Part shown: positions 1 to 44,575 of the stretch, piece after piece
Numbering within the stretch: position 1 is the first letter of the stretch
How the letters are laid out: each line of letters opens with the position of its first letter
Assembly (NCBI GenBank): GCA_031261585.1
Contig: JAISJJ010000034.1
Span: 1 to 44,575 of the forward strand
Reading direction: 5' to 3'
From: Oscillospiraceae bacterium
GTDB lineage: Bacteria; Bacillota; Clostridia; Oscillospirales; Oscillospiraceae
Length of the DNA: 44,575 nucleotides
Notes under the pieces: generated by a model
The model's input: the letters and a program-made list of their open reading frames with translations, nothing else
Database searches by the model: none
Told to the model about the DNA's origin: nothing
Translations under genes and position numbers: made by a program

Positions 1-1
1 C

Positions 2-226
2 TTTGAAGAACTCGAAAAAGCCTTTGGTTGCAGCGTTTACTACGCCCACCCATACAGCAGTTGGGAGCGCGGCACAAACGAGAACAGCAACGGAATTATA
101 CGAAGATTCTTCCCGAAAGGCACTGATTTCTCAAAAGTATCAACGCGAAGAATCGCTGCCGTGCAAAACTGGATGAACAACTACCCACGCAAAATCCTCG
201 GCGGTAAAACCCCGCTTGCCGCGTGA
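2..226 (+). CDS. IS30-family transposase, C-terminal fragment (5' end outside window)
   Basis: Frame 2 reads FEELEKAFGCSVYYAHPYSSWERGTNENSNGIIRRFFPKGTDFSKVS...NNYPRKILGGKTPLAA*, typical of the IS30 DDE C-terminus (WERGTNENxNGxxRxFxPKGTDF). Confidence 0.9.
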   Translation, partial: FEELEKAFGCSVYYAHPYSSWERGTNENSNGIIRRFFPKGTDFSKVSTRRIAAVQNWMNNYPRKILGGKTPLAA

Positions 227-394
227 GGCTTGTCGTCGCCATCTGCGCAAAGGTTTGTGACAATTAATGTTTCAATTCAGCGAGGGGAGCGGTGAGGGGA
301 GCGCGGTTGAATATTACCGATTGCGCGTCAAGCTGATTGCGAATCGCGGTAGCGATAATGCGAGCCATGCGCACGGGTGGTTGGAAGGGGGTAT

Positions 395-1792
395 TCAATT
401 CGCGTTATCGAGAAAAGACGAACCGAAATTTTCGATTAACTGTTCTTTCAAAGAGACGGTTGCATTGTCCGTCGTTCCGTAAATTGATTCATATATCTTG
501 TATGCCGCAATGCCGTATTGCAACGCTTCATCTCGTGAACGAGTTTCTGACAGGTTGCAAAGAGCGGATAAGTTACTGTATACTATCGCAATATCGGAAT
601 TTTCGCTGATGCCCAACATATCAAATATCACAAGTGCTTTTTCCAAATTTTCAATTGACTCCAAAATCACATTCTCGGGCGCATAACCATACACGTACAT
701 ATTTAATGATAACACGACATTTGAAAGCGAAAAATACACAAAATTCAACCCATATTGGGCTGTTATCGGTAGAGTTTTGAAAAGTTCCTCCGCTTTGAGC
801 AGAAGTTCATTTGCGTTAATGAAAAAGCCCATTTCCATAAGTGGGTTGGCGGTATTTGCGAATACCCAAGCGAGATGCTCTCTCTCTTCTGAGTTCAGGT
901 CGGCTCTAACATCAAAGTAATCAGCAAGTATGAACTGACCGTATTCAGTGTCTGCCACTAAAAGTGCATTATAGTCTGCATATAACGCACCAAAGGCTTC
1001 AACCCGCCCGTCCGCAGAAAAGAGTTTTATTGCATTAATATAGAACATTAGCGACATCTGGTCATCGCCACGGAATTTCCAGTGATAATTCCCGAGCGTC
1101 ATATAGACGTGTGCAAGCTCCGAGCGCGTTTCATAAGTGTTCTCCTGAGTTTTCAAAATGACCTCCGCTTTGCACAGGTCGTCAAACGCCAAATCTGGTT
1201 TACCATTCTCAAAATATGAAATTCCGCGATATGTATATAGAAATGCGTAGTCTTTCTCGTCGGCATTGCTTATCTTGTACCACGTGATAGCTTCGGTGAA
1301 TGCCGTTTGCCCCTCGTCGGGTTTGTCGAGACGATTCAAAATAATGCCCAGAGCGACACAGTATTTTGCGATGTCAAGCTCTGACGCGATGCTGTCGTTT
1401 TTAAGTTCATCGATTGCGATTTGCATTGTGTTATAGGCAGAAAGGAAGTCCAGCCGATCGTAGTGATCCATGGCAATTAAGTAGTTGTTTGAGGGGTTCA
1501 AGACGAGTGGGATTGTGGGGGTTGCCGCTGGCAGGTAATACGTATTGTATTGCCTCGAATCATACGTATTATACTGTTTCAAGTCATTGGAGATGTTGAT
1601 GTCGGGCGAGTTATTAGAACAGGATTTTAATGGTAAAACCAGTGCGAGTACAGCACAGGCTAACAAAACAAAACCGATCAGAGTTTTACGCCACCCTTTT
1701 GCTTCTCCGTTTTTCATTTGTTGGATTGTTGTTATAAAAAAATCTTTAATTTTTCTTGACATATTGCACCCCGTATACATGCGCGTTTGCAA
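395..1792 (-). CDS. Membrane-anchored tetratricopeptide-repeat-like protein
   Basis: 465-aa ORF, N-terminal hydrophobic segment (TLIGFVLLACAVLALVLPL) followed by helical TPR-like repeats; AT-richer than neighbours. Confidence 0.6.
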   Translation of the reverse strand: MQTRMYTGCNMSRKIKDFFITTIQQMKNGEAKGWRKTLIGFVLLACAVLALVLPLKSCSNNSPDINISNDLKQYNTYDSRQYNTYYLPAATPTIPLVLNPSNNYLIAMDHYDRLDFLSAYNTMQIAIDELKNDSIASELDIAKYCVALGIILNRLDKPDEGQTAFTEAITWYKISNADEKDYAFLYTYRGISYFENGKPDLAFDDLCKAEVILKTQENTYETRSELAHVYMTLGNYHWKFRGDDQMSLMFYINAIKLFSADGRVEAFGALYADYNALLVADTEYGQFILADYFDVRADLNSEEREHLAWVFANTANPLMEMGFFINANELLLKAEELFKTLPITAQYGLNFVYFSLSNVVLSLNMYVYGYAPENVILESIENLEKALVIFDMLGISENSDIAIVYSNLSALCNLSETRSRDEALQYGIAAYKIYESIYGTTDNATVSLKEQLIENFGSSFLDNAN

Positions 1793-1870
1793 AGCATTTG
1801 AATTAGTCTACCATATCGCAGATAACGTGTCAACAGTATCGAAAAATTTTGCCTTTGCGTCTTTGTTTAC

Positions 1871-2461
1871 TTAACCCCACCCCGCAGAAAACTCTGCCGT
1901 TATCAGTCCGTTCAGTACCGCGAGCGTCTCGAACGGCAGGAAATCCGTTGCGGTGACGTCGAATTTCAATTGCAGTTCAGCGGGGAACTCGTCATCGTCC
2001 TCGATGAACGTCAGCAGTACAGGCACTTTCGGGAACGCGTACAGCATCCACGTGTGACTGCCGCTCGCCGTCTCGCGCACAAATTCGGCTCCGAGCCGCT
2101 TCGCAATGTCGACGAACGGTGCGTATTCGGTGATTGCACTCCGCTCCGCCGCCGTGACCCCGCGCGAACCGTCGAACAGTCCGAACGCGAATGCGCGCAG
2201 AGACTGAAAATCATAGCGCGGGAAGCCGCTCCCGCCGTGCGTGAGGTAGTAGACGATCACGGTCTTGCCGTTGACGTGCGCCGCGCCGCCGCCCTCTTGA
2301 TTAACGCCTGATGCGTCAACGCTCCACCGCCGCCCGAGAAAGTCGATGTGCAGCACACCGTTTTCGGGTGCGGCAAGCCCCAATTGCGGCGCAACTGCGG
2401 CAAAATCGCAGTCGGCGAGCCGCCGCCGCATGGTCTCGTACGTTTTTTCGTATCCGTTCAC
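1871..2461 (-). CDS. DUF3786-like domain protein
   Basis: Likely GTG start (VNGYEKTYETMRRRL) overlapping the dinB stop as GTGA; motif YYLTHGGSGFPRYDFQSLRAFAFGLF. Confidence 0.6.
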   Translation of the reverse strand: MNGYEKTYETMRRRLADCDFAAVAPQLGLAAPENGVLHIDFLGRRWSVDASGVNQEGGGAAHVNGKTVIVYYLTHGGSGFPRYDFQSLRAFAFGLFDGSRGVTAAERSAITEYAPFVDIAKRLGAEFVRETASGSHTWMLYAFPKVPVLLTFIEDDDEFPAELQLKFDVTATDFLPFETLAVLNGLITAEFSAGWG

Positions 2462-3660
2462 TCGATCACCTCGTCTCCCGCGCCGCGCCATACGCTGCCG
2501 TCGCCGTACTTGCCGCGAATCTTGTCCACCGCATGTTCCAAATCCTCCTTTTTGCGCTGTTGTACCGTGTTGTCACCGCCGAACAGCGACAGTTGCTCGA
2601 CCGCCTGATCCGACGCGACGAGGTTCTGCGCCGTGACGGTGAGCATACGAATGGGCTTGCCGATGTTCCACACCGCTTCGATGATCTCAACCGCCGTGCG
2701 CGCGATGTCCGTCGCGACAAACGTCGGCACCGCAACGCTTTTCTGCCGCTGAATCGACCTGAGAGACGCGTCCTTGATCGTCACCTGAACCGTCGAGCAT
2801 TTACGTTCGACAGCGCGCAGACGCGTCGCGACAGAGTCCGCGAGCGCGTTCACACCTGCGTGGATATCGTCAATCGTCACGAGATCGCGCCGAAATGTCC
2901 TGCCGTTGCCGACGGACTTCGGAGGTTCACTCGTGCCGATCGTAGCGACGGTGTCGTCGTCGAACCCGTTCGCGTTGCGGTGCAGCGATTCGCCGAGCTT
3001 GCCGAACATCGTCGCAAGCGTGTGTTCGTCGACACGCGCGAGATCGCCGATGGTGCGGACGTTGATCTTGCGCAGAGCGTCTGCGGTGTTGCGTCCGACC
3101 ATGAACAGGTCGGAGACGGGCAGGTTCCACACGATGTCGCGGTAGTTCTCGCGTGTGATAACCGTTGTGGCGTCAGGCTTTTTGTAGTCCGAGCCGAGTT
3201 TTGCGAAGCACTTGTTCCATGACACGCCGACGGAGATCGTGATACCGATATCCGCCGCGACACGCGCGCGCAACTCGTCCGCAAACTCACGTTCGGCACC
3301 CGCGAACATCGTCATATCGAGATAGCTCTCGTCGATGCCGAACCGCTCCACGCGGTCGGTGTACTCGGCGTAGATCGCGTTCACGCGCTCGCAGAAATCG
3401 GAGTACGCGCCGCGCCGCGGAGGGCAGAGCGTGAGATTCGGGCATTTTTGGAGCGCGGAATGTACGGTCTCGGCGGTCTTGATGTTAAATTTTTTCGCAA
3501 GCTCGTTCTTCGCGAGAATGATACCGTGGCGCGACGCGGGATCACCCGCGACCGCCATCGGTACGGCTTTGTACTGCGGATTGAACGTCTCCTCAACGGA
3601 TGCGAAGAAACTGTTGCAATCGCAATGGAAAATTACGCGGTCAGGCATGTTGGTCACCAT
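2458..3660 (-). CDS. dinB: DNA polymerase IV (Y-family)
   Basis: MPDRVIFHCDCNSFFASVEE...RFGIDESYLDMT...GITISVGVSWNKCFAKLGSDYKKPDATTVI; start may be the internal ATG at 3649. Confidence 0.93.
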   Translation of the reverse strand: MVTNMPDRVIFHCDCNSFFASVEETFNPQYKAVPMAVAGDPASRHGIILAKNELAKKFNIKTAETVHSALQKCPNLTLCPPRRGAYSDFCERVNAIYAEYTDRVERFGIDESYLDMTMFAGAEREFADELRARVAADIGITISVGVSWNKCFAKLGSDYKKPDATTVITRENYRDIVWNLPVSDLFMVGRNTADALRKINVRTIGDLARVDEHTLATMFGKLGESLHRNANGFDDDTVATIGTSEPPKSVGNGRTFRRDLVTIDDIHAGVNALADSVATRLRAVERKCSTVQVTIKDASLRSIQRQKSVAVPTFVATDIARTAVEIIEAVWNIGKPIRMLTVTAQNLVASDQAVEQLSLFGGDNTVQQRKKEDLEHAVDKIRGKYGDGSVWRGAGDEVIE

Positions 3661-3689
3661 TCTGTATGTCTCGTGCGGCTCACGTCCTC

Positions 3690-3887
3690 GTAGGGGACGA
3701 TGTCCTCATCGCCCCTCGTATTTCCCCGTCATTCAAGGCATCTATAACTGTCATTCAGAGCATCCATATTGTCCAGTCAGAGCATCTATACTGCCATTCA
3801 GAGCATCTATTCTGTCATTCTGAGCGAAGCGAAGAATCTCACATGCGACTTGCTCATGGTGCGCGGGCGATTGATAATCGCCCCTAC
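3690..3887. repeat. Degenerate REPIN-like pair (GTAGGGGACGATG... / ...GGGCGATTGATAATCGCCCCTAC) enclosing a tandem array
   Basis: GTAG at 3690 and CTAC at 3884-3887 in inverted orientation, each next to a hairpin. Confidence 0.6.
3728..3838. repeat. Degenerate tandem array, about 21-22 bp period, five units (GTCATTCAGAGCATCTATACT)
   Basis: Unit starts near 3728, 3750, 3771, 3793, 3814; last unit merges into the dispersed repeat GTCATTCTGAGCGAAGCGAAGAATCT. Confidence 0.75.
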
Positions 3888-3991
3888 ACCCGATACCGCA
3901 GGGTTTTCCGCGTCAACTCGTCCATGAATATCCGCGTCGCCCTATACGTGTTGCCGCGGCGCGGGCTGCCGTGGAGCACGGCGATGTTCAT
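3884..3991 (-). pseudogene. Truncated N-terminus of a flavodoxin-fold NAD(P)H-dependent FMN reductase
   Basis: MNIAVLHGSPRRGNTYRATRIFMDELTRKTLRYRV*; ATGA overlap with the upstream nitroreductase; the stop codon is the TAG of the REP GTAG. Confidence 0.65.
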
Positions 3992-4692
3992 TGATACGTG
4001 ACCTCGACCGCGAAATCGCGCCCGTCCGTTTTCGGCGTGACCGCGAGCACCGTCCTGCCCTCGTGCAGTAGCGCGACCTCGACGTGGCGCGTTGCGATAC
4101 CGAGGTCGATCTTGCTGAGCTTTTTCCTGAGCAGCAGTTTTGACACACCGCGTCCCGCGTAGTTTACCGAGACGTTGCCGTCCGAGAAATCGAAAAACCA
4201 CGGCTGAGAGTTCATCGCGGACGGCGCGAGACGCGCGGCTTGCGCGATTGCGTCGTCGGCGTTGCTGATATCGCCGATCGGGAGACGTTTGAAATCCCGC
4301 AAATCGCGGCGCGGCGGCACGTCGGTCTTGCCGAACGCCAGCATGATGCAGTAGTCCGCTTCCGGCTCACTCGGTTTCGCGGAACCCAGCCACAGACTGC
4401 CGAAACCGAGACTTTGCAGGTGCAGATCGGCGTTTTGCAGCACATAGCCGACGTTGGCGTACGCGCTGTCGTTTGCCGCGCAGTACGCGAGAATGTAGTG
4501 CGGCGCGGCGGCGTTCTTTATCCTGTCCGCGCCGACAATCTCAAACCGCGCGTTTTGCCCCGTGAGTTGCGTAGTTGTGTCGAGGAACGCGCGGATCTCC
4601 GCGAGTGCCGCGCCGTCGAGCGGAGTCATGTCGTACTTCCGCACCGAGCGGCGCGTGAAAATGGTGTCGTAAAGCTCCATACCGACCTCCAA
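3988..4692 (-). CDS. Nitroreductase family protein
   Basis: MELYDTIFTRRSVRKYDMTPLD...LQSLGFGSLWLG...APSAMNSQPWFF. Confidence 0.85.
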   Translation of the reverse strand: MEVGMELYDTIFTRRSVRKYDMTPLDGAALAEIRAFLDTTTQLTGQNARFEIVGADRIKNAAAPHYILAYCAANDSAYANVGYVLQNADLHLQSLGFGSLWLGSAKPSEPEADYCIMLAFGKTDVPPRRDLRDFKRLPIGDISNADDAIAQAARLAPSAMNSQPWFFDFSDGNVSVNYAGRGVSKLLLRKKLSKIDLGIATRHVEVALLHEGRTVLAVTPKTDGRDFAVEVTYQ

Positions 4693-4781
4693 AGTAGTTT
4701 ATCGCAACAGTATTGTAACCCGCAACGCCTTAATTTGTCAGGTTGCCGCGGTTAAAAACGCATTAAAACCGCAAATTGCGA

Positions 4782-5456
4782 TCACGATTGCGCCTGCGCC
4801 TGACGCGCTGCCGTGACCTCGGGCGGTTCCGCGCCGTCGGCGAAACGGTCGCGCTCAATGCCGAAGCTCACGCCCGAGCGGTTACGCGTCTCGTCGGACA
4901 CGAGCCAGTCGGAGAGCGCGGCGACGCGGTTTTGGTACTCATCGGTCTGCGAAAACGTCGATTTATCCTTGCACATCGGGCAGTACGCCGCGTCGAACGA
5001 GCCGTAGCCGAGGTCGCGGAAGCAGTACGCGACGTACTCCGACGCGCGGTGCAGCACGTCGTCGGGTGATCCGCCGTAGCAGAACACCACGCCCGATTTG
5101 CGTTGCGGCGACGGTGTTTTCAGTCCTTTCGGGAAGTTGTAATGCACGTAAAAACGGTCGAACAGCACCTTGACCGCGCCCGGTACGCCCATGAAGTACA
5201 GCGGCGCGCAGAGCAACACCGCGTCCGCGCGGAACACGCGCTCGATCAGCTCCGCCGCGCTGTCGCGGTGAACGCACACCTCGCGCTCGCCCATACACGC
5301 GTCACAGCCGATACACGGCGCGATAGTCTCGTCGCGCACGCGGAACACCTCGACGTTTGCGCCGCGCCGTTTGAGTTCGCGCACGGCGAATTCCGTTGCC
5401 GCGTCGGAGTTTCCGCCGACGCGCGGACTGCCGCTGATAATGATGACGTTTTTCAT
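4782..5456 (-). CDS. Flavodoxin-fold NAD(P)H-dependent oxidoreductase
   Basis: MKNVIIISGSPRVGGNSD...CIGCDACMGE...PLYFMGVPGAVKVLFDRFY. Confidence 0.85.
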   Translation of the reverse strand: MKNVIIISGSPRVGGNSDAATEFAVRELKRRGANVEVFRVRDETIAPCIGCDACMGEREVCVHRDSAAELIERVFRADAVLLCAPLYFMGVPGAVKVLFDRFYVHYNFPKGLKTPSPQRKSGVVFCYGGSPDDVLHRASEYVAYCFRDLGYGSFDAAYCPMCKDKSTFSQTDEYQNRVAALSDWLVSDETRNRSGVSFGIERDRFADGAEPPEVTAARQAQAQS

Positions 5457-5481
5457 GCTGCGGCTCCTTTCACGAACGATA

Positions 5482-6612
5482 TTACCAAATCCGATACTGC
5501 CCGCTCAGCGCGAGCAGCGAGAACAGGTACAGCAGATTGTCATAGTACCGCCGCCTGTCCGCGCGCGGCTCCAACGCCCAGAATCGCCGCGTGTACAGTT
5601 TGCGCAATTCGCCGTCGGACGCGAGTGACGCGGCGGCGGTCGTCGCTTTGAGCGCGAGCGGGTGCAACATGCCCGTCTCCGACGCGTCGGGTTCGCGGAA
5701 CATCGGCGTTACGACCACGCCCTCAATTGTGTGTACGTAGTCAAACTGATGCTCATCCTCGAAAAACCGCTGAATCGCGGACGCTTGCGACTGCTGCCAC
5801 GGGTCGGCGGCGAACCACTCCCAGTCCAGCGCGATATTCAGCGCGGTGCGGTACGCGTCCGAGTAGAAGTGACTGCGGTTGCCGTTCCACTCGGTCGGCG
5901 AGCCGTCGTACTGCGACTGATTCGGGTTCAGCCCCGTGTCGGGGTTGCACGCTTTTTGCAGAAACTCGCGCGACAGACGCGCCGCGTCGCGGAAAAAGTC
6001 CGCGTCCTCAGCGTTGCCGTACTCCGCGAACAGCTCGTAGTAGTGCGGCAGGTGGTACGACGGATCGGTGAACGGCGCGTTCGGCACGAAACGAATTATC
6101 TTCGTCGCGGGGTCGAACATCGGCTCGTGTTCCTTGTGAACCATCTCGCGCAAAATATCGCGCGCCGCGTCGCCGTAAGGCTTGTGCGCCCAGCGGCGTT
6201 CGGCGAACAGCAACGCCATAGCGAAATACTCCTCGCCGTCGGGCGCGGGACCGTCGGCGTTGCGCGTGCCGTCGAGTTTGCACGACCACGCGAAATAGCC
6301 CGCGTTCTCGCCGCTGTCCACGTGCATGTAGCGCATTGTCCAATCCCATATGCGGTCGAAAATCTCGCGATGATCGAGCTGCACCGCGATCATCAGTCCG
6401 TAGCTCTGACCCTCGGTGCGCACGTCGTCGTTGCCCGTGTCGACCATGTAGCCGCCGTGAAAATCGCCGTCGTCGACCTCAAAATAGAAACGGTGTTCGC
6501 CGAAGAAAATCTCGTGGAACGTGCGCGAAATCTTCGCGGCGATGTCGGTATCGCTGTACCCGAACTCGGCGAGTACGTTCGTATAGGTGTGCGTGCTGTG
6601 TGCGTTCGGCAT
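5482..6612 (-). CDS. Glycoside hydrolase family 8 (oligoxylanase-like)
   Basis: VDTGNDDVRTEGQSYGLMIAVQLDHREIFDRIWDWTMRYM...GYFAWSCKLDGTRNADGPAPDGEEYFAMALLFA. Confidence 0.88.
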   Translation of the reverse strand: MPNAHSTHTYTNVLAEFGYSDTDIAAKISRTFHEIFFGEHRFYFEVDDGDFHGGYMVDTGNDDVRTEGQSYGLMIAVQLDHREIFDRIWDWTMRYMHVDSGENAGYFAWSCKLDGTRNADGPAPDGEEYFAMALLFAERRWAHKPYGDAARDILREMVHKEHEPMFDPATKIIRFVPNAPFTDPSYHLPHYYELFAEYGNAEDADFFRDAARLSREFLQKACNPDTGLNPNQSQYDGSPTEWNGNRSHFYSDAYRTALNIALDWEWFAADPWQQSQASAIQRFFEDEHQFDYVHTIEGVVVTPMFREPDASETGMLHPLALKATTAAASLASDGELRKLYTRRFWALEPRADRRRYYDNLLYLFSLLALSGQYRIW

Positions 6613-6659
6613 GATAGTCTCCTTATAAAATATATTTTTATTTTGTGTGATGGCAGAGA

Positions 6660-7727
6660 TTAACCTTCGTTACCGAAGAAATTACCGTTGATCCATTCGC
6701 CTTCAAGCACCCGCCCGTCGAAGAAAGTGTGCTTACCAACGCCGTGACGGTTACTGTTTTCAAATTCGCCGACATATACACTGCGGTCAGCAAAGTGATA
6801 CTCACCCTTGCCGGTGCGCTTGCCTTTTACCCAGTCGCCATAGTACCATTCACCGTCTGCCCATGTAATTTTACCTTTGCCATGCCTTTTGTTGTCAGCA
6901 TAGTTGCCTAAGTACATGTAACTTTCTCCATCGCTGGTTGTGCCATGGTATTCACCCTTGCCAGTGCGCTTGCCATTTATCCAGTCGCCGTCATACCACG
7001 AGCCATCAGCCCATGTCACTTTGCCTTTACCGTTCCATTTGCCGACAACAAAGTCTCCGATGTAGACGTAACCTAAGCCGTCACGATTTGTGCCATTGTG
7101 TTTACCCTTACCTGTACGATTGTCGTTTAACCAGTCACCATCATACCAATCGCCATTTGACCACATGATTTTGCCTTTGCCGTGACGTTTGTCGTCAACA
7201 ATATCGCCCGTATATGTACCGTCGTAATAAGTAACGGTTCTGAATTCCGTTTTAGGTGAGTGAGGGATTGCAGTTGCGATAGGTTCTCCCGAAATATATC
7301 TTTTGACATCTTTGATAAGTCGCGCATACTCTTGTTCAAAAACGTCAATTTTGGATAAATTATATCCGCGCTTGTCCACCGCCCAAGTGGGCAACGCGTC
7401 ATTCCATTCGCCATCAAATAGAATTGGCTTAAACTTTTTTTCATCCGCTGAATCGAAAATTGAGCTTGTGATAATATTTGTCTCAGTGCCAACGCCGCCG
7501 ATGCGCCCATCTGCTTTCAGCTTGTAGTTCGGGGTGCAGACAAACAGAACATAGTCGCTAATCCGTATGTGTGTCTCCATGAAATGATTGATTCGTTCAC
7601 CGCCCTCTAATTCCTCGTAATACGTCACGTCCAGTCCGTCGCCGCGCAGCCGCTTGACGAGTGCGGAGACTTTCGCCACATGTTCCTCGGAGTCTATTGA
7701 GTACGAAATAAAGACTTTTTTGCTCAT
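6660..7727 (-). CDS. TIR/SEFIR-like domain protein with C-terminal MORN repeats
   Basis: N-term KKVFISYSIDSEEHVAKVSALVKRLRGDGLDVTYYEEL...; C-term repeated RHGKGKITWADGEWYYGDW MORN motifs. Confidence 0.8.
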   Translation of the reverse strand: MSKKVFISYSIDSEEHVAKVSALVKRLRGDGLDVTYYEELEGGERINHFMETHIRISDYVLFVCTPNYKLKADGRIGGVGTETNIITSSIFDSADEKKFKPILFDGEWNDALPTWAVDKRGYNLSKIDVFEQEYARLIKDVKRYISGEPIATAIPHSPKTEFRTVTYYDGTYTGDIVDDKRHGKGKIMWSNGDWYDGDWLNDNRTGKGKHNGTNRDGLGYVYIGDFVVGKWNGKGKVTWADGSWYDGDWINGKRTGKGEYHGTTSDGESYMYLGNYADNKRHGKGKITWADGEWYYGDWVKGKRTGKGEYHFADRSVYVGEFENSNRHGVGKHTFFDGRVLEGEWINGNFFGNEG

Positions 7728-7753
7728 GATTTATCCACCTTTTCTCGTGTGAT

Positions 7754-8437
7754 TTATATAGTAATCGCAACACCCATCACGGGCTTCACCGCGCACTCCA
7801 CCGCGCTCAAAAACGGTTCAACGTCAATCTCTTGCGACACGGGCGGGAACGCGTCGTCGAAGTGGTCGAGTATGACCATCTTCGGCGCGAGACGGCGCAC
7901 GATGGGCAGGGCGGCGGCGAGGTTGTCGCTGTAACCCTGATAGGGGAGGATCAGGCAGTCCGCACCTGTCTCGTATACCGTGTCCGCGTCGAGCGCGAGA
8001 CTGCCCATTACGACGACACGCTTGTCCTCCGCCCGCACATCGAACATCACCGTCTCGTCGTTCTCGGGGAATTCGCGTATGACTTTCGCGAAAAACGGCA
8101 CCTTACTCGGGGTTTTCAGCACGCGGAGCGCGGTGCTGAGTATCAGGCGCGCACCGAAACGCGTGTGCCGTCCTCTGAGAACACGCACCTCGAACGCGCC
8201 GACGCGCTCAACGTCGCCTACACGGATAACCGTTGCGCCGTCTACGCGTTCGGCGGGCGTTTTCGTGCAGCGCACACGGCACCCGCGCATTTGCGGCACG
8301 TAGTACAGGTGGTCGTAGTGTCCGTGCGTGATGAACACGTCCTCTGCGGTGCCGAGCGGGAAGAACGGGTCGAAGTACAGACGCTGACCGCCCGATTCGA
8401 GCACGACGGACGCATTGCCGAGCCATGTGACGGTCAT
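7754..8437 (-). CDS. MBL-fold metal-dependent hydrolase
   Basis: MTVTWLGNASVVLESGGQRLYFDPFFPLGTAEDVFITHGHYDHLYY. Confidence 0.88.
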   Translation of the reverse strand: MTVTWLGNASVVLESGGQRLYFDPFFPLGTAEDVFITHGHYDHLYYVPQMRGCRVRCTKTPAERVDGATVIRVGDVERVGAFEVRVLRGRHTRFGARLILSTALRVLKTPSKVPFFAKVIREFPENDETVMFDVRAEDKRVVVMGSLALDADTVYETGADCLILPYQGYSDNLAAALPIVRRLAPKMVILDHFDDAFPPVSQEIDVEPFLSAVECAVKPVMGVAITI

Positions 8438-8700
8438 TTCGGCGCACCTCCCGATTCGCGTATCAACGCCAGTTTCTCGCCGCGCGTCATGCGCTTGATC
8501 TCAATCTCTCGACGCAACGCCGCGCCGCGATCCGCCACCGTCTCGGAGTACACGAGCGTCACGGGCAGTCGCCCGCGTGTGTATTTTGCGCCTCGACCCG
8601 CGTTGTGCGTGTCGAGGCGGCGGGGGAGGTCGTTCGTCCAGCCCGTGTAGAGCGTACCGTCGCGGCACCGCAGTATGTAGACGTACATCTCATCTTTCAT
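8434..8700 (-). CDS. GIY-YIG nuclease family protein
   Basis: MKDEMYVYILRCRDGTLYTGWTNDLPRRLDTHNAGRGAKYTRGRLPVTLVY; overlaps the upstream gene as ATGA. Confidence 0.9.
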   Translation of the reverse strand: MKDEMYVYILRCRDGTLYTGWTNDLPRRLDTHNAGRGAKYTRGRLPVTLVYSETVADRGAALRREIEIKRMTRGEKLALIRESGGAPK

Positions 8701-9152
8701 AGGCGTTTCAGCATTTTCACGTACTCGCCCTGTTCGTCCGCACCGTCGAAGATCACGGTGTCGAACCCATTTTTCGCGTACAGTCGATGCGCGGCGGCGT
8801 TCACCTTGTCCACGCCGAGCGACACCTCGATAAACCCCGAAATCCGCGCCTGATCGAGCGCGTAATCGAGCAGAATCCCGCCGATACCGCGGTTGCGGTG
8901 TTCGCGCGCCACGATCATGCGCGAGAGGTAGATGCGTTGCCCCGCAATCGTGTAATCGGGGTCGCCCGTGTCGAACACGAGCGCGCACTCACCGAGAAAC
9001 GCGCCATTCTCGGTGTACACGAACACGACGCGGTTTCCCGACACGATCTCGTCGTACCACTTCTGCGCCTGCGCGGGGTGCCTGTCCATGTCCCAAATGT
9101 CGGCGCACTTGCGGTAATCGGCGGGGGAGAGGCGGATAATGCGGTGATTCAT
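8697..9152 (-). CDS. GNAT-family N-acetyltransferase
   Basis: RMIVAREHRNRGIGGILLDYALDQARISGFIEVSLGVDKVNAAAHRLYAKNGF. Confidence 0.88.
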   Translation of the reverse strand: MNHRIIRLSPADYRKCADIWDMDRHPAQAQKWYDEIVSGNRVVFVYTENGAFLGECALVFDTGDPDYTIAGQRIYLSRMIVAREHRNRGIGGILLDYALDQARISGFIEVSLGVDKVNAAAHRLYAKNGFDTVIFDGADEQGEYVKMLKRL

Positions 9153-9153
9153 A

Positions 9154-9831
9154 TTACTCCCAATTCTCTGCGGCGAGTTTGCGCTGCAATGTCCGCAACC
9201 GCGCTTGCCGCGCCTTATAGTCAGGCAGAACGCCGCCGACGACCGCCCAGAACCACGCGGAGTGGTTCATCTCGCGCATGTGCGCCAGTTCGTGGACGAT
9301 CACGTAGTCGATCACGCCGTCGTCCGCCATCATGAGCCGCCACGAGAGGTTGATGTTGCCGAGCGAGGAGCAACTGCCCCAACGCGCCCGCGCGTCGCTG
9401 ATTTTAACGGCGGTCGGCGCGGCGTTCATCACGGTTGCGAAGTTCGCGGTGAGCGCGGGCAGATGTTCGCGCGCGAGCGATTTGTATAGCGCGATTGCGG
9501 CGGTTTTGAGTTGCTCGGGCGTGAGATTCGGCGGAAAGCAGAACCGCTCACCGTCGAAATGCGCCTTTTTGCACTCGACCGCAACAATCGGATATGCGTT
9601 GCCGCGTAACAGTAATTCGCCACCGTAGCCGAGCGCGAACGCGGATTTTTGCGCGGTACGCTCCAACGCGGTGCCGAGGTGCGCGCGAATCCATGTGTCC
9701 TTTGAAGCGACGAACGCGTCGATGTCGCGTTTCGGCATATGCAACGGCGCGCGAACCTCGAGCGTCGCACCGTGTGTCACGCGCAGTTCAGCGGTTCTGC
9801 GGCGGGAGCGGATTAGGGTGTAATCGTACAA
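9154..9831 (-). CDS. YgjP-like zinc metallopeptidase
   Basis: Zinc motif VIDYVIVHELAHMREMNHSAWFWAVV; ARWGSCSSLGNINLSWRLM. Confidence 0.88.
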   Translation of the reverse strand: MYDYTLIRSRRRTAELRVTHGATLEVRAPLHMPKRDIDAFVASKDTWIRAHLGTALERTAQKSAFALGYGGELLLRGNAYPIVAVECKKAHFDGERFCFPPNLTPEQLKTAAIALYKSLAREHLPALTANFATVMNAAPTAVKISDARARWGSCSSLGNINLSWRLMMADDGVIDYVIVHELAHMREMNHSAWFWAVVGGVLPDYKARQARLRTLQRKLAAENWE

Positions 9832-9901
9832 TGGCGTACCTCACGCGACGAATGTAATAACACAATTGTGATTGGAACTGCAAGGCGAACAAGCAGTGGT
9901 T

Positions 9902-9988
9902 GTAGGGGCGATTATTAATCGCCAGCGCACCGTTCGGAATAAACGCAACGCCAGACAATGCGCACGGGCGATTGGTAATCGCCCCTAC
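9902..9988. repeat. REPIN-like inverted pair, subtype GTAGGGGCGATTATTAATCGCC
   Basis: Inverted GTAG-hairpin / hairpin-CTAC, 87 bp. Confidence 0.8.
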
Positions 9989-10099
9989 ACGCAAAACCGA
10001 AAGGCTAACCGTTTTTTAAGAAGTCTTTATTCAGAATCACATTACCGACTATACTATAACCCAAAAACGCGCCAAATGCAAGCTATTTCACATGCAAGG

Positions 10100-10277
10100 C
10101 GTGGACACATCGCGTTGATTAATTGGTTGTGAGCGCGAACATTTTTGTAGGGGCGGGGTTAACCCGCCCTTATGTGTTTGTATTACGTGATGCGAAAAGG
10201 GCGGGTAGACCCCGCCCCTACGAAACGCGAATCCGAAAATTTGATGCCGACATGTTTTCAACGCGGTGTGTTGTGCC
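10100..10277. repeat. MITE-like element carrying a REPIN (copy A)
   Basis: GTGGACACA...GAGCGCGAAC...[REPIN 10147-10221]...ACGCGAATCCG...TTTTCAACGCGGTGTG; aligns to copies at 27342 and 36755. Confidence 0.6.
10147..10221. repeat. REPIN-like inverted pair, subtype GTAGGGGCGGGGTTAACCCGCCC
   Basis: GTAG at 10147, CTAC at 10218-10221. Confidence 0.85.
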
Positions 10278-10292
10278 ATATTATGCGCAAAC

Positions 10293-12098
10293 TCAACCGA
10301 AACCCAGCAGTCTCGCGCACCACGTCACCGCCGCACACAGCGACAGCCCGACAATCGTCGGCAGTATCGCGGCGAGTGCCGTCCATTTCGCGCTGCCTGT
10401 CTCGTGTTTGATCGTCAGCAGCGTCGTTGAACACGGGAAGTGCGCGAGGGCGAACAGCGCGACGCAGATCGCGGTGACGCGCGTCCAACCGTGTGCTGCG
10501 AGTAGCGCGTGCAGTTCCGCGAGCGTCGTGTCGGTCAGCGCGCCGCCCGCCGTGTAGCCCATGACGAGCGCGGGGATCACGATCTCATTTGCGGGGAAAC
10601 CGATCACGAACGCGAGCAGGATCACGCCGTCCATGCCGAAAAATCGCCCCGTCGCGTCGAGAAATTGTGCGGCGCGCGCGAGCAAACTCACGCCGTCGGG
10701 CGACACGTTCGCGAGCAGCCACACGACCAGACCCGCCGGTGCCGCAACCGCTACGGCGCGCCCGAGTACGAACAGCGTTCGGTCGAGCATGGAGCGCACG
10801 ATCACCGAGCCGACGCGCGGCGCGCGGTACGGCGGCAGTTCGAGTATGAACGGCGTGGATTCGCCACGCAGAACCGTTGCGGTCAGCAGTTTTGAGCACA
10901 GTAGCGTCAGCACCACGCCGAACGCGACGACAGCCGCGAGCAGCGCCGCGCGCAGTACTGTCCCTGCGAACCCCGCCGCGTGTACGACCATCGCGATCAT
11001 CGCGATGATGAGCGGGAACCGACCGTTGCACGGCACGAGCGCGTTTGTGAGCATCGCGACGAGTTTACGGCGCGGCGAGTCGATGATGCGGCACCCGATC
11101 ACGCCGCACGCGTTGCAGCCGAGCCCCATGCACATGGTCAGCGACTGTTTGCCGCACGAATCCGCGCGCTCGAAGCCGCGGTCGAGGTTGTACGCGACGC
11201 GCGGCAGGTACCCGAAATCTTCGAGTAGCGTGAACAGCGGGAAGAAAATCGCCATAGGCGGCAGCATCACCGAGACGACCCACGTCACGGACAGATACAC
11301 GCCGTCCACAAGCACGCGCGTGAGCCACCACGGTGCGCGAATCGCGTCAAATACGTGCAATAACAGCGCGTTTCCGCGAGAGAACAGCGACGACAACAGC
11401 GCGCTCGGCACGTTCGCGCCCGCGAGCGTGATCCACAGCACGACGGCGAGCAGCGCGAACATCGTCGCGTAACCGAGTTTGCCCGTGAACACGCGGTCAA
11501 GTTTGCGGTCGCGCGCATTCGACGCGTGGGTGTATGTAACGCAGTCATTGCAGAGCTTCTCGGCGTACAATACGGGGTCGTATTCCGTCCGCGCAACCGA
11601 AATATCGCGCGCCGACACCTGCATCGCGGCGTTCAACAGCGCGTCAAGTCCGCGCCGCCGGCGCGCGGTGATCGGGACGACGGGGATACCGAGTGCGTCC
11701 GAGAGTTTGGCGCAATCGACGGTCACACCGCGCCGAGATGCGTCGTCGCACATGTTCAGCGCGAGTACGACGCGGTTCGTGTGCCGCATAATTTCCAGCG
11801 CGAACGCGATACCTCGGTCGGGGCGCGACGCGTCGGCGACGGTGATCACGCAGTCGTACGCGCCCGACGCGACGCACTCGCGCGCGATCTCCTCCTCGCG
11901 CGAGTGCGCGTCGAGCGAGTACGCACCGGGGAGGTCGATGATACGGTGCCGCTCGGTGCCGACGCGCACGGTACCCTCGGCGAGTTCGACAGTCTTACCC
12001 GCCCAGTTGCCCGTGTGCTGGCGCAGACCCGTCAAAGCGTTGAAAAGCGTGGATTTTCCCACATTCGGATTGCCCGCGAGGGCGATTGTCAATCCCAC
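10293..12098 (-). CDS. feoB: Ferrous iron transport protein B
   Basis: MGLTIALAGNPNVGKSTLFNALTGLRQHTGNWAGKTVE...IIDLPGAYSLDAHSREEEIA plus Gate/TM C-terminus. Confidence 0.96.
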   Translation of the reverse strand: MGLTIALAGNPNVGKSTLFNALTGLRQHTGNWAGKTVELAEGTVRVGTERHRIIDLPGAYSLDAHSREEEIARECVASGAYDCVITVADASRPDRGIAFALEIMRHTNRVVLALNMCDDASRRGVTVDCAKLSDALGIPVVPITARRRRGLDALLNAAMQVSARDISVARTEYDPVLYAEKLCNDCVTYTHASNARDRKLDRVFTGKLGYATMFALLAVVLWITLAGANVPSALLSSLFSRGNALLLHVFDAIRAPWWLTRVLVDGVYLSVTWVVSVMLPPMAIFFPLFTLLEDFGYLPRVAYNLDRGFERADSCGKQSLTMCMGLGCNACGVIGCRIIDSPRRKLVAMLTNALVPCNGRFPLIIAMIAMVVHAAGFAGTVLRAALLAAVVAFGVVLTLLCSKLLTATVLRGESTPFILELPPYRAPRVGSVIVRSMLDRTLFVLGRAVAVAAPAGLVVWLLANVSPDGVSLLARAAQFLDATGRFFGMDGVILLAFVIGFPANEIVIPALVMGYTAGGALTDTTLAELHALLAAHGWTRVTAICVALFALAHFPCSTTLLTIKHETGSAKWTALAAILPTIVGLSLCAAVTWCARLLGFG

Positions 12099-12307
12099 AG
12101 CGACACGCTTTCGGCGTCATTGCGGCGCAGTGCGACGACGGTACCGCGCACACGGTACGCGCCGATGCTGCCGCGACCCGCGCGCCCCTCGCACGTGACC
12201 TCCGCGCCGCCGTGGAATCCAAGTTTGTGCAGCCGCGCCGCGATGTCGCCGCCGACTGCGTGTATGCGTCCGACCTCGCCGACGCGCAGTTCCGATAGTT
12301 TTCTCAT
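12089..12307 (-). CDS. feoA: Ferrous iron transport protein A
   Basis: MRKLSELRVGEVGRIHAVGGDIAARLHKLGFHGGAEVTCEGRAG...; overlaps feoB start. Confidence 0.9.
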   Translation of the reverse strand: MRKLSELRVGEVGRIHAVGGDIAARLHKLGFHGGAEVTCEGRAGRGSIGAYRVRGTVVALRRNDAESVSLWD

Positions 12308-12392
12308 GTCAGCCCTCCGCAGATAGTTACAGCAGTGTATGCGGCGGCGCGTGAGGGTGACAATGAGACGCGTGATGTGTTTCGACGCGGAC

Positions 12393-12471
12393 GTAGGGAC
12401 GGACGACCCCGTCCGTCCGAGTTTCCGACAGCACAACCCCAAACAGGACGGACAGAGTCGTCCGTCCCTAC
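12393..12471. repeat. REPIN-like inverted pair, subtype GTAGGGACGGACGACCCCGTCCGTCC
   Basis: Inverted arms with GTAG/CTAC ends, 79 bp. Confidence 0.8.
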
Positions 12472-12490
12472 GAACGCACCAAAACAAACA

Positions 12491-12529
12491 AAAAAAGACG
12501 AGGGTCACGGCATAGCCGTAACCCTCGTC
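12491..12529 (-). terminator. Intrinsic terminator downstream of rplA (minus strand)
   Basis: Minus strand: GACGAGGGTTACGGCTATGCCGTGACCCTCGTC followed by a T-tract; same hairpin at 31289-31321. Confidence 0.85.
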
Positions 12530-12533
12530 CCCA

Positions 12534-12558
12534 ACTGTTAATTGTTAACTGTTAATTG
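12534..12558. repeat. TTAACAGTTAACAATTAACAG-type short-period array next to terminator
   Basis: ctgttaattgttaactgttaattgc. Confidence 0.7.
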
Positions 12559-12559
12559 C

Positions 12560-13252
12560 CTAAACCGCTTTCGTCGTGTTGATCTTCACGCCGGGACCCA
12601 TGGTGCTCGCCGTGACGCAGCTACGGATGTACTGACCTTTTGCGGCGGCGGGTTTCGCGCGCACTACCGCTTGGAGCAGGGCGTTGTAGTTGTCCGCGAG
12701 CTTCTCGGGGCCGAACGACACCTTGCCGATGGGGCAGTGGATGATGTTCGTCTTGTCGAGACGGTACTCGATCTTACCCGCTTTGATCTCGGTGATCGCC
12801 TGCGCGATATTCGCCGTGACGGTACCCGCTTTCGGTGTCGGCATCAAGCCCTTGGGTCCGAGCACACGTCCGAGACGACCGACAACGCCCATCATATCGG
12901 GTGTCGCGACGACGACGTCGTAGTCGAAGAAATTCTCTTTTTGGATACGGTCTACGAGATCCTGACCGCCCGCGAAATCGGCTCCCGCGTCGAGAGATTC
13001 CTGAATACGCTCTTCTTTGCAGAACACGAGGACGCGGCGGGTCTTACCCGTACCGTGCGGCAGAACGATTGCGCCGCGCACCTGCTGGTCGGCGTGGCGC
13101 GAGTCTACACCGAGCTTTATGTGCAGTTCGACGGTCTCGTCAAACTTCGCTTTCGCCGCCTTGATCACGAGGTCAAACGCCTCGGGTGCGTCGTACTGCT
13201 GAGCTTTTTCGATGAGCTTCGCGCTCTCCTGATACTTCTTACCTCTGAACAT
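12560..13252 (-). CDS. rplA: 50S ribosomal protein L1
   Basis: [70 protein letters not shown]. Confidence 0.97.
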
Positions 13253-13266
13253 TATATAACCCTCCC

Positions 13267-13692
13267 TTAATCCGTGACGACGATGCCCATGCTGCGGGCA
13301 GTACCCGCGACCATGCGCATACACGCTTCAATCGAACCCGCGTTCGTATCGGGGAGCTTCTGCTCGGCGATCTTGCGCACGTCCGCTGACGAGATGTTCG
13401 CGACCTTGTCGCGCTGAGGTACGCCCGAACCTTTTTCGATGTTGCATACCTTGCGGAGAAGATCCGCGACGGGCGGGGTCTTGGTGACAAAACTGAATGT
13501 GCGGTCGGCGTAGACGGTGATGACGACGGGGATCATCATACCCGCGTCTTTCGCTGTGCGCTCGTTGAAGTCCTTCGTGAACGCGCCGATGTTGATGCCC
13601 GCCTGTCCGAGTGCGGGACCTACGGGGGGAGCGGGCGTAGCCTTACCCGCGGGGATTTGGAGCTTTACATAGCCCGTGATTTTTGCTGCCAA
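13267..13692 (-). CDS. rplK: 50S ribosomal protein L11
   Basis: [46 protein letters not shown]. Confidence 0.97.
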
Positions 13693-13746
13693 TGGATTTT
13701 CCTCCTAAAAATGTGGTAGTTTGTCGGAGCTTGCGCCCCTCCCACT

Positions 13747-13832
13747 TGGCAATTAACAGTTTTCAATTAACAATTAACAGTTGCCTTTTCACAAAATTGT
13801 TAATTGCTGATTGCCAATTGTCAATTGACGTC
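13747..13832. repeat. TTAACAATTAACAGTT / TTGTTAATTG short-period array between rplK and nusG
   Basis: caattaacagttttcaattaacaattaacagttgcc...aattgttaattgctgattgccaattgtcaattgac. Confidence 0.75.
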
Positions 13833-14382
13833 ACGCTGCGGCGATTTGCCTGAAATCGAGGTCTACGGGCGTCTCGCGCCCGAACATGGATACGATGACA
13901 CGCGCGCGCTCGGCTGCGGTGTCGATGCTGTCGACGGTGCCGAGGAAACCCTCGAACGGACCGTCCGTGATCTTGACTGTGGAACCGATATCGTACCCGA
14001 CGACGACTACCGCGCGCTCGATACCCATTGCGCGCATCTCGTCCTCGGTCAGCGGTATCGCCTTGTTCTGACTGCCAACGAAGCCCGTCACACCGCGCAC
14101 GTTGCGCACGAGATGCCACGACTCGTCGGTGAGCGTCATTCTTATGAGTACGTATCCCGGGAAAACTTTGCGTTCAGACGTTTTTTCCTTGCCGTCGACC
14201 ATCTCGGTCACTGTTTCGAGCGGAATTTTGACCTCGTAAATCAGCTCGTTCGTCGGGTTCGGATTCTCGTCCGTGCGCATCATCCCGCGGTTCTCGGCGG
14301 CTTTGACGACCGTCGTCGCGACGGCGTTCTCATACCCCGAGTACGTGTGGACGACGTACCACATCACATCTTGCTCAGCCAT
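13831..14382 (-). CDS. nusG: Transcription termination/antitermination protein NusG
   Basis: DVMWYVVHTYSGYENAVATTVVKAAENRGM...VFPGYVLIRMTLTDESWHLVRNVRGVTGFVG. Confidence 0.97.
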   Translation of the reverse strand: MAEQDVMWYVVHTYSGYENAVATTVVKAAENRGMMRTDENPNPTNELIYEVKIPLETVTEMVDGKEKTSERKVFPGYVLIRMTLTDESWHLVRNVRGVTGFVGSQNKAIPLTEDEMRAMGIERAVVVVGYDIGSTVKITDGPFEGFLGTVDSIDTAAERARVIVSMFGRETPVDLDFRQIAAA

Positions 14383-14708
14383 CAGCTCGTTTTACCGGCA
14401 ATCATGCGGATAGCCTGGAAAATCTGCACTGCGATGGTATCGACACCCCACAGCACGATTGCGGAGACGAACATAACGCCCAGCGCGACGAGCGTGTTGT
14501 TCGTCACCTGTTTCGGCGTCGGCCAGACGACCTTTTTCAGCTCGCTCTTCATCTCACGGAACCACCGAGCGAGCCGCGAGCCGCGCGGATCTTTCTTCTT
14601 AGCCGCTTTTTTCTCGGCTTTCGTCAGCGGAGCTTTGGGCTGCCGCGATTTCGACGGTTTTGTCTCGGTGCCGTCGGTCAATTCGTCTTTGTCAAATTCG
14701 TCAGACAT
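14382..14708 (-). CDS. secE: Preprotein translocase subunit SecE
   Basis: RLARWFREMKSELKKVVWPTPKQVTNNTLVALGVMFVSAIVLWGVD. Confidence 0.93.
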   Translation of the reverse strand: MSDEFDKDELTDGTETKPSKSRQPKAPLTKAEKKAAKKKDPRGSRLARWFREMKSELKKVVWPTPKQVTNNTLVALGVMFVSAIVLWGVDTIAVQIFQAIRMIAGKTS

Positions 14709-14744
14709 GCTTTGCACCCCCTATAATATGGAATCGGATCACGG

Positions 14745-14894
14745 TCACTTCGTCTCCGTGTGGACGGTGTGCTTACGGCAGAAACGGCAGTATTTGTTGA
14801 GTTCGAGTTTTTCCGGGGTGTTTTTCTTGTTCTTCGTCGTGTCGTAGTTGCGCTGTTTGCAATCGTTACAGCGCAGTGTGATTTTGACGCGCAT
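14745..14894 (-). CDS. rpmG: 50S ribosomal protein L33
   Basis: [49 protein letters not shown], read directly on the minus strand (not in the ORF track). Confidence 0.95.
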
Positions 14895-15010
14895 TCGGGT
14901 CTCCTCCTTAAAATTTCGACTGCGGCGGTAAGTGTTCGCCGTGTGTTAAGTCTCCCTGAGCGTGCGGACTTGCGGCACAATAAATAGACCCGTCCGCCGA
15001 CAGGTAAGGT

Positions 15011-15040
15011 ATTGTACCACGGCAAGGCACGGTTTGTCAA
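15011..15040 (-). promoter_or_regulatory. Sigma-A-type promoter for rpmG-secE-nusG
   Basis: Minus strand TTGACA-18 bp-TACAAT. Confidence 0.7.
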
Positions 15041-15079
15041 GGGCTTTTTGCAGGTTTTGCGAGATTTTGCAGAAATTGT

Positions 15080-15700
15080 TCACGTCGTACTGATTGACCC
15101 CGACGGCAAAGCGGCTTTTACCGCTATGATCGCCGAGATGAACAGCGTCAACGCAATGTTCGGAATATCAAAAAAAGAAAGCACATGCAATGTAAAAATT
15201 ATTTCAGACATGTCAAAGGGCGTAATGCTGAAAAGCAAGTAAGTAACAATCGAAATCGGCACGGCGTTTATAAAACTCAACACGGCGACAGGTTTCATTT
15301 TGTGCCTGTGCGCTATAATCCCGACGGTTATCCATAAAATGGAGCTTAACCCGAAGTGAATAAGAATAATCAATACATTATATAAAATCATCAGCCTTGG
15401 ACTTGCAAAAAACATCAAGATAACAAGCAACACACTCCAGAAAGCTCGGGTTACGGTCAACATTGAAAAGACCATGGTCACCGTCGAAAGTTTTTTGTGA
15501 CTGTTTTTGAAATGCCGCGCAAAGCAGACTGTCATAATGCAGATCGGGATCTCTAACAGGATTTTTAACCAAAAAGAGAGAGAAAGCATGCTGAAAAAGA
15601 GAAATATCTGCGCCGAAGCGAGTACTGCCATTGCAACACAAGCGATAACGGACGCAATCGCGGCATTTTTTAGTGTGCTGATGTTATTTTCAGGTGTCAT
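15080..15700 (-). CDS. Multi-pass membrane protein of unknown function
   Basis: 206 aa with several hydrophobic segments; AT-rich. Confidence 0.55.
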   Translation of the reverse strand: MTPENNISTLKNAAIASVIACVAMAVLASAQIFLFFSMLSLSFWLKILLEIPICIMTVCFARHFKNSHKKLSTVTMVFSMLTVTRAFWSVLLVILMFFASPRLMILYNVLIILIHFGLSSILWITVGIIAHRHKMKPVAVLSFINAVPISIVTYLLFSITPFDMSEIIFTLHVLSFFDIPNIALTLFISAIIAVKAALPSGSISTT

Positions 15701-15873
15701 AGCATACTGCTCCTATGTGTTTCACAACCACCGCATCGCGCCACCATGGGCGGGACGGCGTTAGTCAAGGCTTTTTGCGGGGTTCGTGATATTTTGTGTG
15801 ATTCAGGGTTTTGTATGGCATCGACGTTATGGAAACATTGATTAGGATTGTAAATTGATGCCGTATAGCACAA

Positions 15874-16683
15874 CTAAAAATATTTGAACAGTACATAGTT
15901 CTCATGCAAATTGAGAGATAAAAATTTGCGCGTGTGAGTTCTCAAGAATTCACTTTTAACATATTCAACTTGGTCTGGGAATAACTTAAATAGTTCTTGG
16001 TAGAACGATTTTGTTATCAATTCGATGCTCTCCTGTATAGCCGTTATGCCGCCACTAATTGCGGAACCCTTAAAACTTTGCAGGTTGCTTATTGTGTACA
16101 GGGGGGTTCCGATAGAGTTACTGCGAGTAGACATTAAAAGTTTCACAGCTTTATTTGCATAGTCATTTTTGCTTTTGCTTGTCGATAGTGACCGTAGCTC
16201 TTCTTTTATTTTGCCTCTGGCACCGTGAGCAAGAATGACTTCAATGTCTTTATTGCTCATACCCTTATGTCTATACGTCTCAATTATCGAGTTAATCTTG
16301 TTTTGAGTGAATTCTCCTTTTTTGCCATGCAAATCATAAGAATTCATATTACTTAACTCAGCATATGGATAATTGTCGCGCTCTGCGGTTGCGCATAACA
16401 ATACCAAATTCGCATTATGATCTAACGGATTGATTTCTAACGCTTTCTCTATCACCTTAATGCGTTCGACTACATTATCAATCATCTCTGCCCTTGTCAA
16501 AAGCGATTTTACCGTAGGTAGATTGTTGATTTCGGCACCGCTGTTTTCCCCTGCGCCGAAAAATGCCATTGCCGCTTTTGTGATTTGTTTTGTGCCGCAA
16601 TAATTGCAAAACGAGATTTCAGTACTTGGATCAACCTGAATTTCCGCACCGCAAACAGCGCACTTTGCCGATTCAAAAGTCAT
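15874..16683 (-). CDS. Zinc-ribbon protein of unknown function
   Basis: MTFESAKCAVCGAEIQVDPSTEISFCNYCGTKQ (two CxxC), then a helical domain; AT-rich. Confidence 0.65.
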   Translation of the reverse strand: MTFESAKCAVCGAEIQVDPSTEISFCNYCGTKQITKAAMAFFGAGENSGAEINNLPTVKSLLTRAEMIDNVVERIKVIEKALEINPLDHNANLVLLCATAERDNYPYAELSNMNSYDLHGKKGEFTQNKINSIIETYRHKGMSNKDIEVILAHGARGKIKEELRSLSTSKSKNDYANKAVKLLMSTRSNSIGTPLYTISNLQSFKGSAISGGITAIQESIELITKSFYQELFKLFPDQVEYVKSEFLRTHTRKFLSLNLHENYVLFKYF

Positions 16684-16702
16684 GCCTTCTCCTTTTATTC
16701 CT

Positions 16703-17440
16703 TCACAACCACCGCACCGCGCCCACCGCGCAGCGTATCGCATCGCCCGTGTCATGCACCTCGTCCGCGTCCAATCCTAACCGCCGACGCTCCTGATTCC
16801 AGACGGTGCTGAGTACGCAGCCCGCGCGCGCTCCGAGTGCGTTTGCGACGGTGAACAGCGCGGCGGACTCCATCTCGGACGCGAGTGTGCCGAGACGGAG
16901 CCACGCTTCCCACTTTGCTTCAAGTTCGCGAGCGACGGGCATGCGCGACGGCTCGTGCTGTCCGTAAAACGAGTCTTTGCAATGCACAACGCCGACGTGG
17001 TGCGCAAGTCCGAGCGACTTCGCGGCGGTCACGAGCGCGTTTGTCACGTCAAAATCCGCGGCGGCGGGGTACTCGATCGGCGCGTACTCGCGGCTCGTAC
17101 CCTCCGCGCGAATCGCCGCCTGCGCTATGACGAGATCGCCCGCGTGGACGCGCTCCGCCATGCCGCCGCACGTGCCTATGCGGATAAACGTGCGCACACC
17201 GACTGCGTACAGTTCCTCGGCCGCAATCGCCGCCGACGGTCCGCCGATACCAGTTGACATCACGAGTACCGACGTGCCGTGCGTCTCGCCGAGCCACGTC
17301 GTGAACTCGCGGTTCTGCGCGACGAAACGCGGATTGTCCAGCTCACGCGCAATCGTCTCGACGCGCGCGGGATCGCCCGGCAGCAGCGCGACGGTTGCGC
17401 CGTGAGCGTCGTTGAACCCGATGTGGTAACTCTCTACCAT
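16703..17440 (-). CDS. udp: Uridine phosphorylase / nucleoside phosphorylase
   Basis: GATVALLPGDPARVETIA...VLVMSTGIGGPSAAIAAEEL...IRIGTCGGM...EMESAALFTVA. Confidence 0.88.
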   Translation of the reverse strand: MVESYHIGFNDAHGATVALLPGDPARVETIARELDNPRFVAQNREFTTWLGETHGTSVLVMSTGIGGPSAAIAAEELYAVGVRTFIRIGTCGGMAERVHAGDLVIAQAAIRAEGTSREYAPIEYPAAADFDVTNALVTAAKSLGLAHHVGVVHCKDSFYGQHEPSRMPVARELEAKWEAWLRLGTLASEMESAALFTVANALGARAGCVLSTVWNQERRRLGLDADEVHDTGDAIRCAVGAVRWL

Positions 17441-19842
17441 ATAAATTGCATCTTGTCCTCGACCTCGACCGCTTTGCTGTTCTCGATCTCCGCATCGGGC
17501 AAACGCCCCAGTCCGCGGTCAATCGCGGCGGTGCGCAGGATAACGGACAGGATATTGCGGGCGTTGCGGTGGAGTTCCGCGCGGGTGAGTGTGCCGTTTT
17601 CGAGCGACAATATGATGTCGTCGTTCGCGTTCTCGGCGAGTGTGTCGTTCACGCACATCTGCAAATCGTTCTGCGCGCGCACCATTACGGCGCGGGCAGT
17701 GCGGCTCGGGAAGCCGTTCTCGTCGTCGGCGGACGAACCCCACCAGTCGGTCATGACGATGCCGTCGAAACCCCATTGGTCGCGGAGAATCGTCGTCGTG
17801 AGGTCGTAGCTGCCCGCCGTGAACAGCCCGTTGACCTTGCCGTACGTGGACATTATCGCCATGCAGTCGCCCTCCTTGACCGCGATCTCGTACCCGCGCA
17901 GGTAGATTTCGCGTTGCGCGCGCGCGGAGATCACGCTATCGAGCGCGAAACGGTGCATCTCACGGTTGTTCGCGGCGAAGTGCTTGATTGTACCCGAGAC
18001 CTTGGATTTATGCAGCCCGCGCAGTTGCGCCGCCGCCATCTTGCCCGTGAGCAGCGGATCCTCCGAGAAATACTCGAAGTTGCGTCCGTTCAGCGGACTG
18101 CGGTGGATATTCACACCCGGTCCCAAAATCAGATCGACGCGTTTTGAGCGCATCTCCGCGCCGAGGTAGCCGAACAGCTCCTCGATCAGCGCGTCGTTGA
18201 AGCTCGAAGCGAGACACGCGCCGTTCGGCATCGAGAACGCGAGACCGCCAGCATCGAAACGCAAGCCGCTCGGACCGTCGGTGCAGGTGAGAATCGGAAT
18301 ACCGAACGCCTGCAATCCCTCGGTCAAGCCGCCGAACGCGCCGCCGCAACCCGCCGTGACTTTCGTCGAATTCATGCCCTCGCCGCGCACAATCGGGACG
18401 AGAACGTCGTTCGGTATCTGCGCGATAAAATCGTCGATATCCGCCTTGCCGTCGTACACGTCCGCGAGTTTGATACCGCGATCACCCGTGAAATCGGGCG
18501 CGTCGGGCAGGTTCGCGGCGATGCGCGCGGCGAGATCGACATTCGAGAGCGGTGCGTCCTCCTCGGTGATGCCGTTGTCGCTGTTTCTCAGGCGTTTGAA
18601 CGGCGTAACAGGCGCGAGAGCCTCGTGCAAATGTCCGAGACACGCGACCTCGGAGATGGTGAACCCGAACGCGAGTTCCGCGTCGCGCACGTTGTCGCCG
18701 ACGAACACGTCGTAGTCGCCCGCTTCCAGCACCCACGCGTTGCGGTGTCCCGAAACGCCTGAGTCGTCAAAACTCGCGAAGTTCACGGGCGGGAACGCGA
18801 TGTTCAGCGTCTGTGTGCCGCCCGGCGCGAGCAGATCGGTCTTTGCGTACGCCGCGAGAACGCGGTCGGGCTTGCCGAGCGCACCCTGCGGTGCTTTGAC
18901 GTACACCTGAACCGAGCGTTTGCCGTGCGTGTTGCCCGTATTCGTCACGCTCACGGTGATCTGCGTCGTCTCGCCGAGTACATAGTCGATGCACTCCGTA
19001 TCGAACGCCGTATACGACAGCCCGAACCCGAACGGGTACAGTACCGCGTCGCGCGCCGCTGACTCGAACCAGCGGTAGCCGACGAAAATGTCCTCGGCGT
19101 AAATGTCCTGCGCGCCATCGCCGAAATTTTTCGTGGACGGATAGTCGTCAATCTCGCGCGCAATCGTGTCGGGCAAGCCGCCCGACGGATTCACGGCACC
19201 CGTCAGTACATCGGCAGCCGAGCCGCCGCCCTCCTGTCCGCCGTGCCACGCGTACAGCACCGCGCTCGGTTTGTACGTCTCGACCCACCGCATGTCGATG
19301 ATGTTACCGACGTTCAGCACGACCGCGACGCGCGCAAACGACTGCGTCACGAGCGACAGCATGGACTCCTCGTCTGCGGTCAGATAGTAGCTGCCCGCTT
19401 CGGGCTTGTTGTCCTTGTCCTCGCCCGCCGTGCGCCCGATTATGACGACGGCTATATCCGCGCGCTTCGCGGATTCCGTGACGAGTTCAGCGGTGAGCGG
19501 CATCTCAGCCTGCGCCCACGGTTCCTGCGCCCAGCCCTGACCGGGGTCGAACGGGTGTTCCGCAACCCACGCGGCGTACGTGCCGATCAGCGTCTCGTCG
19601 AGCGCGACACCCGATTCGCGCAACGCGTCCACGAGTCCGAGTGCGCGGCGCACGTTGACCATGCCGCCCGAACCCGTGCCTGATTTGTACCAATTGAGCT
19701 GTGTGCGCCCGAATACGGCGACGGTATCGGTGCCGCGCAGGGGCAGCGTGTCGTTCTCGTTGCGCAGCAGGACGCACCCCTCGGCGGCGGCAAGCCTTGC
19801 GGTCTGAGCGTATTTTGCGTAGTCAACGGCAAATGGGTTCAT
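17434..19842 (-). CDS. Beta-glucosidase-like glycoside hydrolase family 3
   Basis: EGCVLLRNENDTLPLRG...GFGLSYTAFD...ILGPGVNIHRSPLNGRNFEYFSEDPLLTGKMA...GIVMTDWWG; start chosen at MNPFAVDYAKYAQ. Confidence 0.93.
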   Translation of the reverse strand: MNPFAVDYAKYAQTARLAAAEGCVLLRNENDTLPLRGTDTVAVFGRTQLNWYKSGTGSGGMVNVRRALGLVDALRESGVALDETLIGTYAAWVAEHPFDPGQGWAQEPWAQAEMPLTAELVTESAKRADIAVVIIGRTAGEDKDNKPEAGSYYLTADEESMLSLVTQSFARVAVVLNVGNIIDMRWVETYKPSAVLYAWHGGQEGGGSAADVLTGAVNPSGGLPDTIAREIDDYPSTKNFGDGAQDIYAEDIFVGYRWFESAARDAVLYPFGFGLSYTAFDTECIDYVLGETTQITVSVTNTGNTHGKRSVQVYVKAPQGALGKPDRVLAAYAKTDLLAPGGTQTLNIAFPPVNFASFDDSGVSGHRNAWVLEAGDYDVFVGDNVRDAELAFGFTISEVACLGHLHEALAPVTPFKRLRNSDNGITEEDAPLSNVDLAARIAANLPDAPDFTGDRGIKLADVYDGKADIDDFIAQIPNDVLVPIVRGEGMNSTKVTAGCGGAFGGLTEGLQAFGIPILTCTDGPSGLRFDAGGLAFSMPNGACLASSFNDALIEELFGYLGAEMRSKRVDLILGPGVNIHRSPLNGRNFEYFSEDPLLTGKMAAAQLRGLHKSKVSGTIKHFAANNREMHRFALDSVISARAQREIYLRGYEIAVKEGDCMAIMSTYGKVNGLFTAGSYDLTTTILRDQWGFDGIVMTDWWGSSADDENGFPSRTARAVMVRAQNDLQMCVNDTLAENANDDIILSLENGTLTRAELHRNARNILSVILRTAAIDRGLGRLPDAEIENSKAVEVEDKMQFIW

Positions 19843-20050
19843 GATGTACTCCTTGTGTTTTTGATGGTATTTTATCATAGATTTATGGGATAAGCAATAT
19901 GTTTCGAGCGGTGTGAGGGGTGAAATTTCAGGGGTGGGGGATTGCGCACGTGTCACAGGGTCACCCCTACACAAACCGCGACATTTGCGCGTTTATTCGG
20001 CATGCGTTTGTCGCGCATTTTGCGCGTTGTTTGTGTGAAAACAACCGCTT

Positions 20051-20072
20051 ATTCCGCAATATCTTGCGGAAT
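20051..20072. repeat. Perfect inverted repeat ATTCCGCAA-TATC-TTGCGGAAT upstream of typA
   Basis: 9-bp arms, 4-nt loop, just upstream of the predicted -35. Confidence 0.7.
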
Positions 20073-20084
20073 GTAATCTTTTCC

Positions 20085-20113
20085 TTGCAATCGGGGCTGA
20101 CAGGGTGTATAAT
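20085..20113 (+). promoter_or_regulatory. Sigma-A-type promoter of typA
   Basis: TTGCAA-17 bp-TATAAT. Confidence 0.7.
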
Positions 20114-20153
20114 AACCTGATATTTTATGTGAAAGAAAGACCGAAAAAACAAT

Positions 20154-21978
<1,825 letters not shown>

Positions 21979-21980
<2 letters not shown>

Positions 21981-22026
21981 TTGACAGTTGACAATTGACA
22001 GTTGACAATTAGAACGAGGGTTACGG
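21979..22026. repeat. TTGACAGTTGACAATT array plus one arm of the shared terminator hairpin (ACGAGGGTTACGG)
   Basis: Same array-arm order as downstream of pheT and rplA, but the second arm is missing. Confidence 0.7.
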
Positions 22027-22036
22027 GGCAGTGTCA

Positions 22037-22537
22037 ATGAAAAGCGTTGGGAATAGAAAAAGCACACGGTTGAGGGGCTATGACTATTCAGCCGATGGTG
22101 TATATTTTGTAACATTCTGTGTTACGGACAGACATGAGATGCTGAGCGAAGTTGTCGTAGGGGCGGGGTCTACCCGCCCTTGGGTAGAATTATTGCCGCA
22201 TGGAATAGTTGTTGAAACAGCTGTTTCGCATATACCCGATAAATACAGTCATGTAGCAATAGACAAATACGTTATCATGCCGAACCATGTCCATTTCATT
22301 ATGTCAATCCAAGGGCGGGTTGACCCCGCCCCTACGTTGGGTCAAATCGTTGCTTATTTGAAGTATCAAACCGCAAAGACGGCTGAAACGCGCGAACTAT
22401 GGCAGCGCGGATTCTATGACAGAATCATCCGAAACAGCGACGAATATCGGAGAATCTGGCAGTATATTGACAACAATCCAGCCACATGGCGAGAAGATCG
22501 TTATTACGTAAACAGGGCTGATGCAAGTCATGTTTGA
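22037..22537 (+). CDS. REP-associated tyrosine transposase (RAYT, Y1/HUH superfamily) with two in-frame REP sequences
   Basis: RLRGYDYSADGVYFVTFCVTDRHEM...IMPNHVHFIM (HUH)...IVAYLKYQTAKT...FYDRIIRNSDEYRRIWQYIDNNPATW; alternative GTG start at 22031. Confidence 0.88.
   Translation: MKSVGNRKSTRLRGYDYSADGVYFVTFCVTDRHEMLSEVVVGAGSTRPWVELLPHGIVVETAVSHIPDKYSHVAIDKYVIMPNHVHFIMSIQGRVDPAPTLGQIVAYLKYQTAKTAETRELWQRGFYDRIIRNSDEYRRIWQYIDNNPATWREDRYYVNRADASHV
22157..22179. repeat. REP (GTAGGGGCGGGGTCTACCCGCCC) inside RAYT CDS, translated as VGAGSTRP
   Basis: GTAG plus GGGCGGG/CCCGCCC hairpin. Confidence 0.85.
22313..22335. repeat. Inverted REP (GGGCGGGTTGACCCCGCCCCTAC) inside RAYT CDS, translated as GRVDPAPT
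   Basis: Reverse complement of the 22157 REP except in the loop. Confidence 0.85.
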
Positions 22538-22601
22538 AGAGATATCCGCGTTTTTCAACGGCGCACCGAGATATCGACCAATCGGACACGGAGGTTACAC
22601 A

Positions 22602-23135
22602 ATGCCGCATTTTGAAAAACAGATCGATTCCGCTGAGATTTACAGCGGCAGGATCATACGCGTGCGCCGCGACACGGTGCTGCTCGACAACGGGAAAACC
22701 GCGCCGCGCGAGATTGTCGAACACGCGGGCGGTGTCGGCGTCGTCGCGATAACCGACGCGGGCGAGATCGTGCTTGTGCGGCAGTATCGGTATGCGGTCG
22801 GGCAAGAGCTGATCGAGATACCCGCGGGCAAGCTCGAATACGGAGAGGATCCGTTCGAGTGCGCGAAACGCGAGTTGTCGGAGGAGACGGGGTACGACGC
22901 GCGCGAGTGGCGTTCGCTGGGGCGTATCTGCTCGTCGCCCGGGTTCTGCTCGGAGGTTCTGCACCTGTATCTCGCGACGGGGCTGACGAACGGCGCGGCA
23001 CACCCCGACGACGATGAGTTTTTGGACGTGCTGCATGTAAAGTTTTCCGATTTTTTGGAAATGATAGCGTCGGACGAGGTGACGGACGCGAAAACGGTGG
23101 TCGCCGCGCTGAAAGCCGAGCGGTATGTGAAGTGA
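22602..23135 (+). CDS. NUDIX hydrolase (ADP-ribose pyrophosphatase-like)
   Basis: MPHFEKQIDSAEIYSGRIIRVRRDTVLLDNG...REIVEHAGGVGVVAI...ELIEIPAGKLEYGEDPFECAKRELSEETGY. Confidence 0.93.
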   Translation: MPHFEKQIDSAEIYSGRIIRVRRDTVLLDNGKTAPREIVEHAGGVGVVAITDAGEIVLVRQYRYAVGQELIEIPAGKLEYGEDPFECAKRELSEETGYDAREWRSLGRICSSPGFCSEVLHLYLATGLTNGAAHPDDDEFLDVLHVKFSDFLEMIASDEVTDAKTVVAALKAERYVK

Positions 23136-23158
23136 TATTGGGAGGAGTCAGCTGAAAT

Positions 23159-23833
23159 ATGCGGAAAATACTAATCGTCGACGATGAGAAAAATCTCGTG
23201 GACATTCTCAAATTCAACCTCAAACGCGAGTACGACGTCGCCGAGGCGTACGATGGCGAGGAGGCGTTGGAGCAGTATAGGACGTTCACGCCCGATTTAA
23301 TCCTGCTCGATGTGATGCTGCCGAAGATCGACGGGTTCGAGGTGTGCCGAAAAATCCGCGAAAAGGACATGCGCACGTCGATCATCATGTTCACGGCGCG
23401 CATTGAGGAGTCCGACCGCGTGCTCGGGTTGGAGATCGGCTGCGACGACTATATCACGAAGCCGTTCGTACTGCGCGAGGTGCAACTGCGCATAAAGGCG
23501 AACATGCGCCGCCTGAACGACGGGCAGATGCAGGAACACCACGGGACGGAGGGCATTGCGATAGACGATGCGCGGCTTGACGCGTTTGTGGACGGTGCGG
23601 CGGCGGAACTTACGCCGCGCGAGTTCGAGCTATTGAAAGTGCTGATGGCGTCACCGGGCAGGGTCGTGTCGCGTGAGGAATTGTTGCGCGATGTGTGGCA
23701 GTACGACTATTTCGGCGACGCGCGCGCTGTCGATGTCGCCGTGCGCCGCTTGCGCGAGAAGATCGAGAAGGACACAACCGAGCCGAAATATATCATGACG
23801 AAGCGCGGCGCGGGCTATTATTACGCGGGGTAG
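23159..23833 (+). CDS. OmpR/PhoB-family response regulator (WalR-like)
   Basis: MRKILIVDDEKNLVDILKFNLKREY...DLILLDVMLPKIDG...winged-helix C-terminus ARAVDVAVRRLREKIE. Confidence 0.93.
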   Translation: MRKILIVDDEKNLVDILKFNLKREYDVAEAYDGEEALEQYRTFTPDLILLDVMLPKIDGFEVCRKIREKDMRTSIIMFTARIEESDRVLGLEIGCDDYITKPFVLREVQLRIKANMRRLNDGQMQEHHGTEGIAIDDARLDAFVDGAAAELTPREFELLKVLMASPGRVVSREELLRDVWQYDYFGDARAVDVAVRRLREKIEKDTTEPKYIMTKRGAGYYYAG

Positions 23834-23836
23834 GTT

Positions 23837-25288
23837 ATGAGACGAAGTCTGCGCGCGAAACTGGTTTTTATCATGCTGTTGCTCATCGTCATGCTCATGA
23901 CTGTGGTGCTGACGTTTCTCATTCGCGGTGTCGGAAACTTTTTTGAGGATGAGTTCAACGCGCGCATGGAGACGGCGTTCTCCGAGACGGCAATGCTCAG
24001 CGGCATCTATGAGAGCGCGGACATACCCGACGCGCCGATGCACATCGCAGAGGTCGTGTCGGCGTACGCGGGTCAGCTCGGCGTGGACAGAATCGCGCGG
24101 CGGTTCTATATCCTCGACGGTGTGACCGCGCAGGTGCTCGTGGGTCTCACGGGCGACGAGACGTTCGATCTGCTGTCGATAACGCCGACGATACTCTCCG
24201 CGCTCGACGATATGGAGGGCGGCTACGTCTACACGGGGTCGAGCGGGGAGTACATGGACGCGGCGGCGTCGTTTCGCGGTGCCGAGGGGCGGTACATAGT
24301 CTATATCCGTGACGACCGCTCGACGACGGAAACGCTCGCGTCGCAGATTTTCACGATGATAATCGAAGCCGTCGCGCTCGGATTCGCGGTATCGGCGGCT
24401 ATTTCGCTGATATTGTCGCAGACGCTGCTCGCGCCGATACGCGGTATGACGCGCGCCGCCGAGGCTATGGCGGACGGCGACTTCTCCGCGAAAATCCCCG
24501 TAGAATCCGAGGACGAGATAGGCACGCTCGCCACGACGTTCAACGCGATGGCGTCACAGCTCGAACAGAACCTCGACGAACTGCGGCTGTCGGAGATGAC
24601 GCGGCGCGAATTTGTCGCGAACGTGTCGCACGAGATGCGCACACCGCTCGCGAGCATACGCAGTTGCGCCGAGACGCTCGAAAACTGGGACGATATGGAG
24701 CTTTCGGAGCGGGAAACATTTCTCGGGATAATACTGAGCGAGTCCGACCGCATGACGAATATCGTGCAGGATCTGTTGCAGCTCTCGCGGTTTGACGCGG
24801 ACATGGCGCAGATGGAGTCGGAGCCGTTTGACCTCGCAAAGAGCGTGCGCGATGTGTTCTCGGCGTTGCAGCCCGTCGCGGAGCGGCAGCACCAGACGAT
24901 GTCGCTCGAACTGCCGCCTGAACTGCCGAACATCGTCGGCGACCGCGCGCGCATTGAACAGGTGCTCATGAACATCATCGCGAACGCGGTGAAATACACG
25001 CCCGACGGCGGGTTGATAACCGTTACGGCGCGGTGCGCGGACGGATTCGCGCGCGTCACGATAACGGACACGGGCATCGGCATACCAGAGGACGACCTCG
25101 CGCGCGTGTTCGACCGTTTCTACCGCGTGGACAAGGCGCGCTCGCGCGAGTCGGGCGGCACGGGGTTGGGGCTGAGTATCGCGCACGAGATCGTGGCGCG
25201 TCACGGCGGCGAGATCATACCGCACAGCGTGGTCGGTGTCGGCACGTCATTCACGGTGTCGCTGCCGATTGAGGGTGCGTCGGCGTGA
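23837..25288 (+). CDS. Sensor histidine kinase (HAMP-HisKA-HATPase, WalK-like)
   Basis: FVANVSHEMRTPLASIRS...ANAVKYTPDGG...SRESGGTGLGLSIAHEIVARHGG. Confidence 0.93.
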   Translation: MRRSLRAKLVFIMLLLIVMLMTVVLTFLIRGVGNFFEDEFNARMETAFSETAMLSGIYESADIPDAPMHIAEVVSAYAGQLGVDRIARRFYILDGVTAQVLVGLTGDETFDLLSITPTILSALDDMEGGYVYTGSSGEYMDAAASFRGAEGRYIVYIRDDRSTTETLASQIFTMIIEAVALGFAVSAAISLILSQTLLAPIRGMTRAAEAMADGDFSAKIPVESEDEIGTLATTFNAMASQLEQNLDELRLSEMTRREFVANVSHEMRTPLASIRSCAETLENWDDMELSERETFLGIILSESDRMTNIVQDLLQLSRFDADMAQMESEPFDLAKSVRDVFSALQPVAERQHQTMSLELPPELPNIVGDRARIEQVLMNIIANAVKYTPDGGLITVTARCADGFARVTITDTGIGIPEDDLARVFDRFYRVDKARSRESGGTGLGLSIAHEIVARHGGEIIPHSVVGVGTSFTVSLPIEGASA

Positions 25289-26502
25289 CGAAACGTGCGG
25301 TTGAGAACATAAAGTCGGTGGCGATTGTGCTGCTGCTCGCTGTAACGGTCGCGCTGGGGTATTATTCGGGCGCGTTTTCGGGTTTGCTGACCCGCAATAA
25401 CGCCCTCGGCAACACTGAATCCGTGATACCGAACTATACCGCGTCCGAGGCGGCGAGACCCATAGCGATAGTGTTCACCGATGACGACGGCGTGCGCACG
25501 GCGGCGCAGTACGACACCGCGTTGCGCGACACGCTGTACGAGCGCACACGCGGCACGATCGGCGCGGCCGTCGCGTATGCGGGCAGCGCGGAGACGTGCG
25601 ACGAGACGGAGTGGCGGGAAGCCCTTGTGTCGTCGGGCGTTTACTATGAGTACTCCGACGAGTTGCCGATCGCGGTGATATGCGGCTGGCTCGGCAACAC
25701 GGCACCCGACTTGAAAGCGGGTGGTCTGACGCGCCGCGCCGCGCTGAGATTTGACAATAAGACGCTGTATTTCAGCACGGATTCGGGTTTTACCAAGTAT
25801 GTGACGGCGCAGTTCGGCGAAAAGCCCTCGATTCCCGAGACTGCCGCCGTGCGCGTGAACTTCGCGTTTGAGACTGACGAAAAGTCGCCGTCGCCGTACA
25901 CGCTGCTGTTCGGCAACTCGGTGTTTCCGCGCTATGCCGTGCAGAATCCGCTGTCGGAGACGAATACGGGCGCGGTACTCACGGAACTCGGTGTGCCGCC
26001 GGGGTTGCAGCCGAGCTATTCGGACAGCGAGGGTACGCAGGTGTACGTGACGGGCGCGTTTTCGCTGTCACTGTCGACGGGCGGCGCGGTTGCGTACCGT
26101 CTGTTTGAAGAACCGACGGAGTACGAGCGGTTGCCGCTCGGCGACAGCGTGGAGATCGCGCGCCGCGCCGTGTTCGTGGGCGATTTGGCGGCGGGTTCCG
26201 CGCGGCTCTACTGCGTCGGCGCGGAGTACGACGGCGAGCGAACGCTCGTGTACTTCGACTATTTCGTCGGCGGCGGGCGTGTGTACCTGAACGCCGATCA
26301 CGCGGCGACAATAGAGTTGCGCGGGTCGACAATCGTCGCGAAGAATATCGTTTTCCGCGAGTTTATGCCGACGACCGCCGATCCGACCGCGCTGTTGCCG
26401 ATAAAACAGTCGATTGCGGCGGCGAGCGGCGAGGTGCAACTCGCGTACGCGGAGACGGGCGACGGGATCGCGGTGCCGTACTGGCGGGAGGTGCGCCTAT
26501 GA
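25285..26502 (+). CDS. Membrane-anchored protein, YycH-like by position
   Basis: N-terminal TM; overlaps the kinase stop as ATGA; position in operon. Confidence 0.5.
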   Translation: MTKRAVENIKSVAIVLLLAVTVALGYYSGAFSGLLTRNNALGNTESVIPNYTASEAARPIAIVFTDDDGVRTAAQYDTALRDTLYERTRGTIGAAVAYAGSAETCDETEWREALVSSGVYYEYSDELPIAVICGWLGNTAPDLKAGGLTRRAALRFDNKTLYFSTDSGFTKYVTAQFGEKPSIPETAAVRVNFAFETDEKSPSPYTLLFGNSVFPRYAVQNPLSETNTGAVLTELGVPPGLQPSYSDSEGTQVYVTGAFSLSLSTGGAVAYRLFEEPTEYERLPLGDSVEIARRAVFVGDLAAGSARLYCVGAEYDGERTLVYFDYFVGGGRVYLNADHAATIELRGSTIVAKNIVFREFMPTTADPTALLPIKQSIAAASGEVQLAYAETGDGIAVPYWREVRL

Positions 26503-27314
26503 GCGTATCACGTCTCAAAACCTTTGTAATTGCGGCGTTGTTGCTGCTGTGTGCGATGTTTCTCACGCTGCTGATATCGAACGCCATAGCGCACAACCGA
26601 GAGCGCGCGCGTATTCAGGACGCGCTTGTGAACACGTATCAGCGCAGCGGTGTCACGGTTGAGTGCGCGCTGCCCGTTGACGACGGCGCGGCTGTATTCG
26701 TCACGGTGCGCGACCCGTTCCGCGAGTCGCGTCTCGCCGTCGCGGCTATCGGCAACTGCGAGCAGACAGAGAGCGCGGCGGGCGGCATCTCGCGGTTTGA
26801 AAACGACACGGGGAGCATCGAGTTTGACACGCTCGGAGGCTTCACTGTCGAGTATTCGCAAGGTGCAGACGGCAAAACACCGCTCAGTGCGGCACGTGCG
26901 TTGCTGAGGTCGATGAAGATTGACACAGGCGAGTTATCGTCCGTCAGCGAGGGCGGATTCACGACGGTGACGGCGCACGTGCGGTTCAAAAAGTCCGAGA
27001 TCGTGAACGCGCGCGTGACGTTTGAGTTCGCGGACGGCTTACTGCGCCGCGTTACGGGGCGCAACGTCACACGCGCGGAAAAATCCGCCGCTGACACGAA
27101 ATTTTACGATTTGCAGACGCTGATGGTGTCGCTGCTCGGCTCGATCTCGCGCGGCGATATCCGCTGTACGTCGATCACGGCGGTTAACGGCGCGTATCTG
27201 ATGGGCGTCACGGCATTCGGCGACGGTACGCTCGTCCCCGGTTGGCGCGTTGTGACCGACGCGGGCGAGTGGTTCCTGAATGCGGAGACGGGTCAGTGCG
27301 AGGTCGTAGTGTGA
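26499..27314 (+). CDS. Membrane-anchored protein, YycI-like by position
   Basis: N-terminal TM; ATGA overlap with preceding ORF. Confidence 0.5.
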   Translation: MSVSRLKTFVIAALLLLCAMFLTLLISNAIAHNRERARIQDALVNTYQRSGVTVECALPVDDGAAVFVTVRDPFRESRLAVAAIGNCEQTESAAGGISRFENDTGSIEFDTLGGFTVEYSQGADGKTPLSAARALLRSMKIDTGELSSVSEGGFTTVTAHVRFKKSEIVNARVTFEFADGLLRRVTGRNVTRAEKSAADTKFYDLQTLMVSLLGSISRGDIRCTSITAVNGAYLMGVTAFGDGTLVPGWRVVTDAGEWFLNAETGQCEVVV

Positions 27315-27341
27315 CGCGCAAAACGCGCAAGACGCAAAAAG

Positions 27342-27514
27342 GTGTGGACAAATGACGCTGACGGATTGATCATAAGCGCGGATCTTATGTAGGGGTCGGT
27401 CTTGACCGACCCGCTGCTGTGCCTTGCGGACAACGGGCGGGTCAAGACCCGCCCCTACGACTACGCGAATCCGCAATTACGGTATCGCATATTTTCAATG
27501 CGACATGTCCACAC
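27342..27514. repeat. MITE-like element with 9-bp TIR GTGTGGACA/TGTCCACAC carrying a REPIN (copy B)
   Basis: Perfect 9-bp TIRs at 27342-27350 and 27506-27514; internal REPIN 27389-27458. Confidence 0.75.
27389..27458. repeat. REPIN-like pair with unequal arms GGGTCGGTC / GGGCGGGTC
   Basis: GTAG at 27389, CTAC at 27455-27458. Confidence 0.85.
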
Positions 27515-27532
27515 TAAACGCAAAACTCGCAG

Positions 27533-27561
27533 TTGACAAACCGCGCGAGGGGTAGTATAAT
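27533..27561 (+). promoter_or_regulatory. Sigma-A promoter of the pheST T-box transcript
   Basis: TTGACA-17 bp-TATAAT, consensus. Confidence 0.85.
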
Positions 27562-27574
27562 ACTCAAAATTGCC

Positions 27575-27802
27575 CACAGAGTGGCATGGCTGTGAACGGG
27601 AAAATAACGGGTACACGCATTTCAGAGAGGGGCGGGTCGGTGCGACGCCCTGTGCGTAATCGTTTGGTTCGCTCGGGAGCCACCGACGAGAGTCGGCGCG
27701 GTTGCGGCGTTATGCAGCATTGAGAGCGGCGTGTACGCGCCGAATATGGGTGGTACCGCGGAGCTTGCCTTCGTCCCATGTATGGGATGTTGGCAATTTT
27801 TA
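27575..27802 (+). promoter_or_regulatory. T-box leader upstream of pheST
   Basis: CAGAGAG motif at 27622-27628, T-box GGGTGGTACCGCGGAG, then terminator stem TTGCCTTCGTCCCA...TGGGATGTTGGCAA-TTTTT. Confidence 0.88.
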
Positions 27803-27820
27803 TATGCAAGGAGTAACAAA

Positions 27821-28846
27821 ATGCAGGAAAAATTGACCGCGCTGCGCGACGCGGCACTCGGCGAACTGCAAATCGCCGACAGCGCGAAATCCGTTGAGGA
27901 GCTGCGCGTAAAGTACCTCGGCAAGAAGGGCGAACTGACCGCGATTCTCAAACAGATGGGCGGACTGAGCGCGGAGGAACGCCCCGTAATCGGCGCGCTC
28001 GCCAACACCGTGCGCTCGGAGATTGAGAACGCTATCGCGGCGCGTTCCGCCGAGGTCGACGCGATTGAACTTGAACATCGGCTCAAAGCCGAGCGCATCG
28101 ACGTGACGTTGCCGGGGAAAACGCCGCGCGTCGGGCATAAACACCCGATGTCGATTGTACTGGACGAGGCTAAGGACATCTTCATCTCGATGGGGTTCAC
28201 CGTCGCAGAGGGACCCGAGGTCGAGTTGTCCGTGTACGACTTCGACAAGCTGAATATCCCGCCGAATCACACCGTGCGCGAGTGGAGCGACACGTTTTAC
28301 GTCGCAGAGGACGAATCGGTGCATCTGCGGTGCCAGACGTCGCCCGTTCAGGTGCGCGTCATGGAGAAGCAGTCGCCGCCGATACGCATCATCTCACCCG
28401 GGCGCGTGTACCGCAAGGACGAGGTAGACGCGACGCACAGCCCGATGTTCCACCAGATTGAGGGACTTGTCGTCGATCGCGGTATCACGCTCGGAGACCT
28501 GAAAGGTACGCTGAACGCGCTCGTCGGCAAACTGTACGGCACGGGGACGAAAACGCGGTTCCGTCCGCACCATTTCCCGTTCACCGAGCCGTCGTGTGAG
28601 GTCGATGTCGAGTGTTTCGTGTGCGGCGGCAAGGGTTGCCGCGTGTGCAAGGGCGAGGGTTGGATTGAACTGCTCGGGAGCGGTATGGTACACCCGAAAG
28701 TGCTTGCGGGCGTGGGGATTGACCCCGACGAGTACTCGGGCTTCGCGTTCGGTATCGGCGTTGAGCGCATGACGATGCTGCGGTTCGGTATCGACGATAT
28801 GCGCCTGCTGTTCGAGAACGACACGCGGTTCCTGTCGCAGTTTTAG
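27821..28846 (+). CDS. pheS: Phenylalanyl-tRNA synthetase alpha subunit
   Basis: MQEKLTALRDAALGELQIADSAKSVEELRVKYLGKKGELTAILKQMGGL...LRCQTSPVQVRVME. Confidence 0.97.
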   Translation: MQEKLTALRDAALGELQIADSAKSVEELRVKYLGKKGELTAILKQMGGLSAEERPVIGALANTVRSEIENAIAARSAEVDAIELEHRLKAERIDVTLPGKTPRVGHKHPMSIVLDEAKDIFISMGFTVAEGPEVELSVYDFDKLNIPPNHTVREWSDTFYVAEDESVHLRCQTSPVQVRVMEKQSPPIRIISPGRVYRKDEVDATHSPMFHQIEGLVVDRGITLGDLKGTLNALVGKLYGTGTKTRFRPHHFPFTEPSCEVDVECFVCGGKGCRVCKGEGWIELLGSGMVHPKVLAGVGIDPDEYSGFAFGIGVERMTMLRFGIDDMRLLFENDTRFLSQF

Positions 28847-28859
28847 GGGGGTAACACAA

Positions 28860-31253
28860 ATGGATTTATCACGTAAATGGCTCGCGGAGTACGCCGAAAT
28901 CTCCGCTGATTCCAAGGCATACGCCGACCGCATGACGCTCAGCGGCTCAAAGGTCGAACTCACGCGCGAACTCGGCGACGAGATACGCAACGTCGTCATC
29001 GGGCGCGTCGTGTCAATTGAACGTCACCCCGATTCGGATCATCTGTGGGTGTGTCAGGTCGATGTTGGGCAACCTGAACCCGTCCAAATCGTCACGGGTG
29101 CGCAGAACGTGCGCGAGGGCGACATTGTACCCGCCGCGCTGCACAAGTCGTTGTTACCCGACGGCAAGAAGATTGAGCGCGGCAAACTGCGCGGCGTGAA
29201 GAGCGAGGGCATGCTCTGTTCGCTTAGCGAGTTGAACCTCGACACGCACGATTTTCCCGACGCTATTGACGACGGGATTCTCATATTCACGGAGACGGAC
29301 GGTGTGAGCGTCGGCGACGATGTGCGCACGGTTATCGGCGCGGACGACTCGATTGTCGAGTTCGAGATCACGAACAACCGCCCCGACTGCCTGTCCGTTA
29401 TCGGACTCGCGCGAGAGACCGCCGCGACGTTCGGTGTGCCGCTGAAACTGCACACGCCGCAAGTGCGCGGCGGGGCGGGGGAGATACGCGACAACCTCGC
29501 CATTGAGGTGCGCTCGCCCGAACTCTGCCCGCGATACACGGCAAAAATGGTGAAAAACATCAAGATCGCGCCCAGTCCGAAGTGGCTCCGCCAGCGTCTG
29601 CGCGCGTCGGGCGTGCGTCCGATCAACAACATCGTGGACATCACGAACTATGTCATGCTCGAATACGGACAGCCGATGCACGCGTTCGACTACGCGTGTC
29701 TCGGCGGCGGAAAAATCGTTGTGCGTACTGCGTTTGACGGTGAGACGATGAACACGCTGGACGGCACGCCGCGCGCGCTCACGCCTGATATGCTCGTGAT
29801 TGCGGACGCGGAGAAAGCCGTCGGCGTGGCGGGTGTCATGGGCGGCGAGAACTCGGAGATCACGGAGAACACGCAGTTCGCGGTGTTCGAATCCGCGAAT
29901 TTCGACGGCGTGTCGATACGTAAAACAGCGTCCGCGCTCGGTATGCGCACGGACGCGTCGGGACGGTTCGAGAAAGGGCTTGACCCCGAAAATACCCTGC
30001 CCGCAGTACTCCGCGCGTGTGAACTCGTTGAGCAGCTCGGTGCGGGCGAGGTTTTGGACGGCGTTATCGACATTCGCGCGTCGGCGTTCGTGCCGACAAC
30101 GCTGAAACTGCAACCTGAGCGCATCAACGCGCTGCTCGGCACGGACGTTCCGCGCGAATTCATGGTAAAAACGCTGGAAGCACTCGATTTCACGGTAGAC
30201 GCTGACGACACCGTGACGGTGCCGTCGTGGCGCGGCGACATTGAGCATTATTCCGACCTCGCGGAGGAGGTCGCGCGGTTCTATGGCTACAACGAGATCA
30301 CGCCGACGCTGTTCGATGTGAACGCCGCCGTCGGCGGGTTCACGGCGCGGCAGACAGCCGAGCGCGAAGCTGGACGGATACTGCGCGGACTCGGTTATTC
30401 GGAGATTTACACGTACTCGTTCATCGGCACGGCGGACTACGACAAGATAGGCATGGCGCAGGACGCGCCCGAGCGCGACAGCGTCACGATACTGAACCCG
30501 CTCGGCGAAAACCGCGCTATAATGCGCACCACACCGCTGCCGTCGATGCTTGACACACTCGCGCGCAATCGCGGTGCGCGCAACGACGACGTGCGGTTGT
30601 ACGAACTCGCGAAAATCTACTGTCCGACGGGCGATATCCTGCCCGATGAGCGCGTGATTGTCACGCTCGGAGCGTACGGAGACTGCGATTTCTACACGGT
30701 AAAGGGCGCGATCGAGGCGTTTTTGAGCGCGTTCCGCGTGCCGAATCCCGTGTTCTTCGTCGGGACGGCACTGCCGAGTTTCCACACGGGGCGGTTCGCG
30801 TACATCTACTCGGACACGCTCGACAACGGCGGCAAGCCCATCGGTCTGATAGGTCAGATTCACCCGTCTGTCGCGCGCGAGTACGACCTGCCCGACTGCT
30901 ACGCCGCGGAGATTGACCTCGCCGATATGCTCGACGCGGGCGCACCCGAGCCGAAATACGCGCAACTGCCGCGCTTCCCGTCCGTGACGCGCGATATCGC
31001 CGTTGTGTGCGGCGAGGAGCTTTCGGCGGCGGAGATCATCGGGTGCGTGACACGCGCGGGCGGCAAGTTGCTGCGCGGGTGCAAATTGTTTGACGTGTAC
31101 GTCGGCGCGCAGGTGCCGCAGGGCAAGAAAAGTCTCGCCCTCGCCCTCGAATTTCGCGACGACGACCGCACTTTGACCGACGAGGAAGCGGACAACGCGG
31201 TTGCGGCAATTCTCGCGGCACTCGATAGCGAGTACGGCGCGGGGAGACGATGA
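28860..31253 (+). CDS. pheT: Phenylalanyl-tRNA synthetase beta subunit
   Basis: MDLSRKWLAEYAEIS...IVTGAQNVREGDIVPAALHKSLLPDGKKIERGKLRGVKSEGMLCSLSEL. Confidence 0.97.
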   Translation: MDLSRKWLAEYAEISADSKAYADRMTLSGSKVELTRELGDEIRNVVIGRVVSIERHPDSDHLWVCQVDVGQPEPVQIVTGAQNVREGDIVPAALHKSLLPDGKKIERGKLRGVKSEGMLCSLSELNLDTHDFPDAIDDGILIFTETDGVSVGDDVRTVIGADDSIVEFEITNNRPDCLSVIGLARETAATFGVPLKLHTPQVRGGAGEIRDNLAIEVRSPELCPRYTAKMVKNIKIAPSPKWLRQRLRASGVRPINNIVDITNYVMLEYGQPMHAFDYACLGGGKIVVRTAFDGETMNTLDGTPRALTPDMLVIADAEKAVGVAGVMGGENSEITENTQFAVFESANFDGVSIRKTASALGMRTDASGRFEKGLDPENTLPAVLRACELVEQLGAGEVLDGVIDIRASAFVPTTLKLQPERINALLGTDVPREFMVKTLEALDFTVDADDTVTVPSWRGDIEHYSDLAEEVARFYGYNEITPTLFDVNAAVGGFTARQTAEREAGRILRGLGYSEIYTYSFIGTADYDKIGMAQDAPERDSVTILNPLGENRAIMRTTPLPSMLDTLARNRGARNDDVRLYELAKIYCPTGDILPDERVIVTLGAYGDCDFYTVKGAIEAFLSAFRVPNPVFFVGTALPSFHTGRFAYIYSDTLDNGGKPIGLIGQIHPSVAREYDLPDCYAAEIDLADMLDAGAPEPKYAQLPRFPSVTRDIAVVCGEELSAAEIIGCVTRAGGKLLRGCKLFDVYVGAQVPQGKKSLALALEFRDDDRTLTDEEADNAVAAILAALDSEYGAGRR

Positions 31254-31255
31254 CG

Positions 31256-31287
31256 GTTAACAGTTAACAATTAACAATTAACAGTTA
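31256..31287. repeat. TTAACAGTTAACAATTAACAATTAACAGTT array
   Basis: Same array type as at 12534, 13747 and 21979. Confidence 0.8.
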
Positions 31288-31288
31288 G

Positions 31289-31327
31289 GACGAGGGTTGC
31301 GGTTTTGCCGTAACCCTCGTCTTTTTT
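31289..31327 (+). terminator. Intrinsic terminator after pheT
   Basis: GACGAGGGTTGCGGTTTTGCCGTAACCCTCGTC + TTTTTT. Confidence 0.88.
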
Positions 31328-32565
31328 CAATCTTTGTCTGTTCTCAACAGGTTCATTGCCGCTATGAACCTCGGTTCGTTGCGGAACGGGTCGAACATCT
31401 CGTCCTGCTCAAAACTGCGCAGCGACATCTCGTGTGCGGTTGCCTCGTATTGGATCGGCGTGATGCTGCCGTCGTCGTTGACGCGCCCCTCGCCGACATA
31501 CGCAATCGTGTCTGGAGGAACCGACGCGGCGCACTCAACGGTCTTTACGGCGTATTCGAGTGCGGTGTCGAAGTCGATGTCTGTGTACTCGCGCGCGAGT
31601 TGCTGATACACGCCCTCGTACCTGTTGTCGCCGTACTGCCGCGGCATGCCCGTGTTCATGAGGTCGATCAGCGAAAACTCGTGTTTTATCAGCTCTATGT
31701 ATTCACCCTCGCGCTCGCGTCCGAATTGCCGCAGGAACGTGCGGTAACTCATGAGCGCGTTGTATGCGAGCATGGCGAAGGTTTTCACAGCGTCGATAAA
31801 CGGCTTTATCAGCTCTGCGGCGACGGCGGGGTCTGTGCTTTTTAACGCCGCTGCCCTCGCGCTGTTTAGGCGTGCTATCTCCTCCGTGTTGTTAATGCCT
31901 ATTTCCAACCACTTTTTCGCACCGAAGCCGAGCTTCTCTATGTGATCGTTTATTGCCCGCATCGCTATTTCCGTCGCCGCCTGCTCACGGCTCTGCATTG
32001 CATTCGGCAGACGGTCTGCGAGCGCGCGGGCTTTATCGAGTTCTCCGAGGTCTGCGTAGACGCTGAGCAACGGGCTTATCGTCTGCATGCGGATATAGTC
32101 GTCCGTGCAGTTCTCGAGAATACGCTCGAAAATCGGCACGGCGGCGCGTTTCGGCGCGTCATATACCGACGTGTCGTTCGCGGGGTCGTAGTAAATCATG
32201 GTGTTCACTAATTGGTTTGCGTACCATAGCTGAACCTCGTAATTGTTCGGCATGTCGCTTGCGAGTTCGCGCCAACGCTCAATCAGTTCGTCTTGCATGC
32301 CCGTACTCAACAACTCGTATGTTCTCGATTTCAAGTCCGCAACGCGTTTTTCGTTGCGGATTACGTCCATGCCGAGCAACTCATCGACCGTGATGTCGAA
32401 AAAGTTGGCGATTGCGGGGAGCATCGTGATGTCGGGATAGTTGTCGCCGCGCTCCCACTTGGACACGGATTGCGCGGACACGCCGAGACGTTCGGCGAGT
32501 GCGTCCTGCGTGATCTCGCGCGAGATGCGCAGTTTTTTCAGATTCTCCGAGATGGATATATTCAT
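31327..32565 (-). CDS. XRE-family transcriptional regulator with C-terminal helical/TPR-like domain
   Basis: MNISISENLKKLRISREITQDALAERLGVSAQSVSKWERGDNYPDITMLPAIANFFDITVDELLG. Confidence 0.9.
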   Translation of the reverse strand: MNISISENLKKLRISREITQDALAERLGVSAQSVSKWERGDNYPDITMLPAIANFFDITVDELLGMDVIRNEKRVADLKSRTYELLSTGMQDELIERWRELASDMPNNYEVQLWYANQLVNTMIYYDPANDTSVYDAPKRAAVPIFERILENCTDDYIRMQTISPLLSVYADLGELDKARALADRLPNAMQSREQAATEIAMRAINDHIEKLGFGAKKWLEIGINNTEEIARLNSARAAALKSTDPAVAAELIKPFIDAVKTFAMLAYNALMSYRTFLRQFGREREGEYIELIKHEFSLIDLMNTGMPRQYGDNRYEGVYQQLAREYTDIDFDTALEYAVKTVECAASVPPDTIAYVGEGRVNDDGSITPIQYEATAHEMSLRSFEQDEMFDPFRNEPRFIAAMNLLRTDKD

Positions 32566-32703
32566 CGTAACACCGCCTTTGCAGTTTTATGTGTCGACAG
32601 GGATATAATAACATCGAAAACGTCGCGGCGCAATAGCGCGGTTCGGGATTCCGCTCGCGCAACTGTTGAAAATATCAAGCGACGCTATACAGACGTAGCG
32701 CAA

Positions 32704-32726
32704 GGGCGGGTAAACCCCGCCCCTAC
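32704..32726. repeat. Single REP, GTAGGGGCGGGGTTTACCCGCCC (minus orientation)
   Basis: Same subtype as the REPs within the RAYT gene. Confidence 0.8.
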
Positions 32727-32768
32727 GTCCGAACTCCGTTCTAACCTCCAACCTCTAACATCTCCCGT

Positions 32769-33443
32769 TCACGTACAAAACCGATGTTTGCCGATCACGA
32801 GTTTCAGTGGTCGCGACCATATCCACTTGCTCGTCGCCGTAGCGGGGTTGAAGTAGTAGATCGCGCCGCCCGACGGGTCGGTGCCGTTGAGTGCCTCGCG
32901 CGCCGCCTGATACGCCGAATCGGCTATCGGCTGGTTGAACTGCCCGTCGCTGAGACACGAGAACGCACCCGCCTGATATATCACGCCCGACATCGTGTTC
33001 GGGAACGACGGGTGCTTCACGCGGTTCAGCACGACGGCTCCTACCGCGACCTGCCCCTTATATGGTTCGCCGCGAGCCTCGGCGGAGATGAGCCGCGCGA
33101 GCAGGTTCACGTCGTTGGACGAAGTCGTCGCGGTCGAGGCGGTCGATATGCCCATCTTCGAGAGCGTCTGCGGACCCGCGATGCCGTCCGCGGTCAGTCC
33201 GTTCTTGGATTGGAACGCCTTGACCGCTTTCTCGGTACCTGAGCCGAACACGCCGTCGATGCCGCTCGTGTAGTACCCCCAGTTTTTCAGCTTCGTCTGA
33301 ATCTGCTTGACGACATCGCCGCTCGAACCCTTGCGGTAGGACGCCGCCTGCGCCGCGAGTTCGTTCTGCACGCACGTGATTATCACCATGTTCAGCGCAA
33401 AGATCACCGCGAGCATGAGTGTCAGTTTCTTCTTGTTTTTCAA
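32769..33443 (-). CDS. sleB: Spore cortex-lytic enzyme (PG-binding + cell-wall hydrolase domains)
   Basis: YRKGSSGDVVKQIQTKLKNWGYYTSGIDGVFGSGTEKAVKAFQ...LLARLISAEARGEPYKGQVAVGAVVLNRVKHPSFPNTMSGVIYQAGAFSC. Confidence 0.92.
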   Translation of the reverse strand: MKNKKKLTLMLAVIFALNMVIITCVQNELAAQAASYRKGSSGDVVKQIQTKLKNWGYYTSGIDGVFGSGTEKAVKAFQSKNGLTADGIAGPQTLSKMGISTASTATTSSNDVNLLARLISAEARGEPYKGQVAVGAVVLNRVKHPSFPNTMSGVIYQAGAFSCLSDGQFNQPIADSAYQAAREALNGTDPSGGAIYYFNPATATSKWIWSRPLKLVIGKHRFCT

Positions 33444-33546
33444 TGTATTACGCCCCTCTGCAAGGATATGGAACTGTCCATATTCTACGGAGGAGCGTGT
33501 TTGTTTATGTGTGGGAAATTATGTTGCGTGGCTGTTGAGATTTTTC

Positions 33547-33575
33547 TTGCATTACGGCGCGCGACATGATATAAT
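33547..33575 (+). promoter_or_regulatory. Sigma-A-type promoter
   Basis: TTGCAT-17 bp-TATAAT. Confidence 0.7.
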
Positions 33576-33581
33576 CCTCGC

Positions 33582-33784
33582 GTCAGAGGGACGGGGCGGT
33601 TAGCAGTTGGTCACACCGAACGAAAGTGAGGTGAACGCCAATGCGTGTGACGCTACATATCGGACCATACACGGTTACGATTATTGTAAAACGCACGAAC
33701 CGCCACCCCGGCAGGTGACGGTTCGCAGAAATGCGAAAACTGTTCATAGCAAGGGCTAACCGCTAACGGTTTCGCTCCTCTGAC
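33582..33784 (+). ncRNA. Candidate structured RNA with paired ends and an internal 25-aa ORF
   Basis: GTCAGAGG (33582-33589) pairs with CCTCTGAC (33777-33784); CGGTTAGC (33597-33604) pairs with GCTAACCG (33755-33762); hairpin CGAACCG...CGGTTCG 33696-33725. Confidence 0.55.
33641..33718 (+). CDS. Small ORF MRVTLHIGPYTVTIIVKRTNRHPGR
   Basis: ATG 7 nt downstream of GAGGTG; 25 codons; ends in a hairpin. Confidence 0.55.
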   Translation: MRVTLHIGPYTVTIIVKRTNRHPGR

Positions 33785-33798
33785 AACATAGTAACATA

Positions 33799-33836
33799 AC
33801 TTCCGCGATTTGTCAAGATTTCGCGGAAGTTTTTTG
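33799..33836 (+). terminator. Intrinsic terminator
   Basis: ACTTCCGCGA-loop-TCGCGGAAGT-TTTTT. Confidence 0.8.
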
Positions 33837-33841
33837 CGTCC

Positions 33842-34034
33842 TCATTTCTTGATATCCACGCGATTGTCGGGTATGTATTCGATGATGTCTGATATTTCGC
33901 AGTTGAGTAGAGCGCAAAGCGCGTCAAGCGTTGTTAGTCGAGACGGATTCACCGTTTTGCAGGCGGCGCACAGTTGAACCGCTGATGTTGCCTTTTTCGC
34001 GTAGGGTGTATGTGGTCGCGCGGAGACGTTTCAT
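33842..34034 (-). pseudogene. Frameshifted small Xre-family HTH regulator
   Basis: MKRLRATTYTLREKGNISGSTVRRLQNGESVST in one frame continues as LTTLDALCALLNCEISDIIEYIPDNRVDIKK* in another. Confidence 0.75.
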
Positions 34035-34108
34035 CGTTTTCCAAAGCGGGGCTTAGGATATCATTGCTCACCGTCCGAAATACTTTTTTGTGTTTTGCCT
34101 TACTACCC

Positions 34109-34303
34109 ACGGCTACCGCATTTACTTTTCGCAAATACAAAACCCGCGTCATTGCGAGCCGCGCGAAGCAATCCAGAACCCCTGCTGCTCACGTCCCACT
34201 CCCGTAAAACGAGGGCTTGGACGGAGAAACGGAGACTGGATTGCTTCGTGCGCTCGCAATGACGGGGGTTGGCACGCGAGAAAAAAGTAAACGAGGTAGC
34301 CGT
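34109..34303. mobile_element. MITE-like element, TIR ACGGCTACC/GGTAGCCGT, flanked by 12-bp direct repeat GCCTTACTACCC
   Basis: Direct repeats 34097-34108 and 34304-34315; inner core GTCATTGCGAGC...GAAGCAATCCAG...CTGGATTGCTTCG...GCTCGCAATGAC. Confidence 0.75.
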
Positions 34304-34309
34304 GCCTTA

Positions 34310-34717
34310 CTACCCCTGTATATCCTCAATCCCGTCCACCACGCAACCTCTTGCCGCGACTGTCGCCGTTAGCCGTTCCGCGCAATTGCTCTTGCCGCCC
34401 GCCGAGACTAATCGGAACTCGACGTGTTTGCCCTCGGGCAACAGACCGAGCGCGTAGTTGACGTACGGCGGGACGTTGCTCGCCCAGATGGGGGAGCAGA
34501 ATATGAGCTTGTCATACGCCGCGAAGTCGGGTTCCGCCGCGGTTTTCCACGATTTGCCGCCTATTGCGGCGGGACAGCCGCGCAGGTACGCGCCGAGCTT
34601 CGACAGCGGCTTCGGCGGCGCAAGCTCGATGAGCGGTGCGTCAAGTTGTGCCGCGAGCGTTTTCGCGTACTCGCGCGTGTGATTCGTGAACGAGTAGTAG
34701 ACTACGGCGGTACTCAT
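34310..34717 (-). CDS. Flavodoxin family protein
   Basis: MSTAVVYYSFTNHTREYAKTLAAQLDAPLIELAP...DKLIFCSPIWASNVPPYVNYAL. Confidence 0.85.
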   Translation of the reverse strand: MSTAVVYYSFTNHTREYAKTLAAQLDAPLIELAPPKPLSKLGAYLRGCPAAIGGKSWKTAAEPDFAAYDKLIFCSPIWASNVPPYVNYALGLLPEGKHVEFRLVSAGGKSNCAERLTATVAARGCVVDGIEDIQG

Positions 34718-36465
34718 ATCTTGCGCTCCCGCTCGTCCGCGATCTTCGCCGTGAACTCGTCGAGCGTTACCGCGCCCTCGTCGCCGCCCGTGCGGGTGCG
34801 CACCGCGACGAGTTTCGCGTCGACTTCTTTATCGCCGAGGACGAGCATGTACGGGATTTTTTGCATCTGCGCCTCGCGGATTTTGTAGCCGATTTTCTCG
34901 TTGCGCAGGTCTGTCTCGACGCGGAAACCGTGCGCTTCCAAGCTGTCCGCGATTGACTGCGCGTACTCGTGCGCGCGGTCGGTGATCGGCAGGACTATCA
35001 CCTGAACAGGCGCGAGCCACAGCGGGAACGCGCCCGCGTAATGCTCGGTCAAAATGCCGATAAACCGCTCAATTGAGCCGAACACCGTGCGGTGAATCAT
35101 CACGGGGCGGTGCTTTTCGCCGTCAGCACCGACGTATTCGAGTTCAAACCGCTCGGGCATCTGGAAATCGAGTTGCACGGTCGCGCACTGCCACTCGCGC
35201 CCGATGCAGTCCACGAGATGGAAGTCGATTTTCGGACCGTAGAACGCGCCGTCGCCCGGGTTGAGCCGATACGTGACGTTTTTCGAGACGAGCGCGTCCT
35301 CTAACGCTTTTTCGGCGGCGTTCCACGTCTCAATCTCGCCCATGAAGTCGTCGGGGCGGGTCGAGAGTTCGACATAGTACTCAAAGCCGAAGATTTTGTA
35401 AATCTTGTCCACGAGGTCGATAACGCCGTTGATCTCGGCGGGTACCTGCTCGGGTGTCATGTACAGATGCGCGTCGTCCTGCGTGAAACAGCGCACACGC
35501 ATGAGACCGTGCAGCGCGCCCGACAACTCGTGGCGGTGGACGATACCCATCTCCGCCATGCGCACGGGCAACTCGCGGTACGACCACATCTTGCGCTTGT
35601 ACGAGAGCATGCCACCGGGGCAGTTCATCGGCTTGATCGCGTAGTCCGCGTCGTCGATCTTCGTGAAGTACATATTATCTTTGTAGTGATCCCAGTGACC
35701 CGAGCGGTGCCACAGTTCCTCGTTGAGGATCAGCGGTGTGCGAATCTCCTCGTAGCCCGCTTTTTTGTGTTCCTCGCGCCAGAACGATTCAAGTTCGTTG
35801 CGCAACACCATGCCTTTCGGGAAGAAGAACGGGAACCCGGGACCCTCGTCGTACAGCGCGAACAGGTCGAGCTCGCGCCCGAGTTTGCGGTGGTCGCGCT
35901 TTTTCGCCTCCTCAATCTGCGCGAGATGCGCGTCAAGTTCCTCTTTGGACAGGAAGCACGTGCCGTAGATGCGTTGCAGCATCTTGTTGTTTGAGTCGCC
36001 GCGCCAGTACGCGCCCGTCGCCGACGTGAGGGTCAGCGCGTTGCCCTTGATGCGCGAGGTGTTGTCCACGTGAGGACCCGCGCAGAGGTCGACAAACTCG
36101 CCCTGCTTGTAGAACGAGATTATCGCGTCCTCGGCGAGTCCCTCGATGAGTTCGACCTTGTACGGTTCGCCGCGCTCCCGCATGAGCGCGATAGCGTCCG
36201 CGCGCGGCAGCTCGAACCGCTCGAGCGGCAGCTTTTCCTTGATGATCTTGCGCATCTCGGCTTCGAGCGCGGCGAGATCGTCGGGCGTGAACGGCTTCGG
36301 CGTATCGAAATCATAGTAAAACCCGTCGTCAATCGCGGGTCCTATGGTGAGTTTCGTGTCGGGGAACAGACGCTTCACCGCCTGCGCGAGTATGTGGCTC
36401 GTCGTGTGGCGGTACGCTTTTTTGTATTCGGGGTTCTCGAATGTGTAGAGGTTGTCGGTTGCCAT
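34714..36465 (-). CDS. thrS: Threonyl-tRNA synthetase, lacking an N-terminal TGS domain
   Basis: Begins directly at YRHTTSHILAQAVKRLFPDTKLTIGPAIDDGFYYDFD; class II core PMNCPGGMLSYK; C-terminal anticodon-binding domain. Confidence 0.95.
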   Translation of the reverse strand: MATDNLYTFENPEYKKAYRHTTSHILAQAVKRLFPDTKLTIGPAIDDGFYYDFDTPKPFTPDDLAALEAEMRKIIKEKLPLERFELPRADAIALMRERGEPYKVELIEGLAEDAIISFYKQGEFVDLCAGPHVDNTSRIKGNALTLTSATGAYWRGDSNNKMLQRIYGTCFLSKEELDAHLAQIEEAKKRDHRKLGRELDLFALYDEGPGFPFFFPKGMVLRNELESFWREEHKKAGYEEIRTPLILNEELWHRSGHWDHYKDNMYFTKIDDADYAIKPMNCPGGMLSYKRKMWSYRELPVRMAEMGIVHRHELSGALHGLMRVRCFTQDDAHLYMTPEQVPAEINGVIDLVDKIYKIFGFEYYVELSTRPDDFMGEIETWNAAEKALEDALVSKNVTYRLNPGDGAFYGPKIDFHLVDCIGREWQCATVQLDFQMPERFELEYVGADGEKHRPVMIHRTVFGSIERFIGILTEHYAGAFPLWLAPVQVIVLPITDRAHEYAQSIADSLEAHGFRVETDLRNEKIGYKIREAQMQKIPYMLVLGDKEVDAKLVAVRTRTGGDEGAVTLDEFTAKIADERERKI

Positions 36466-36603
36466 GGCGTTATGTCTCCTGCTGATAAAATATCAGTAAA
36501 TAATACCACAAAAACCGCGAAATGTCAAGCGTCTCGCCGCTGTAAATTGCCCGTTCGCAAATTGTATAACATATGCATTACTATGCTCACGTACCAAAAC
36601 CTC

Positions 36604-36716
36604 GTCATCGCGAGCGCACGAAGCAATCCAGACCCCGCAACCCACGTCCTGCCCCGTAATATGCGGAGTTAGACGGAGAACGGGGTTCTGGATTGCTTCG
36701 CGCGGCTCGCAATGAC
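36604..36716. repeat. Second copy of the GTCATYGCGAGC...GAAGCAATCC inverted-repeat element
   Basis: Matches 34148-34263; flanked on the right by aaaaagtaaatgcggtag, also related to element 1. Confidence 0.75.
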
Positions 36717-36754
36717 GGGTGAAAAAGTAAATGCGGTAGAAGTGGCGTGAGGGG

Positions 36755-36918
36755 ACGCGGCAGCGTTGAAAATTTGCGGCACCACGATTACGGATTCATG
36801 TCACCGTAGGGGCGGGTCTTGACCCGCCCGTTGTCCGTTTTGTCACAGCGGAGGGTCGGTCAAGACCGACCCTTACATAAGGTTCGCGATTAAAACCAGA
36901 TACACAAAGTCCACACGC
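36755..36918. repeat. MITE-like element carrying a REPIN (copy C, opposite orientation to copy B)
   Basis: Reverse complement aligns to 27342-27514 through TTATGTA[A/G]GGGTCGGTCTTGACCGACCC and GGACAACGGGCGGGTCAAGACCCGCCCCTACG. Confidence 0.7.
36806..36876. repeat. REPIN-like pair with unequal arms GGGCGGGTC / GGGTCGGTC
   Basis: GTAG at 36806, degenerate TTAC at 36873-36876. Confidence 0.8.
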
Positions 36919-36947
36919 CGAGCGCGCTGAGCGCGTAACAGCGTCAA

Positions 36948-37829
36948 TCACCCCTCGTACGTCACATCGCCGCTCGTTGTTCGTATCTTTACCGTTCCGA
37001 GTGTGCCTGCCGCGCTCGTTTTATGCCCCTGCGACTGACCGTTCACGCGCACACCGCCCGACGTGGTTGAGATGTCGTAGCCGTGACCCGTTGTCGCGCA
37101 GACGAAGCGCACGTCGCCTGACACCGCCGAGATGTCCGCCGCGCCCGAGAGCGAGCCGCTGAATCTGATGTCGCCGCTCGTGGTCTTGGCGGTGAGGGTG
37201 CCGAGTGCCATGTTCGCGGTTTTTATTCCGCCCGAGACGGTGCCGAGCGTCGCCGCGTCAGCCGTCACACCGTCGAGCGTCACCTCACCCGACGTTGTGT
37301 GCGCGGACAGAGTTGCGGCGGTGATGCTTTGCAGCGTCACGTCGCCCGATACGACTTTGACCGTAAGCTCGCGCGCCGACACGTCCGTGAGTTTTACGTC
37401 GGAGCTTGCGCCGCCGACCTTAACGGTGCCGAACACGGTGCCGCGCGGGTAGTAGACCTTGACGAAATTGCCGTAATTCGTGAAGTCGAGGTTGAGCGTG
37501 AAGCCGAAGTTGTGCGACTTGTCGTTGATGCGCAGAACGCCGTTTTTGACGCTCCACTCGGGTTCGTCGCCGCTGTATCGCAGGTCGATGCCGTAGTGAT
37601 CCGACGGTATCAGCTCGATATCAGACGACGCGGTGCTGATGTCAATGTCGGTGAACGCCTGCAAATCGTAGGATTTCTCAGTTGCGGGGGTGTCGACGAC
37701 GCGGAACGAGCCGTTTTGCCAGTATATGACGCCGTGCGCGCCGCTCGCGTATCCTATGCCCGCGAGTACCGCACCGACGATGATGAGCGCGAGCGCGGGT
37801 ATCCCCACGCGTCTCCACAGTTTTTTCAT
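36948..37829 (-). CDS. DUF4097-like beta-strand-repeat membrane protein
   Basis: MKKLWRRVGIPALALIIVGAVLAGIGY...; repeated TTSGDVTL/ASSDVKLTDVSARELTVKVVSGDV. Confidence 0.8.
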   Translation of the reverse strand: MKKLWRRVGIPALALIIVGAVLAGIGYASGAHGVIYWQNGSFRVVDTPATEKSYDLQAFTDIDISTASSDIELIPSDHYGIDLRYSGDEPEWSVKNGVLRINDKSHNFGFTLNLDFTNYGNFVKVYYPRGTVFGTVKVGGASSDVKLTDVSARELTVKVVSGDVTLQSITAATLSAHTTSGEVTLDGVTADAATLGTVSGGIKTANMALGTLTAKTTSGDIRFSGSLSGAADISAVSGDVRFVCATTGHGYDISTTSGGVRVNGQSQGHKTSAAGTLGTVKIRTTSGDVTYEG

Positions 37830-38401
37830 TCCGCTGACCTCCTGATGACGAATTTTCCGACAATCCGCGCCACTACGCGAAAACTCGTGCGTGACGTGAT
37901 GACGACCGCTTTCGCGAGCAGCAGACCTATCCCGAGCGCGACCATGCCGCCGCCGACGACGAACAGCGTGACCGCGGGGCTTTGCAGCACCACCCACAAT
38001 CCCACGACGATGCACGCGACACCGCTCGCCGCGAGTGCAACCGCACTAACGCCGAGCGATACGAACACCGCGACCAGCGATATGACGACCGCGAAAGCCA
38101 CCGCCGCGATCGCAATCGCTATGGGCAGCGCGATCGGAGACGCGAACACCGCGCCGATGACGATCCACGCCGTGCGCAGACTGCGTTTTTTGCCGCTCTC
38201 GTCGTCAGGTTTCGCGGCGTACTCCGCGATGATGCGCCCCGCGACATCGTGCGGCGTGCCGAGTGAGGACACGCCGTCGTCGCCCGCGTCAGACAGGTAT
38301 TCCTCGTAATACTCCAACGCGGCGCGCTGTTCGTCCTCAGGCAGGACGCGCAGTGCGTGTTGCAGTTGGCTCAGGTACTCATTCGCCGTCATTTTCGGCA
38401 C
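37826..38401 (-). CDS. DUF1700/HAAS domain membrane protein
   Basis: MTANEYLSQLQHALRVLPEDEQRAALEYYEEYLSDAGDDGVSSLGTPHDVAGRI. Confidence 0.85.
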   Translation of the reverse strand: MPKMTANEYLSQLQHALRVLPEDEQRAALEYYEEYLSDAGDDGVSSLGTPHDVAGRIIAEYAAKPDDESGKKRSLRTAWIVIGAVFASPIALPIAIAIAAVAFAVVISLVAVFVSLGVSAVALAASGVACIVVGLWVVLQSPAVTLFVVGGGMVALGIGLLLAKAVVITSRTSFRVVARIVGKFVIRRSAE

Positions 38402-38702
38402 CTCCCAAAATGTTGTCTATCGTCTCTTTGAAATCCTGCCACTGCGCGGTGTACTCGCGCAATCGCCGCCTGCCCGACTCCGTTATGCTGTAATACCGCC
38501 GATTGCGCCCCGAGTACGGTACGTCGTACACGTCGAGACACTCCTCCGTCTGCAATCGGCGCATAATGGGGTACACCGTGGACTCCGACACGCCGAGCAG
38601 CGTTGTGGCGTTCTGCGTGAGCAGGTATCCGTACAGATCCTCCCGCGCGAGCATCGCGAGTACGCTCATGTCGAGCAGCGTACCGCTCGCCTGAATTGCC
38701 AT
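38379..38702 (-). CDS. PadR-family transcriptional regulator
   Basis: LLDMSVLAMLAREDLYGYLLTQNATTLLGVSESTVYPIMRRLQTEECLDVYDVPYSGRNRRYYSITESGRRRL. Confidence 0.92.
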   Translation of the reverse strand: MAIQASGTLLDMSVLAMLAREDLYGYLLTQNATTLLGVSESTVYPIMRRLQTEECLDVYDVPYSGRNRRYYSITESGRRRLREYTAQWQDFKETIDNILGGAENDGE

Positions 38703-38830
38703 GTCACCACTTCTTTCAATGTAATATTGTTGATGTGAGGATATTATACGACGTATAATATAGAATGTCAATTGAAATTTGATTAAAATAGGATTTGTTT
38801 TGCGTCGGCGGCGGTGGCGTGATGGCGCGG

Positions 38831-38900
38831 GTAGGGGACGCCGCCCTCGGCGTCCCTCTCGTGTGTTTGGGAACGGGACGCCGAGGGCGGCGGCCCCTAC
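38831..38900. repeat. REPIN-like inverted pair, subtype GTAGGGGACGCCGCCCTCGGCGTCCC
   Basis: GTAG at 38831, CTAC at 38897-38900. Confidence 0.8.
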
Positions 38901-38935
38901 GACGTGCGGGCAATAAGCGCGCAAAAACCTTTTGC

Positions 38936-38964
38936 TTGTCAAAATAGGGCGGCTATGTTATAAT
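38936..38964 (+). promoter_or_regulatory. Sigma-A-type promoter of the glycan cluster
   Basis: TTGTCA-17 bp-TATAAT. Confidence 0.7.
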
Positions 38965-38976
38965 GCCCACGGTGAT

Positions 38977-40410
38977 ATGATGGAAAGAATCCGAAAATTG
39001 GCGCGCGGGAGTATTGTCCTGCGCTTTCTCGCCGCGATTGCGCGGTTTTTGTCGCGGCAATGGTACGGCTCGGCGATTGTGTCGCGCTTTCTCGGCGAAT
39101 CGCGCGGATTCGGAGGGCGGAGCGTGTTCGGACGCGCCGTCGGAGTGGTGCGAGGTGCCGAGGTGCGCGCGTTTAAGCGGCTGAAACTCGACCGCGCGGC
39201 GCGCGGCGGACTGTTCGCGACACCGATATTCTGGTGTTGCGCCACGGTCATGCTCGCGCCGATTGTGCCGACGACGGCGGCGATAGGGCTTGCGGGTGTG
39301 ACGCTGTTCAGCGTGTTCCTGAAACTCGGCAGCGATGGCGATTTCCGCGTCGAGACCGCGCCCGTCACGAAATTTATCCTGCTGTACGTGTTTGTGACGC
39401 TCGTCGGCACGCTCACGTCGGTCGATTTTCGCGGGAGTCTGTTCGGCGGGCTGCTGCTCGTGTTTTTCGCGCTGTTCGCGGTGTTGACGCAGTACGCCGT
39501 CACGACACGGCGCGAACTCGAGCGCGTGATATGGCTGCTCGTACTCGGCGGCTTTGCCGTCGCGTGTTACGGCGGCTTGCAGTATGTTCGCGGGACGACT
39601 GGTGCGTCCGCTTGGCTCGACTCAGAGATGTTTGCGGGGACGACGCGCGTATTCTCCACGCTACAAAACCCGAACGTACTCGCGGAGTATCTGTTGCTCG
39701 TTATACCGTTCGCGGCGGCGAAAATCATCACGGCGAAAGACGATCTGCGCCGCGTGTGCTACATCGTCGCGCTCGCCGCGATGCTCGTATGTATGGCGTT
39801 GACGTTCGCGCGCGGCGGGTGGCTCGGACTGATCGCGGCGGCGGCGGTGTTTCTCATCATGCTCGACAGGCGGTTCATCATCGTCGGCATCGTCGGACTT
39901 ATCGCGCTGTATTTCGTTCTGCCGCAGTCGATTATCGCGCGGTTCACGTCAATCGGCAACGTATCCGACGGCTCGACCTCGTACCGCATATATATCTGGC
40001 TCGGCACGCTTGCGCTGATACGCACGCATTGGCTGATCGGCATAGGACCCGGTGTCGCGGCGTTCACGCGCGTGTACCCGCTGTACGCGTACAGCGCGAT
40101 CGTCGCGCCGCACTCACACAACCTGTTCTTACAGGTAATGTGCGACGGCGGGGTGTTCGCGCTGCTCGGTTTTGTCGGGATACTGTGCGCGAGTTTCCGC
40201 TCGCTTGCACGGGGCGTGCGCCGCTCGTTTGACCGCACGATTCGCGTGTACCGCATCGCGGGTATCGCCGCGCTCACGGGCTTCATCGTGCAGGGTATGA
40301 CGGATTATTCGTTCTACAACTACCGCGTGACGCTCGTGTTCTGGGCTGTCGTGGGACTGTGCGCCGTTATGTCGCGGCGCGGTTTTGACGCGGCGGAGGG
40401 CGGCGCGTGA
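38977..40410 (+). CDS. O-antigen ligase/Wzy-like polytopic membrane protein
   Basis: Many TM segments; MALTFARGGWLGLIAA and ARVYPLYAYSAIVAPHSHNLFLQVMCDGGVFALLGF. Confidence 0.82.
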   Translation: MMERIRKLARGSIVLRFLAAIARFLSRQWYGSAIVSRFLGESRGFGGRSVFGRAVGVVRGAEVRAFKRLKLDRAARGGLFATPIFWCCATVMLAPIVPTTAAIGLAGVTLFSVFLKLGSDGDFRVETAPVTKFILLYVFVTLVGTLTSVDFRGSLFGGLLLVFFALFAVLTQYAVTTRRELERVIWLLVLGGFAVACYGGLQYVRGTTGASAWLDSEMFAGTTRVFSTLQNPNVLAEYLLLVIPFAAAKIITAKDDLRRVCYIVALAAMLVCMALTFARGGWLGLIAAAAVFLIMLDRRFIIVGIVGLIALYFVLPQSIIARFTSIGNVSDGSTSYRIYIWLGTLALIRTHWLIGIGPGVAAFTRVYPLYAYSAIVAPHSHNLFLQVMCDGGVFALLGFVGILCASFRSLARGVRRSFDRTIRVYRIAGIAALTGFIVQGMTDYSFYNYRVTLVFWAVVGLCAVMSRRGFDAAEGGA

Positions 40411-41522
40411 ACGTACTGAACGTCATTACAGACTCGAATATCGGCGGAGCGGGTCTTGTGCTCGTGAACTACTACAAAGCCGCCGACCGCACAAAGTTCA
40501 CGCACACGGTCGTCGTACCGCGCGGTTCGCTGCTCACGGAGCGGTTGCGCGCGCTCGACATTACCGTCATTGAGTTGCCGGATATCGGCGAATCGTCGCT
40601 GAATCCGCGCGCGATATCCGCGTTCCGACGTGTCATGTGCGAGACGCGCCCCGACATCGTACACACCCACGCGAGCATGTCGGCGCGTATCGCGGCGCGG
40701 TTGTACGGAAAGTGCAAAATCGTGTATACGCGCCATTGCGCGTACCCGCAGAGCCGCGCGAAAACCACATTTCCGCTGAAACAGGCGTTGGGGTTCGTGA
40801 ACAATCGCTTGTCCGACCGCGTGATCGCGATATCGCCCGCAGCGCGCGACAATCTCACCGATACGGGTACCGAACCGCGCAGGATCACCGTGATGTTCAA
40901 CGGTGTCGAGCGTGTCCGCACGGTGACGGACGAGGAAAAAGCGGTTGCGCAGCGCGAATACGGGATTGCGGACGGCGATTTTGTAGTCGTGATGGCGGCT
41001 CGGTTCGTCGCGGAAAAGGGTCACGCCTACGCGCTCGACGCGGCGGCGCGGTTGCGCGGTTTGCCGATTAAAATCGTGTTAGCGGGTATGGGTCCGACGG
41101 CGGACGAGATGAAGAGCGACGCGGCGGCGCGCGAGCTTACAAACATAGTGTTCGCAGGATTTGTGAGCGATCTCGCGCCGCTGTACAACATCGCGGACGC
41201 ACAGCTCAACTGCTCGTACGGCACCGAGACGTCGAGTCTCGCGCTGTTGGAGGGTATGAGCGTCGGTCTGCCGAGCGTCGCGACCGATTTCGGCGGCAAT
41301 CCGTTCATCGTCGAGGACGGGGTGAACGGCATCATAGTGCAGCAGCGTGACGGCGCGGCGATCGCGGACGCGATCTCGCGTATTTACGGCGACGCGGAAC
41401 TGCGAAAACGGCTCGGGGACGGTGCGCGTGACGCGTACGCCAGCCGATTCACCTGCGAGATCATGGCGCGCAACATTGAGCGCGTGTACGAGGACGCGGC
41501 GCGCGTCGGAAAGGGTTCGTAA
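40407..41522 (+). CDS. Glycosyltransferase family 4
   Basis: MNVLNVITDSNIGGAGLVLVNYYKA...MAARFVAEKGHAYALDAAARL...SSLALLEGMSVGLPSVATDFGGNPFIVEDGVNG. Confidence 0.9.
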   Translation: MNVLNVITDSNIGGAGLVLVNYYKAADRTKFTHTVVVPRGSLLTERLRALDITVIELPDIGESSLNPRAISAFRRVMCETRPDIVHTHASMSARIAARLYGKCKIVYTRHCAYPQSRAKTTFPLKQALGFVNNRLSDRVIAISPAARDNLTDTGTEPRRITVMFNGVERVRTVTDEEKAVAQREYGIADGDFVVVMAARFVAEKGHAYALDAAARLRGLPIKIVLAGMGPTADEMKSDAAARELTNIVFAGFVSDLAPLYNIADAQLNCSYGTETSSLALLEGMSVGLPSVATDFGGNPFIVEDGVNGIIVQQRDGAAIADAISRIYGDAELRKRLGDGARDAYASRFTCEIMARNIERVYEDAARVGKGS

Positions 41523-42032
41523 ATGAGGAGATTCAAGGATATCAAGTGGAAACTCAATCTGTTCGACATTGTGATCATCGTCGTCGCGCTCGCCGCGGCG
41601 TTCGGGGTGTACAAGCTGTTGAACGCCGACCGCGGCGGCGGCGCGATTTTGAGTTCGGGCAAGTCAACGGTCGTGCGCTACACGCTCGAACTCACGAACA
41701 TGATACCCGAGACGGCGGACGCGATATCGGTGGGCGACAACGTGATCGAGGTCGTCGAGAAGCACGCTATCGGCAAGGTCGTGAGCTTTGAGGTGGGCGA
41801 TTACTATCTCGCGTCGTCGGATTTGACGACGGGCGACACCATCTATACGAAATCGCCGGGGCGCATTTCGGTGAATTTTTTGATCGAGGTCACAGCGAGC
41901 GAGACGGACAGCGCGCTCATAATCGACGGTATGCCGCTGCTCGTCGGCTCGAATCTATCGGTCACGGGTCCCGGTTGGTCGGGTGTCGGCGTGATAACGG
42001 GCATAGTGCGGGAGGCGAAAAATGAGGGATAA
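41523..42032 (+). CDS. DUF4330-like membrane-anchored protein (copy 1)
   Basis: DIKWKLNLFDIVIIVVALAAAFGVYKLL... Confidence 0.65.
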   Translation: MRRFKDIKWKLNLFDIVIIVVALAAAFGVYKLLNADRGGGAILSSGKSTVVRYTLELTNMIPETADAISVGDNVIEVVEKHAIGKVVSFEVGDYYLASSDLTTGDTIYTKSPGRISVNFLIEVTASETDSALIIDGMPLLVGSNLSVTGPGWSGVGVITGIVREAKNEG

Positions 42033-42552
42033 TAACGGCGCGAAAAGACGCGTTTTGGACGACAACGGTCGGCTGTTCGGCAAGATCAGCCTGATCGACA
42101 TCGTGATACTCGTGATCGTCGCGGTGCTCGCGGTAGCCGCCGCGAGCAAACTCGCGCCGACGGCATCGGGCGGCACGACGGCGACAAAACCCGCGACGTA
42201 CACGGTGCTAATCAAGAACATCAAGCAGTCGAACGCCGACAGTATGCGCGCGGGCGACGCGATATGGTCGAGCGCGGGGACGCGTATCGGCACGATCACG
42301 GACGTCGCGGTGAACCCCGCGCGCGAGAGCGGGCAACTCGTTGACGGCACCTATCGCGCGGATGCGGTTGTCGAGGGCAAGGTCGACGTGTATCTGACGA
42401 TTCAGACGGACGTGTCCACGGCGAACGGGCGTATATATGTCGACCGCGCGTTTGAGCTCGGCGTGAATCGGCTCGATATTTTCAAGACGAAGTACACGAA
42501 ATTCGAGGGGATCATCGTCTCCCTGAACGTCGCGGAAGATAACAATGCGTAA
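42022..42552 (+). CDS. DUF4330-like membrane-anchored protein (copy 2)
   Basis: DDNGRLFGKISLIDIVILVIVAVLAVAAASKL...VDVYLTIQTDVSTANGRIYVD. Confidence 0.7.
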   Translation: MRDNNGAKRRVLDDNGRLFGKISLIDIVILVIVAVLAVAAASKLAPTASGGTTATKPATYTVLIKNIKQSNADSMRAGDAIWSSAGTRIGTITDVAVNPARESGQLVDGTYRADAVVEGKVDVYLTIQTDVSTANGRIYVDRAFELGVNRLDIFKTKYTKFEGIIVSLNVAEDNNA

Positions 42553-44575
42553 TATTCTTATCGCCGCGATGGCACTCGGTATCGGCGGCGCGGAGACGCA
42601 TATCGTCGAACTCACGCGCGAACTGCGTCGACGCGGCAACCGCGTGACCGTCGTCTCGGCGGGCGGCGTATACGTCGCGGATATCCTCGACGCGGGTGCG
42701 GCGCACTATGACGCACCTCTCGACTCACGCTCGCCGCTGAAAATGTTGCGGGCGTTTTTCGCGTTGCGCAGGGTTATCGCAGAGGTGAAACCCGACGTTG
42801 TACACGCACACGCGCGCATACCGTCGTTTCTGTGCGGATTCGCGAGACACTTTACGGCGCAACGGTTTGCGTTCGTCACAACGGCGCACTGGGTGTTCAA
42901 AGTTACGCCACTGACGCGCAAACTTTCGAACTGGGGACAGCGCAGTCTCGCCGTGTCGGACGATGTGCGGCGGTACTTGATCGAGAATTACGGCTACCCA
43001 GAGCGCGATATCACGGTGACGGTGAACGGCATCGACACCGAGAAATTCACGCCGAACGCGTCGGGCGATGCGGTGCGCGCGGAGTTTGGCATACCCGATA
43101 ATGCACCCGTTGTGCTCACAATCAGCCGTCTCGACGCGACGGCGGGGGAGTCAGCGGCGCGGCTCATCGACATTGCGCCCGAGCTGATCGCGCGGGTGAA
43201 AAATATACGAATTGTTATAACAGGCGCGGACGTGACGGGCAGCGGGTTCGCGGACGCGCTGAGAGCGCGCGCCGACGCGGTCAACGCGGATGCGGGGTAC
43301 GACGCGGTGATCATGACGGGTGCGCGCCGCGACATCAACGCGACGCTCGTGGCATGTGACCTGTTCGTCGGCGTGTCGCGCGCCGCGCTTGAAGCTCTCG
43401 CGACGGGCAAACCGACGATTCTCGCGGGCGGCGAGGGTAGGCTCGGACTGTTCTGCGACGCGGTGCGCGATGCGGCGATTGAGTCGAATCTGACGTGCCG
43501 AGGGTACGAACTGCCAGACGCTGAGTGGCTGACGGGCGAGATTTTGCGGTTTTTCGGCGGTGTGTCCGACGAGGAACGGCGCGCACTCGGCGAGTACGGC
43601 TGCGCGTTCGTGCGCGGTAACTTTTCGGTCACGCGCATGGCGGACGACGCGGAGCGTTGCTACGAATCCGCGCTGCGCTCGCTCGTGCGTGTCGCGATGT
43701 GCGGGTATTACGGACACGAGAACGCGGGCGACGAGGCGGTAATGCGGTGCGTCAAGGCGTCTGTCGAGGCTGTTGGCGCGCGCGATATCACGGTGCTGTC
43801 GCGCAGTCCGCGCGAGACGCGGCGGCGTTACGGTGTCGCGGCGGCGGGGCGGTTCAACCCGTTCGCGATATGGCGCACGCTGCGGCGGAGCGATGTACTC
43901 GTGTTCGGCGGCGGGAGTTTGTTGCAGGACGCGACGAGTACGCGCTCGCTGCTGTACTACCTGCAAATACTGGGGTTGGCGCACCTGTTCAAGTGCCGTG
44001 TCATGATCTACGCGAACGGTATCGGACCGCTGACACACGCGAAAAACCGCGCGCGCGTCGCCCGCGCTGTACTGCGTGCCGACGCTGTGACCGTGCGCGA
44101 CGTTGAGTCGATGAACGAGCTGATCGACCTCGGGGTGCCGCGCGACAGGCTTGAAGTCACCGCAGACCCCGTGCTGCTCAGCGAGATTCCCGACGCGGAG
44201 ACGCTGAACACGTTGCGGAGCAACGTGTTGGGCGATACGGAACGGTACGTCGTGTTCGCTGTGCGGCAATCATCGGAGCGCGTGTACGGTGAGTTTGCGC
44301 GGCTCGCGGACGGGATTTCGGACGCGCTCGACTGCGATATCGTGTTCCTGCCGATGCAGCCGCAGAACGACGAGATCGCGTCGCGGCTCATCGCGGAGCG
44401 CATGGAGCACGATGCGCGGATCGTCACAGGGACGCAGGACTTTGCGGCGATTCTCGCGGTGCTGTCGGGTGCCGAGACCGTCGTCTCGATGCGGTTGCAC
44501 ACGATGGTGTTCGCGGCGATTGTCGGGGTGCCGTCGGCGGGTATTGAGGTCGATCCGAAGATTCGCGCGTTCCTC
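42545..44575 (+). CDS. csaB: Glycosyltransferase family 4 fused to CsaB-like polysaccharide pyruvyl transferase (3' end outside window)
   Basis: One open frame of 677 codons: MRNILIAAMALGIGGAETHIVELTREL...ALEALATGKPTILAGG, then RVAMCGYYGHENAGDEAVMRC...VFGGGSLLQDATSTRSLLYYL...YANGIGPL...VVSMRLHTMVFA; not in the ORF track because it lacks a stop. Confidence 0.88.
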   Translation, partial: MRNILIAAMALGIGGAETHIVELTRELRRRGNRVTVVSAGGVYVADILDAGAAHYDAPLDSRSPLKMLRAFFALRRVIAEVKPDVVHAHARIPSFLCGFARHFTAQRFAFVTTAHWVFKVTPLTRKLSNWGQRSLAVSDDVRRYLIENYGYPERDITVTVNGIDTEKFTPNASGDAVRAEFGIPDNAPVVLTISRLDATAGESAARLIDIAPELIARVKNIRIVITGADVTGSGFADALRARADAVNADAGYDAVIMTGARRDINATLVACDLFVGVSRAALEALATGKPTILAGGEGRLGLFCDAVRDAAIESNLTCRGYELPDAEWLTGEILRFFGGVSDEERRALGEYGCAFVRGNFSVTRMADDAERCYESALRSLVRVAMCGYYGHENAGDEAVMRCVKASVEAVGARDITVLSRSPRETRRRYGVAAAGRFNPFAIWRTLRRSDVLVFGGGSLLQDATSTRSLLYYLQILGLAHLFKCRVMIYANGIGPLTHAKNRARVARAVLRADAVTVRDVESMNELIDLGVPRDRLEVTADPVLLSEIPDAETLNTLRSNVLGDTERYVVFAVRQSSERVYGEFARLADGISDALDCDIVFLPMQPQNDEIASRLIAERMEHDARIVTGTQDFAAILAVLSGAETVVSMRLHTMVFAAIVGVPSAGIEVDPKIRAFL

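Follow-up and report, generated by a model that had tools for sequence, protein, structure and literature searches.

What holds a pair of inverted REP palindromes inside the reading frame of a RAYT gene, when the REPs of the classic REPtron flank theirs? The question is raised by a RAYT gene in the 44,575-nucleotide stretch of Oscillospiraceae DNA analysed here (the window), whose relevant features are as follows.

22031..22537, + strand: RAYT/TnpA_REP gene (Y1 HUH endonuclease), 168 aa; ORF call, Y1_Tnp PF01797, motifs, alignment and 4er8 match
22157..22179, + strand: REP1, a GTAG foot plus palindrome read in frame as residues 43-50 (VGAGSTRP); sequence, genome pattern search and structure model
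22180..22312, + strand: coding spacer of 133 bp from REP1 to REP2 (helix, strand and HUH strand); sequence, alignment and model
22286..22294, + strand: codons of the HUH motif HVH (H86, H88); sequence and alignment
22313..22335, - strand: REP2, the inverted partner of REP1, read in frame as residues 95-102 (GRVDPAPT); sequence, genome pattern search and structure model
22463..22465, + strand: codon of the probable catalytic tyrosine, Y145 in YIDNNP; sequence and alignment, assigned by analogy with 4er8-type TnpA_REP

The ORF starts with GTG, with a second in-frame start candidate (ATG) at 22037, and its coordinates include the stop codon; an earlier note on this DNA had recognized the gene correctly but extended it to 22540, three bases past its true end. 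The two inverted in-frame REPs lie where that note had put them, REP1 reading GTAGGGGCGGGGTCTACCCGCCC on the + strand and REP2 reading GGGCGGGTTGACCCCGCCCCTAC, or GTAGGGGCGGGGTCAACCCGCCC on the minus strand. The RAYT/Y1 identity proposed there also stands: PF01797 (Y1_Tnp) matches the protein above its cutoff (E = 4.9e-6), and 4er8, a TnpA_REP bound to a REP hairpin, is both the top solved-structure match by sequence profile (E = 1.2e-13) and the first-ranked fold in a fold search (E = 3.7e-8, TM 0.60). The NCBIfam RAYT model NF047646 scores the protein at 64 bits, under its cutoff of 80. In an alignment of 30 sequences H88 and Y145 are invariant and H86 nearly so, the HUH motif being NHVH in the window protein; with HUH and tyrosine both retained, the gene does not look like the dead copy that the note had reckoned with. 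The coordinates place REP2 between the HUH motif and the probable catalytic tyrosine, as had been claimed. In the AlphaFold model (mean pLDDT 86.9) the REP1 residues form the loop joining strands 39-42 and 51-54, and the REP2 residues that joining the HUH strand 86-93 and helix 103-118, so that both inserts lie in surface loops of the predicted structure, a point that the note had left to modelling.

The TnpA_REP subclass 2.4 was defined in 2018 (PMC6006769) by the motifs NH[IFV]H, WQ and YIxNNP and equated there with Bertels RAYT group 4; having NHVH, WQ and YIDNNP, the window RAYT would by its motifs belong to this subclass and group. The text of that study, whose sample leans towards Cyanobacteria and Bacteroidetes, describes in-frame REPs within subclass 2.4 genes, generally between HUH and Y, besides flanking REPs, and REP2 shows this very feature. 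It further notes an 8-aa insertion elsewhere in the protein, not called a REP. The likeness extends to GTAG REPs whose stem base has three G-C pairs, a frame-keeping insertion and a variable HUH-Y insert. In-frame REPs inside subclass 2.4/group 4 RAYTs are therefore already published, and the basic phenomenon is not new. However, the main text of PMC6006769 reports no two-site inverted matched pair, DNA-constraint test, match between gene and REP population or alternation with the flanks. What we add to that text is thus a fixed two-site inverted pair in Clostridia, its matching within the gene, the constraint on its DNA, its match to the repeat population of the host and its alternation with flanking REPs. 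The RepRanger paper (PMC12306157) mentions neither RAYT nor transposase.

The arrangement is far from confined to the window gene. Our 152 RAYT loci comprise three of the window genome, 69 of related genomes and 80 named ones found by scanning bacterial and archaeal genomes. Of these loci 147 could be scored with relaxed REP detection; strict scoring leaves 95 two-site genes. Under relaxed detection REPs occupy both loops in 101 of the 147 homologs, about two thirds, which bears out the recurrence that the note had thought possible, and at least one internal REP is present in 129. A matched inverted pair lies within the gene ± 200 bp in 107 of the 147; of 869 control windows, each 900 bp long, nine contain one. 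REP1 begins 11 or 12 residues past a T-x-C motif in most genes. Both sites are present in 44 of 58 named Clostridia loci and in two of 18 loci labelled as from other phyla or unplaced, most of these 18 having REPs in the second loop alone; hence, the two-site form looks like a clostridial variant. In the Chloroflexi and Nitrospirae relatives L160, L170 and L174 the second site alone holds a single double-foot REP (GTAG...CTAC), which agrees with the description of subclass 2.4. A search of viral contigs gave no match. Enlarged inserts occur in the RAYT ORFs L100, L101, L102, L132, L135 and L172: several contain REP units multiplied in tandem, L132 has a lengthened spacer, and site 1 of L101 holds a long repeat rich in proline and threonine.

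Within the pair, relative inversion is nearly invariant, being found in 94 of the 95 strictly scored genes: 92 are +/-, two are -/+ (L002, L165) and one is +/+ (L108, a double detection). L002 and L165 are flipped at both sites together, and since the L002 ORF is open throughout with both its REPs reversed, the protein tolerates the reverse orientation. The conserved feature is the relative inversion of the pair, not its absolute orientation. Stems differ widely from gene to gene while the two REPs within each gene match, with a core edit distance of 1.27 within genes against 8.1 between them (lowest of 1000 permutations, 7.4). Even among paralogs of one genome the within-gene distance is 1.44 against 7.94 between paralogs, which makes the pair gene-specific and not merely genome-specific. 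REP similarity drops as protein similarity drops, with both sites shifting together, and compensatory changes are seen in the arms of both REPs in L044 and L107. In L034, L038 and L171 an unpaired position is common to both REPs of the gene (ends GCGTCC or GTCGTCC), so that the imperfection is matched too.

Does this conservation reside in the peptides or in the DNA? If the loop peptides were what matters, the palindrome would be a by-product of constrained amino acids, an explanation that we regard as highly improbable. The V-G that opens site 1 in nearly all members, with the GTA of REP1 in frame 0 in 83 of 84 genes, agrees with it, but this V-G results from the GTAGGG foot, and the peptides are otherwise almost wholly different between genes, site 1 alone having 69 distinct octapeptides that vary freely. 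Stem pairing is 97.5% and 97.7% at the two sites, as against 51% and 52% under random synonymous codings of the same residues; given this and the freely varying peptides, amino-acid constraint leaves the palindromes unexplained. Further, the two sites read the matching DNA on opposite strands, and amino acids therefore cannot enforce the match. Between proteins of 60-70% identity an identical residue has the identical codon in 88% of cases in the REPs versus 48% elsewhere. This is the unselected version of a comparison of 13 gene pairs hand-picked by eye among close relatives, one of which, L071/L076, has REPs that are 96% identical in genes that are 64% identical over the remainder. The earlier note had pictured homologs that keep the amino acids in non-palindromic codons; the homologs instead show other amino acids with other intact palindromes. 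The constraint appears, from these sequence comparisons, to act on the DNA hairpins, with selection preserving them rather than the encoded amino acids, and the family would offer a clear case of coding DNA held to a hairpin rather than to a peptide.

The REPs of the gene also belong to a larger repeat population, some of whose members lie elsewhere in the window.

10147..10221: intergenic inverted pair (REPIN) of the window RAYT's REP subtype, 10147-10169 (+) and 10199-10221 (-); pattern search
32704..32726, - strand: single REP of the window RAYT's subtype; pattern search

That these intergenic REPs share the subtype of those inside the RAYT had been seen correctly before. The 11-mer core occurs eight times in the window at up to one mismatch, as against 0.46 expected, and none of the shuffles reaches eight; the full 23-mer has 135 copies at up to three mismatches in the 2.28-Mb genome, with none for the reversed control. 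At up to one mismatch the subtype has 115 copies in its own genome, associating the gene with a genome-wide GTAG-REP population. The same threshold finds six copies in one congener, none in eight others and no more than eight in any one of the 43 other genomes covered. The window genome holds three RAYTs, the internal REP subtypes of which have 115, 56 and 43 genomic copies, and the latter two subtypes have at most one copy in any congener searched. Elsewhere, the types of L100, L059 and L078 have 63, 52 and 13 own-genome copies, respectively. In most cases tested, the REP type of the gene is thus also that of a repeat population mostly private to the genome. This match was judged from whole-genome pattern searches because local 8-kb flanks are too sparse in cognate copies (5 in 46 loci versus about 0.7 expected). 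The idea that the inserts always match the REP subtype of the host holds for the window gene and for most cases tested, with L071/L076 as an exception, whose REP type is found in just those two genes and one other copy; copies may have been missed there, G012 and G032 being only 83% and 63% complete. Some REP types are shared by several genomes, partly with a related RAYT and partly without. About 23 REP loci were sampled in the window genome, two of them deep in long ORFs (L008, L024), neither of which has a Pfam match. The window RAYT has a GC content of 43% outside its REPs, versus 58% for the window, which suggests horizontal acquisition; this low GC and the near absence of the subtype from congeners fit the gene having brought its REP type along.

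Where a gene lacks the internal pair, its REPs are often found outside. No flanking REP was detected within 500 bp of the window RAYT, which in this respect departs from the classic REPtron arrangement. Flanking REPs within that distance accompany 13 of the 95 genes with both internal sites as against 28 of the 57 others (Fisher p = 3.5e-6), and genes without an internal REP are often flanked by REPs (L054, L060, L075, L138, L152, L155, L169). In L036, L056, L095, L133, L157 and L180 the matched inverted pair straddles a gene end, one REP being internal and the other flanking. What stays constant seems to be the presence in cis of two matched, inverted REPs, located in the flanks or in either loop, and the internal pair looks like the place where the gene keeps its own REPs instead of in the flanks. 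The window RAYT shares with the classic REPtron, represented by the E. coli TnpA_REP with its flanking REPs/BIMEs and by 4er8, the fold, the HUH-Y core, the cognate inverted REPs in cis and the genome-wide REPs, and it differs in having its REPs inside the ORF rather than beside it. With REPINs (PMC3116915) it shares the unit of two inverted REPs, but its spacer is 133 bp of enzyme coding sequence, which is absent from the genomic REPINs examined. We also considered the internal pair with the core between as a mobile unit and rejected this: none of 20 genomic REP-pair loci from four genomes (G064, G000, G047, G072) encodes a RAYT core, so that, as far as these loci show, the inverted pair is there without being the mobile multi-copy unit with a short spacer that a REPIN is. 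These four genomes do have REP pairs at wider spacings, some near the in-gene spacing, those of G064 being nested REPINs; in its loci L183-L191 an inner pair GTAGGGCGCGGCATCC.../GTAGGGGCCGGCATCC... lies within an outer GTAGGGCGGGACC pair, in repeated copies.

Host REPs could instead be neutral passengers, repeatedly inserting or being replaced in two tolerant loops and alike through youth or through template-switch correction of inverted arms. Both sites are surface loops with variable peptides, REPs do multiply in tandem inside ORFs (L100, L102, L135, L172), and GTAG REPs have been reported inside unrelated genes (PMC3733652), where GTAG/CGTC REPs, like the Rickettsia palindromic elements (RPE), are palindromes translated in frame into short peptides at tolerant places. 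The host genes in those cases are, however, unrelated to the repeat, whereas here the host gene encodes the probable processing enzyme of the repeat, and the sites are fixed and the REPs paired. Passenger status also fits poorly with gene-specific matching among paralogs of one genome, with an inversion that is hardly ever broken despite tolerance of the reverse orientation (L002, L165), with stem sequences that follow protein divergence as in vertical inheritance, and with the constrained synonymous sites; L071/L076 preserve their pair although no genomic pool is there to renew it, and the conservation found already counts against the idea. We consider it unlikely.

A further possibility is autoregulation, in which the pair would be an operator or RNA element: the enzyme might bind or nick its own gene or mRNA, or a stem between REP1 and REP2 might limit translation or mRNA stability and keep expression low. 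We advance self-binding through DNA or mRNA as a hypothesis, the evidence bearing on it being the strong predicted REP1-REP2 stem, which is the dominant element of the fold predicted for RNA (-90.9 kcal/mol, z = -7.7) and for ssDNA (z = -7.0). The near-invariant inversion also speaks for it, and the L071/L076 pair, preserved in diverging genes with almost no genomic copies, is as expected for an action in place. An intragenic stem would, however, be melted by ribosomes, and relatives with one or both REPs in the flanks have no coding-region hairpin. On balance, autoregulation by itself seems to us somewhat unlikely.

Across Clostridia, then, the pair is in frame, inverted, self-matching and DNA-constrained at two fixed loops, and we propose that a cognate REP pair has moved into the ORF of its own enzyme as a linked substrate or source, a reading to which we give an even chance. 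One cognate REP would have come to lie in the loop past the first core strand and its inverted partner in the loop past the HUH strand, both within the reading frame. The RAYT would recognize and cut these GTAG hairpins in ssDNA, as the E. coli TnpA_REP does, and would have spread them as REPINs through the genome. Permanently linked, the in-gene REPs could serve as both substrate and source in place of the flanking REPs of the classic REPtron, so that a horizontally acquired RAYT would thereby import its own repeat family; as the two loops seem to accept almost any peptide, the hairpins would be cheap for the fold to keep. That the likely substrate lies inside the enzyme's own gene, as suggested earlier, has good support as an association, with self-targeting or autoregulation as a possible consequence. 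Several observations weaken this reading. G064 (95% complete) has 59 copies of the L100 REP type with no matching RAYT found, and L071/L076 keep their pair almost without genomic copies, something that a pure source role would not require. The pairs of L002 and L003, both in the window genome, are similar and not identical, and local flanks hold few cognate copies. Arm-to-arm conversion together with vertical inheritance could also yield part of the within-gene matching. A broader formulation, that clostridial RAYTs carry a selected, self-encoded REPIN, that is, paired hairpins in the gene of the enzyme that act in place as an operator or genome-wide as a donor, with the gene revealing its REP family, we hold tentatively, at slightly below an even chance.

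The arrangement bears on how RAYTs recognize and spread REPs and on why transposases that do not jump persist. Should the gene carry its cognate hairpins, many RAYTs could be paired with their substrates directly from sequence. It would then be possible to test how enzyme and hairpin co-evolve, also where one genome holds several RAYTs that differ in specificity. L071/L076, whose pair has almost no genomic copies, sets a role in place apart from spread through the genome.

The window contains other repeats as well. A family of GTTGACA/ATTGACA tracts that lead into GACGAGGGTTACGG, in other places a full palindrome, occurs at 21980-22026, 31256-31327, 12491-12558 and 13759-13805, the first of these stopping just short of the RAYT start. 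Long inverted repeats of the CGTCATTGCGAGC...GCAATCC family lie at 34147-34270 and 36597-36717, with up to 36 nt at 100%. There are also other REP subtypes: GTAGGGACGGACGACC... at 12378-12486, and GTAGGGGTCGGTCTTGACCGACCC at 27373-27501 with 36763-36892, the latter being the subtype found inside the RAYT L002 of the window genome, with 56 copies.

Follow-up and report, generated by a model that had tools for sequence, protein, structure and literature searches.

A probable type I toxin-antitoxin cassette with a predicted cationic β-hairpin peptide in gut Clostridia

The locus and its parts

The stretch of DNA analysed here, in the following called the window, comprises 44,575 nucleotides of a contig from an Oscillospiraceae bacterium. 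The element under study is an intergenic cassette of about 250 bases of this gut bacterium (33545-33840). It is flanked by a divergent cell-wall hydrolase gene on the minus strand (32769-33443) and by the frameshifted remnant of an HTH gene, also on the minus strand (~33845-34035). This remnant is an XRE/Cro-like pseudogene (33845-34035) and adjoins the antisense promoter of the element. Further along, a palindrome at 34140-34265 (ATTGCGAGCCGCGCGAAGCAATCC...GGATTGCTTCGTGCGCTCGCAATGACG) resembles a dispersed repeat of the MITE type. Elsewhere in the window, a T-box leader (27583-27781, plus strand; Rfam RF00230, 93.7 bits) lies just 5' of pheS (ORF 27731-28846), which is expected biology.

A sequence-only reading of this DNA had described the cassette as a structured RNA with paired termini and a small ORF, and when the sequence was re-read every feature that it named was found in place (Table 1). 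Its "good promoter" stood in part: the -10 box is perfect and extended by TGA, the -35 box TTGCAT is weak and matches only 3 of 6 consensus positions. Both arm pairings are present, the outer one between GTCAGAGG (33582-33589) and CCTCTGAC (33777-33784), the inner one between CGGTTAGC (33597-33604) and GCTAACCG (33755-33762). The ORF of 25 codons begins with the ATG at 33641, 7 nt after the SD GAGGTG, and its stop codon TGA (33716-33718) lies inside the internal hairpin P5, as had been noted; a terminator-like hairpin with a T-run follows. However, the sequence-only reading overlooked a second promoter, on the minus strand, with TTGACA at 33816-33811 and TACTAT at 33793-33788 separated by a spacer of 17 nt. 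The -35 box of this antisense promoter sits inside the loop of the sense terminator. It scores 10/12, and both window promoters are under the family average, so that the window copy may be less active or decaying.

Table 1. Features of the element by position in the window
Feature	Position	Strand	Remarks
Sense (toxin) promoter TTGCAT-17-TATAAT	33547..33575	+	-35 at 33547-33552, -10 at 33570-33575
5' arm (P1/P2) of the terminal helix, GTCAGAGGGACGGGGCGGTTAGC...	33582..33612	+	fold, covariation
SD hairpin P3	33614..33633	+	SD GAGGTG (33628-33633) in its 3' arm
25-codon ORF MRVTLHIGPYTVTIIVKRTNRHPGR, predicted toxin (cationic β-hairpin)	33641..33718	+	homologs, pN/pS, AF2 model
Stop-codon hairpin P5 (GAACCGCCAC...GTGACGGTTC)	33697..33724	.	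on the minus strand, predicted antisense terminator
Linker from P5 to the 3' arm	33725..33750	.	proposed sense/antisense recognition segment
3' arm of the terminal helix	33753..33784	+	on the minus strand, 5' end of the antisense RNA
Antisense (antitoxin) promoter TTGACA-17-TACTAT, extended -10	33788..33816	-	points into the element
Predicted antisense RNA, ~98 nt, ending at P5 and U-tract	33684..33782	-	predicted from promoter and terminator
Intrinsic terminator of the sense RNA, hairpin and T-run	~33799..33836	+	seen in the sequence

The RNA from 33582 to 33784 folds at -86.1 kcal/mol, compared to -59.6 +/- 4.4 for shuffled sequences (z = -6.0; 0 of 200 shuffles equal or better), where shuffle controls, as in the following, are first-order. 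The predicted antisense RNA also folds better than its controls (z = -3.9), with a terminator hairpin.

Peptide family, distribution and RNA structure

With the peptide as query, 16 of 99 related genomes yielded about 28 homologs, of which the window genome contributes three. Among the matches listed, the pattern of the stop hairpin occurred in at least 120 stretches of GTDB genomes and in 28 of IMG/VR. From these pattern matches and relatives a family set of 124 units with SD, start, peptide and stop was formed, whose members are related, so that sequence counts do not equal independent events; P5 served to ascertain the main set, and many source records are metagenome bins.

The family is found mostly in Oscillospiraceae and Lachnospiraceae, with Oscillibacter, Gemmiger, Evtepia, Dysosmobacter, Pseudoflavonifractor, Lachnospiraceae and Vescimonas as named hosts. 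It occurs patchily, in multiple and often tandem copies; by profile search, 24 of 394 genomes of the order and 5 of 399 of a sample of the phylum contain it, with up to 10 copies each. Vescimonas fastidiosa MM35 carries five copies on NZ_AP023416.1, at least four of them between ordinary chromosomal genes (jag/tatD, nadE/LysR with a tandem pair, HTH/pnp), and the matched stretches hold no annotated feature. The earlier statement that no flanking gene explains the element held: the 84 flanking proteins of homologous loci contain no recurrent neighbour family. An HTH gene was considered as a partner, as it lies beside the window copy, one Vescimonas copy and a few homologs, and was rejected because its enrichment is unconvincing. 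Four copies adjoin phage genes for tail sheath, capsid, antirepressor or integrase (L184, L188, L191, L198), which implies that prophages also carry the β-hairpin class. A search of the INPHARED phages gave no match.

The peptide follows the motif M-R/P-I-T-L-x-H-I-x-x-F/Y-T-V-T-I-x-V-K…NRH(S/P)x(K/R). In the 25-aa class, pN/pS is 0.17 (46 members) and rises above 2 in the shifted frames, and entropy is concentrated at the third codon position (1.09, compared to 0.31 at the first and 0.15 at the second). These patterns indicate that the peptide is translated and under purifying selection. The 25-aa payload is predicted to be a cationic β-hairpin. Its net charge averages +5.1, and in an AF2 model of a 30-aa member, built on an alignment of 80 rows, strands 3-9 and 12-18 form a β-hairpin with a pLDDT of about 91, the tail being of low confidence. 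Instead of a hydrophobic transmembrane α-helix, the 30-aa member is modelled as a β-hairpin, and the net charge of the family is about +5. Foldseek returned no match to this model in the PDB below E = 1, which is expected for a lone hairpin.

Searches of Rfam, Pfam, NCBIfam, PHROGs and PADLOC gave no convincing match to the element. The comparison with Rfam covariance models, proposed by the sequence-only reading, found no family at gathering level and, at lax E, nothing relevant apart from a 21-bit RNAI-like chance match. The Hol_Tox profile PF16935 matched none of 80 β-hairpin peptides, and a literature search on the peptide motifs found no reports. The YrzI profiles (PF09501, TIGR02413) matched 3-4 of the 80 members weakly, with best E values of 0.01-0.03 that are not significant over 80 queries; kinship with YrzI was thus set aside as a lead only. 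This weak likeness falls in the β-hairpin peptide family A2.

In the case of the peptide tail, which reads NRHSxK or NRHPxR, the protein and the RNA are connected. The last stem pair of P5 is T-A where the tail has S…K (or S…Q, L…Q) and C-G where it has P…R (or Q…G, R…G). This pair is complementary in 116 of 116 units, and the form of the tail is set by the RNA. Coding on the minus strand was considered as well and is unsupported, a single open frame being present in 20 of 124 units. Three matches to the peptide family contain one or two in-frame TGA codons (G053 C44, G053 C56, G405 C75); possibly these copies have decayed, or their lineage decodes TGA as an amino acid.

To describe the RNA structure, covariation was evaluated by direct pair counting over 70 diverse homologs. 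Paired cells amounted to 92.3%, compared to 32-49% when the partners were slid, and the covariation score was 0.340 against at most 0.098 in the slid controls, with 240 cells changed on both sides. The conserved helices are the terminal arms P1 and P2, the SD hairpin and the stop hairpin P5. In detail, terminal helices 1-2 are paired in 87-89% of cells and show double-sided changes in 13 of 18 pairs, which bears out the paired termini of the sequence-only reading, and the SD hairpin (helices 3-4) is 89% paired and conserved in A1. The SD has a mean unpaired probability of 0.22 (117 members). Altogether, covariation and folding indicate that the structure of the mRNA, by its SD hairpin and closed ends, limits translation.

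Among the proposals of the sequence-only reading, that of a small-protein gene under structural control was therefore right, given purifying selection on the peptide, an SD held in a hairpin and compensatory pairing of the ends. The terminal helix covaries, the ORF is conserved and Rfam assigns the locus to no family, the three points on which that reading had made itself depend.

Antisense strand, linker and shared chassis

The antisense promoter is conserved in the family. It reaches at least 10/12 in 97% of 121 members and 12/12 in 67% (shuffles 1%) and follows the consensus TTGACA-17-TATAAT; in most members 60-85 nt separate its -10 box from the stop codon. The sense promoter is weaker and reaches at least 10/12 in 62% of 120 members (shuffles 1%). 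On the minus strand P5 was called an intrinsic terminator in 63% of members, compared to 5% of shuffles, and on the plus strand in only 15%, whereas a plus-strand terminator downstream of the element was found in 39% of members, compared to 12% of shuffles. This terminator bias, together with the promoters, predicts an antisense RNA of about 100 nt and a full-length sense RNA with closed ends. We infer from these signals that the minus strand is a transcription unit of its own, which would give a cis antisense RNA that overlaps the toxin mRNA.

The linker between P5 and the 3' arm behaves differently from its surroundings. In the tandem copies of one locus (L101), 5' arm, SD, ORF, P5 and 3' arm are identical, whereas the linkers are 60% identical; the other three tandem pairs have linker identities of 55-65%, and random linkers 49 +/- 9% (95th percentile 62.5%). 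Between genomes, the linker can be kept exactly (L077/L100, L158/L179). It is also among the most exposed segments, with an unpaired value of 0.55 and 0.54 in the two predicted RNAs. As the linker is scrambled between otherwise identical tandem copies, the four tandem pairs suggest that it is the segment by which sense and antisense RNAs recognise each other.

The decay of copies is asymmetric. P5 being required in all classes, 98 units are complete. Units consisting of the antisense half only, in which the 5' half of the toxin is missing and the antisense promoter is kept, were called 23 times (about 20 without the doubtful L177, L090 and L201), and 5 of them lie beside a full unit. A toxin without an antisense promoter of at least 10/12 was called in 5 cases, of which 2 are clear (L120, L165). 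The toxin thus appears to be rarely kept without the antitoxin, while the antitoxin half can persist alone, as expected if a toxin cannot be retained without its antitoxin.

The other two copies of the window genome (G000 C6:34145-34357 and C118:2643-2855) have had their 5' part replaced by sequence that holds a 25-bp repeat with at least 38 occurrences in the genome. They thus seem to have lost the sense promoter and the 5' arm but retain the ORF and the antisense side.

The same arrangement was found with other payloads. Viral contigs were searched with a key made of the antisense promoter and arm, TTGACA-N-TATAAT-N-GGTTAGCC, using neither the peptide nor P5. Among the matches listed, 38 cassettes had, where it was expected, an ORF preceded by an SD. 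All 38 place the stop codon inside a hairpin, 37 have a 5' arm of the GGCGGTT type and 32 a sense promoter of at least 10/12. The payloads of these cassettes are hydrophobic (transmembrane) peptides. Pfam Hol_Tox matches 4 of 31 payloads (best 1.4e-11), and the NCBIfam type I toxin PepG1 matches 2 of 31 weakly (best 5e-4). Relatives of the window genome, its own family included, also carry cassettes with a transmembrane payload, e.g. MSVFEAISLMLAFAVLIIMLINYLDRK. As recognised toxins are alternative payloads of the same chassis, the β-hairpin unit belongs to a toxin-antitoxin chassis. A search of a literature collection for such a shared chassis found no report.

Many transmembrane payloads of this collection (L228-L311 from IMG/VR, L313-L319 from relatives) are without a Pfam or NCBIfam match, e.g. 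MGRKVFRYIMCIIWVLALMICISPKAC and MEYYFLVVLVLIVATGYITSIKK. One cassette (L286) combines a transmembrane payload with the AACCGCCACTC stop hairpin of the β-hairpin class and is possibly a link form between the payload classes.

The modular parts of this chassis are the inverted arms, the SD hairpin, the stop hairpin doubling as antisense terminator and the hypervariable linker. On balance we favour the view that gut Clostridia and their phages share one antisense-guarded RNA chassis on which unrelated toxin payloads are swapped, the β-hairpin being one class, and that the linkers diversify against cross-talk.

Interpretation and comparison with known systems

The element is probably a chromosomal type I toxin-antitoxin cassette with a predicted cationic β-hairpin payload. 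The features that carry this reading are coding selection, RNA structure, convergent promoters, an antisense terminator, linker hypervariability, asymmetric decay and the shared chassis, all of them read from the DNA; from them we infer transcripts, repression, toxicity and a role of the linker, as follows. The sense promoter would give an mRNA of about 250 nt coding for the 25-aa cationic peptide, in which a local hairpin would hold the SD and the long 5'-3' helix would keep the full-length message silent. The usually stronger minus-strand promoter would give an antisense RNA of about 100 nt ending at the stop-codon hairpin and complementary to the 3' arm, linker, stop hairpin and last codons of the mRNA. 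First contact would probably be made through the exposed linker; the resulting duplex would either prevent translation or lead to degradation by RNase III. Because the overlap of the antisense RNA with the mRNA is confined to the final codons and the 3' region and leaves the SD free, repression would have to work by decay or refolding. With a linker that differs between paralogs, each antitoxin would recognise its own mRNA. When antisense synthesis stops, 3' trimming or refolding would open the mRNA to translation, with harm to the cell or its arrest by the peptide as the result.

Several observations speak against a toxin-antitoxin system. Besides the weak window promoters and the overlap that leaves the SD free, the peptide is without the transmembrane helix that membrane type I toxins, where characterised, typically have (PMC8309996), and several β-hairpin copies are intergenic on the chromosome, where addiction has no obvious use. 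An antisense-controlled antimicrobial or signalling peptide that acts outside the cell, its expression merely tuned by the antisense RNA, is the alternative that survives best, and we regard it as unlikely. Cationic amphipathic β-hairpins resemble classical antimicrobial peptides, and the mean charge of +5.1 and the AF2 hairpin agree with this. However, the neighbourhood shows no recurrent gene for a leader, maturation or transport, the chassis is common to intracellular toxins of the Hol_Tox type, and the antisense-only remnants and the near-perfect antisense promoter better fit protection of the producer.

A structured dual-function RNA, in which the sense RNA regulates in trans and encodes the peptide with no functional antisense, would account for a strongly covarying structure with a coding ORF, but leaves the minus-strand promoter, the minus-strand terminator bias and the antisense-half-only units unexplained and is very improbable. 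The sequence-only reading had offered a dual-function small RNA and an unrecognised ncRNA class; the two-strand unit with convergent promoters and the chassis shared with known type I toxin families contradict both. Similarly little weight can be given to a small non-autonomous mobile element with the arms as transposon ends and the peptide as incidental. Units do occur at unrelated sites (337 bp at 94% identity on G000 C6 and C118; a 253-bp unit at 98% in G057), with inverted arms and in tandem arrays, yet selection acts on the codons of the peptide, conserved promoters lie outside the arms, the arms diverge by compensatory change instead of staying identical, and no transposase recurs among the flanking proteins. 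An attenuator or leader peptide for a neighbouring gene, suggested by a small ORF followed by hairpins, can practically be dismissed, as the element in the window lies between a divergent hydrolase gene and an opposite-strand frameshifted HTH remnant, and the flanking genes differ at each locus with no conserved gene downstream.

Turning back to the type I toxin-antitoxin reading, several known systems can be compared. Fst/Ldr systems such as par of pAD1 encode a peptide of about 33 aa between convergent promoters, with a shared hairpin terminator and direct repeats. The β-hairpin unit is alike in the convergent promoters flanking a small peptide and in the shared hairpin terminator, and differs in its long inverted-arm helix in place of direct repeats. 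No Fst or Ldr profile matched the β-hairpin peptides or the chassis payloads.

In the txpA/RatA and bsrG/SR4 systems of B. subtilis, the antitoxins overlap the 3' end of the toxin mRNA, and the toxins are transmembrane helices. To our knowledge, the 3'-overlapping systems of this species have no 5'-3' closing helix of the kind described here. In yonT/SR6 of B. subtilis the antitoxin likewise overlaps the 3' end of the toxin mRNA (PMC5848175); an antisense RNA of about 100 nt in this position is the likeness between these systems and the β-hairpin unit, where it is predicted. The antisense RNA of the β-hairpin unit may lead to mRNA decay or refolding, like 3'-overlapping Bacillus antitoxins such as SR6 (PMC5848175). 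The type I toxins of C. difficile, in contrast to the β-hairpin peptide, have 34-53 aa with an N-terminal transmembrane region and a Lys-rich tail (PMC6563280). Their modules show prophage and CRISPR associations (PMC6563280) that were not seen here.

The aapA/IsoA systems, type I toxin-antitoxin systems of Epsilonproteobacteria (PMC6733600), are alike in mRNA size (aapA3 225 nt), a peptide of about 30 aa and several paralogs per genome. A long-distance pairing of the 5' and 3' ends silences their full-length mRNA, hairpins mask the SD and an antisense RNA is made (PMC6733600), all of which is predicted for the β-hairpin unit as well. Fold and covariation show such a 5'-3' closing helix in the β-hairpin mRNAs. 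In aapA and hok the full-length message is closed and 3' trimming opens the mRNA (PMC6733600), and by analogy with them we propose a closed full-length mRNA here. The β-hairpin unit differs in masking the SD by a local hairpin, in an antisense RNA that covers the 3' half and the stop hairpin, and in its payload, a predicted β-hairpin, where AapA1 is an α-helical membrane peptide (PMC8309996).

In conclusion, the family probably consists of unannotated toxin-antitoxin cassettes of common RNA design with quite different peptides. If this is true, current family libraries miss many such cassettes in a large group of gut bacteria, where a single genome can hold as many as about 10 peptide copies, and payloads are exchanged on a conserved RNA regulator. 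The tandem copies that differ almost solely in the linker are a natural experiment on the specificity of antisense pairs, and the chassis signature is a search key for small toxins without homology to known ones. Identical in design are the Hol_Tox (PF16935) and PepG1 (NF041589) cassettes, with the same antisense promoter, GGTTAGCC arms, linker, stop-codon hairpin and SD hairpin, although their payload is a hydrophobic helix without sequence match to the β-hairpin payload. One review of type I toxins does not report a β-hairpin fold among them; with the present family, a β-hairpin class would be added to a toxin type described as α-helical.
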